Shown: positions 1 to 27,558 of the stretch, piece after piece
How the letters are laid out: each line of letters opens with the position of its first letter
Numbering within the stretch: the first letter of the stretch is position 1
Origin: a virus
Reading direction: 5' to 3' (one strand)
Virus record (IMG/VR): IMGVR_UViG_3300044858_005326
Span: 1-27,558 of that record
DNA: 27,558 nt
Position numbers and translations under genes: made by a program
The notes under the pieces: model-generated
Databases searched by the model: none
Seen by the model: the letters and a program-made list of their open reading frames with translations, nothing else
What the model was told of the DNA's origin: nothing

Positions 1-22
1 TGGTGAGCGGAATGTAAGGGGC

Positions 23-42
23 ACAGAATGAATTGTACATAG
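23..42 (+). repeat. Left-end repeat 1, candidate transposase-binding site
   Basis: The 20-mer acagaatgaattgtacatag recurs at 116-135 with 18 of 20 bases identical. It begins 10 bases inside the TGTA at 13-16, much as Mu site L1 lies just inside the phage end. The two copies are in the same orientation and 93 bp apart, close to nine helical turns. The sequence similarity is seen directly; the transposase-binding role is inferred from position. Confidence 0.6.
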
Positions 43-115
43 AGAGAAGAGAGAAAAAAGCGCAATTTTTGAGCAATGGCGCGGGATGCGTGCGGATATA
101 AGTGAGAGAGCGGAT

Positions 116-135
116 ACAAAATGAATTGTGCATAG
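116..135 (+). repeat. Left-end repeat 2, candidate transposase-binding site
   Basis: Second copy (acaaaatgaattgtgcatag) of the repeat at 23-42, differing at two positions. In Mu the left end holds several spaced transposase sites (L1-L3), so an internal copy about 93 bp further in fits that plan. No equally good third copy was found in the first 540 bases. A weak inverted resemblance near 511-530 is not claimed. Confidence 0.58.
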
Positions 136-310
136 GCCGCAATGAGAAGCCAATTAGAGGCCCTGTAAGGAGCCAAACGGGGCGGAACATATAAACACCC
201 CTTAAACACCCTTAAAAACCCGCTGCAACGGGCCATGCAGCCACGGCAGACTGCCCGTACCAACACCCGTGTGCGGCCCTGCCAGCCGCGCCATAAAAAC
301 CCCAAAAAAG

Positions 311-346
311 CGGTTGGGCATACGGTTGGGCATACGGTTGGGCGTA
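311..346. repeat. Three tandem 12-bp repeats
   Basis: The unit cggttgggcata occurs three times in a row (311-322, 323-334, 335-346), the last with one change. A 12-bp period does not match one helical turn and the repeats lie outside any believable gene. They could be binding sites or a slippage product; the sequence does not decide between these. Confidence 0.8.
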
Positions 347-528
347 TAAAATGGCCGCGAAAACACCCCTATAAGAGCTGAAACAGCCCCGATAACATGC
401 CAAAAAGACAGTGAACACCCCCCATAATGCAGCCAAAAACACGGGGCAATGTGCCACATGTTGCTGATTGTGAGCGAGGTGAGCATGCCGTTCATCGATA
501 TGCCCGTGTGTGTGCGTGCACAAATCAG

Positions 529-536
529 TAGTTTTG
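529..536 (+). promoter_or_regulatory. Possible -7 promoter element before the secreted-protein gene
   Basis: TAGTTTTG fits the Bacteroidota -7 consensus TAnnTTTG exactly. No clear TTTG lies at the -33 distance. The ATG at 541 is so close that the transcript would be nearly leaderless, or translation would begin at the in-frame ATG at 550. A chance match is possible. Confidence 0.3.
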
Positions 537-540
537 ATGA

Positions 541-720
541 ATGAAATGGATGTTCACAGCCGCAATTACCTTGTTGGTCAGCGCGAGTGCGCTTGCTCAG
601 ACGTGCCGATGCGATGAGTTTATTGAGTTATCGAAGTGGAACATGGACAAAACATGGCACCAAAACGTCATCGAGGGTTTTGATGCGTCCGGACTTCAGG
701 ATGGAGACGGCATCGGATAG
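541..720 (+). CDS. Small secreted protein, N-terminal part of an interrupted gene
   Basis: A 59-residue frame begins MKWMFTAAITLLVSASALAQ, a textbook Sec signal peptide: a lysine, a hydrophobic core of about 12 residues, and an Ala-Leu-Ala-Gln cleavage region near residue 20. The mature part begins TCRC with two close cysteines. The frame ends at TAG (718-720) and the same frame stays open immediately afterwards to 960. The whole therefore reads like one exported protein of about 139 residues cut by an amber codon. It sits between the left end and the repressor, a usual place for lysogenic-conversion cargo, and its GC is lower than that of the structural genes. No family was recognised. Confidence 0.55.
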   Translation: MKWMFTAAITLLVSASALAQTCRCDEFIELSKWNMDKTWHQNVIEGFDASGLQDGDGIG

Positions 721-960
721 GTGATGGACGTAGATAGCTGTGGCACCATAGCCAACGTCCAGGCATACGACCCGAGAAGCCATGCCTCATATTTCATGGA
801 CGCGAGTAACCTCACAAAGACTCAGATAATGATACTGGACAGGCTCAGGAAATTTGCTGTAGGTCAATCTGTGGCCCGACCTGTTTGGACAGGGAAACCT
901 GTGTGTGCGCGATACAAGGGACTGACTGTGCAGTGGGAGTCGAAACTGTACTCCAGGTAA
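721..960 (+). CDS. Continuation of the secreted-protein frame after an in-frame stop
   Basis: This frame is in phase with 541-717 and starts directly after the TAG with GTG ATG, so translation could restart at 721 or 724. The 79-residue product has two cysteines and no signal peptide of its own, so as a separate protein it would stay in the cytoplasm. The simplest reading is that 541-960 was one secreted-protein gene, now broken, read through, or carrying a sequencing error. It ends 8 bases short of the convergent repressor gene. No homologous family was recognised. Confidence 0.4.
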   Translation: MMDVDSCGTIANVQAYDPRSHASYFMDASNLTKTQIMILDRLRKFAVGQSVARPVWTGKPVCARYKGLTVQWESKLYSR

Positions 961-967
961 TAAACAC

Positions 968-1678
968 TCACTCCAACCGGATGACCCCGTCCACCGGTAT
1001 CTCGAAAGGGTCATAATCCTTGTTATCAGACACGGCCACAAGCACATCGGCACTTGGCCCCTTCTTGAGGCGCTTGATGAGTACACCCTGCTCGCGCGTG
1101 GCGAGGACGTGCACCTTATTCCATTGATAAAAGCGACCCTTGATCATGCGGCAGGCGACCACATCTCCTGAGTTGTACTTGGGGTACATGGAGTTGCCCT
1201 TGACCCGGATCATGAAATCGACATCCACGAAATCCGGTATGACGTACCGGTCCTTGATATCGCCATCCTTTATTGATACCGCCTCACCACCATAGCCACC
1301 GAATGCCTCGGCCGGTAGCAACGGCACCCCGGCAGTCCCAGGACCAGTCATGTGGACAAAGCCCTTTTCTCGATGGACGACATTGTTACCTCGACCATCG
1401 ACACCGTAGTCCTCCATCGGCTCATTGAGCGTCTGCTTGGGCGATAAATCTCGCTGAGTCATTGGCCCAGAGCCATAGAGAAGCCACTCCAAACGAACAT
1501 TCGGGGCAAACTCAAGAAACCTTCGAAGACCGTCCTCCGTCAGTCCACTGTCATTATCCAGAGTGCCCCTTGAAATCCCGGTGGCCTGATAAAATGCGTA
1601 TTTAGATACGCCTTGATTTTCAAGGTAGTGCAATATATTTCGCTTTAACAACGATATTTTTTGCTCTTGCTGTTGCAT
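968..1678 (-). CDS. S24/LexA-like phage repressor
   Basis: A 236-residue protein with a helix-turn-helix N-terminus (about residues 8-60, including the YAFYQATGISRGTL segment) and an S24 peptidase fold at the C-terminus. The catalytic serine is Ser163 in the KGNSMYP motif and the partner lysine is probably Lys202 in VLIKRL. A possible self-cleavage pair Ala116-Gly117 lies in the linker. This is the layout of SOS-responsive repressors such as lambda CI. The start at 1678 (MQQQEQK) is chosen over an upstream in-frame ATG because the extra N-terminus is low-complexity and runs across the divergent gene. It should hold the phage in lysogeny by shutting off the rightward early promoter next to it. 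Confidence 0.9.
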   Translation of the reverse strand: MQQQEQKISLLKRNILHYLENQGVSKYAFYQATGISRGTLDNDSGLTEDGLRRFLEFAPNVRLEWLLYGSGPMTQRDLSPKQTLNEPMEDYGVDGRGNNVVHREKGFVHMTGPGTAGVPLLPAEAFGGYGGEAVSIKDGDIKDRYVIPDFVDVDFMIRVKGNSMYPKYNSGDVVACRMIKGRFYQWNKVHVLATREQGVLIKRLKKGPSADVLVAVSDNKDYDPFEIPVDGVIRLE

Positions 1679-1703
1679 GGACGAAATAACTCGCTTATGT
1701 TTG
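1673..1703 (+). promoter_or_regulatory. Rightward early promoter
   Basis: TATGTTTG at 1696-1703 matches the Bacteroidota -7 consensus TAnnTTTG, with a TTG at 1673-1675 twenty bases upstream as a -33 element. It would start transcription about 20 bases before the HTH gene at 1732 and drive the early operon with the transposase. It overlaps the first bases of the repressor gene. Confidence 0.55.
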
Positions 1704-1705
1704 CC

Positions 1706-1723
1706 GCTGCATACAAATGTAGC
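1706..1723. promoter_or_regulatory. Candidate operator palindrome in the switch region
   Basis: GCTGCATACAAATGTAGC has 7-base arms (1706-1712 and 1717-1723) with one mismatch and a 4-base centre. It covers the repressor's -7 element and lies just downstream of the early -7 element, so a bound protein could affect both promoters. A second inverted pair, CTCGCTT (1690-1696) and AAGCGAG (1738-1744), flanks it. Which regulator binds here is not shown by sequence. Confidence 0.4.
1714..1721 (-). promoter_or_regulatory. Leftward repressor promoter, -7 element
   Basis: On the minus strand this reads TACATTTG, an exact match to TAnnTTTG, about 36 bases upstream of the repressor start codon. No good -33 TTTG is seen at the usual distance, which would suit a promoter needing an activator. 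It points toward the rightward promoter, so the two transcripts would overlap. Confidence 0.45.
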
Positions 1724-1731
1724 AAAAGACA

Positions 1732-1941
1732 ATGGCGAAGCGAGCAGTACTAAAGGAGGTGGCAGACGAAATGGGGCTGAGCCACATCTATGTGAGGCAG
1801 GTGGCGTGCGGCATGAGGCGCAACCCCGAGGCAATGAGCCTCATTGTGAAGAAGAGGACCGAGGTGCTGAATGACATGCAGGGCCTGTGTGCCACTGTTC
1901 AGGCCGAAGCCAAGAAAGACCCCTTTGCCCGCACACTGTGA
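1732..1941 (+). CDS. Small HTH regulator, first early gene
   Basis: A 69-residue protein whose first half (about residues 5-30: LKEVADEMGLSHIYVRQVAC) looks like a DNA-binding helix-turn-helix. It is divergent from the repressor across a 53-base gap, which is the position of Ner in Mu or Cro in lambdoid phages. It probably tunes the early promoter and opposes the repressor; this follows from position rather than clear homology. Its stop overlaps the GTG of the next small frame (GTGA at 1938-1941). Confidence 0.75.
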   Translation: MAKRAVLKEVADEMGLSHIYVRQVACGMRRNPEAMSLIVKKRTEVLNDMQGLCATVQAEAKKDPFARTL

Positions 1942-2012
1942 TAACCGCACTGATACTACTCTCCACCACGCTGGTGGTGTACATCATCAAACTATTAAAA
2001 AAGAGACCATGA
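1938..2012 (+). CDS. 24-residue single-span membrane peptide
   Basis: A short frame starts at GTG inside the stop of the HTH gene (GTGA) and ends at TGA inside the start of the next gene (ATGA), so it fills the gap exactly with 4-base overlaps at both sides. The product is one hydrophobic helix (ITALILLSTTLVVYIIKLL) followed by KKRP, giving a positive cytoplasmic end. The coupled overlaps are the main support. No family was recognised. Without it the 67-base space would be an untranslated gap, so it could still be chance. Confidence 0.45.
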   Translation: MITALILLSTTLVVYIIKLLKKRP

Positions 2013-2551
2013 CAGTGACCATTGACATTGATAGGCTCATAGCTGCTGCGATAGATGGCCCATGCCAAAAAACCAGAGAAGAGATTGAATCAACCGTGCG
2101 TCAATGTCTGACCAGGGCTATTGCGGAGGCTGAAATGGATCTCCAGTCTGGTCATCCCACGGGAACACCCGGAACGGCTCTTTCAGCAGACGAGGTGCGA
2201 GAGCAGCTGCGACAGCTTGGTGAAAAGATCGGTAAGAGCCCCGATCGACAATATCTGCAATGGGCTCCGCTTCAATCAGGAATCTCTCAGTTGAGAGGCT
2301 TATTTGAAGTGCTGCAAGCCGAAGAAGGGGGCCATCAGCATGAGCCGACCATTTCGATTTCTGCCGTTGAGAATCGGATAGCCCAATGTATCGCAGGATG
2401 TCTGGCAGGTGAGCATGGACAAAGTCCAGATACCGCTCATATCCTAGCTCTTTTAGCCGACAATAGAGTGGTTCTACCTCTTCGGGACGGAAGAGTCTCT
2501 GTATCTCTCCACCGGGTTCACGTGACCGTTCAAGATAAATTTTCAGTCTAA
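2009..2551 (+). CDS. Hypothetical early protein
   Basis: A 180-residue protein starting MTVTIDIDRL at 2009. The longer frame from 1871 is rejected because its N-terminus would run through the HTH gene and the small peptide. It has a helical middle with charged residues (SADEVREQLRQLGEKIG, about residues 56-72) and a beta-like C-terminus. GC is visibly lower than in the transposase that follows, suggesting a different origin. Its stop shares bases with an ATG at 2551 (TAATG). No domain was recognised; its place just before the transposase suggests an early regulatory or cargo role, which is only inference. Confidence 0.65.
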   Translation: MTVTIDIDRLIAAAIDGPCQKTREEIESTVRQCLTRAIAEAEMDLQSGHPTGTPGTALSADEVREQLRQLGEKIGKSPDRQYLQWAPLQSGISQLRGLFEVLQAEEGGHQHEPTISISAVENRIAQCIAGCLAGEHGQSPDTAHILALLADNRVVLPLRDGRVSVSLHRVHVTVQDKFSV

Positions 2552-2619
2552 TGTCTTTGCGGTTTACTGGATGTCCTCATGGCTGGGCACATGGGAACGG
2601 CCACGAAAGTAGTAGCGAT

Positions 2620-4620
2620 ATGACTCCCACCCCAGCATACACCCACCACAACGGCACCCTCTGCATAGTGGGCAGCACCGTGATAGGAGAGGTGGTGTCA
2701 AAGCCCCTTTGGGATAAGTGGAGCCGCACCCTCGGGCTGGTGCAGCGCGGGGGCAACGGGCGCCCGAGCCTGATAGCATGGGAGCGTGTGCCGGCCAAGC
2801 ACCGTGCGCGGATAGTGGAGGCCTTCGGTGAGCCGCAGGTGGGCCACCCGCCCAGCGGACTGGAAGGACGGCTGAAGCCAGACACCGAGGCAGCCACCTA
2901 CTACAGTACGATAATGACCGAGCGCGGAGCCCTGAGCCCGGCCCGCCAACTGCAATACACCGCCAACGCCATGGTGATGAATGCGCTGATAGACGCGCAG
3001 GACACCGAGCGCAAGGCGCGGCAGGCCCACGGCAAGGGCACCGGTGACTTCTGGGGCCGGGCAAGCGCAGCCGTGAACCGTCTGCCTAAGGATGTGGGCC
3101 ACAACCTACCGGCCAACCCAAGGGCCCTGAAGCGCAAGGTGGATGACTACCGCGAGGCCCGCAAGGTAGGAGCTGAGCATGGCTATGCCAGCCTGGTACA
3201 CGGGGGCGTGGGTAAGCAGAACGCACTGAAGGTGACCGACCGCATAGAGAGGTTGATTGTGAGCATCGCTACCATGCCCACACGCCCATTCACCACCACG
3301 GTGCATGAATATCTGATGGCATTCATGGCGGGCAACATAGAGGTATTTGACTCTCGCACAGGTGAGCAGTACGAGCCGGCCGAGTTCACTGACGCCAAGG
3401 GTCGTGCACTGGAGATAAGCGAGGCCACCGTGTGGAACTACGTGCAGAAGAACGCCACGGTGATTGACAGCCTGACCATGGGCACAAAGCGCTTCAACGA
3501 CACCAACAAGCCATACCACCACCGCCACGCACCGGTGTACGCCTTTAGCAAGGTGACCATGGACGACCGCGACCTGCCGCGCCTGATGGCTGATGGCAAC
3601 CGCGTGAAGGCCTACTACTGCTACGATGTGGCCAGCGGTGCGGTGATAGGTGCCAGCTACAGCCGCAGCAAGGACGAGTCCTTGTTCATTGACTGCCTGC
3701 GCGACATGCTCCGGTTCATTGATGCCGGGCAGTATGGCGGCATACCGCACGAGGTGGAGGTGGAGCACCACCTCGTCAGCTCATTCAAGGACCAGCTGGA
3801 GAGCGTGTTCCCACGGGTGCGGTGGTGCCGCCCCGGCAACAGCCAGGAGAAGAGTGCCGAGCACTTCAACCGGAGCAAGAAGATGACGGTGGAGAAGAGG
3901 AACCACGCGGGCATAGGCCGCTGGTGGGCACAGTACAGCCGCTACCAGGTGGATGAGGATAAAGTGGGCGACCAGTATGTGGGCAAGCGCTACCTGTATG
4001 ACCGACTGGTGGCCGATGACAAGGAGGACATAGCGCAGTACAACGCCCAACTCCATCCGAACCAAAAGAAGTACCCGGGCATGAGCCGGATGGATGTGCT
4101 GAATGCGCACATGAACCCTTACCTGTTGCCGCTGAGCCGCCCGGCCATGCTGCACATGATAGGCAACAGGACCGAGACGAGCATCAACCGGCTGGAGCTG
4201 AAGTGCAACAATGCCACCTACCGGCTCCCGCGCGGGCTGGAGGACGAGGCCATGCTGCGGCCCGGTGACAAGCGCGTGGTGGCCTATTGGCTACCCGATG
4301 CCAACGGAGAAGTGAACGAAGTGCACATCTATCAGCACGGACGGTACCTGTTCACAGCGGTGAGCATAGCCACCTACAGCCGCGCCACCGTGGAGTGGAC
4401 CGGAGCGGACCAGAGCAGCTTCTACGCACAGGCGGGCTACGTGAATCGCTTTGAGACCGAGGTGAAGGAGATGAAGGCCGCAGTGCCCAAGGTGGCCATA
4501 CTGAAGCGCGAGAGCGTGCGCACGGTGGCCAATGTGGCCCCGGCCCAAGTGATGCCAGAACCCGAGACCATACCGGTGCCGACCAACACCGGACGCAAGA
4601 GCCTTAAAGACCGATTCTAA
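2620..4620 (+). CDS. MuA-like DDE transposase
   Basis: A 666-residue protein with an N-terminal winged-helix region (about residues 10-70, with the HNGTLCIVGSTVIGEV start seen in Mu-type transposases), a central rve/RNase H-like catalytic domain (about 300-430) and a C-terminal region presumed to contact the ATPase partner. Conserved stretches are TMDDRDLPR (acidic pair 315-316), YYCYDVASGAVIGASYS, EVEVEHH (Glu382) and NSQEKSAEHFNR (Glu414, the likely last catalytic glutamate). It joins phage ends to target DNA in integration and replicative transposition. The start at 2620 is preferred to the coupled ATG at 2551 because the family similarity begins here and the extra 23 residues look unstructured; 2551 remains possible. 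Confidence 0.93.
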   Translation: MTPTPAYTHHNGTLCIVGSTVIGEVVSKPLWDKWSRTLGLVQRGGNGRPSLIAWERVPAKHRARIVEAFGEPQVGHPPSGLEGRLKPDTEAATYYSTIMTERGALSPARQLQYTANAMVMNALIDAQDTERKARQAHGKGTGDFWGRASAAVNRLPKDVGHNLPANPRALKRKVDDYREARKVGAEHGYASLVHGGVGKQNALKVTDRIERLIVSIATMPTRPFTTTVHEYLMAFMAGNIEVFDSRTGEQYEPAEFTDAKGRALEISEATVWNYVQKNATVIDSLTMGTKRFNDTNKPYHHRHAPVYAFSKVTMDDRDLPRLMADGNRVKAYYCYDVASGAVIGASYSRSKDESLFIDCLRDMLRFIDAGQYGGIPHEVEVEHHLVSSFKDQLESVFPRVRWCRPGNSQEKSAEHFNRSKKMTVEKRNHAGIGRWWAQYSRYQVDEDKVGDQYVGKRYLYDRLVADDKEDIAQYNAQLHPNQKKYPGMSRMDVLNAHMNPYLLPLSRPAMLHMIGNRTETSINRLELKCNNATYRLPRGLEDEAMLRPGDKRVVAYWLPDANGEVNEVHIYQHGRYLFTAVSIATYSRATVEWTGADQSSFYAQAGYVNRFETEVKEMKAAVPKVAILKRESVRTVANVAPAQVMPEPETIPVPTNTGRKSLKDRF

Positions 4621-4642
4621 GACCAAAAAAACCGAGCGAGCG

Positions 4643-5584
4643 ATGAAAGTGAATTACGAGACCAAGGTGCAGGTGGTGAAGACCCTGCTGGGCAGGCGGA
4701 AGATATTCGATGGTACCGACAGCCGCTTTGCCAAGACCTGGGGCCTGCCGGGTAGCCTGTGGAGCACCCTTAAGACAGCCTACAACTCGGCCGATGGACT
4801 GAACGGCAAGCTAAAAGATACCAAGTGGATGCAGCTGGCCCGCGCCCTCGGTGTGGTAGGCTCGGCCCGCAAGTGGAACACGGTAAAGACCGAGGTATTC
4901 CAGACCATTGAGGAGGAGGTGCTGTTCTGCAAGGCCCACAGTAAGAGCCGGATATTTGTTGATGACTGTGCGATAGGCAAGACCTACACGGCCAAGTACC
5001 TGGCCGCTACCCTGCCCAATGCCTTCTACGTTGATTGCAGCCAGTGCAAGACCCACCCGCAGTTCCTCCGCGCCCTTGCCCTTGCCATAGGGGTAGACCA
5101 CAAGGGCGTGCTCCAGGACGTGGCCGATGGCATACGCTTCTGCCTGCGCAGCCTTGAGCAGCCCATTGTGATACTGGATGAGGCCGGTGACCTGAACGCG
5201 GCCGCATTCCTTGACCTCAAGAGCCTGTGGAACGCCACGGAAGGGGTCTGCGGATGGTACATGATGGGAGCTGATGGGCTACGGGCCAAGATTGACCGCG
5301 GCTATAACAACAAGCGCCTCGGTTATGCCGAGCTGTTCAGTCGATTCAGCGAGAGCTACAGCAGCGTGGTGCCCAGCGGACGCGAGGCCCGAAAGGACTT
5401 CTACCGCACCCTGATAACACAGGTGATAAGCGCCAACATGACCGAGGGTCAGGAGGCTGAGCTGGAGGGAATAGTAAAGCGCTGCCTGGTGGATGACAGT
5501 ATGGGTCGCCTGGGCGGGCTGCGCAGGGCCGAGAGCCTCCTTATCCTCCATTCAAACACTGTTGAAACCGAAGTGGAAGCCTGA
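4643..5584 (+). CDS. MuB-like AAA+ ATPase, transposition target selector
   Basis: A 313-residue protein directly after the transposase, as in Mu. A P-loop lies at about residues 105-116 (VDDCAIGKTYTAK) and is degenerate, since the first glycine of GxxxxGKT is replaced by an aspartate. A good Walker B lies at about 175-183 (IVILDEAGD). Residues 1-80 form a small helical N-terminal domain, like the HTH-type front of MuB. The known family role is to coat target DNA, attract the transposase complex and give target immunity. The arrangement around ATPase and transposase makes the call secure even though the Walker A is unusual. Confidence 0.9.
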   Translation: MKVNYETKVQVVKTLLGRRKIFDGTDSRFAKTWGLPGSLWSTLKTAYNSADGLNGKLKDTKWMQLARALGVVGSARKWNTVKTEVFQTIEEEVLFCKAHSKSRIFVDDCAIGKTYTAKYLAATLPNAFYVDCSQCKTHPQFLRALALAIGVDHKGVLQDVADGIRFCLRSLEQPIVILDEAGDLNAAAFLDLKSLWNATEGVCGWYMMGADGLRAKIDRGYNNKRLGYAELFSRFSESYSSVVPSGREARKDFYRTLITQVISANMTEGQEAELEGIVKRCLVDDSMGRLGGLRRAESLLILHSNTVETEVEA

Positions 5585-5588
5585 ATAA

Positions 5589-6212
5589 ATGGCCCTCAAA
5601 CGTGCCCTGACCGTGAGCAACATCCTCAATAAGAAACGCGACCTGTTGCCGTTCGATGGCGAATGGCTCGAGGCCATAGGGTGCCCCGAGCTGCGCGGCT
5701 CATGGCTGGTATGGGGCGGCAGCGGCAGTGGCAAGACCACCTTCGTGATGCTGCTCTGCAAATACCTGAGCCGGTTCGGTCGGGTGGTGTATGACAGCCT
5801 CGAGGAGGGCGACAGCGAGAGCATCCGGATGGCGCTGCTGCGCACCGATATGCGCGAGGTGGGCAGCCGTGTGCTGTTCCTTGACCGCGAGTCCATAGTT
5901 GAGCTGCGCGAGCGCCTGAGCAGGCGAAACGCGCCAAGGGTTGTGGTGGTGGACAGCGTGCAGTACAGCGGCCTCAGTTACACCGGCTACCAGAAGCTGC
6001 TGGAGGACTTCCCCGAGACGCTGTTCATCCTGATAAGCCATGCCGAGGGCAAGGCACCTGCCGGGCGCACCGCCACCCGCATGCGCTATGATGCCATGGT
6101 GAAGATTCGTGTGGAAGGCTACCGCGCCTACTGCATCAGCCGCTACCGCACAGGCGAGGGCACACCGATAACCATCTGGGCCGAAGGAGCAGAGAAATAC
6201 CAAGCCGTGTAG
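5589..6212 (+). CDS. RecA/RadA-like P-loop ATPase
   Basis: A 207-residue single-domain ATPase with a perfect Walker A (GGSGSGKTT, residues 43-51) and Walker B (VVVVDS, 118-123). A later ISHAEGKAPAGRTATRMRYDA stretch resembles the loop after sensor 1 in RadA/DnaB-type proteins. It starts 4 bases after the MuB-like gene and is clearly co-transcribed. Mu itself has no such second ATPase; in Bacteroidota relatives a small AAA protein here could help replication, recombination or strand exchange. The biochemical role is inferred from the fold only. Confidence 0.75.
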   Translation: MALKRALTVSNILNKKRDLLPFDGEWLEAIGCPELRGSWLVWGGSGSGKTTFVMLLCKYLSRFGRVVYDSLEEGDSESIRMALLRTDMREVGSRVLFLDRESIVELRERLSRRNAPRVVVVDSVQYSGLSYTGYQKLLEDFPETLFILISHAEGKAPAGRTATRMRYDAMVKIRVEGYRAYCISRYRTGEGTPITIWAEGAEKYQAV

Positions 6213-6235
6213 GCCTACTGATAGAACCGAGCAAA

Positions 6236-6571
6236 ATGAAAAACCGCGAGCACATCCTTAAAGCCCTCCGGATATCGGAGGACGAGTGGCACAACCTCAT
6301 CATTGACAGCCTGACCGACTACCTGGCCCAGCAGCAGGGCTGGACAGCGCGCGGCCGTGCCGCCCTGGCCCGCAGCCGCATGTTCAGCCACTGGTGGTTC
6401 TGCCAATGGGATATGCGCGATGCGCTGTGGCTGAGCCGCGACCACATGCGCAATGTGCCCGCCTACCTCAACTACCACCTCACCGCACCACCGCACCAGC
6501 TGCCGCGCGTGTTCTACCGCACCACACCGGTGCGCACCGCAGAGGCCACCGCACAACACGTAGAGCCATGA
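6236..6571 (+). CDS. Hypothetical early protein
   Basis: A 111-residue protein rich in Trp, Arg and His (MFSHWWFCQWDMRDALWL, about 49-66), with a helical N-terminus. It is not hydrophobic enough for a membrane protein. No domain was recognised. Its stop overlaps the next start (ATGA at 6568-6571), so it belongs to the same early transcript. Codon use and GC match the transposase genes. Confidence 0.65.
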   Translation: MKNREHILKALRISEDEWHNLIIDSLTDYLAQQQGWTARGRAALARSRMFSHWWFCQWDMRDALWLSRDHMRNVPAYLNYHLTAPPHQLPRVFYRTTPVRTAEATAQHVEP

Positions 6572-6819
6572 ACCAGGAACAGAGACGCGAGCGCAGGCAG
6601 CATACCGAGCGCAAGAACAAGGCCCGAGTGCGCATGGCTGAGATAGCTGCGGCTCTGAACGGCACCGACCTCGACCACGATGACATGCAGGTGCTCCTCC
6701 AGGAGTATCGCACACTCAAGATAAGGCTACAGCAGCTCAATACCGAGTGGAACCACGCTAAGAAGTACATGAGCGAGGTATCCATTGGCCAGCCAGACAC
6801 CAACCCATACAGGAGATGA
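6568..6819 (+). CDS. Hypothetical coiled-coil early protein
   Basis: An 83-residue, very basic and helical protein: the first 30 residues (NQEQRRERRQHTERKNKAR) are dense in Arg/Lys, followed by a leucine-rich segment (VLLQEYRTLKIRLQQL). It could be a small nucleic-acid binding protein, but no family is evident. The start at 6568 overlaps the previous stop and is preferred over the longer frame from 6394, whose extra part lies entirely inside the previous gene. Confidence 0.65.
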   Translation: MNQEQRRERRQHTERKNKARVRMAEIAAALNGTDLDHDDMQVLLQEYRTLKIRLQQLNTEWNHAKKYMSEVSIGQPDTNPYRR

Positions 6820-6857
6820 GCACCCCCCTCCGATTCATAACACCAGACCAACCAGAC

Positions 6858-7187
6858 ATGAACAAGAAATGCTACATAGCCGGGCCAATCACCGGCCTGC
6901 CGAGAGAGCAGTACATGAAGGCCTTTGAGGATGCCGAGGCCGAGGTGCGTGCGCTGGGCCTTGAGCCGGTCAACCCCACCAAGCTGCCGCACGACCACCC
7001 CAAGGAGTGGGCTGAGTTCATGCGCGAGGACCTGCGGGCACTGACCGAGTGCGGGCACATTTATATGCTGCGCGGATGGCTGAGAAGCAACGGGGCGAGG
7101 TTTGAATACAGCACAGCCAAGGCCCTTGGCATGCCCATTCACGGGGCTACGGGGATGCAGGAATATGTAGATGCGTTCAACGCATAA
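6858..7187 (+). CDS. DUF4406-like nucleoside deoxyribosyltransferase-fold protein
   Basis: About 109 residues starting MNKKCYIAGPITGLP, the signature opening of the DUF4406 family, which is related to nucleoside 2-deoxyribosyltransferases. Later family-like pieces are the WAEFMREDL segment, CGHIYMLRGWLRSNGARFEY and a central PVNP. These enzymes handle nucleosides or nucleotide-derived molecules; the phage substrate is unknown. The start at 6858 is chosen because the family begins at this methionine. An upstream ATG at 6816 overlapping the previous stop (ATGA) would add 14 residues and could be the true start. Confidence 0.8.
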   Translation: MNKKCYIAGPITGLPREQYMKAFEDAEAEVRALGLEPVNPTKLPHDHPKEWAEFMREDLRALTECGHIYMLRGWLRSNGARFEYSTAKALGMPIHGATGMQEYVDAFNA

Positions 7188-7196
7188 GCTACCCCC

Positions 7197-7385
7197 ATGC
7201 TCGTAACCAGCTACCGGCTACTGGTCCAGCGCATCTATGAAGTGGAGGTGGAGCTGGTGCGGGTGAGCGGCATACCCGCCAAGCGTGGTGAGGGCACAGC
7301 CTGGAAGAGTAAGGAGATGAAAGCCCTGCTGGCTTATCACTCCAACCTAAAAAACGAACTACAACGACACGAGACACAACACTAA
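7197..7385 (+). CDS. Hypothetical small protein
   Basis: A 62-residue helical, charged protein with no recognised domain. It is tightly packed between the DUF4406-like and MazG-like genes (9 and 26 bases away) on the same strand and shares their codon use, which is the main reason to accept it. The C-terminus (HSNLKNELQRHETQH) suggests a coiled helix. Confidence 0.5.
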   Translation: MLVTSYRLLVQRIYEVEVELVRVSGIPAKRGEGTAWKSKEMKALLAYHSNLKNELQRHETQH

Positions 7386-7411
7386 TCAAAAAACCAAACC
7401 AACCCGATACC

Positions 7412-7714
7412 ATGAAACTGACCAAGGAAAATTGCCAAGAATTGCTGAGCCGACAGGATATAGAGGTGCAGCGCTATGTAGCCGCCATGCTGATGGAGCT
7501 TGAGAAGGCTACCGAGAAGCACCCAAATTGGCCCAAGGACAAGGTGCACGCAGCGGCCATCGTGACCGAGGAGAGCGGAGAGCTGATGCGTGCGGCCCTG
7601 CAATTCCACTACGAGGAGGGCCGTTACTACGACATGCACAAGGAGGCTATCCAGACAGGGGCCATGTGCATCCGCTTTCTCATCAATGCCCCTGAGATGC
7701 CATTTGACCACTGA
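7412..7714 (+). CDS. MazG-like nucleotide pyrophosphohydrolase
   Basis: A 100-residue all-helical protein with the EESGE core (AAIVTEESGELMRAAL, about residues 48-63) and a following YYDMHKEAIQTGAMCIRFL helix, as in the MazG/phosphoribosyl-ATP pyrophosphohydrolase superfamily. The glutamates coordinate Mg2+ and the enzyme would hydrolyse an NTP or related molecule to the monophosphate. Its pairing with the DUF4406-like gene suggests control of nucleotide pools or of a nucleotide signal. The spacer before it (aaccaaaccaacccgatacc) resembles those before several other genes here and lacks a Shine-Dalgarno sequence. Confidence 0.72.
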   Translation: MKLTKENCQELLSRQDIEVQRYVAAMLMELEKATEKHPNWPKDKVHAAAIVTEESGELMRAALQFHYEEGRYYDMHKEAIQTGAMCIRFLINAPEMPFDH

Positions 7715-7736
7715 TCACCATTAACCAATCAATACC

Positions 7737-8408
7737 ATGTCAGAAACGACCACACCCACCATTGACATAGCCACGCTGAGCGGGCCTGAGCTGAAGGCCC
7801 TTAAGGCTAAGCTGGCCGAGCGCGAGAAGGCTGAGAAGGCCGAGCGCGAACAGGCCGAGCGCGAGTACATCAGAGACCGCGACCGGTTCATATCCTCCAC
7901 CCTCAAGGAGATGGAGGAGCTGAGCGATAAGCTCGCAGCACTGAAGCGCAGGACCGTGACCAAGGCCAACGAGCTGCACGACCGCATGTATGACCTGCGC
8001 GGTGCCGAGCCCAAGGAGCTTAAGAGTTTTCAGATAGTGACCGAGGACGGCACACTGAAGCTGGAGGTGGCGCGCTGCGAGAAGATGCGCCTGGGCGAGC
8101 AGGCCGAGGTGGCCATTGCCACCATCAAGCAGGTGCTGGAGGAGAAGTTCGCCAACCGCAACAAGGCCATGTACGGCATCATCAACACACTGCTGGCCAC
8201 CAATGCCGCAGGCGATTATGATGAGCGCCTGGTGGCCAAGCTGAGCAAACACGAGGCCGATGTGGAGGATGAGCGCTTCAGCTCGGCACTGGCCGACCTG
8301 CGTCAGGCCTTCTACGCCTACGACAGCGCCACCTACGCCCGTGGCTATAAGCTCAACAGCGACTCCAACAAGTGGCTGAATGTCAATCTCCAGTTCTCAA
8401 GCATCTGA
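7737..8408 (+). CDS. DUF3164 family protein
   Basis: A 223-residue protein. Residues 15-75 are a charged coiled coil (AKLAEREKAEKAEREQAERE) followed by a KANELHDRMYDLRG helix, a beta-rich middle (FQIVTEDGTLKLEVARCEKM) and a C-terminal helical part ending ARGYKLNSDSNKWLNVNL. This order matches DUF3164, commonly found in the early operon of Mu-like phages. The biochemical role is unknown; it is thought of as a DNA-metabolism accessory by association only. Confidence 0.75.
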   Translation: MSETTTPTIDIATLSGPELKALKAKLAEREKAEKAEREQAEREYIRDRDRFISSTLKEMEELSDKLAALKRRTVTKANELHDRMYDLRGAEPKELKSFQIVTEDGTLKLEVARCEKMRLGEQAEVAIATIKQVLEEKFANRNKAMYGIINTLLATNAAGDYDERLVAKLSKHEADVEDERFSSALADLRQAFYAYDSATYARGYKLNSDSNKWLNVNLQFSSI

Positions 8409-8411
8409 CCC

Positions 8412-9083
8412 ATGACCCGCAGGCCCTGGACTGTTTCAGAGGATTCGCTGATGCGGGACCACTATCCGGTCATGAGCGCGCGAGAGCTGGCCGGTGTGCT
8501 TCAGCGAACGGTGCCCAGTGTGCTCGGGCGGGCCGATGTGCTTGGTCTAAGGAAAGACCCGGTTTATCTGGCTGAGACATGGGCAAGGTGCGGCAAGCAG
8601 GTATCGAGCGACCCCCGCTCAATATCCACCCGAATACAGAAAGGTGTACCTACCACCAAGGGGATGCGCATGAGTGATGCCACGCGCGAGAAGGTGAAGC
8701 ACACGTGGTTTAAGAAGGGAGCTCTCCCATTGAACACCGCCAAAGAGGGAGATGGTGCCACGCGCATCCGGAAAGACAAGAACGGACGTGCTTATCGGTT
8801 CGTCCGCGTGGCCGTCAAGGTTTGGGTGCATGAGCACACACTTGTGTGGGAGAGGCACAATGGCAGACCGGCCAAGGGCATGGTGATATGGCATAAGGAT
8901 GGCGACAGCCTGAACAATGACATCAGCAACCTTGAGTGCATCACAAGGGCCGAAGCCTTTGACCGGGTGAGCATTCACAACCTACCGGAGGATATCAAAG
9001 GGCTGATCCATGCGGTCGGCACAGTTAAGCGACAGATCACAATCATCAACAAAAAGCAAAATGGCAAGGAACAAGCTAAGTGA
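8412..9083 (+). CDS. HNH endonuclease with N-terminal Myb-like domain
   Basis: A 223-residue protein. Residues 1-48 (RRPWTVSEDSLMRDHYP and following) look like a SANT/Myb-type DNA-binding segment. The C-terminal half carries an HNH_3-type core: HEHTLVWERHNGR, MVIWHKDGDSLNNDISNLEC and a closing TRAEAFDR. Such proteins are free-standing phage nucleases, some of them homing enzymes. No intron is visible beside it. Its 3' end overlaps the next gene by 23 bases. Confidence 0.85.
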   Translation: MTRRPWTVSEDSLMRDHYPVMSARELAGVLQRTVPSVLGRADVLGLRKDPVYLAETWARCGKQVSSDPRSISTRIQKGVPTTKGMRMSDATREKVKHTWFKKGALPLNTAKEGDGATRIRKDKNGRAYRFVRVAVKVWVHEHTLVWERHNGRPAKGMVIWHKDGDSLNNDISNLECITRAEAFDRVSIHNLPEDIKGLIHAVGTVKRQITIINKKQNGKEQAK

Positions 9084-9345
9084 CCTCAGAGACCACATGT
9101 TTGAGGTGCTCGAACGCCTGAAAGATGGCGACATGGACGTGAAGACCGCTGGCGCGGCCGCTCAGGTGGGCGGTGTGCTGGTGGAGGTGGCAAAGTTGGA
9201 GTACAACGCACTGAAGGACCTCGGTGGCAAGGCATCATTCCTGAGTGAGCTGGAGGTGCAGCGGCAGCTGGGCGAGAATCAGGCCGAGTACGCCAAGCCA
9301 GAGGAGCTGAAGAGAATGCCTGCATCATCATCGACCAATCACTGA
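9061..9345 (+). CDS. Hypothetical early protein
   Basis: A 94-residue helical protein starting MARNKLSDLRDHMFEVLERL at 9061, inside the tail of the HNH gene. The middle (DVKTAGAAAQVGGVLVEVAKLEY) resembles the small helical proteins common in the early region of Mu-like phages of Bacteroidota, but no family name can be given. The frame is open further upstream to 9010, but that part lies wholly within the HNH gene. Confidence 0.65.
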   Translation: MARNKLSDLRDHMFEVLERLKDGDMDVKTAGAAAQVGGVLVEVAKLEYNALKDLGGKASFLSELEVQRQLGENQAEYAKPEELKRMPASSSTNH

Positions 9346-9348
9346 GCC

Positions 9349-9498
9349 ATGGAAGAACTGAACAATGCCCAACGCCTTGAGGCCATCTCGCAGTGCGTGG
9401 AGCTGCTCAAGGTATTGAGCGGCAAGCCTCAGCCTGATACCCTCTGGGCCACCACCCGCGCCAAACTGACCGACCTCATCCACAAGTTGCCAGCATGA
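9349..9498 (+). CDS. Small hypothetical protein (49 aa)
   Basis: A 49-residue helical peptide (MEELNNAQRLEAISQCVELL at the start) that begins 3 bases after the previous stop and whose stop overlaps the next start (ATGA at 9495-9498). Tight coupling on both sides and matching codon use support translation. No domain was recognised. Confidence 0.6.
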   Translation: MEELNNAQRLEAISQCVELLKVLSGKPQPDTLWATTRAKLTDLIHKLPA

Positions 9499-9866
9499 GA
9501 CTATCCATCACCCAGATACTCACCGAGCACGGCCACGATGATGTGCTGCCACGGCTCGGCACCCTGAGCGAGACCGAGCAGGGCCAGCTCACCACCGATG
9601 TCACCATCATGCTCACCTACATGCGGCCTAGCATGGTGGCGCAGGCCATAGCCAAGCGCGTAAGGAGCGGTGCAGTCATGTTCGGCCGCACGCCCGAGGA
9701 GCTGGAGCGCCTCAACACCACCTACCCTACGCACCCGGTAGGGCCGGAGTACATGGAGCCCATCGGTCTTGCGGCCTTCGGAGATGGCGCGTGCATCAAA
9801 TGCGACCGTGCCGCTGTGCCCGGATATCAGTACTGCGTGGACTGCGCATATACCAGAGGAGAGTGA
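9495..9866 (+). CDS. Hypothetical protein with C-terminal zinc-ribbon-like cysteines
   Basis: A 123-residue protein. The last 30 residues hold four cysteines in a CxxC...CxxC arrangement (CIKCDRAAVPGYQYCVDC), as in small DksA/TraR-like or zinc-ribbon modules. The N-terminal 80 residues are helical with no known domain. Metal binding is inferred from the cysteine spacing. It overlaps its neighbours at both ends (ATGA before, TGATG after). Confidence 0.65.
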   Translation: MRLSITQILTEHGHDDVLPRLGTLSETEQGQLTTDVTIMLTYMRPSMVAQAIAKRVRSGAVMFGRTPEELERLNTTYPTHPVGPEYMEPIGLAAFGDGACIKCDRAAVPGYQYCVDCAYTRGE

Positions 9867-10066
9867 TGGAAGCAGAACACCTCCACACCCGCCTCAAGGG
9901 CCTTGCCGAGCGCGTGCGCAAAATGCGAAACGCACAAGTGGCATACTTCTCACTGCCACGCACCGTGGGCGATGACACCAGAAAGGAGTTCCTCAAGACC
10001 AGCAAGAATGCCGAGGCCGAGGTGGACCAGTATGTTAAGATGTTGGAGTACGAAAAGCTGGTGTGA
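9866..10066 (+). CDS. Hypothetical small helical protein
   Basis: A 66-residue charged helical protein (MEAEHLHTRLKGLAERVRKM). The start at 9866 shares its A with the previous stop (TGATG) and is preferred over the frame opening at 9791, whose extra part lies inside the zinc-ribbon gene. No family was recognised. It appears co-translated with both neighbours. Confidence 0.6.
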   Translation: MEAEHLHTRLKGLAERVRKMRNAQVAYFSLPRTVGDDTRKEFLKTSKNAEAEVDQYVKMLEYEKLV

Positions 10067-10404
10067 TGGATGAGGTACTATTCAGTCGCGGCAATGGTGA
10101 GGGCCTGGTGATGCAACGCACCGAGGAGTCTGAGCACATTGACAAGGTGGCCATCACCATGTGCCAGGAGGAGCTCACACCCGAGAGGAAGTATGATGTA
10201 TCGGGTCTGTGGGATGAGCCCTACAGATACTGCGGCATCATGCGCAAAGATGGCCCGCTGCCCACCATGGTCTTTGAGGTGACGAGCGACCTGTTCCAGA
10301 CATACTATGTCACCGTGACCAAGGTCTCCGAGTTCCGAGTGTTCCGGATGTTCTCACACAACGCGGGCTCAGACTTCCATTACAGAAACGGCAAATGGAA
10401 ATAA
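10066..10404 (+). CDS. Hypothetical early protein
   Basis: A 112-residue mixed alpha/beta protein with many aromatic residues in its second half (YYVTVTKVSEFRVFRMF). It starts at ATG 10066 overlapping the previous stop; the GTG three bases earlier is a less likely start. No recognisable domain. Codon use and coupling place it in the early operon. Confidence 0.62.
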   Translation: MDEVLFSRGNGEGLVMQRTEESEHIDKVAITMCQEELTPERKYDVSGLWDEPYRYCGIMRKDGPLPTMVFEVTSDLFQTYYVTVTKVSEFRVFRMFSHNAGSDFHYRNGKWK

Positions 10405-10408
10405 GCAC

Positions 10409-10573
10409 ATGGCAACAGTGAGAATAAAATACACCAAGCACGGAGAGCCGCAAAACGTGTGGCATGAAGGCCAGTTCGACAGCGGCACCGATATGTGGAA
10501 AGCACATGCCAGATTCTGTGCAGACCACAAGTGTCGCAAGTGGAAACTATCAATTGGTAACGCGAAGCAATGA
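10409..10573 (+). CDS. Small hypothetical protein (54 aa)
   Basis: A 54-residue basic protein (MATVRIKYTKHGEPQNVWHE at the start) with two cysteines and several tryptophans. It begins 4 bases after the previous stop and its stop overlaps the next ATG (ATGA at 10570-10573). No family was recognised; acceptance rests on the tight spacing. Confidence 0.55.
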   Translation: MATVRIKYTKHGEPQNVWHEGQFDSGTDMWKAHARFCADHKCRKWKLSIGNAKQ

Positions 10574-10809
10574 CCCACACCATGACCCACGGCATAATTG
10601 AATCACTCCGCGCGTTGTTTCCGTCTCGGCCCAAGCGTGACTATACCAAGCAGCTCTTCGATTTATCAAATTGGCATGCCATGCATTATGGTTGTTTAAC
10701 TGGTTTTGAAAAAAACTCATATTGCATTCTGCCACCTACCCATCGGAGCAAAAAAAGGTACAGATGCTGTGAGCCAGTGCGTAATAACACAGGACCTGTC
10801 CAACCTTAA
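10570..10809 (+). CDS. Hypothetical protein of atypical composition
   Basis: A 79-residue frame coupled to the previous gene by ATGA. The first third matches the phage codon use, but from about 10650 the DNA turns AT-rich (gttttgaaaaaaactcatat) and the peptide has no clear secondary-structure pattern and three cysteines. The gene may be a remnant or the 3' part may be imported or shifted in frame. No function can be proposed. Confidence 0.4.
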   Translation: MTHTMTHGIIESLRALFPSRPKRDYTKQLFDLSNWHAMHYGCLTGFEKNSYCILPPTHRSKKRYRCCEPVRNNTGPVQP

Positions 10810-10820
10810 TAGTTTAACCG

Positions 10821-11252
10821 ATGACCCGCTACCTCTGCACATCCACCACCGGCAACGAGCTGGAGCTGCGGTACAATGCCGATGGGCTGCTCATATTCAT
10901 GGAGCTGCGTGGCACGTTCACCGATGCGCAGTGGCTGTACGTTACGAGCCGGATAAGTATGCGTGCTGAAGATGGGCACATGAACGACCTGAAGGCCGTG
11001 CCCGGACTCACCGTCACCGAGGCACCGCTCACATTCACCTTTGATGATTTCTGGCAGGCATACCAGGAGAAGCGGAACAAGTTAAGGGCCGAGAAGCTCT
11101 GGGCGCGCCTGAGCGATGCCGACCGCATTGCCGCCATTGCCGCCATACCGAAGTACGACAAGTGGCTATCCTGGAAAGGTATTGCAAAAAAAGACCCCGA
11201 CACCTACCTCCGGAACAGATCCTGGGAGGACGAATACAAAATGAAAGGATGA
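10821..11252 (+). CDS. DnaT-like / replication-protein C-terminal domain protein
   Basis: A 143-residue protein. The second half (about residues 75-140) follows the pattern FWxxYxxK, a run of helices with KLWARLSDADRIAAIAAIPKY, and an ending PDTYLRNRSWEDEY, as in the C-terminal domain shared by DnaT-type primosome proteins and many phage replication proteins. The first half (CTSTTGNELELRYNADGLL) is beta-rich and not recognised. It could help load the host replisome during replicative transposition; this is inference from the family. Confidence 0.65.
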   Translation: MTRYLCTSTTGNELELRYNADGLLIFMELRGTFTDAQWLYVTSRISMRAEDGHMNDLKAVPGLTVTEAPLTFTFDDFWQAYQEKRNKLRAEKLWARLSDADRIAAIAAIPKYDKWLSWKGIAKKDPDTYLRNRSWEDEYKMKG

Positions 11253-11362
11253 GAAAACAGAGACCCACCCGCGAGCAGCGCATCATCGAGCACCTGGCCG
11301 TGGGTGCTGTGGTCATCATCGCATCATTCATTGCTAAAGGCATATACGAGTGGGTGTGGTGA
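11249..11362 (+). CDS. 37-residue single-span membrane protein
   Basis: A short frame coupled by ATGA to the previous gene: a basic N-terminus (MRKQRPTREQR), one hydrophobic helix (LAVGAVVIIASFIAKGIY) and an EWVW end. It fits a small inner-membrane peptide of unknown role. Its stop codon abuts the left attC-like site directly, so the insertion described next did not disrupt it. Confidence 0.55.
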   Translation: MRKQRPTREQRIIEHLAVGAVVIIASFIAKGIYEWVW

Positions 11363-11466
11363 TGGGCAACGTTTTCGGGCTTTGCGTTCGTTTTTTGCCT
11401 ACTCGAATGTTCAAAGTTAGCACCAATGTTAAAGGCAAAAAATGACGCAAAACCCGTGTTATGGGC
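11363..11466. repeat. Left attC-like hairpin site flanking a gene cassette
   Basis: Long imperfect inverted repeat: 11377-11399 pairs with 11434-11455 (about 19 matches with a small internal bulge) around a 34-base loop. Outer core-like boxes are TGGGCAAC (11363-11370) and GTTATGGGC (11458-11466). These two boxes do not pair well with each other, but each pairs with the outer box on the other side of the methyltransferase gene. That is the pattern expected after an integron-type cassette inserts at GTT. The boxes fit the classical RYYYAAC/GTTRRRY consensus only in their AAC and GTT cores. Confidence 0.65.
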
Positions 11467-12075
11467 AGTTGCGGTTTAATAACTAGAAAGTAAAAATGGA
11501 AATACAAACATCACTTTGGGAGAAGCCCGTTTTAGAAGCGGATATAGTTTATACACCGACTTATGTTAGTGAACACATTGTGCGTTGGCTAAACCCAAAA
11601 GGGAAATGCTTAGACCCGTGCAAAGGCGATGGAGCTTTTTATAATTATTTGCCTGAAGATAAAGACTATTGTGAAATACGAGATGGCAAAGACTTTTTTT
11701 TATACGAGGGCAAAGTAGATTGGGTAATTGGAAACCCACCATACAGCATATTTGAGGACTTCTTAAAAAAAGGCTTTGAGATTGCCGACAATGTAAGCTA
11801 CTTGGTGCCTACTAACAAGATATTTCAAAGGCAAATAATTATGGAAATGATTAACAAATACGGAGGGATAAAAAGCATAATCATTTACGGAAGCGGACAA
11901 TTGATAGATTTCCCTTTTGGGTTTTCGGTTGGCAACTTCCATTTTGAAAAAGGATATAAGGGCGAAACCAAAGTGTTAATGGGAATGAAGTCTATTTTTA
12001 GCACGTCAGGTAGCAATTGCCCATAACAAAGGGCTTAGCGCCAGTGCGAGGAACGAGCATTGCGCCAAGCCACTG
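11459..12075 (+). mobile_element. Integron-type gene cassette carrying a methyltransferase
   Basis: About 617 bases from the TT of the left GTT to the G of the right GTT. Its first bases (GTTATGGGC with the shared G) are the perfect reverse complement of GCCCATAAC at 12019-12027, so a circularised cassette would rebuild a fully paired attC. It holds a single gene in cassette orientation, starting 37 bases from the left edge and with its stop codon inside the attC box, as is usual in cassettes. It is AT-rich compared with the phage. No integrase gene is in the window, so mobilisation would need a host integron. Confidence 0.62.
11496..12026 (+). CDS. Cassette-borne N6-adenine DNA methyltransferase
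   Basis: A 176-residue protein with SAM-binding motif I (LDPCKGDGAFY, about residues 39-49) and catalytic motif IV NPPY (about 80-83), in the order seen in N6-adenine methyltransferases. A short THERE-type region follows (VSYLVPTNKIFQRQ) and there is no obvious separate target-recognition domain, so it is smaller than most free-standing enzymes. No restriction gene is beside it. The stop TAA (12024-12026) lies inside the attC box. DNA is AT-rich and codon use differs from all phage neighbours. Likely roles are protecting phage DNA from restriction or altering host methylation; target sequence unknown. Confidence 0.82.
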   Translation: MEIQTSLWEKPVLEADIVYTPTYVSEHIVRWLNPKGKCLDPCKGDGAFYNYLPEDKDYCEIRDGKDFFLYEGKVDWVIGNPPYSIFEDFLKKGFEIADNVSYLVPTNKIFQRQIIMEMINKYGGIKSIIIYGSGQLIDFPFGFSVGNFHFEKGYKGETKVLMGMKSIFSTSGSNCP

Positions 12076-12082
12076 TTGCCAA
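12019..12082. repeat. attC-like site of the cassette
   Basis: Imperfect inverted repeat: GGGCTTAGCGCCAGTG (12031-12046) pairs with CATTGCGCCAAGCC (12058-12071) across an 11-base loop, with unpaired bases in one arm as in attC sites. Outer boxes are GCCCATAAC (12019-12027) and GTTGCCAA (12075-12082). The first is the exact reverse complement of the cassette's left edge (GTTATGGGC). The second pairs 7 of 8 with TGGGCAAC at 11363-11370, which lies outside the cassette. Confidence 0.65.
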
Positions 12083-12108
12083 GGCCCATTCCTAATTCTT
12101 AATTGAAA

Positions 12109-12432
12109 ATGAGCAAACCCACATCCATCACCATCAAGTGCGACCGGTTCAGGCTACAGCAGCTGCAAGCCGTATGTGCAGGCGTCAGCGAGGGCTGTGC
12201 CACCGCCTCAGCTGGCTTGGACCGGCTCATCGGCCTATCGGCCACCGACCTGAGCATTAAGATGGCTAAGAAGCTGTGCGAGCCGCGCAACAGCTACAAC
12301 CTGAAGCTGTCGGCCCGCGAGGCCGCTGCCCTCGAGGTGGCCCTGCTCATGGTCATAAAAGGCACCGAGGATCAGGTGGTCCTGATGGCCATGCGCCCGG
12401 TCGTTGCCCAGATACACCAGACCTACTGCTGA
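12109..12432 (+). CDS. Hypothetical early protein
   Basis: A 107-residue helical protein; it is the first phage gene after the cassette and returns to phage-like GC and codon use. The start ATG at 12109 is preferred to TTG at 12103. Recognisable features are limited to amphipathic helices (SAREAAALEVALLMVIKG, about 67-84). Its stop overlaps the next start (TGATG). The cassette sits between this gene and its probable former promoter, so its transcription now runs through 740 bases of inserted DNA. Confidence 0.62.
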   Translation: MSKPTSITIKCDRFRLQQLQAVCAGVSEGCATASAGLDRLIGLSATDLSIKMAKKLCEPRNSYNLKLSAREAAALEVALLMVIKGTEDQVVLMAMRPVVAQIHQTYC

Positions 12433-12872
12433 TGCCATACGCACCCACCATCCGCAGCCTCCATGCCCTGCTGGCCAAGCGCGGCCTGATGGACGAGAAG
12501 CGCGATATGATTCGCGAGGCCACACTGGGCCGCAGCGAGAGCGCCCGAGACCTCACCCCTGAAGAGCTGGCCGACCTGGTACAGGCGCTCAGCGCTGGTA
12601 TGCCCGAGGCACCGCGTAAAGGACAGCCGCAGGACCGCACCGAGGAGGCCCGCCAGCGCATGATACGCAGGCTCTACGCACAGGCCCGCGAGCTGGGCTG
12701 GGTGGTGCCCGATGGCAATGGCGGCACCAAGGTGGATGCGCCCAGGCTCAACAGGTGGGCCCTGCAATATGGCAGCGCTCACGTGCTGCCCGGCCGCTGC
12801 ACCAACGACCAGGTGCGCGACCTGGTGACACAGATGGACGTGATGATAAAAAGAACTTTGCAAAGGCATTGA
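12432..12872 (+). CDS. GemA-like (DUF1018-type) protein
   Basis: A 146-residue protein. The first half follows the GemA pattern: a short helix (IRSLHALLAKRGLMDE), a basic arginine-rich turn (REATLGRSESARDLTPEELADLVQAL) and a second half with MIRRLYAQARELGWV and a closing helix (NDQVRDLVTQMDVMIKRTL). In Mu, GemA modulates host gyrase-related gene expression; relatives sit at the end of the early region, as here. The similarity is by pattern, so other DUF1018-like functions are possible. Confidence 0.62.
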   Translation: MPYAPTIRSLHALLAKRGLMDEKRDMIREATLGRSESARDLTPEELADLVQALSAGMPEAPRKGQPQDRTEEARQRMIRRLYAQARELGWVVPDGNGGTKVDAPRLNRWALQYGSAHVLPGRCTNDQVRDLVTQMDVMIKRTLQRH

Positions 12873-12873
12873 G

Positions 12874-13089
12874 ATGGCGAAGAAACACACCTACACCCGC
12901 CTGCGCGATGAGGCGCTGCTGAAGCGATACAAGGAGATGGACGCCAAACGCACGCCCAAGGGCCGGTCGCTGTACAGCCACGCGGCCATCCTGGAGACCC
13001 TGAGCGCAGAGTTCTACATCGGAGAGGCGCATGTGGGCCGCATACTGAAGGCTTTTGCCACAGACAAGCCGGATGGGGCTGCAATTTAG
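12874..13089 (+). CDS. Small HTH protein, candidate middle/late regulator
   Basis: A 71-residue basic protein whose C-terminal half (HAAILETLSAEFYIGEAHVGRILKAF, about residues 38-63) has the pattern of a helix-turn-helix. It is the last gene of the early operon, where Mu carries its middle/late activators Mor and C, and next to the end of the late leftward operon. A role in switching on the divergent late promoters near 21800 is a reasonable inference. Sequence similarity to Mor/C is not obvious. Confidence 0.65.
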   Translation: MAKKHTYTRLRDEALLKRYKEMDAKRTPKGRSLYSHAAILETLSAEFYIGEAHVGRILKAFATDKPDGAAI

Positions 13090-13097
13090 CAGCGCCC
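13075..13097. terminator. Candidate hairpin at the convergent early/late junction
   Basis: GGG-GCTGC (13075-13082) pairs with GCAGC-G-CCC (13089-13097) around a 6-base AATTTA loop, with one bulged G. It spans the stop codon of the early operon and ends two bases before the convergent late gene's stop, so it could end both transcripts. There is no T-run on either strand, which makes it weak as an intrinsic terminator. Confidence 0.35.
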
Positions 13098-13098
13098 G

Positions 13099-13302
13099 TC
13101 AGCTGAAATCATACTCCGTGGCCGGGCCCAGGTGCAGCTCTGTAACCTGATCGGCCTGGATGTAGATGATGCCATCAGTCTCCTGCACGCAGCAGTGGGC
13201 AAGCGTCTCGCAGCCTTCGCGCGGATAGCCCTCGGCCTCGTTAACGTAGGCAGCGGCACCATTGGCCACCGTGAGGTTGTTAAAAATGTGTATCTTGATC
13301 AT
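13099..13302 (-). CDS. Small hypothetical late protein
   Basis: A 67-residue beta-leaning protein (MIKIHIFNNLTVANGAAAYV) with two cysteines; last gene of the leftward late operon, one base beyond the adhesin gene. It could be a small structural or tail-fibre assembly protein, or an immunity partner for the MuF toxin-like domain transcribed upstream; none of these is supported by homology. Confidence 0.55.
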   Translation of the reverse strand: MIKIHIFNNLTVANGAAAYVNEAEGYPREGCETLAHCCVQETDGIIYIQADQVTELHLGPATEYDFS

Positions 13303-13303
13303 G

Positions 13304-14758
13304 CTATAGCAACATTGACATCAGTTTGGAATTGACCGAGCTGTCGTAGTCGGCAGCGATATGGGCCATGCCCCTCAGGTTGATCTGCCCGATGCTGCCG
13401 CCTCCATCAACCCTGCGGCATATCTGGAACATCGAGCTGGCCAGCACGCTCCACGTGTTGTGGCTGAAGGCGAGCGCCCCGTTCACATACACCCGTAGGC
13501 TGTTGGTCTTGAACTGCACGGCCAGTAGCATAGGGCCACGGTGCGATATGCTGTAGTTGGGCGTGACCGGGTTCTGGGTGGCTCCATCGTACAGGTAGAG
13601 GCGGTTGCTGGCATCGGTATTGATCCACCACTTGAAGGTTGAGCCCGTGCCACCGCACAGCACTATGGCACCGGCCATCTCAATGGGTGTGAGCGCCACG
13701 TAGATGGTGTTGGTCTGCCCGGCCGTTACCGGTGAGTCGCATTGCAGGTACTGGTTGGTTATGAATGCGGCCTCCACACACCTGCGCGAGGTGCCGAGGG
13801 GTAGGGTGAGGCGCGGCTGTGGTGCGGTGCTGGATGTCCAGTAGGCATCGCGGCTATTGCCGCTCTGGTCGTAGAGCTTAACTACAAAGGCGGCATCAGT
13901 GCCCACGTTGGTCAGGGCCGTGGCCGTGTCAGGATATCCAAGGGCATCCTGCGCCACATCGTACTCTGTTCCGCCCGTGCTCTTGCGGAAGCGTAGCACG
14001 TTGCCAGCATACCCGCTGACAAGGGCGCGGCAACCGAAGGCGCTTATCAGGCTGGTATTGGCAATGCGGTCGTAGGTGGCAATGTCGCTCTCGGCCCATA
14101 CGTTGCTGGTGGCGGCAGGCCTATACTCGCGGTCGGATGTGTTGCCGAAGCGGTCCAATATGCGCACCTGCGGCAGGGTGAGCGTGCCGCCTGCGGCCGT
14201 GCTCTGCGTGTAGAGCGGAGTGCTTGCGGCTGAGCGCGTGGTGACAGGCTGGGCGGGTGTGCAGGTCATGCTCTGGCCCATGCGCCTGATGGCGGGACTG
14301 CCATCGCTGTCGGTGTGGGTCACATCGGGCAGGGCCTCGGCCCGGTCGGTGGTGGCGCTCGGCACGTAGGCCGTGGCCAGCTCTGTGCCAATGCTGTCTG
14401 TTATTATCAGCCGCACATCGGGCACCTGGTGGTCACCATCATCCGGATTCACGTCCTCATCATAGCTCTCGTCTGAGTTCATGACTCGCACGTGCGCATT
14501 GGCCGCCTCCGTATGGATGGCCGATGTGGTACCAGGGCGGTACTCCCGTTCCACCTCGCTACCATCGCGCAGTATCACCTTGGCCTTAGGTAGCGTATGA
14601 ATCTCACCGGGTGCCACCTCCTCAGAGTATAGCGCATCCACTCCGGTGAGGCGCGGGTTTGAGCTTTGCACCGTGGCATTGGCCCCTATCACGGCATGTT
14701 CGGCAACTACCTCTATCACCGGCTCTGCGGCCGCTACTATGTCAATGGTCTCGGGCAT
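13304..14758 (-). CDS. Phage adhesin with triple beta repeats and LamG-type domain
   Basis: A 484-residue protein. Residues 1-235 contain three copies of one module, best seen as LPKAKVILRDGSEVEREYRP (about 56-75), VPDVRLIITDSIGTELATAY (112-131) and LPQVRILDRFGNTSDREYRP (195-214). Residues about 255-484 resemble the concanavalin-like/arabinofuranosidase-type fold (VVKLYDQSGNSRDAYW, then FKTNSLRVYVNGALAFS), a carbohydrate-binding arrangement used in phage receptor-binding proteins of Bacteroidota. The start at 14758 overlaps the previous stop (TGATG); an upstream extension is out-of-character sequence and is rejected. It lies in the head operon, not the tail operon, so it could be a head or neck fibre, or a tail fibre made early. 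Confidence 0.72.
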   Translation of the reverse strand: MPETIDIVAAAEPVIEVVAEHAVIGANATVQSSNPRLTGVDALYSEEVAPGEIHTLPKAKVILRDGSEVEREYRPGTTSAIHTEAANAHVRVMNSDESYDEDVNPDDGDHQVPDVRLIITDSIGTELATAYVPSATTDRAEALPDVTHTDSDGSPAIRRMGQSMTCTPAQPVTTRSAASTPLYTQSTAAGGTLTLPQVRILDRFGNTSDREYRPAATSNVWAESDIATYDRIANTSLISAFGCRALVSGYAGNVLRFRKSTGGTEYDVAQDALGYPDTATALTNVGTDAAFVVKLYDQSGNSRDAYWTSSTAPQPRLTLPLGTSRRCVEAAFITNQYLQCDSPVTAGQTNTIYVALTPIEMAGAIVLCGGTGSTFKWWINTDASNRLYLYDGATQNPVTPNYSISHRGPMLLAVQFKTNSLRVYVNGALAFSHNTWSVLASSMFQICRRVDGGGSIGQINLRGMAHIAADYDSSVNSKLMSMLL

Positions 14759-15153
14759 CAGGCTTCTTCGGTTGGTGCATCGGCTATGATCATGCTCTCG
14801 CGGATGTTGTAGAGCTCCTGCCGGGCTATCCTGCGCAGGCCGGTGTCGATGGTATCGCTCTCCAGCGATATGTACACCTCCATGTGCAGCGTGCCCTTGG
14901 GCCACTCTGCGGTGGTGTCGCCATCAAAGCTGAGACTGTACTCGCCATCATCATCCTCTTCGGTGAGTTCGATGTAGCCCTGCCCGTCATCCTCGGGCAG
15001 CACCTTGGCGTAGCGGGCCACCACAGTGGTGTTGACAAACAGCAGCACGCGCACATCGTTGATGTTGCCGTGCGGTATGGCGGTGCCCTCGCTGTCCTTC
15101 AGGCGTATGGTGCGGGTGCGGCTCTCGCCCTTGTATAGTGTTTCAATGGCCAT
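14758..15153 (-). CDS. BppU-like baseplate/fibre attachment protein
   Basis: A 131-residue beta-rich protein opening MAIETLYKGESRTRTIRLKD, a pattern of the N-terminal domain of baseplate upper protein BppU and of short fibre-anchor proteins in Bacteroidota Mu-like phages. The middle (VLLFVNTTVVARYAKVLPED, then GYIELTEEDDDGEYSLSF) alternates as expected for an immunoglobulin-like sandwich. It is coupled to the adhesin gene and probably anchors it to the particle. The assignment is by pattern only. Confidence 0.58.
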   Translation of the reverse strand: MAIETLYKGESRTRTIRLKDSEGTAIPHGNINDVRVLLFVNTTVVARYAKVLPEDDGQGYIELTEEDDDGEYSLSFDGDTTAEWPKGTLHMEVYISLESDTIDTGLRRIARQELYNIRESMIIADAPTEEA

Positions 15154-15164
15154 TTGAAAAGGAT

Positions 15165-15704
15165 TTAATCTTCGTTCAAGGTCTGGGCGTTGGTCACCTC
15201 CAGTTCGGCCTCGGTGGTGGTCAGGCTCAGGGCATCGTGGTCGGACGGCAGGTAGTCGGTGAAGCGCGTGGAGTAGCTCAGCACGTCCACCTCGAGGCCT
15301 CCGTGCTCGTTGTCCTCATCGCTGCCGGTGCGCATCAGTGCGGTGGCAATGGTGCGGCCCTGCCCATCGGTGAGGCTGCGGCCCTGAAGAGCACGGTGCA
15401 CCAGCTCCACCAGGTCGGGGCGGCTGTGGTGTGCCAGCTCCTCGGCATCATCGTGCGTGTCGCCCAGAAAGGTGCGGCACACATGGATGCGCACTGTGCT
15501 ATCACCCTCTTGTGTGCGGCCATCGCCAAGGGTCTCCCACGTGGGAGTCTGCACCTCAATGAATATGGCGCCACGGTCATAGTCAATAGCGTCCTCCTCG
15601 CGCAGGTAGGTGTCGCTGTACTGATTGTTGAACCGGTCCATGTGGCCTAGATCAGGTATGGCGGTTCGCAACAGGGTGCGCAGGGCGGTGCGTGCTGCTT
15701 TCAT
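15165..15704 (-). CDS. Neck / tail-terminator-like protein
   Basis: A 179-residue protein. The front is helical (RTALRTLLRTAIPDLGHMDRF) and the middle is a beta sheet (GAIFIEVQTPTWETLGDGRT, then TVRIHVCRTF) followed by a long helix (AEELAHHSRPDLVELVHRAL). This is the general pattern of Mu gp37/tail terminator proteins that sit after the gpG-like gene. It overlaps that gene by 4 bases. Function at the head-tail joint is inferred from order and fold pattern. Confidence 0.5.
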   Translation of the reverse strand: MKAARTALRTLLRTAIPDLGHMDRFNNQYSDTYLREEDAIDYDRGAIFIEVQTPTWETLGDGRTQEGDSTVRIHVCRTFLGDTHDDAEELAHHSRPDLVELVHRALQGRSLTDGQGRTIATALMRTGSDEDNEHGGLEVDVLSYSTRFTDYLPSDHDALSLTTTEAELEVTNAQTLNED

Positions 15705-16246
15705 GCTTTCAGCGCTTTGAGTACTTCATGGTTGATCATCTTTTTCACCTCGGCCATGAGCCTGCGGCTCGGGCCAAGGAACTGGCGCTTGGGCATCTTG
15801 CGCCTGGCCTTGCCGAACACGCTCACCTGACCACCGTAGTTGAGCAGTGCCGCATAGGGTAGGCTGCTGCTGAAGGTGACCCGCGTGGGGCTGATGTGGC
15901 TGGCATGGACGCTGTCGCGCAGCTGGCCGGTCACCTGCATGATAGCGTTGGTTGTGCGGGCCTTGCTGAAGTTGCCCTTGGCATTTTTGCGCCTGGTCTC
16001 ATCTTTGAACCTGCGCGCCTTCACTCCGGGCTTCCGTGCCTTGGCGCCCGCTTTGAAGCCATACCACGGGCTGTCAGGCTTTCTCCGCTCCACCTCGGCC
16101 CATTTGGGCGAGCCCGGGTCATTGAACCGCCCCTTGCTGAACGAGTCGCGGAAATGGTTCACCCCCATGCGCGCAATGGCGTGCGGTATGACCTGCGTCA
16201 TGACGCGGACCAGTCTGGCATGCTTCTCGGTGAATGGGTTTTTCAT
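15701..16246 (-). CDS. Phage virion morphogenesis protein (Mu gpG / tail S-like)
   Basis: A 181-residue basic protein with the landmark features of the phage_tail_S/virion morphogenesis family: a central HASHISPTRVTFSSSLPYAALLNYGGQ segment (about 112-137) and RRKMPKRQFLGPS (about 146-158), followed by a closing amphipathic helix. The family acts in head completion and head-tail joining. It lies downstream of the portal and MuF genes, as in Mu. Confidence 0.85.
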   Translation of the reverse strand: MKNPFTEKHARLVRVMTQVIPHAIARMGVNHFRDSFSKGRFNDPGSPKWAEVERRKPDSPWYGFKAGAKARKPGVKARRFKDETRRKNAKGNFSKARTTNAIMQVTGQLRDSVHASHISPTRVTFSSSLPYAALLNYGGQVSVFGKARRKMPKRQFLGPSRRLMAEVKKMINHEVLKALKA

Positions 16247-16305
16247 TTATCTTTGTGGCTCAGGTGAGGGCCATGTAGCCCACACCACCCAAGGGGGTGA
16301 TGTCG

Positions 16306-17583
16306 TCAGGCATTGCCCCTCATTTTTTTCAGTTTGTTCAGGGTCGACTCGAAGTCCACAAGGTCTTCTCTGGTGAACTTGATAGCGGCATCACCGTGAG
16401 TCACATAAACGTAGAGTATCGACCTGTTGACCTTGCCTGTGAGAGACCCCTTTAGCCTCCTTGCCAGCTCATGTGGTCTCCAGTCAATACCGGACACGTT
16501 GATAATGAGCCACGATGGGTTTCTCATCGACCTGGAGTCTTTCCGTGTCGCCCCCTTGATTTCGTTTGTGATGCTTGATACCTGGCCCTTTGGCGTCTTC
16601 AGGTCGCCATACTCTTTGCTGACACGGTCCTGATAGTCCGGATTGCCGTAATGCGCCATGTCCGCATGTTCGGGCAGGTCAATCTTGGCACCGGTGTTGC
16701 GCGCCACCACAATAGCCACAGGCAGGTTCTCCATGATGTCATCAGGTCTGTGATAGGCGCTCACGCGCACCTCTCCACCCTGGTGGCCTGAGTGGGCAAT
16801 AGAATACAGCGGGTCGGTCTCCTTCCATCCGACAATCATGCGGGCCAACCCCTCCATTGCTCCAGAGGTCTTGGTCGCCTCGTGGTACGGGTGCTGCGGC
16901 ACGTTCCACACCTTGCCCTCACTCCACGGCTTGCCATACCACGGCCGCTCTGGTGGCTCAGGTATCTCGCGCAGCAATGAGGGCTTTGTCACCTCGGAGT
17001 CGCGGTGCTGGCGCTTACGGCACCGGCATCCGTACTCCAGCGGCTGAGGGTGACTGGCCCAGAATGGGTGGTCAACAGGTAGCTTGATGCCGTTGAACTT
17101 GGCGTGCCTGGTATTGGCGTCCATCACCGTCACCCATTCCAGGATGGGAAACACCTCTTTGGTGGCCTCTATCTCCTTCCACTCCAGGGCGTGGTGCGCC
17201 ACCTTGTGGGTGAGGTCGTACTCCGTGGCCAGGTAGAACCGGTTGAAGGTGGTGTCCAGCTTCAGCGCCTCCTGAGTGAACTCGTACAGCGTGCGTCTGT
17301 TGCCCTTCTCATCGTGCATGAGCGCCTGGAGCTCCTGCACATGCGCCTGCGTCTTAACTCCAGCGAAGTAGAAGAGATTGTTCCGGAAGGCGTTGAACTT
17401 GGTGAGGTCTGGACTGTAGATGTCGGGCTCGGTGAGCACCTGCCTGCCCCAGCCTTCCTGGAAGGCGTTGATGAGGTGGGCCGATGTGTAGTTGAATAGG
17501 GCCTGCGGAGGGTTCTCAAGGTCATATTTGCCCTTGAAGACCCCGTTTATATAGTCCTTGAGGTCTGATTCAGTGACCTTCAT
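16306..17583 (-). CDS. MuF head morphogenesis protein fused to a nuclease-toxin-like domain
   Basis: A 425-residue protein. Residues about 1-195 are MuF: FNRFYLATEYDLTHKVAHHA, EWVTVMDANTRHAKFNGIKL and the HPQPLEYGCRCRKR ending are family hallmarks. After a proline-rich link (about 200-240) comes an unrelated C-terminal domain (about 270-425) containing GNPDYQ (313-318) and YGDLKTPKGQVSSITNEIKG (325-344), a PD...DxK-type arrangement as in CdiA-CT-like tRNase/nuclease toxins. MuF-toxin fusions are known in temperate phages of Gram-positives. It would ride in the virion and enter a recipient or rival. It starts within the end of the portal gene. No adjacent immunity gene is recognisable. Confidence 0.82.
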   Translation of the reverse strand: MKVTESDLKDYINGVFKGKYDLENPPQALFNYTSAHLINAFQEGWGRQVLTEPDIYSPDLTKFNAFRNNLFYFAGVKTQAHVQELQALMHDEKGNRRTLYEFTQEALKLDTTFNRFYLATEYDLTHKVAHHALEWKEIEATKEVFPILEWVTVMDANTRHAKFNGIKLPVDHPFWASHPQPLEYGCRCRKRQHRDSEVTKPSLLREIPEPPERPWYGKPWSEGKVWNVPQHPYHEATKTSGAMEGLARMIVGWKETDPLYSIAHSGHQGGEVRVSAYHRPDDIMENLPVAIVVARNTGAKIDLPEHADMAHYGNPDYQDRVSKEYGDLKTPKGQVSSITNEIKGATRKDSRSMRNPSWLIINVSGIDWRPHELARRLKGSLTGKVNRSILYVYVTHGDAAIKFTREDLVDFESTLNKLKKMRGNA

Positions 17584-18826
17584 GGGTGTGCTCAGCGTAC
17601 AACTTATCCAAACTCATCCTCATCTTGGAGGGCGTTGCCCCGGTCTTCTCCTTTGGTGCGGTGACCATCACCCCGAACTGCTCCTGCACCCACTTAGCAT
17701 CGAGCTCAAAGAATGGCGCAAGGCCGAGGGTGCGCTTGTAGAGGTCATCAGTCTCTCGCGTCTCCACATACTCAAAGCGCTTGCCCTGCAAAGCCCAGCC
17801 GTACTTGGCGAGCATGGGCAGCAGTTTCTCATTGACCACACCGGCTATGAAGCGCTTGTCGCTCATGATCACGTCATCACCGGTGCGCTCATGCACCTCG
17901 GCCTGTGCCTTGGCGCCCTTGCTCATGTCGGTGGTGCCGGTGGTGCCCACAATGAGCTTGCTCAGCTCGCTGTTGCACCGTTCAATGAGCTGATTGTAGA
18001 CGTTGTACACATCGGTGCGGTGGTCGCTCTTCATGTCGATCTCCTCCCCGTTCTGGAACACCGCGCGGGCCGCAGTGCCGAGGTCGCGGAGTGCGCTCAT
18101 CATGCGGTCTATGTCGCCCTGTTCTTGGCTCGATGTGCGGCCGACAAGGATGGGCATGCCGAATATCTCGGTGTACTCGCTCCACGCCATCATGGCATTC
18201 TTCTTATAGAGCATGATGGGCGCAGCGCGCATGAGCAGGCCGAGGTCGGTGCGTCCGCCCACCTCAATGGCCATGGGGAACTTGGTGTAGTCTATGCCCT
18301 TGCGGTCGCTCGGGTTGAGCTTCACCGCCCTGCGCTCGGGCATCACGTATTGCCGTGGCACCAGGTCAATGCCGCGCACGGTCATGTTCGGCACCACCTC
18401 GTCCGGTTCAATGAGCGAATGGCCCCACAGGATGGAGTCCAGGATGTGGTTGAGGTATTCATAGAACCACGGCTCCTGGAAGAGGGCGGTCATATCCTCA
18501 TCCTCGGTACCGGTGCCCCAATCGACAATACGGAAGGCCTGCGCCATGGTGCGGGCCTTGCGCCCATGCTCCCACACTCCTGAGAGGTGATTATCGAGGG
18601 CCACATCGGCATAAAGCTGGTACAGGGCTGTGCGATCCGGGTCCACCGGGTTCTCGGCCATGGCCATGGCCTTACGCCACGTGGCTATGTCCTGACGGCT
18701 CCTGCGCTGCGCATCCTGAATGATGCGGGTGAGCACCTTGTCCTTGTTGCGGGTGCCCTTGGCCTCTGGGTCGTTCCATGCGGCCCTGAGCGTGCGTATG
18801 CCGGATGCTATGCTGTCTATCACCAT
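17570..18826 (-). CDS. Portal protein, DUF935 (Mu gp29-like)
   Basis: A 418-residue protein with DUF935 landmarks: VALDNHLSGVWEHGRKARTM, a central ILWGHSLIEPDEVV, then FGMPILVGRTS, ELSKLIVGTTGTTD and a C-terminal helical tail. The length matches the usual 400-500 residues. It forms the dodecameric gate through which DNA enters the head and links to terminase and neck. It ends 14 bases into MuF and starts overlapping the gp36-like gene by 7. Confidence 0.92.
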   Translation of the reverse strand: MVIDSIASGIRTLRAAWNDPEAKGTRNKDKVLTRIIQDAQRRSRQDIATWRKAMAMAENPVDPDRTALYQLYADVALDNHLSGVWEHGRKARTMAQAFRIVDWGTGTEDEDMTALFQEPWFYEYLNHILDSILWGHSLIEPDEVVPNMTVRGIDLVPRQYVMPERRAVKLNPSDRKGIDYTKFPMAIEVGGRTDLGLLMRAAPIMLYKKNAMMAWSEYTEIFGMPILVGRTSSQEQGDIDRMMSALRDLGTAARAVFQNGEEIDMKSDHRTDVYNVYNQLIERCNSELSKLIVGTTGTTDMSKGAKAQAEVHERTGDDVIMSDKRFIAGVVNEKLLPMLAKYGWALQGKRFEYVETRETDDLYKRTLGLAPFFELDAKWVQEQFGVMVTAPKEKTGATPSKMRMSLDKLYAEHTHEGH

Positions 18827-19239
18827 TGGTGGTTGAACTTGGTATTGGAACTGAATGAGCTGCGCACCTTGGTCACCTCATCCTCATCAGTGAGGCGCGG
18901 CAGGCGCGGTGTGAGCTCGCCCTTTGCCACCTTGTTGAGCCACATGATGGCGGTGTTGTAGCGGTCCTCGCGCACCTGTGGTATGTTGCGCGGTGTGATG
19001 CGGCTGTGCAGGTGGTAGAGGGTGATATCCACCATGTACATCACGATGATGGCGCTGCGGTCCTCACCGGTCTGGCTGAATATGTCGGCCACGTCAAAGC
19101 GCTGATTGAGGTAGCTCTCCACCTCCTGCTGGGCCATGAGCTCGCACTGGTCAATGATGCCCTGGTTGCCGGACGTGACCTGTTGCAGGGCCGCATCCTT
19201 GATCTGGGTCTGGTAGTCGGAATCGGTCAGGAATGCCAT
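18820..19239 (-). CDS. DUF1320 (Mu gp36-like) head-tail connector
   Basis: A 139-residue mostly helical protein opening MAFLTDSDYQTQIKDAALQQ, with AQQEVESYLNQRFDVADIF (about 35-53) and VMYMVDITLYHLHSRITPRN, as in DUF1320/gp36 connector proteins. It should act as an adaptor between portal and neck. In this phage it lies between the portal and the DUF5675 gene, earlier than in Mu. Confidence 0.85.
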   Translation of the reverse strand: MAFLTDSDYQTQIKDAALQQVTSGNQGIIDQCELMAQQEVESYLNQRFDVADIFSQTGEDRSAIIVMYMVDITLYHLHSRITPRNIPQVREDRYNTAIMWLNKVAKGELTPRLPRLTDEDEVTKVRSSFSSNTKFNHQW

Positions 19240-19241
19240 GG

Positions 19242-19673
19242 TCAGCTCAGGGGTTCGTAGTCTTGAACGGTCACGGTGAACTCATCGGGCAGCAGGCTCA
19301 TGAGCTCGTCCATCACGGTGCGGCTCAAGTTGATGTCATCGGCAGCGCCATCGCCATCAACGTCCTTGAGGAAACGGCCCACAGCGATGCAGCCTTGCAG
19401 CTGCTCCACGTAGTTGGCCGGGTGAATGAGTATCTCGCTCCGGCCCTTCACCCCCTGGACGTGCACACACTTGCCGAACTTGGGGCTGTTGTGCCTGATG
19501 GCCACATAGCGGCCGCGTGGTATGTGGCTGCGGCCTCGCTCATTGTTGCGCCACGGCAGCTCAAGGGTGATGCAGGAATAGACTGCGTCTCCCTGGTGGT
19601 TCACCACGGAGAGCAATCCATTTGTCTGGCGGCCATTCTCGGGCCCGCGTTGGATGATGATACGGTTGCTCAT
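19242..19673 (-). CDS. DUF5675 family protein, possible peptidoglycan-acting enzyme
   Basis: A 143-residue beta-rich protein with the DUF5675 pattern: CITLELPWRNNERGRSHIP, then RYVAIRHNSPKFGKCVHVQG and RSEILIHPANYVEQLQGCIA, ending with DVDGDGAADDINLSRT and LLPDEFTVTV. The HP...C arrangement (IHPANY, GCIAVG) is reminiscent of YkuD-like L,D-transpeptidase folds, so a cell-wall role in lysis or entry is possible. No classical endolysin is seen in this window, which makes this a candidate. Function within the family is not firmly known. Confidence 0.72.
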   Translation of the reverse strand: MSNRIIIQRGPENGRQTNGLLSVVNHQGDAVYSCITLELPWRNNERGRSHIPRGRYVAIRHNSPKFGKCVHVQGVKGRSEILIHPANYVEQLQGCIAVGRFLKDVDGDGAADDINLSRTVMDELMSLLPDEFTVTVQDYEPLS

Positions 19674-19676
19674 GGT

Positions 19677-21293
19677 TCAATAGTCCATATAGCGGGGACT
19701 GCGCTTTTCTGTGTGAATACCGAAGCGCTTGGTGCGCCCGGTGCGTTGCAGTATCCATGTGCCGCCCTCCACGGCATCAGGCCCATCATCGTGCCCCTTG
19801 GGGAATGCGAGGAACTGGTCGCGCAGGGTGCGCATGTCCGGGCTCTTCTTTTTGGCCGCATTGAACCGGATGAGGCCACGGCTGGCCAATGGCTGGAGGT
19901 CTTCGATACGGCCGAACTTGTCGGGTTTAGCGCGCTCATCGCCACGGATGCGGAGGTTGTAGCCTCGCTCCATGCCCTCCTCATAGTATTCATCCAATAT
20001 CATATCCTGCATGAAGTTGGCCTCCATCCAGTGGGCCACCACCTTGGGCCTCCAGTCCTCGCCACGGGCGGGCTTCAGGGCGAGCATGTCGGCCTGTGCG
20101 GTCTCGTGCAGGTCGTAGTGTGCGCGCACCATGTCGCGCCTGCTGCCCTGGCGCAGCCAACAGTCTATCACATCGATGAAACGGCCCTTGCGGCCAAGCA
20201 GGGCGATGCCCTTGAAGTCGTTCTTCTTGCCCTCCTTCCAGGAAGGGTCGCAGTAGGTGAGCAGCTGATCATATTCATCAAGCTCCGGCAGCTCTGACCA
20301 CGGCAGGTCGGCCTCTGCGAAGACGGTTCCGTCCTCCAGATGGGTGTGGTAGAACTGGCGCAGGGTATTGCGCCACCCCATCTCGTTCATGCGCGCGATG
20401 AGCTGCTCTATGGTGTAGCGTGGCCATGCCGGTACACCGCCCTCATCGGGCATGAGCTTCTCGTGTGTATGCGGGTGCTCGGTGGCGAACACCTTGGTGT
20501 GCCGTATGCCTTCGCGCTTGGGGTCACCTTCCTCCACATCGCCCACTATGTGAGCGGTGAGACCATTCTTGCACACCCTGTTGTTGGCGAATATGAAGAG
20601 CTTGCCGGTGATGCTCAGGCACCCAAGGAATTCACCGAGGCACCAGTCCAGGTCTTCCTGAAGGCGCTCTGCATTCTTGGCGTACTTCTTCTTGCTGTCG
20701 GCATCATCAATGACACCGAGGTTCGGTCTCTTCTCGGCCTTGCGCACCCCGGCAGGGTTCTGCCCGATGCCGAAGCCCCACACCCCTATGCCGTCACCGA
20801 ACATGTAGTGCCCGCTCAGCCACGAGCCCATCACGTGGGCATCGCCATCGGGGAAGAAGTCGGCACGGAGCCGCACGTTATCCTCGAGCTCGGCCTGAAA
20901 GTCGGCTATGAGCACACTGGCCTTGCTCTCGTTCTCAGACCCGAGGATGAAGCCGGTGAGCTGCCCACGCGCCATCCGGAGCGCAGGCGTGAACACGTTG
21001 GCGAATACGCTCTTGGCATGCTCGCGTGCCCATTCCCACACGCAGAAGGCGTTGTACTCGCTGATGTCATCGAACGCCTGCTCGTGGAACCACGCGAAGG
21101 GGCCGCTGACGTAGTGCGGGAAGTAGTAGCGCACGAATGCCTCCTCGTTGCCCACGCGGGTGAGCCTGCGTATGCGCTCAGCCTTCTCGGTGGCCGACTC
21201 ATTGACATCGGTGACCGTGCTGGTGCGTATCCGCTTGCGCAGCTCGAGCCACAGCTCATACTCCTTCTGCTCAGTACGGCTCAGCTCTTTCAC
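19677..21293 (-). CDS. Terminase large subunit (Mu gp28-like)
   Basis: A 538-residue packaging motor. The ATPase half holds a degenerate Walker A (AREHAKSV, about 89-96) and Walker B (LGVIDDADS, about 192-200); a coupling FANNRV motif follows near 235-240. The nuclease half opens LLTYCDPSWKEGKKNDF (Asp349) and ends with HDDGPDAVEGG (Asp502, Asp503, Asp506), the metal-binding acidic residues. Length is normal. It cuts and pumps phage DNA by headful packaging, using host DNA flanking the ends in Mu-like phages. It overlaps the small terminase by 4 bases. Confidence 0.93.
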   Translation of the reverse strand: MKELSRTEQKEYELWLELRKRIRTSTVTDVNESATEKAERIRRLTRVGNEEAFVRYYFPHYVSGPFAWFHEQAFDDISEYNAFCVWEWAREHAKSVFANVFTPALRMARGQLTGFILGSENESKASVLIADFQAELEDNVRLRADFFPDGDAHVMGSWLSGHYMFGDGIGVWGFGIGQNPAGVRKAEKRPNLGVIDDADSKKKYAKNAERLQEDLDWCLGEFLGCLSITGKLFIFANNRVCKNGLTAHIVGDVEEGDPKREGIRHTKVFATEHPHTHEKLMPDEGGVPAWPRYTIEQLIARMNEMGWRNTLRQFYHTHLEDGTVFAEADLPWSELPELDEYDQLLTYCDPSWKEGKKNDFKGIALLGRKGRFIDVIDCWLRQGSRRDMVRAHYDLHETAQADMLALKPARGEDWRPKVVAHWMEANFMQDMILDEYYEEGMERGYNLRIRGDERAKPDKFGRIEDLQPLASRGLIRFNAAKKKSPDMRTLRDQFLAFPKGHDDGPDAVEGGTWILQRTGRTKRFGIHTEKRSPRYMDY

Positions 21294-21733
21294 AGGCGGG
21301 TGCGCTTGTCGTGGAGGAATGAATCGACATGCTCAACCACCTGCTTGGCCAGTTCCGGACTGGTGGCGCTGAGGTGCTCCATGAGCTCGCGGGTGACGGC
21401 CACGTAGTGCGTCCACGCCATCTGCTTGCCCTTGACGGCCGCGAACATCTTTTGCAGGGCATCGATGTCTCCTTTGTCAATGAGCCGGTTATCACCGGCC
21501 GCGCGCCAGTTCTCGGTCATGCCGCGCAGCACCTCTATCTGGTGGTTGATGAGCTGCCAGATGCCTTCTTCTGCGGTCTCCCTGGCCATTGCGGCCCTGA
21601 GCCGTTCCTCGCGCCAGTTCGCATCGGTGCTCCAGCGGCTCACGGTGGCCTCGGTCACCCTCAGTATGCGGGCTATGTCCTTCTGCGTGAAGCCTTCGTT
21701 GAACATGGCCCGCGCTGCTGCCGACTTTTCCAT
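21290..21733 (-). CDS. Terminase small subunit, DUF1804-like (Mu gp27-like)
   Basis: A 147-residue protein with an N-terminal helix-turn-helix (about 5-32: FTQKDIARILRVTEATVSRW) followed by helices used for oligomer formation. This is the DUF1804-type small terminase that recognises phage DNA at the start of packaging. It is the first gene of the leftward late operon, right next to the divergent late control region, so its 5' leader should contain the leftward late promoter. Confidence 0.88.
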   Translation of the reverse strand: MEKSAAARAMFNEGFTQKDIARILRVTEATVSRWSTDANWREERLRAAMARETAEEGIWQLINHQIEVLRGMTENWRAAGDNRLIDKGDIDALQKMFAAVKGKQMAWTHYVAVTRELMEHLSATSPELAKQVVEHVDSFLHDKRTRL

Positions 21734-21804
21734 GAGGCCGAAGGTCGGCTCTGACGGTTCGGGCGCGCAAGGATGCTATGCCAGATGTGCAGTAATTCGG
21801 AAAC

Positions 21805-21846
21805 AATGTCAGGACAAAATGACATTTTGTAATGTCAACTTGTCAT
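21805..21846. promoter_or_regulatory. Divergent late control region: palindrome and AATGTCA cluster
   Basis: ACAAAATGACATTTTGT (21814-21830) is a perfect 17-base palindrome with one central base. AATGTCA motifs occur at 21805-21811 (+), 21820-21826 (-) and 21831-21837 (+), with a related TTGTCAT at 21840-21846. The block lies between two late operons that diverge from here and just upstream of the rightward -33 element. This is the expected place for an activator operator. Confidence 0.6.
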
Positions 21847-21871
21847 GCGCGAAAATCAGTATGGAAGTTTG
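21840..21871 (+). promoter_or_regulatory. Rightward late promoter
   Basis: GAAGTTTG at 21864-21871 matches 7 of 8 positions of TAnnTTTG, with TTG at 21840-21842 twenty-one bases upstream. The imperfect -7 and the palindrome just upstream fit an activator-dependent promoter. Transcription would begin close to 21878, so the upstream in-frame ATG at 21845 would not be on the message; this supports 21881 as start of the protease. Confidence 0.45.
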
Positions 21872-21880
21872 TGCCCTCGA

Positions 21881-22840
21881 ATGGCAGCAAAGACATTCAT
21901 CCTCGCAGACGAGAAGCTCAACAGCTACGGTTACCGTCTCCTTATGAGCGGTGCCCGCCTGGACAGATTCCGTGCCAACCCGGTAGCACTCTTCAACCAC
22001 AAAGACTACGGGCCGGACTATACCGGCCCGGTGGGCCGTTGGGCCAACCTGCGCATTGAGGAAGGCAAGCTGATGGCCGACTTTGAGCCCGACACGGATG
22101 ATGACTTCAGCAAGCGCATCAGTGGCAAGGTGGACAGGGGCTTCCTTAAAGGAGCTTCGGCAGGCATCAACATCATCAGCTACAGCGAGGACCCGAGCGT
22201 GATGCTGGCCGGGCAGAAATACCCCACCATCACCGAATGGGAACCCTTTGAGGCGAGTGTGGTGGACATACCCTCCAGCGCTGCCGCCCTGCGCCTGCGC
22301 TACAACGGTCAGGATATCACCGTGACAGGTGATGCCGACATGTTGAAGCTGGGCCTTACCACAACCACTCCGACCAACCAACCAACTACGACCGATATGA
22401 ACAAGGAACTCCGCGCTGCGCTGGGACTGGCCGAAACGGCCACTGATGCAGAGGTGAATGCCGCTGTGGCCAAGCTGAAGGCCGACAAGGATGCCGCAGA
22501 GGCCAAGGTGGCCGCTGCCGCCACAGCCGAGGCTGAGTCGTTTGCCAACGAGACGGCCACCCGCCTGAAAATGGATGCGAAACAGAAGACCGCGCTGCTG
22601 ACCCTTGCCAAGAGCGACCTGACCAGTGCCCGCGCGCTGTACGCCACCGCGCAGCCCACTGCCACCCTGAAGGAGGTTGTGGCCGGTGCTACTGCTGAAG
22701 TCTCGACCCCTGCCGGTGACGAGCGCAGCAAGTGGACTATCCGCGACTGGGAGAAGAAGGATTCCACCGGTCTGCTGAAGATGAAGACCGAGCAGCCCGA
22801 GCAGTACAGTGCCCTGTTCAAAGCCACTTACGGAGGCTGA
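21881..22840 (+). CDS. Head maturation protease with scaffold domain (Mu I/Z-like)
   Basis: A 319-residue protein. The N-terminal half is an HK97-type serine protease: His40 in ALFNHKD, Ser93 in LKGASAGIN and an acidic cluster in ITEWEPFEASVVDIP. A Thr/Pro linker (TTTTPTNQPTTTD, about 161-173) leads to a helical, Ala/Lys/Glu-rich scaffold half. It cleaves scaffold and capsid precursors inside the prohead. The start MAAKTFILADEKL at 21881 is chosen over ATG 21845 because the family begins here. Confidence 0.88.
   Translation: MAAKTFILADEKLNSYGYRLLMSGARLDRFRANPVALFNHKDYGPDYTGPVGRWANLRIEEGKLMADFEPDTDDDFSKRISGKVDRGFLKGASAGINIISYSEDPSVMLAGQKYPTITEWEPFEASVVDIPSSAAALRLRYNGQDITVTGDADMLKLGLTTTTPTNQPTTTDMNKELRAALGLAETATDAEVNAAVAKLKADKDAAEAKVAAAATAEAESFANETATRLKMDAKQKTALLTLAKSDLTSARALYATAQPTATLKEVVAGATAEVSTPAGDERSKWTIRDWEKKDSTGLLKMKTEQPEQYSALFKATYGG
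22397..22840 (+). CDS. Nested in-frame scaffold protein start inside the protease gene
   Basis: An internal ATG (MNKELRAALGLAETATDAEV) begins exactly where the helical scaffold half starts, after a Thr/Pro linker. The bases before it (accaactacgaccgat) resemble the spacers before several genuine starts in this phage. Mu makes scaffold Z from an internal start of gene I, and lambda makes Nu3 inside gene C. The product would be 147 residues, rich in coiled coil (AVAKLKADKDAAEAKVAAAA). Confidence 0.5.
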   Translation: MNKELRAALGLAETATDAEVNAAVAKLKADKDAAEAKVAAAATAEAESFANETATRLKMDAKQKTALLTLAKSDLTSARALYATAQPTATLKEVVAGATAEVSTPAGDERSKWTIRDWEKKDSTGLLKMKTEQPEQYSALFKATYGG

Positions 22841-22874
22841 TTTTAACCCTGTTCAAACCCCTTTCAAAAAGACC

Positions 22875-23336
22875 ATGAAGAACCTGTTTCTCACTCTCGC
22901 GCTCGGCCTCTGTGCCCTGGCAGTCTCCACTGAGGCATCGGCACAGGCCGGTGGCATCACCAAAGGCAACCTGAAGTGTGGCTACAGCTGGCCCGACAGC
23001 ATCAGCACCTCTCAGACGGTGCTGTTCCCGACCTACTCGGCCTCTGAGGTCGATTATGCGGCCACGCTCGCATTTGATGCGGAGACCTTCTACCAGAAGG
23101 TGGTGGTGGACACCACCACGGGCAACATGACCGTGAACGTAAGCCTTGCACCGGAGCTGACCGAGGGCGCCTTGCTCTATGTCTATACGGTGAGCACCGG
23201 CAGTTCGCGCACCATAACGTGGGGTACCAACATAGACGGGGCTGCGATAGCGCAGGACTCGGCAAAGGCTGTGATGCACACGTTCGTCTTTGACGGAACG
23301 AAGTACTTGCAGATAGGAAGGACCCTGTTGAACTGA
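22875..23336 (+). CDS. Exported-type structural protein beside the capsid gene (head decoration candidate)
   Basis: A 153-residue protein with a clear Sec signal peptide (MKNLFLTLALGLCALAVSTE followed by ASAQ, cleavage near residue 24). The mature part is all beta: TVLFPTYSASEVDYAATLAF, QKVVVDTTTGNMTVNVSL and VMHTFVFDGTKYLQIGRTLL. Its place between the protease/scaffold and the major capsid is where phages keep a head decoration protein (Mu has none here, lambda has D). A secreted decoration protein would be odd, so an outer-surface or periplasmic role is also possible. Confidence 0.6.
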   Translation: MKNLFLTLALGLCALAVSTEASAQAGGITKGNLKCGYSWPDSISTSQTVLFPTYSASEVDYAATLAFDAETFYQKVVVDTTTGNMTVNVSLAPELTEGALLYVYTVSTGSSRTITWGTNIDGAAIAQDSAKAVMHTFVFDGTKYLQIGRTLLN

Positions 23337-23370
23337 CCCACACACCAACCACGCTTAATCAACCAAGACC

Positions 23371-24381
23371 ATGAAAGCTCTCTCGTTCCTCTTCAGCATC
23401 TGTGCAGCGCTGTTCCTGCACTTTGTGTGCGAAATCGCTGTGGCCGATGCGGCTGCCCTGGTGGCCGTGACACCCATTGTGTGGGTGAAGGACATTGCTG
23501 AGAACCTCTATCCGGCCAATGAGTTCTACCTGAGAAGCCGGGACGACAGCGCCTTCTTGGAGGGTAATAAGATAAAGCTGCCACAGGCCGGGAGCGGGCC
23601 CAACGTAGAGATGGACCGTAGCGTGCTACCGGCCACCGGTATCAGGCGCACAGACACCGTTAAGGAGTATGATATCCACGAGTTCACGAGCGACCCGGAT
23701 ATCCTGACCCTGACGGACGCGCTGGAGGTGAGCTATGACAAGCGCGCGAGCATCCTGTTCAATCACTTGCAGACCCTGCGCACCAAGATAGCCGACATGT
23801 TTGCGGTGGAATGGAGCCCGAGCCTGGCGGCCAACATGGTACGCACCACCGGCAGCAGCCGCGCAGCCTATGGCAGCGGCCAGACTGGCAATCGTAAGAA
23901 AGTGACACGTGCAGACATCGGTGAGATGGCCCGCCTGCGTGCCCGTATGGACTACGGTAGCCAAGGCTGGCTGATGCTGGTGCCGGCTGACCTGATGGCC
24001 GACATCCGCGGCATTGATGAGTTCATGACTGCTGACAAGATCGGCAGCGCCAACTTGATTGAAGGTGCTGTCGGCCGCCTGTTCGGCTTTGATATCATGG
24101 AGCGGAGCCGTGCCGGCCTCTATGATAACACCGGCACACCGGTGAAGAAGGCCCTCGGTGCAAGCATGGCCGCGGCTGATAACCTCGGCATCATCGCATG
24201 GCACCCGAGCGCTGTGCGCAGGGCCTTGGGCACCGATGGCAACAATGGCATTCAGGTGTTCATCAAAGAGAAGGACCCCCTGTACTACGGTGATGTGTTC
24301 AGCGCCCAGGTGAATGCCGGTGGCGCATCTGCCCGCACCGACCAGAAGGGAACCATAGCCCTGATTGAAGCCCACGCCTGA
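23371..24381 (+). CDS. Major capsid protein
   Basis: A 336-residue protein in the right place, following the protease. The body resembles HK97-fold capsid proteins of Bacteroidota Mu-like phages: VKDIAENLYPANEFYLRSRD, a RRTDTVKEYDIHEFTSDPDI strand region, KRASILFNHLQTLRTKIADM spine-like helix and a GTIALIEAHA end. Unusually, residues 1-28 (MKALSFLFSICAALFLHFVC, then EIAVADAA) read as a signal peptide with an Ala-Asp-Ala cleavage-like site. This segment could be removed by the protease during head maturation. Confidence 0.88.
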   Translation: MKALSFLFSICAALFLHFVCEIAVADAAALVAVTPIVWVKDIAENLYPANEFYLRSRDDSAFLEGNKIKLPQAGSGPNVEMDRSVLPATGIRRTDTVKEYDIHEFTSDPDILTLTDALEVSYDKRASILFNHLQTLRTKIADMFAVEWSPSLAANMVRTTGSSRAAYGSGQTGNRKKVTRADIGEMARLRARMDYGSQGWLMLVPADLMADIRGIDEFMTADKIGSANLIEGAVGRLFGFDIMERSRAGLYDNTGTPVKKALGASMAAADNLGIIAWHPSAVRRALGTDGNNGIQVFIKEKDPLYYGDVFSAQVNAGGASARTDQKGTIALIEAHA

Positions 24382-24587
24382 TGACCGTTCAGGGCATGGC
24401 TCACCAACACCTTGACGCGCTCCTGTTCCTTGCAATAGGAGCCTCCAGCCCGATAGTGGGGTGGGTGGCAGGGTGGATGACCCTTGGCAGCGTGGCCAGC
24501 ACGATAGCGCTGGCAGCCATAGGGGCAACGGTGAGCTACCTGGTGAAAGAAGGACTTGACGAACTGAAGAAGAGACTGAAGAAGTGA
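24381..24587 (+). CDS. Holin candidate
   Basis: A 68-residue protein with two hydrophobic spans (about residues 12-33, ALLFLAIGASSPIVGWVAGW, and about 36-55, SVASTIALAAIGATVSYLV) and a charged end (KEGLDELKKRLKK), the size and build of small holins. It starts in the stop of the capsid gene (TGATG) and is followed immediately by a spanin-like gene, so the pair forms a lysis unit. No sequence family was recognised. Confidence 0.6.
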   Translation: MTVQGMAHQHLDALLFLAIGASSPIVGWVAGWMTLGSVASTIALAAIGATVSYLVKEGLDELKKRLKK

Positions 24588-25111
24588 GAAACCGCGCCCA
24601 GATACTCATCGCGCTCGCGCTGCTGGTAGCCGCCTCCGGATGTGGCCGTAAGGTCACGGAGGCGGTGACCCGGCAGTATGCCGGTAGCGATACGCTGCGC
24701 GTGGTGGAGACAGTGCGCGTTGACACTGTGACCGTGCCGGGCGAGACCATCACGGTAGAGGTGCCAGTGGCCGAAGGGTGTGACAGCCTGATGCAGCTCA
24801 TAGGAGCTCTCCAGGAGACGCAGCGCGCCCGGGTGAGCATCACCACAAGGCCGCGCACGGCAACAGCACCGGCCACGCTTGTGGTGCGTGCCGACTGCAA
24901 GGAGTATGAGGCACAGGTGCAGCGCCTTGAGCGCGAGACCGAGCGCCTGAAGAGCCAGACCGCGACCTCGGAGACCGTGACCACTGTGCGGGAGCAATAT
25001 GTGGCATGGTACCATAAATGGGCCATGTACTGGGCAGGTATCAGTGCCGCTTATGCGGTGGTGCGCATTGCCTGGTGGGCCGCTAAGAAGTACATCAACC
25101 CGTTAGCGTGA
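24584..25111 (+). CDS. Unimolecular spanin candidate (u-spanin)
   Basis: A 175-residue protein that starts with a lipoprotein signal (MRNRAQILIALALLVAASGC, lipobox cysteine at 20) and ends with a hydrophobic span (about 143-163, MYWAGISAAYAVVRIAWWAA) followed by a short basic cytoplasmic tail. A coiled coil lies between (QVQRLERETERLKSQTA, about 107-123). Outer-membrane lipid anchor plus inner-membrane span is the u-spanin architecture (as in T1 gp11) that fuses the two membranes. The GTG start overlaps the holin's stop (GTGA). No sequence homology is claimed. Confidence 0.68.
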   Translation: MRNRAQILIALALLVAASGCGRKVTEAVTRQYAGSDTLRVVETVRVDTVTVPGETITVEVPVAEGCDSLMQLIGALQETQRARVSITTRPRTATAPATLVVRADCKEYEAQVQRLERETERLKSQTATSETVTTVREQYVAWYHKWAMYWAGISAAYAVVRIAWWAAKKYINPLA

Positions 25112-25530
25112 TGAAGAGAGAAGAGCGAATCAGGCAGTGCATCGACCACTTCGGTGCCAATGCCGCCATCAGTGAGCTGCACGTGACCGAGGACGGTCAG
25201 GTGTTTGAGAGCCTGAACTACGCACTGGCGCACGCCAAGAGTGCCAAGCACAGCACCAAGCCGCAGGTGGTAGGTCGCGGTGATATTGATGCGCTGGAGG
25301 CAAAAGCCGCAAAGCCGCAGACGGCTGCCAAGGCCAAGGAGGAAGCCGCTGCCAAGGCAAAGGAGGAAGCCGCTGCCAAGGCAAAGGAGGAAGCCGCTGC
25401 CAAGGCAAAGGAGGAAGCTGAGGCTGCTGCCAAGGCAAAGGAGGAAGCTGAGGCTGCTGCCAAGGCAAAGGAGGAAGCTGAGGCTGCTGCCAAGGCAAAG
25501 GAGTCTAAAGAACCTGCAAACGCCAAGTAA
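25111..25530 (+). CDS. Coiled-coil Ala/Lys/Glu repeat protein
   Basis: A 139-residue protein. The first 50 residues form a small domain (RIRQCIDHFGANAAISELHV, then DGQVFESLNYALAHAK) similar to small proteins preceding the sheath in Bacteroidota phages. The second half is a tandem array of AAKAKEEA and AAKAKEEAEA units, likely one long helix. The TGATG overlap with the spanin places the start at 25111 rather than the GTG at 25108. It might be a tail-related chaperone; no family name is given. Confidence 0.7.
   Translation: MKREERIRQCIDHFGANAAISELHVTEDGQVFESLNYALAHAKSAKHSTKPQVVGRGDIDALEAKAAKPQTAAKAKEEAAAKAKEEAAAKAKEEAAAKAKEEAEAAAKAKEEAEAAAKAKEEAEAAAKAKESKEPANAK
25324..25506 (+). repeat. In-frame coding tandem repeats of 24 and 30 bases
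   Basis: Three 24-base units (25324-25347, 25348-25371, 25372-25395) are followed by three 30-base units (25396-25425, 25426-25455, 25456-25485) and a partial copy. Both periods are multiples of three, keeping the frame open. Neighbouring copies are almost identical at the DNA level, so the array is young and its copy number probably varies. Confidence 0.9.
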
Positions 25531-25533
25531 GCC

Positions 25534-26766
25534 ATGGCACTACCAGATGTAGCAGTCACCATTGGCACAGGTGGTCTGGGCAGGCGGAAGCCGAGCCTGG
25601 ACTACGTGTGCGGGCTGGTCACCACCGGTGTGGCCGCAGGAGACCTGGAGCTGAACACCAGCTATAGGCTCAACGCGCTGAGCGACCTTGAGGCGCTGGG
25701 CATAGATGCCGCCTATGACACCGACAATGAGTTGCTGGTGTACCATCAGGTGAAGCGCTTTTTTCAACGCAACCCGAACGGTGAGCTCTGGCTGCGTGTG
25801 GCGGCACAGACCGTGACGCTGAGCCAGCTGCTGGACCCGACCGCGACCCACGCCAAGAGTCTGCTCACCGATGCCGGTGGGCGCATCCGGAGGCTCGGAG
25901 CGACTCGCAACCCGGCCAGTGGCTATACACCGACTCTGACCACCGGGCTCGATGCCAACGTGCTGACAGCCATTGCCAAGGCCAAGCTGCTGATTGACGA
26001 AGAGGCCACAAGGCACTTCAACCTGGGCTGCATCCTCGTGGAGGGGCGCAGTTACAATGGTGCGGTGGCCAGTGCTGCCGACCTGCGTGCCCTGGCCAGC
26101 GATGGCGTGGGTGTGGTGATCCTGCAGGACCTTGATGTGGTGACCGCAGCCGGATACACCGAGTGTGAGGGCTATGCTGAAGTGGGCGCTGTGCTTGGTG
26201 ACCGCAGCCGTGCGGCTGTGAACGTGGACACCATGTGGGTGGAGAAGTTTAACCTACAGGACATCCCGAACGCTGCGCTGATCAATCCGGGCCTGAGCTC
26301 GAATCTGGCTATCAACACATACACCGATGCCAACCTCGGAGTGTTGCACGATAAGGGGTATATATTCGGACGCACCTATCCGGGTGTGGCCGGTGTTTAC
26401 CTCAACGGCAACCCTGCCTGCGCTGCCGTTGACAGCGACTTTGCATGGCTCAACGACACCGAGGTGATAGCCAAGGCCGCGCGCCTGGTATATGCCCGCC
26501 TGCTGCCGAAGCTCGGTAGCCCGGTGACGGTGGACAGCACCACAGGTAAGCTGGAGGCAGGCTTTGTGGCCTACATGGAGCGCGAGGGCCATCAGGCACT
26601 CCAGGAGATGGAGCAGGCTTTGGAGATAAGTGGCAAGGACGTGTTCGTTGACCCTGACCAGAACGTGCTGAGCACTTCGACCGTGGCCGTGAAGTTCAGC
26701 GTGGTGCCCACCGGCACTGCCCGAAGCATTGAGGCCACCATATCATTCACCAATCCATTCGTGTAA
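25534..26766 (+). CDS. Tail sheath protein, DUF2586
   Basis: A 410-residue protein of the DUF2586 sheath family of Bacteroidota myophages: MALPDVAVTIGTGGLGRRKP opening, a central VGVVILQDLDVVTAAGYTEC strand, GAVLGDRSRAAVNVDTMWVE and DKGYIFGRTYPGVAGVYLNG, and a C-terminal SIEATISFTNPFV strand for sheath assembly. It forms the contractile outer tube of the tail. The start directly follows the repeat gene by 3 bases. Confidence 0.9.
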   Translation: MALPDVAVTIGTGGLGRRKPSLDYVCGLVTTGVAAGDLELNTSYRLNALSDLEALGIDAAYDTDNELLVYHQVKRFFQRNPNGELWLRVAAQTVTLSQLLDPTATHAKSLLTDAGGRIRRLGATRNPASGYTPTLTTGLDANVLTAIAKAKLLIDEEATRHFNLGCILVEGRSYNGAVASAADLRALASDGVGVVILQDLDVVTAAGYTECEGYAEVGAVLGDRSRAAVNVDTMWVEKFNLQDIPNAALINPGLSSNLAINTYTDANLGVLHDKGYIFGRTYPGVAGVYLNGNPACAAVDSDFAWLNDTEVIAKAARLVYARLLPKLGSPVTVDSTTGKLEAGFVAYMEREGHQALQEMEQALEISGKDVFVDPDQNVLSTSTVAVKFSVVPTGTARSIEATISFTNPFV

Positions 26767-26769
26767 GAC

Positions 26770-27210
26770 ATGCCACAGCAGAATGTGCCTCTGATCAACG
26801 GTGTGCGCCCATCTTGGGCCAACATGAAGGTGAACATCCTGGGCCGCACGGTGACCGGTATCACGGGCATCAACTTCAGTAGCTCGCGGAAGAAGGAGAA
26901 CCAGTACGGTGCAGGTGACGAGGTGGACCACCGCGGCTACGGCAACCGGGAGTATGAGGTGGGCATCACCTTGAAGAAGTATGAGGTTGAGGCCATCCTC
27001 GCGCTGCTCCTTCCAGGTCAGGACCTGACGGACGTAGCGCCCTTTGATGTTCCGGTGCAGTGGATGATAGAGGGCAACCCGATCATCCACAAGGTGATAA
27101 TCAAGGACTTTGAATTCACAAAGCAGAGTGTTGACACCAAACAGGGCGACACCACTGTGGATGTGTCCTTGGAGTGCATCTGCTCTAAGGTGATCTGGAA
27201 CGCACAATAA
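26770..27210 (+). CDS. Tail tube protein
   Basis: A 146-residue beta-rich protein immediately downstream of the sheath, the standard place for the tube. Features are VRPSWANMKVNILGRTVTGI, SRKKENQYGAGDEVDHRGYG and a central ITLKKYEVEAIL segment, in keeping with Bacteroidota tail tube proteins. It forms the inner channel for DNA delivery. The assignment combines order, size and beta pattern. Confidence 0.82.
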   Translation: MPQQNVPLINGVRPSWANMKVNILGRTVTGITGINFSSSRKKENQYGAGDEVDHRGYGNREYEVGITLKKYEVEAILALLLPGQDLTDVAPFDVPVQWMIEGNPIIHKVIIKDFEFTKQSVDTKQGDTTVDVSLECICSKVIWNAQ

Positions 27211-27226
27211 CCCTTTTTGAAAAACG

Positions 27227-27558
27227 ATGAGCACGAAAAACGCAACGACCACAGCGGGTGAATACCTGCCAGGAGGAATCAAACAGAGCGAGCTGGATGC
27301 GTGGAAGGCCAAGTATGGCAGCGTGCACCAGGTGACTGTGCCGAAGGATGACGCGGGCAACACGGTGACCGGCTACTTCCGCAAGCCCGGCATTGATGTG
27401 CTGGGAGCTGCGGCCAGTGCGGCCAACCCGATGCAGACCGGGGAGATACTGTTCGAGAACTGCTACCTGGGCGGTGACCCTGAGATCAGGGCCAACGATG
27501 AGTGCAAGCTCTCGGCCATGGTGGCCGTGGGTGGAATCTTCAAAGTGAGGGTGGCCAG
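27227..27558 (+). CDS. Tail assembly chaperone-like protein, cut off by the window end
   Basis: The first 110 codons of a gene beginning MSTKNATTTAGEYLPGGIKQ. The visible part has an alpha/beta pattern (AWKAKYGSVHQVTVPKDD, then EILFENCYLGGDPEIRANDE), similar to the short chaperones placed after the tube gene in myophages. Such genes often end with a programmed frameshift feeding a longer product, which cannot be seen here because the gene runs off the edge. Confidence 0.68.
   Translation, partial: MSTKNATTTAGEYLPGGIKQSELDAWKAKYGSVHQVTVPKDDAGNTVTGYFRKPGIDVLGAAASAANPMQTGEILFENCYLGGDPEIRANDECKLSAMVAVGGIFKVRVA

Follow-up and report, generated by a model that had tools for sequence, protein, structure and literature searches.

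A reversed methyltransferase cassette in a Mu-like phage and a proposed integron-like system of Bacteroidia

A small methyltransferase gene framed by two hairpins raises the question of whether a Mu-like phage carries a mobile gene cassette, which of the hairpins travels with the gene, and what kind of recombination system could have moved it. The gene lies in the window, the whole stretch of DNA analysed here, which is a virus record of 27,558 bases. The original prediction was an integron-type cassette inside a Mu-like phage; this is supported, except that the hairpin carried by the cassette is the left one. The reading preferred here, and considered very probable, is that positions 11368-12027 form a mobile cassette that belongs to an integron-like system in Bacteroidia, in which a recombinase without the additional domain of IntI would act and phages would hold reversed anti-defence cassettes.

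The cassette, its boxes and its borders

The window represents a Mu-like transposable phage, as predicted, and its gene set includes a DDE transposase, a MuB-like ATPase, GemA, a Mu F-like protein, portal, terminase and head genes and a contractile-tail sheath. The methyltransferase gene sits between a small gene (11249-11362) and orf12109/gemA. Its segment is AT-rich, as had been noted (37% GC vs about 60%), and its product matches Pfam N6_Mtase (2e-4) and the DNA methyltransferase family phrog_799 (4e-26). Neither an integrase gene nor a tRNA was found in the window. Another open reading frame (25108-25530), between the head and tail-sheath genes, consists mostly of AAAKAKEEAE-type repeats. 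The features of the locus are as follows.

11249-11362, plus strand: small phage gene, read from sequence, ending directly 5' of the left junction
11363-11370, plus strand: box TGGGCAAC at the left junction, of which TGGGC belongs to the phage flank; 7/8 bases of the box pair with 12075-12082 on the far side of the cassette
11363-11466, minus strand: attC-type site of the cassette, whose top strand is the minus strand; fold z -3.3
11368-12027, plus strand: proposed mobile cassette as inserted (attC hairpin, box, methyltransferase gene, box), with AAC at both ends
11458-11466, plus strand: box GTTATGGGC at the junction of hairpin and gene; exact reverse complement of 12019-12027
11496-12026, plus strand: N6-type DNA methyltransferase gene (176 aa), opposite in direction to the attC
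12019-12027, plus strand: box GCCCATAAC, right end of the cassette and mate of 11458-11466; right limit of the block shared with contig L013
12028-12082, minus strand: second, weaker attC-like hairpin in the phage flank, with box GTTGCCAA; fold z -0.7 to -1.2
12432-12872, plus strand: GemA-like phage gene that follows the cassette (Pfam GemA 9e-6)

The predicted pairings were confirmed. Boxes GTTATGGGC and GCCCATAAC are exact reverse complements, with pairing that reaches 10 bases (GTTATGGGCA); TGGGCAAC and GTTGCCAA pair at 7 of 8 positions; and the stop codon of the methyltransferase gene falls inside the right box. The departure from the classical RYYYAAC/GTTRRRY consensus was also correctly seen, and lies at position 5 of GTTATGGGC and GCCCATAAC, the AAC/GTT core being kept. 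On the minus strand the left attC reads GCCCATAAC-A-CGGGTTTTGCG...CGCAAAGCCCG-AAAAC-GTTGCCCA, so that its spacers are asymmetric (1 nt and 5 nt). When folding was compared with dinucleotide shuffles, the expectation of hairpins held for the left site on both strands (z -3.1 to -3.3) and failed for the right site alone (z -0.7 to -1.2), whose best fold is on the minus strand. Copies of the window made with a first-order Markov model gave 0.08 cassettes per window (a 9-base box pair plus a stem of this polarity), and 0.01 at the observed stem length. Boxes and hairpins are beyond chance.

The borders of the unit were set by comparison with L013, an IMG/VR contig from an unrelated phage. The block common to both is exactly 11368-12027, from AAC to AAC, with 644 of 662 bases identical over 11366-12027 (97%), and only 9 of 40 flanking bases agree on each side. 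Because the shared block stops at 11368 and 12027, it is the left hairpin that accompanies the gene, not the right; the methyltransferase gene therefore points against the direction of its attC. The predicted borders (11459-12075) are thus replaced by 11368-12027, and the gene, contrary to what had been proposed, does not face the correct way. As inserted, the cassette has borders at G|TT and complementary outer boxes with a hairpin between them. Similar units occur in arrays in L013, in L002 (a Lacibacter prophage) and in L011; each array opens with a hairpin, its last unit ends in AAC without one, and every gene has a separate box pair around it (GTTAGTACC/GGTACTAAC, GTTATAAGCA/TGCTTATAAC and so on).

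The quasi-symmetrical geometry of the locus could also be read as a canonical cassette in which the gene, in the usual direction, is joined to the right hairpin (11459-12075); the minus-strand fold of the right hairpin and the 7/8 pairing across the cassette would suit such an arrangement. It is nevertheless very unlikely, since L013 has the left hairpin and the gene without the right hairpin, the final right ends of the L011, L013 and L002 arrays have no hairpin, and arm identity and spacer polarity place the attC on the left. The right hairpin (12028-12082), which is absent from L013 and has no CGTT end of the kind typical of other sites, is likely the insertion site, either an older attC or an attG-like G|TT target.

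Copies of the methyltransferase are 95-97% identical in L002 (95%) and L013. It had been foreseen that related phages with the gene but without paired sites would speak against a cassette; among the best-matching relatives paired boxes were found in four (L002, L003, L005 and L013), and they are present also in the more distant L011 (68%), but not in some more distant relatives such as L006-L009. No published phage matched the window cassette at the DNA level, and methyltransferase relatives there are below 60% identity. Searches for the exact joined flanks of the window and of L013 gave zero matches to an empty site. The 80 loci of transposase relatives yielded no clean empty site either, the high-scoring ones having no cassette except isolated matches at chance level (L079, L040 and L057), and a GemA-based search for related phages found none.

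In two different Mu-like phages the methyltransferase cassette occupies the same variable region (L002/L015 1010-2180; window 11368-12027), flanked in both by a homologue of orf10821 and a GemA-like gene. The Lacibacter copy has an additional second cassette, and its attC differs from that of the window.

This shared position before GemA would be compatible with hairpins that are transcription terminators or generic repeats, the gene having moved by homologous or illegitimate recombination, and hairpins can indeed terminate transcription. That explanation is extremely unlikely in view of the 9-10 base box pairing specific to each cassette, the head-to-tail arrays, the exact borders with unrelated flanks, the low chance expectation, and an Rfam scan in which no family fitted the hairpins and only sub-threshold chance matches appeared.

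Cassette arrays in chromosomes and viral contigs

Generic repeats are further contradicted by the chromosomes of Bacteroidia, whose cassette arrays contain matching arms. The arms of the left hairpin of the window are identical to those of chromosomal attCs in L168 (4430-4566) and L159 (4688-4823); the L168 site reads GCCCATAACACGGGTTTTGCGTCA...CGAACGCAAAGCCCGAAACCGTT, and box GTTATGGGC is common to L168 and the window. Such arrays lie in canonical orientation downstream of many Chitinophagaceae recombinases that match the IntI model except in its middle part. A 19-base attC arm pattern (CGCAAAGCCCGAAANCGTT) was found in 56 of 395 Bacteroidia genomes, with 0 for the reversed-pattern control, and in 64 viral contigs, for the most part within arrays; one or more complete cassettes are present in 54 of these contigs, and two or more in 38. 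The window has one strong and one weak attC site; several sites are present in L011, L177, L200, L219 and others.

Gaps between chained boxes were picked blind to folding and compared with random stretches. A stem was present in 71/98 viral gaps (36/933 in the controls) and in 31/42 chromosomal gaps (18/404), numbers in which both strands are counted, so that the independent numbers are about half. The bottom strand gave the better fold in 76 of 95 viral and 30 of 44 chromosomal attCs. Bulges and T-G/A-C pairs are present in the stems, but away from the canonical positions. A set of 59 distinct arm pairs shows every one of the four Watson-Crick types at most positions, which is weak evidence taken alone because the sites were selected for pairing. 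In the same 59 sites, stem position 4 has a recurrent C-C mismatch and position 5 a recurrent T-G pair, which is A-C on the opposite strand. The mismatch and the T-G pair can be read as a strand mark, with a role comparable to that of extrahelical bases.

The direction of the genes separates the two groups of arrays. Among nonredundant cassettes with an unambiguous longest open reading frame, 75 viral genes are reversed relative to the attC and 5 are forward; in chromosomes 1 is reversed and 50 are forward (Fisher P=3e-29). Viral cassette genes are co-directional with the flanking genes in 31 of 37 cases. The methyltransferase of Polaribacter phage P12002L (L297, 29237-30011), which is framed by boxes, is also reversed relative to an attC-like site. 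Exchange between phages is suggested by several cassettes that are present complete in further viral contigs whose flanks are unrelated on either side; one of them is a 785-base unit, 100% identical between L180 and L198. Phage genes accompany the arrays in G707 (portal, terminase, DnaB), G713 and G689 (portal), L011 (terminase) and the window.

The 42 chromosomal cassette proteins are varied, with TIR and AGS_C domains among them. In the 52 viral cassette proteins (set A2), 9 matches to N6/N4 methylases and 2 to C5 methylases were obtained, and the remaining matches include Mom, Dam, MT-A70, the Thoeris inhibitor Tad3 and an RNA ligase. A Tad3-like Thoeris inhibitor in one phage cassette and a Mom-like modification protein in another suggest that the uncharacterised neighbours in these arrays may be anti-defence genes. 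The N6 methyltransferase of the window probably protects phage DNA from restriction.

The array-linked recombinase and its attI-like sites

A search of Chitinophagaceae (296 genomes) with the integron-integrase model TIGR02249 found a true IntI above the cut-off in one genome of 296 (L115/L148, in G181:C24), and this copy is interrupted by a stop codon. Weak matches occurred in 292 of the 296 genomes because the model also picks up Xer-type recombinases. Two continuous but weak matches (L146 and L147), which have no cassette array, were dropped as candidates.

The cut-off was missed by all seven recombinases scanned. In the patch III/I2 region, IntI1 has 125 residues, compared with 83-90 in all 41 other aligned recombinases. 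VchIntIA (2A3V) is the top PDB match, but the alignment skips about 40 residues; the core is matched by NF040815 and by Xer models. The array-linked recombinases form a clade apart from the XerC/XerD of the genome and from IntI1, with moderate support (83/79). In their host members the N-terminus is extended by about 100 aa, and this extension may stand in place of the missing IntI domain for hairpin recognition. A WSxxxxxW-type motif is shared by the extensions of L172, L161, L168, L167 and L152. The extension is weakly HARP-like (best 1e-4, below the cut-off), and a HARP identity was rejected because the similarity is too weak to claim. The extension is absent from phage recombinases, which may form a branch apart from the host ones.

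The additional domain has been stated to be defining and necessary for IntI (PMC9668308, PMC7790495). Because a defining domain is absent, the recombinase falls outside the integron-integrase family as defined; it appears to work like an integron integrase all the same. In six loci (L152, L161, L167, L168, L169, L172) the first box lies 49-287 nt after the stop codon of the recombinase gene, and in L259 and L273 the heads of the arrays are divergent or codirectional. Arrays are present at only part of the recombinase loci, many contigs ending there. Lacibacter luteus has both a prophage with the 95% methyltransferase cassette and a recombinase that is sister to that of L168 (100/100). In L260 (9700-11053), a cassette contains a recombinase gene of the array-linked kind, so that the integrase, too, may be carried from place to place in cassettes.

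An attI-like motif, given as ATTTATGNGTT and ATTTATGNG|TT, precedes the first box after four related recombinases; ATTTATGNGTT is expected 0.002 times per 400 nt. The Lacibacter luteus recombinase has the same motif as the L168 group, and no motif common to recombinase flanks was found in other subclades. Two viral contigs, L191 and L219, contain complete platforms, each with a recombinase of 277-278 aa head-to-head with the array, an attI-like GAATACATATA..G|TT, and a reversed array. The phage status of these two contigs is less certain, and G716 (L219) has methyltransferase and exonuclease matches and no structural gene. A tyrosine recombinase was absent from 31 of 36 viral records tested, which include 2 Mu-like phages without arrays, and from six further viral array contigs. 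Most viral array contigs would therefore depend on the host.

The same cassettes could instead be moved by the ordinary IntI of other bacteria, the Bacteroidia recombinases being bystanders. The Bacteroidota phage P12002L, with its reversed methyltransferase at 29237-30011, has one attC that works with IntI1 (PMC9892861), which implies some overlap with classical integrons, and IntI is present in rare Bacteroidetes (PMC9024848). This possibility is unlikely, since the only true IntI in the 296 Chitinophagaceae genomes is broken, a non-IntI recombinase heads arrays in independent genomes and in two viral contigs, and one recombinase subclade has a conserved attI-like motif. The array-linked recombinase is therefore the preferred candidate, in agreement with the earlier guess of a related but different recombination system.

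Proposed mechanism and relation to known systems

In the proposed mechanism, a tyrosine recombinase without the IntI additional domain would come from the host; a few viral contigs also encode such an enzyme. The recombinase would act on the folded bottom strand of the attC, here the coding strand of the phage gene, as a single-strand hairpin. The cut would fall at AA|C (G|TT on the other strand) and release the cassette as a circle, for which attI, another attC and a plain G|TT are the proposed targets. Reversal would let the cassette gene and phage transcription run together, and may have arisen in phages from this co-transcription, the polarity of the attC presumably being fixed by replication or by the platform. 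Reversed cassettes would then provide Bacteroidota phages with an exchangeable stock of anti-defence genes.

A broader reading, towards which we lean with reserve, is that Bacteroidia have a second kind of integron, with hairpin attCs and no I2 domain, and that phages maintain a separate pool of reversed cassettes as an anti-defence library. Taken together and with the same reserve, the system in this reading either arose independently or survives as an intermediate from integron evolution, and some phages encode their own integrase and attI.

In Bacteroidetes, integrons are thought to be near absent, and a complete integron has been reported only for Salinibacter (PMC9024848). How single-strand recombination arose in integrases is an open question, with no intermediates known (PMC7790495); widespread arrays with a domain-less recombinase make this origin testable. 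The results also suggest that phages exchange anti-restriction genes by site-specific recombination and not by chance mosaicism. Since TIR and CBASS-like defence domains are encoded in the chromosomal cassettes sampled, both sides may be supplied by a single system. No account of this integrase class, of a system across Bacteroidota or of phage-specific reversal was found in a search of open PMC papers.

Compared with the IntI-attI-attC system of integrons, the present one is alike in the G|TT opening, the imperfect hairpin with complementary outer boxes, the better-folding bottom strand, and arrays in head-to-tail order that adjoin a tyrosine recombinase and an attI-like site. It differs in the absence of the IntI additional domain, in boxes off the RYYYAAC/GTTRRRY consensus (GTTATGGGC), in sites that are long (about 120 nt), have 1/5 nt spacers and end in CGTT, and in the reversed genes of phage cassettes. 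Integron cassettes can also be inserted at secondary sites, called attG. Such sites are mentioned in PMC12901181, and the phage arrays at plain G|TT targets without attI are similar, although here the targets belong to phage genomes and an enzyme other than IntI is probably at work. The recombinases share with XerA, XerC and XerD a catalytic domain and the lack of the IntI insertion; unlike these, they adjoin cassette arrays, form a clade separate from XerC/XerD, and in host members have the long N-terminal extension.

Integron parts in phages are not new, contrary to what the original prediction had supposed. Phage-borne CALINs, elements with at least two attC sites and no integrase, have been published, that of P12002L included, and were interpreted as strays from classical integrons (Qi et al. 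2023, PMC9892861). They resemble the present cassettes in being flanked by attC, in having no integrase and in often encoding methyltransferases. The present arrays differ from them in belonging to a Bacteroidia-wide system with its own candidate integrase, in consistent reversal, in two complete viral platforms, and in the presence of the same cassettes in different phage contigs with unrelated flanks.

Follow-up and report, generated by a model that had tools for sequence, protein, structure and literature searches.

The locus and its carrier phage

The window, by which we mean the whole stretch of 27,558 bp analysed, is a 27.6-kb virus contig. It encodes a MuA-like protein (phrog_310, E 2e-43), a MuB-like protein (phrog_296, E 6e-28), a DnaT-like protein (phrog_270) and GemA (PF06252, over the cut-off), and its MuA, MuB and GemA identify the carrier as a Mu-like transposable phage of the Bacteroidota type. 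The features of the region studied are as follows.

10821-11252: DnaT-like ORF; its stop overlaps the start of the 37-aa ORF
11249-11362, + strand: gene for a 37-aa putative membrane peptide, left neighbour of the insertion on the phage side (ORF read directly)
11363-11367: left phage flank abutting the cassette; with the cassette deleted it forms a GGGC/AAC junction with the right hairpin (restored-site test)
11368-12024: mobile unit of 657 bp, attC-like site plus gene (641/657 identical in phage contig L046, where the sequence to the left and right is unlike that of the window)
11368-11460, + strand: left hairpin (hL), putative attC-like site of the methyltransferase cassette (93/93 in L046, fold, model)
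11458-11467, + strand: inner core of the cassette, GTTATGGGCA, reverse complement of the other cassette end
11496-12026, + strand: cassette gene, 176-aa N6-adenine-type DNA methyltransferase (PHROG 799, Pfam N6_Mtase)
12018-12027, + strand: end core of the cassette, TGCCCATAAC; its AAC (12025-12027) is common to the right hairpin
12025-12077, + strand: right hairpin (hR), an attC-like site with no gene that the phage probably had before the cassette (not in L046; refolds on removal of the unit)
12109-12432, + strand: 107-aa ORF bordering the insertion on the right, part of the phage (neither Pfam nor PHROG gave a match)

The 176-aa protein matches PHROG 799 (DNA methyltransferase) at E 4e-26 and Pfam N6_Mtase at 21.2 bits, just over the cut-off of 20.4. 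No relatives of the gene at 12109 were found in viral_contigs. The AT-richer stretch at 10570-10809 contains a 79-aa ORF, has a G+C content below the phage level and adjoins no attC-like site; it was considered as an earlier cassette and rejected, since it gave neither a covariance-model hit nor a Pfam match. The 37-aa ORF was rejected as a cassette gene because region 11253-11367 lacks a GTT and has its sole AAC at 11256.

The left hairpin as an attC-like site

The hairpin that the initial annotation had placed at 11363-11466 is real. Folded as single-stranded DNA, region 11368-11460 reaches -21.1 kcal/mol (z = -4.29), and 0 of 200 dinucleotide shuffles folded as well. In the DNA fold about 11376-11400 pairs with 11434-11456, and an inverted-repeat search agrees on the hairpin. 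Support that is independent of folding comes from a second phage (L046), in which 93 of the 93 bases are conserved. The core AAC of hL starts at 11368, with the stop of the 37-aa ORF just upstream (11362), and its left spacer is long (5-6 nt) and its right one short (1-2 nt). Thus, hL is an imperfect single-strand hairpin with inverted cores that end in AAC and start with GTT, as attC sites have. The consensus cores of attC sites are RYYYAAC and GTTRRRY. The cassette cores, GTTATGG and CCATAAC, keep GTT and AAC and fit this consensus only partly at the other positions. Textbook attC sites have their extra-helical bases on the L'' side; the extra T of hL lies on the long-spacer arm, which is L' under the polarity used here, a strand assignment that could be reversed. 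The GTTRRRY core is also the one given in the available text of Qi et al. (PMC9892861).

Hairpin hL and the methyltransferase gene move together

A pattern scan of viral_contigs with the right arm and core of hL gave 15 stretches, 13 of which, judged from their flanks, look like sites of one family. One 52-kb phage contig (L044/L046) carries the same hairpin together with the same methyltransferase gene, the unit being identical at 641 of 657 positions and the site at all 93. The match runs from 11368 (AACG) to 12027 (CATAAC) and its AAC-core ends are identical, whereas the 30-base flanks on both sides differ between the window and L046 except for the shared AAC. The right hairpin is absent from L046, which has instead an unlike hairpin followed by a second small gene with paired cores of its own and no hairpin after it. 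In the window, GTTATGGGCA (11458-11467) and TGCCCATAAC (12018-12027) are complementary at 10 out of 10 positions, and the unit has a G+C content of 38% versus 56-64% around it.

Because L046 shares hL and the gene with identical ends, but has different flanks and no hR, the sequence comparison strongly indicates that the hairpin and the methyltransferase gene move together and that hL is the cassette's own attC-like site. For exactly this cassette, co-mobility is judged from one other contig (L046). Blocks of site plus gene that end at, or within a few bases of, two AAC cores recur in other contig pairs (for instance L035/L040 and L032/L040), so that these pairs, like L046, show single-gene, single-site units with their breaks at the core. 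The initial annotation had hL in the phage before the cassette arrived; this order has to be reversed, as it is hL that would travel with the methyltransferase, hR not being shared. Its more general view, that a cassette was inserted and that of two unlike attC-like sites with different stems one is the cassette's and the other is older, describes the right kind of event. A DNA-level search of the phage collection with the 657-bp unit gave no match, and paired GCCCATAAC..GTTATGGGC cores were found in viral_contigs in one unrelated contig only (L002). A transposon with terminal repeats was also considered, and was rejected since no transposase is present inside the unit.

The right hairpin as likely landing site

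The stem of hR differs from that of hL. Its fold (12025-12080) has an energy of -11.2 kcal/mol and a z of -1.68, with 14 of 200 shuffles folding as well, and the model score of 12025-12077 is 18.9 bits (E = 0.17 over 232 kb), in the same polarity as hL. The case for hR is weaker than that for hL. Its 19-base arm has no other copy in viral_contigs. No paired core lies within 4.4 kb downstream of hR, and therefore it would have no gene of its own.

In-silico deletion of 11368-12024 produces a closed hR site, with the fold going from -12.0 to -17.0 kcal/mol. The outer core of hR, GTTGCC, has 0 bases paired with the cassette end and pairs with the left phage flank, GGGCAAC; the three contiguous matches beyond AAC/GTT are also found at 6.4% of the window's 311 AACs. 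The restored site has a G+C content of 57%, which is phage-like, versus 38% for the cassette. Since this site has paired cores, a better fold and phage-like G+C, the phage is likely to have had hR as a solitary attC-like site, on which the cassette then landed.

Sixteen Mu-like relatives (L003-L018) were found through MuB. All are distant (39-62% in MuB), and many are short or do not have the DnaT-like/12109 region. Neither a covariance-model hit at E ≤ 1 nor a protein match to the methyltransferase was obtained in any of the 16; one weak stem match is present in L003. Absence of hL from relatives that lack the methyltransferase was to mean, according to the initial annotation, that the two arrived together, and as far as this set allows such absence is what was found (0/16). 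Both neighbours were seen only in the closest relative, L009, in which the DnaT-like match extends to 11070 and a GemA-like one starts at 11088, a gap of ~18 bp without a hairpin; neither the 37-aa gene nor that at 12109 has a match in L009. Thus, the proposal of a permanent docking place for cassettes stands in part: re-formation of a paired-core site upon deletion supports a docking place at hR, but that it is permanent is not supported, L009 having no hairpin. Given that the relatives are all distant and many of them short or without this region, a docking site in the phage's own lineage may exist.

A large family of sites in Bacteroidota and their phages

Covariance model R1 was built from 31 aligned sites, that of the window included, and its E-values are rough; the score of 82.2 bits for hL is a match by construction, the window's own site being in the training set. 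At E ≤ 1e-6, R1 had matches in 83 of the 198 Bacteroidota genomes searched, compared with 1 of 149 in a control phylum. As judged from these matches, the hL site belongs to a large family. A second pattern gave 88 stretches in viral_contigs; 80 loci of these were listed and the 79 new ones were examined for polarity. When searched over their whole length, nine viral records were found to contain 1 to 35 sites each (E ≤ 0.001). Members of the family are arranged in arrays, with their cores paired, and multi-unit arrays are common in phages. The cassette of the window is taken to be one of a large and apparently undescribed family of integron-like phage cassettes. With a single terminase profile 19 of 46 site-bearing records were matched, 15 of them over the cut-off. 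A short-loop pattern gave 0 hits in 296 Flavobacteriales genomes, which does not speak against the presence of sites there, since its loop length excludes those of the host type.

Flavobacterium gelidilacus (G009; e.g. L028, L176-L187) has 68 R1 hits at E ≤ 0.01, a set of superintegron size, and no canonical IntI over the cut-off. A 169-kb viral record (G499:C1:77254-116500, which includes L081) has an array of 35 sites followed by its own integrase lacking the IntI patch (see below).

Opposite gene polarity in phage and host cassettes

To compare polarities, each site was oriented with its long-spacer arm on the left (spacer of 5-6 nt versus 1-2 nt; typically GGCTTTGCG), and the longest ORF of each paired-core unit was used. 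The 166 phage model hits came from 44 of the viral loci fetched. Leaving out 27 of them (two were L042 duplicates of L033; most of the others scored low or had an odd length, though a few reached 44-53 bits) and including the window gave 140 sites and 125 ORF-bearing units. On the host side 3 of 77 hits, cut by contig ends, were left out, and the remaining 74 sites gave 53 such units.

In the phage contigs 124 of the 125 units read away from the site, whereas 49 of the 53 host units read toward it (Fisher p = 7e-38; units within one array are not independent, and the hosts are mostly F. gelidilacus). An earlier phage set, which overlaps the 125 units, had given 63 away versus 1 toward, the exception (L062) looking like a chance hit. 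For hosts, 0 away versus 12 toward were counted in ten genomes, and 4 away versus 33 toward in twelve stretches of eight genomes, a set partly overlapping the former. The window gene reads away from hL, and so it departs from the usual layout in which the gene runs toward attC. Phage units end at the long-spacer core, and from the position of the integrase we infer that host units do likewise. That cassettes of phages and hosts are opposite in polarity holds whichever strand recombines. Since the polarities are opposite, the idea in the initial annotation that the phage collects genes from host integrons is doubtful. With this difference, sequence data can also be used to test where cassettes originate and how they flow.

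IntI-like recombinases without the IntI patch

The cut-off of TIGR02249 was exceeded in 0 of the 8 first host genomes, 1 of 12 further genomes and 0 of 51 viral records. Four of the eight (G002, G003, G004 and G009) and most of the twelve gave instead a strong match in two parts that skips the IntI-specific region, and in 8 of the 12 this match shares its contig with listed sites. Alignment with the canonical IntI of G310 showed that nine host and five phage proteins lack the IntI patch. The nine host proteins keep the catalytic motifs and an SP[LF]D end.

A site is present on the same stretch for eight of the nine patchless host genes, with the integrase on the short-spacer side at distances of 0.3 kb (G325), 0.8 kb (G002), 1.0 kb (G478) and up to 10 kb (G470); in G057 a further site lies on the far side of the integrase gene. 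Seven of the 51 viral records have an integrase match, which is beside an array in five (G487, G498, G499, G524 and G526). These five phage integrases lie 0.5-2.4 kb past the short-spacer end of the array and share their strand with the cassette genes. The integrase is thus on the same side in hosts and phages, while the genes run away from it in hosts and toward it in phages. A check of some proteins of each of the five records revealed phage markers, namely terminase in G487 and G498 (phrog_2) and in G526 (Pfam), a virion protein in G524 and a tail-fibre protein in G499. The window record has no TIGR02249 match and no integrase in cis, and hence is not a complete integron. Genome G310 has both types of protein, the canonical IntI (G310:C5:61111-62052, 429.7 bits) and a patchless one near an array (G310:C1:47633-48442); a stem scan of the stretch around the former gave no site.

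Cargo of the cassettes

The phage cargo set consists of 139 cassette proteins of at least 60 aa, each of which may match more than one family. Among them are 31 matches to N6_N4_Mtase, 4 to C5 methylase, 3 to D12, 2 to MT-A70, 2 to N6_Mtase and 1 each to Dam, Mom and Com. In the host set a DNA methylase match was found for 1 of 49 proteins, among the 25 families listed. Phage cargo is therefore rich in DNA methylases, although part of the enrichment may stem from the way the sites were found. Such a content suggests that phages draw on a modular supply of genes against restriction. The Mom and Com zinc ribbon matches, each in a single phage cassette, are to the DNA-modification pair of Mu. Host cassette proteins, mostly of F. 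gelidilacus, contain Abi_alpha, SIR2_2 and TIR_2 domains, which suggests that host cassettes carry defence genes.

Origin of the inserted cassette

We consider it highly probable (about 0.88) that a 657-bp integron-like cassette, composed of hL and the methyltransferase gene, entered the Mu-like phage when a site-specific recombination took place at the core of a solitary hR that was already there. A single attC-like hairpin would have resided after the 37-aa gene (it is now at 12025-12077), and a cassette with an attC-like site of its own would have been inserted at its core, the folded single strand presumably recombining at the core that adjoins the long spacer. The recombinase would be an IntI-like tyrosine recombinase without the patch, probably acting in trans and encoded by the host or by another phage resident in it, the contig encoding none. 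The phage may gain from this in that the methyltransferase would mask its DNA from restriction. The ends of the unit, its co-mobility, the swapped complementarity of the cores, the membership of a family and the integrases of one type near array ends elsewhere can all be read from the sequences compared. More broadly, we lean to the view that Bacteroidota phages keep integrons of their own, with arrays of up to 35 cassettes, a phage-encoded patchless integrase and genes facing it. Their methylase-rich pool would be separate from that of the hosts and traded among phages as an anti-restriction toolkit, and the methyltransferase of the window would be a stray cassette.

The roles of the hairpins may be exchanged, hL being the phage's own site and hR that of a classical cassette in which the gene is followed by attC on the + strand. 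Textbook cassettes do end in their own attC, and the core swap, being symmetrical, fits either way; yet L046 shares hL and the gene (641/657) and nothing of hR, and its array ends with a gene that no hairpin follows, which makes this arrangement very improbable. A tentative variant of the preferred explanation, and one we would give some credit, is that hR is the remnant of an earlier cassette in an array, whose gene was lost. The identical polarity of hR and hL and the frequency of multi-unit arrays in phages speak for it, and the lack of a partner core within 4.4 kb downstream and the phage-like G+C against it; such a remnant would still have served as landing site.

Two other explanations do without cassette chemistry or without mobility. 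Illegitimate recombination may have copied the fragment with hL and the methyltransferase gene out of an array in a host or phage, a route raised for phage CALINs in the available text of Qi et al. (PMC9892861) and in keeping with a contig that has no integrase. We regard it as very improbable, because in both phages an AAC core bounds the shared block at either end, such ends recur in other contig pairs, and the cores of hR match across the insert. That the hairpins are merely transcription terminators or RNA elements is hardly conceivable: both are inverted repeats near gene ends, and attC sites are thought to hold weak terminators (PMC9892861, available text), but no Rfam family reached its gathering score in 11200-12250, and the site travels with the gene, which is enclosed by paired cores, and recurs in arrays with unrelated genes. 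A role as terminator could coexist with mobility.

Relation to known integrons

Phage integron cassettes with methyltransferases are already known. As far as the available text goes, Qi et al. (2023; PMC9892861) describe attC-flanked methyltransferase genes in phages without integrase, including one Bacteroidota phage, Polaribacter P12002L, with two methyltransferases, and recombination of phage attC sites by IntI1 in 5 of 6 cases. The window resembles these phage CALINs in having an attC-flanked methyltransferase and no integrase on the phage. It differs from what that text describes in that its site is of another sequence family (P12002L gave weak R1 matches only, at best 25 bits), and the present phage cassettes differ in that their gene polarity is the reverse of that of the hosts and their associated integrases lack the patch.

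In the available portions of PMC2426708 and PMC9668308, IntI is defined by its extra domain. The latter also mentions integrons of reverse orientation in Spirochaetota, which are like the present ones in that the integrase is not in the usual divergent orientation and unlike them in the phylum. According to the accessible part of Smyshlyaev et al. (2021; PMC8138268), conservation of the integron-specific insertion is incomplete within an integron-like subgroup of simple tyrosine recombinases. This subgroup would admit patchless members such as those found here; that part of the paper does not link them to Bacteroidota cassette arrays or phages. Bacteroidota integrons are rare in the IntegronFinder 2.0 paper (PMC9024848, accessible part), the earlier study of its authors having found In0s only, after which one complete integron was found, in Salinibacter ruber. 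A Bacteroidota-wide cassette system may have gone uncounted, because R1 matches 83 of 198 genomes, and in several of these the matches lie beside integrases without the defining domain. No report of a patchless system throughout Bacteroidota, or of flipped polarity in phages, was found in open-licence PMC papers.

Sites that are 97-99% identical to hL are present in L127, L118 and L092, beside other sequences or genes and with different cores. From these, it seems that the site of a cassette may stay while its gene is exchanged, or vice versa. The sedentary chromosomal integrons of Vibrio have VCR repeats of ~120 bp that are similar to each other and common to many cassettes. The present integrases differ from those of Vibrio integrons in that they lack the IntI patch and in most cases share their strand with the cassette genes, but the near-identical hL sites beside other genes and cores in these three stretches are reminiscent of the VCRs.
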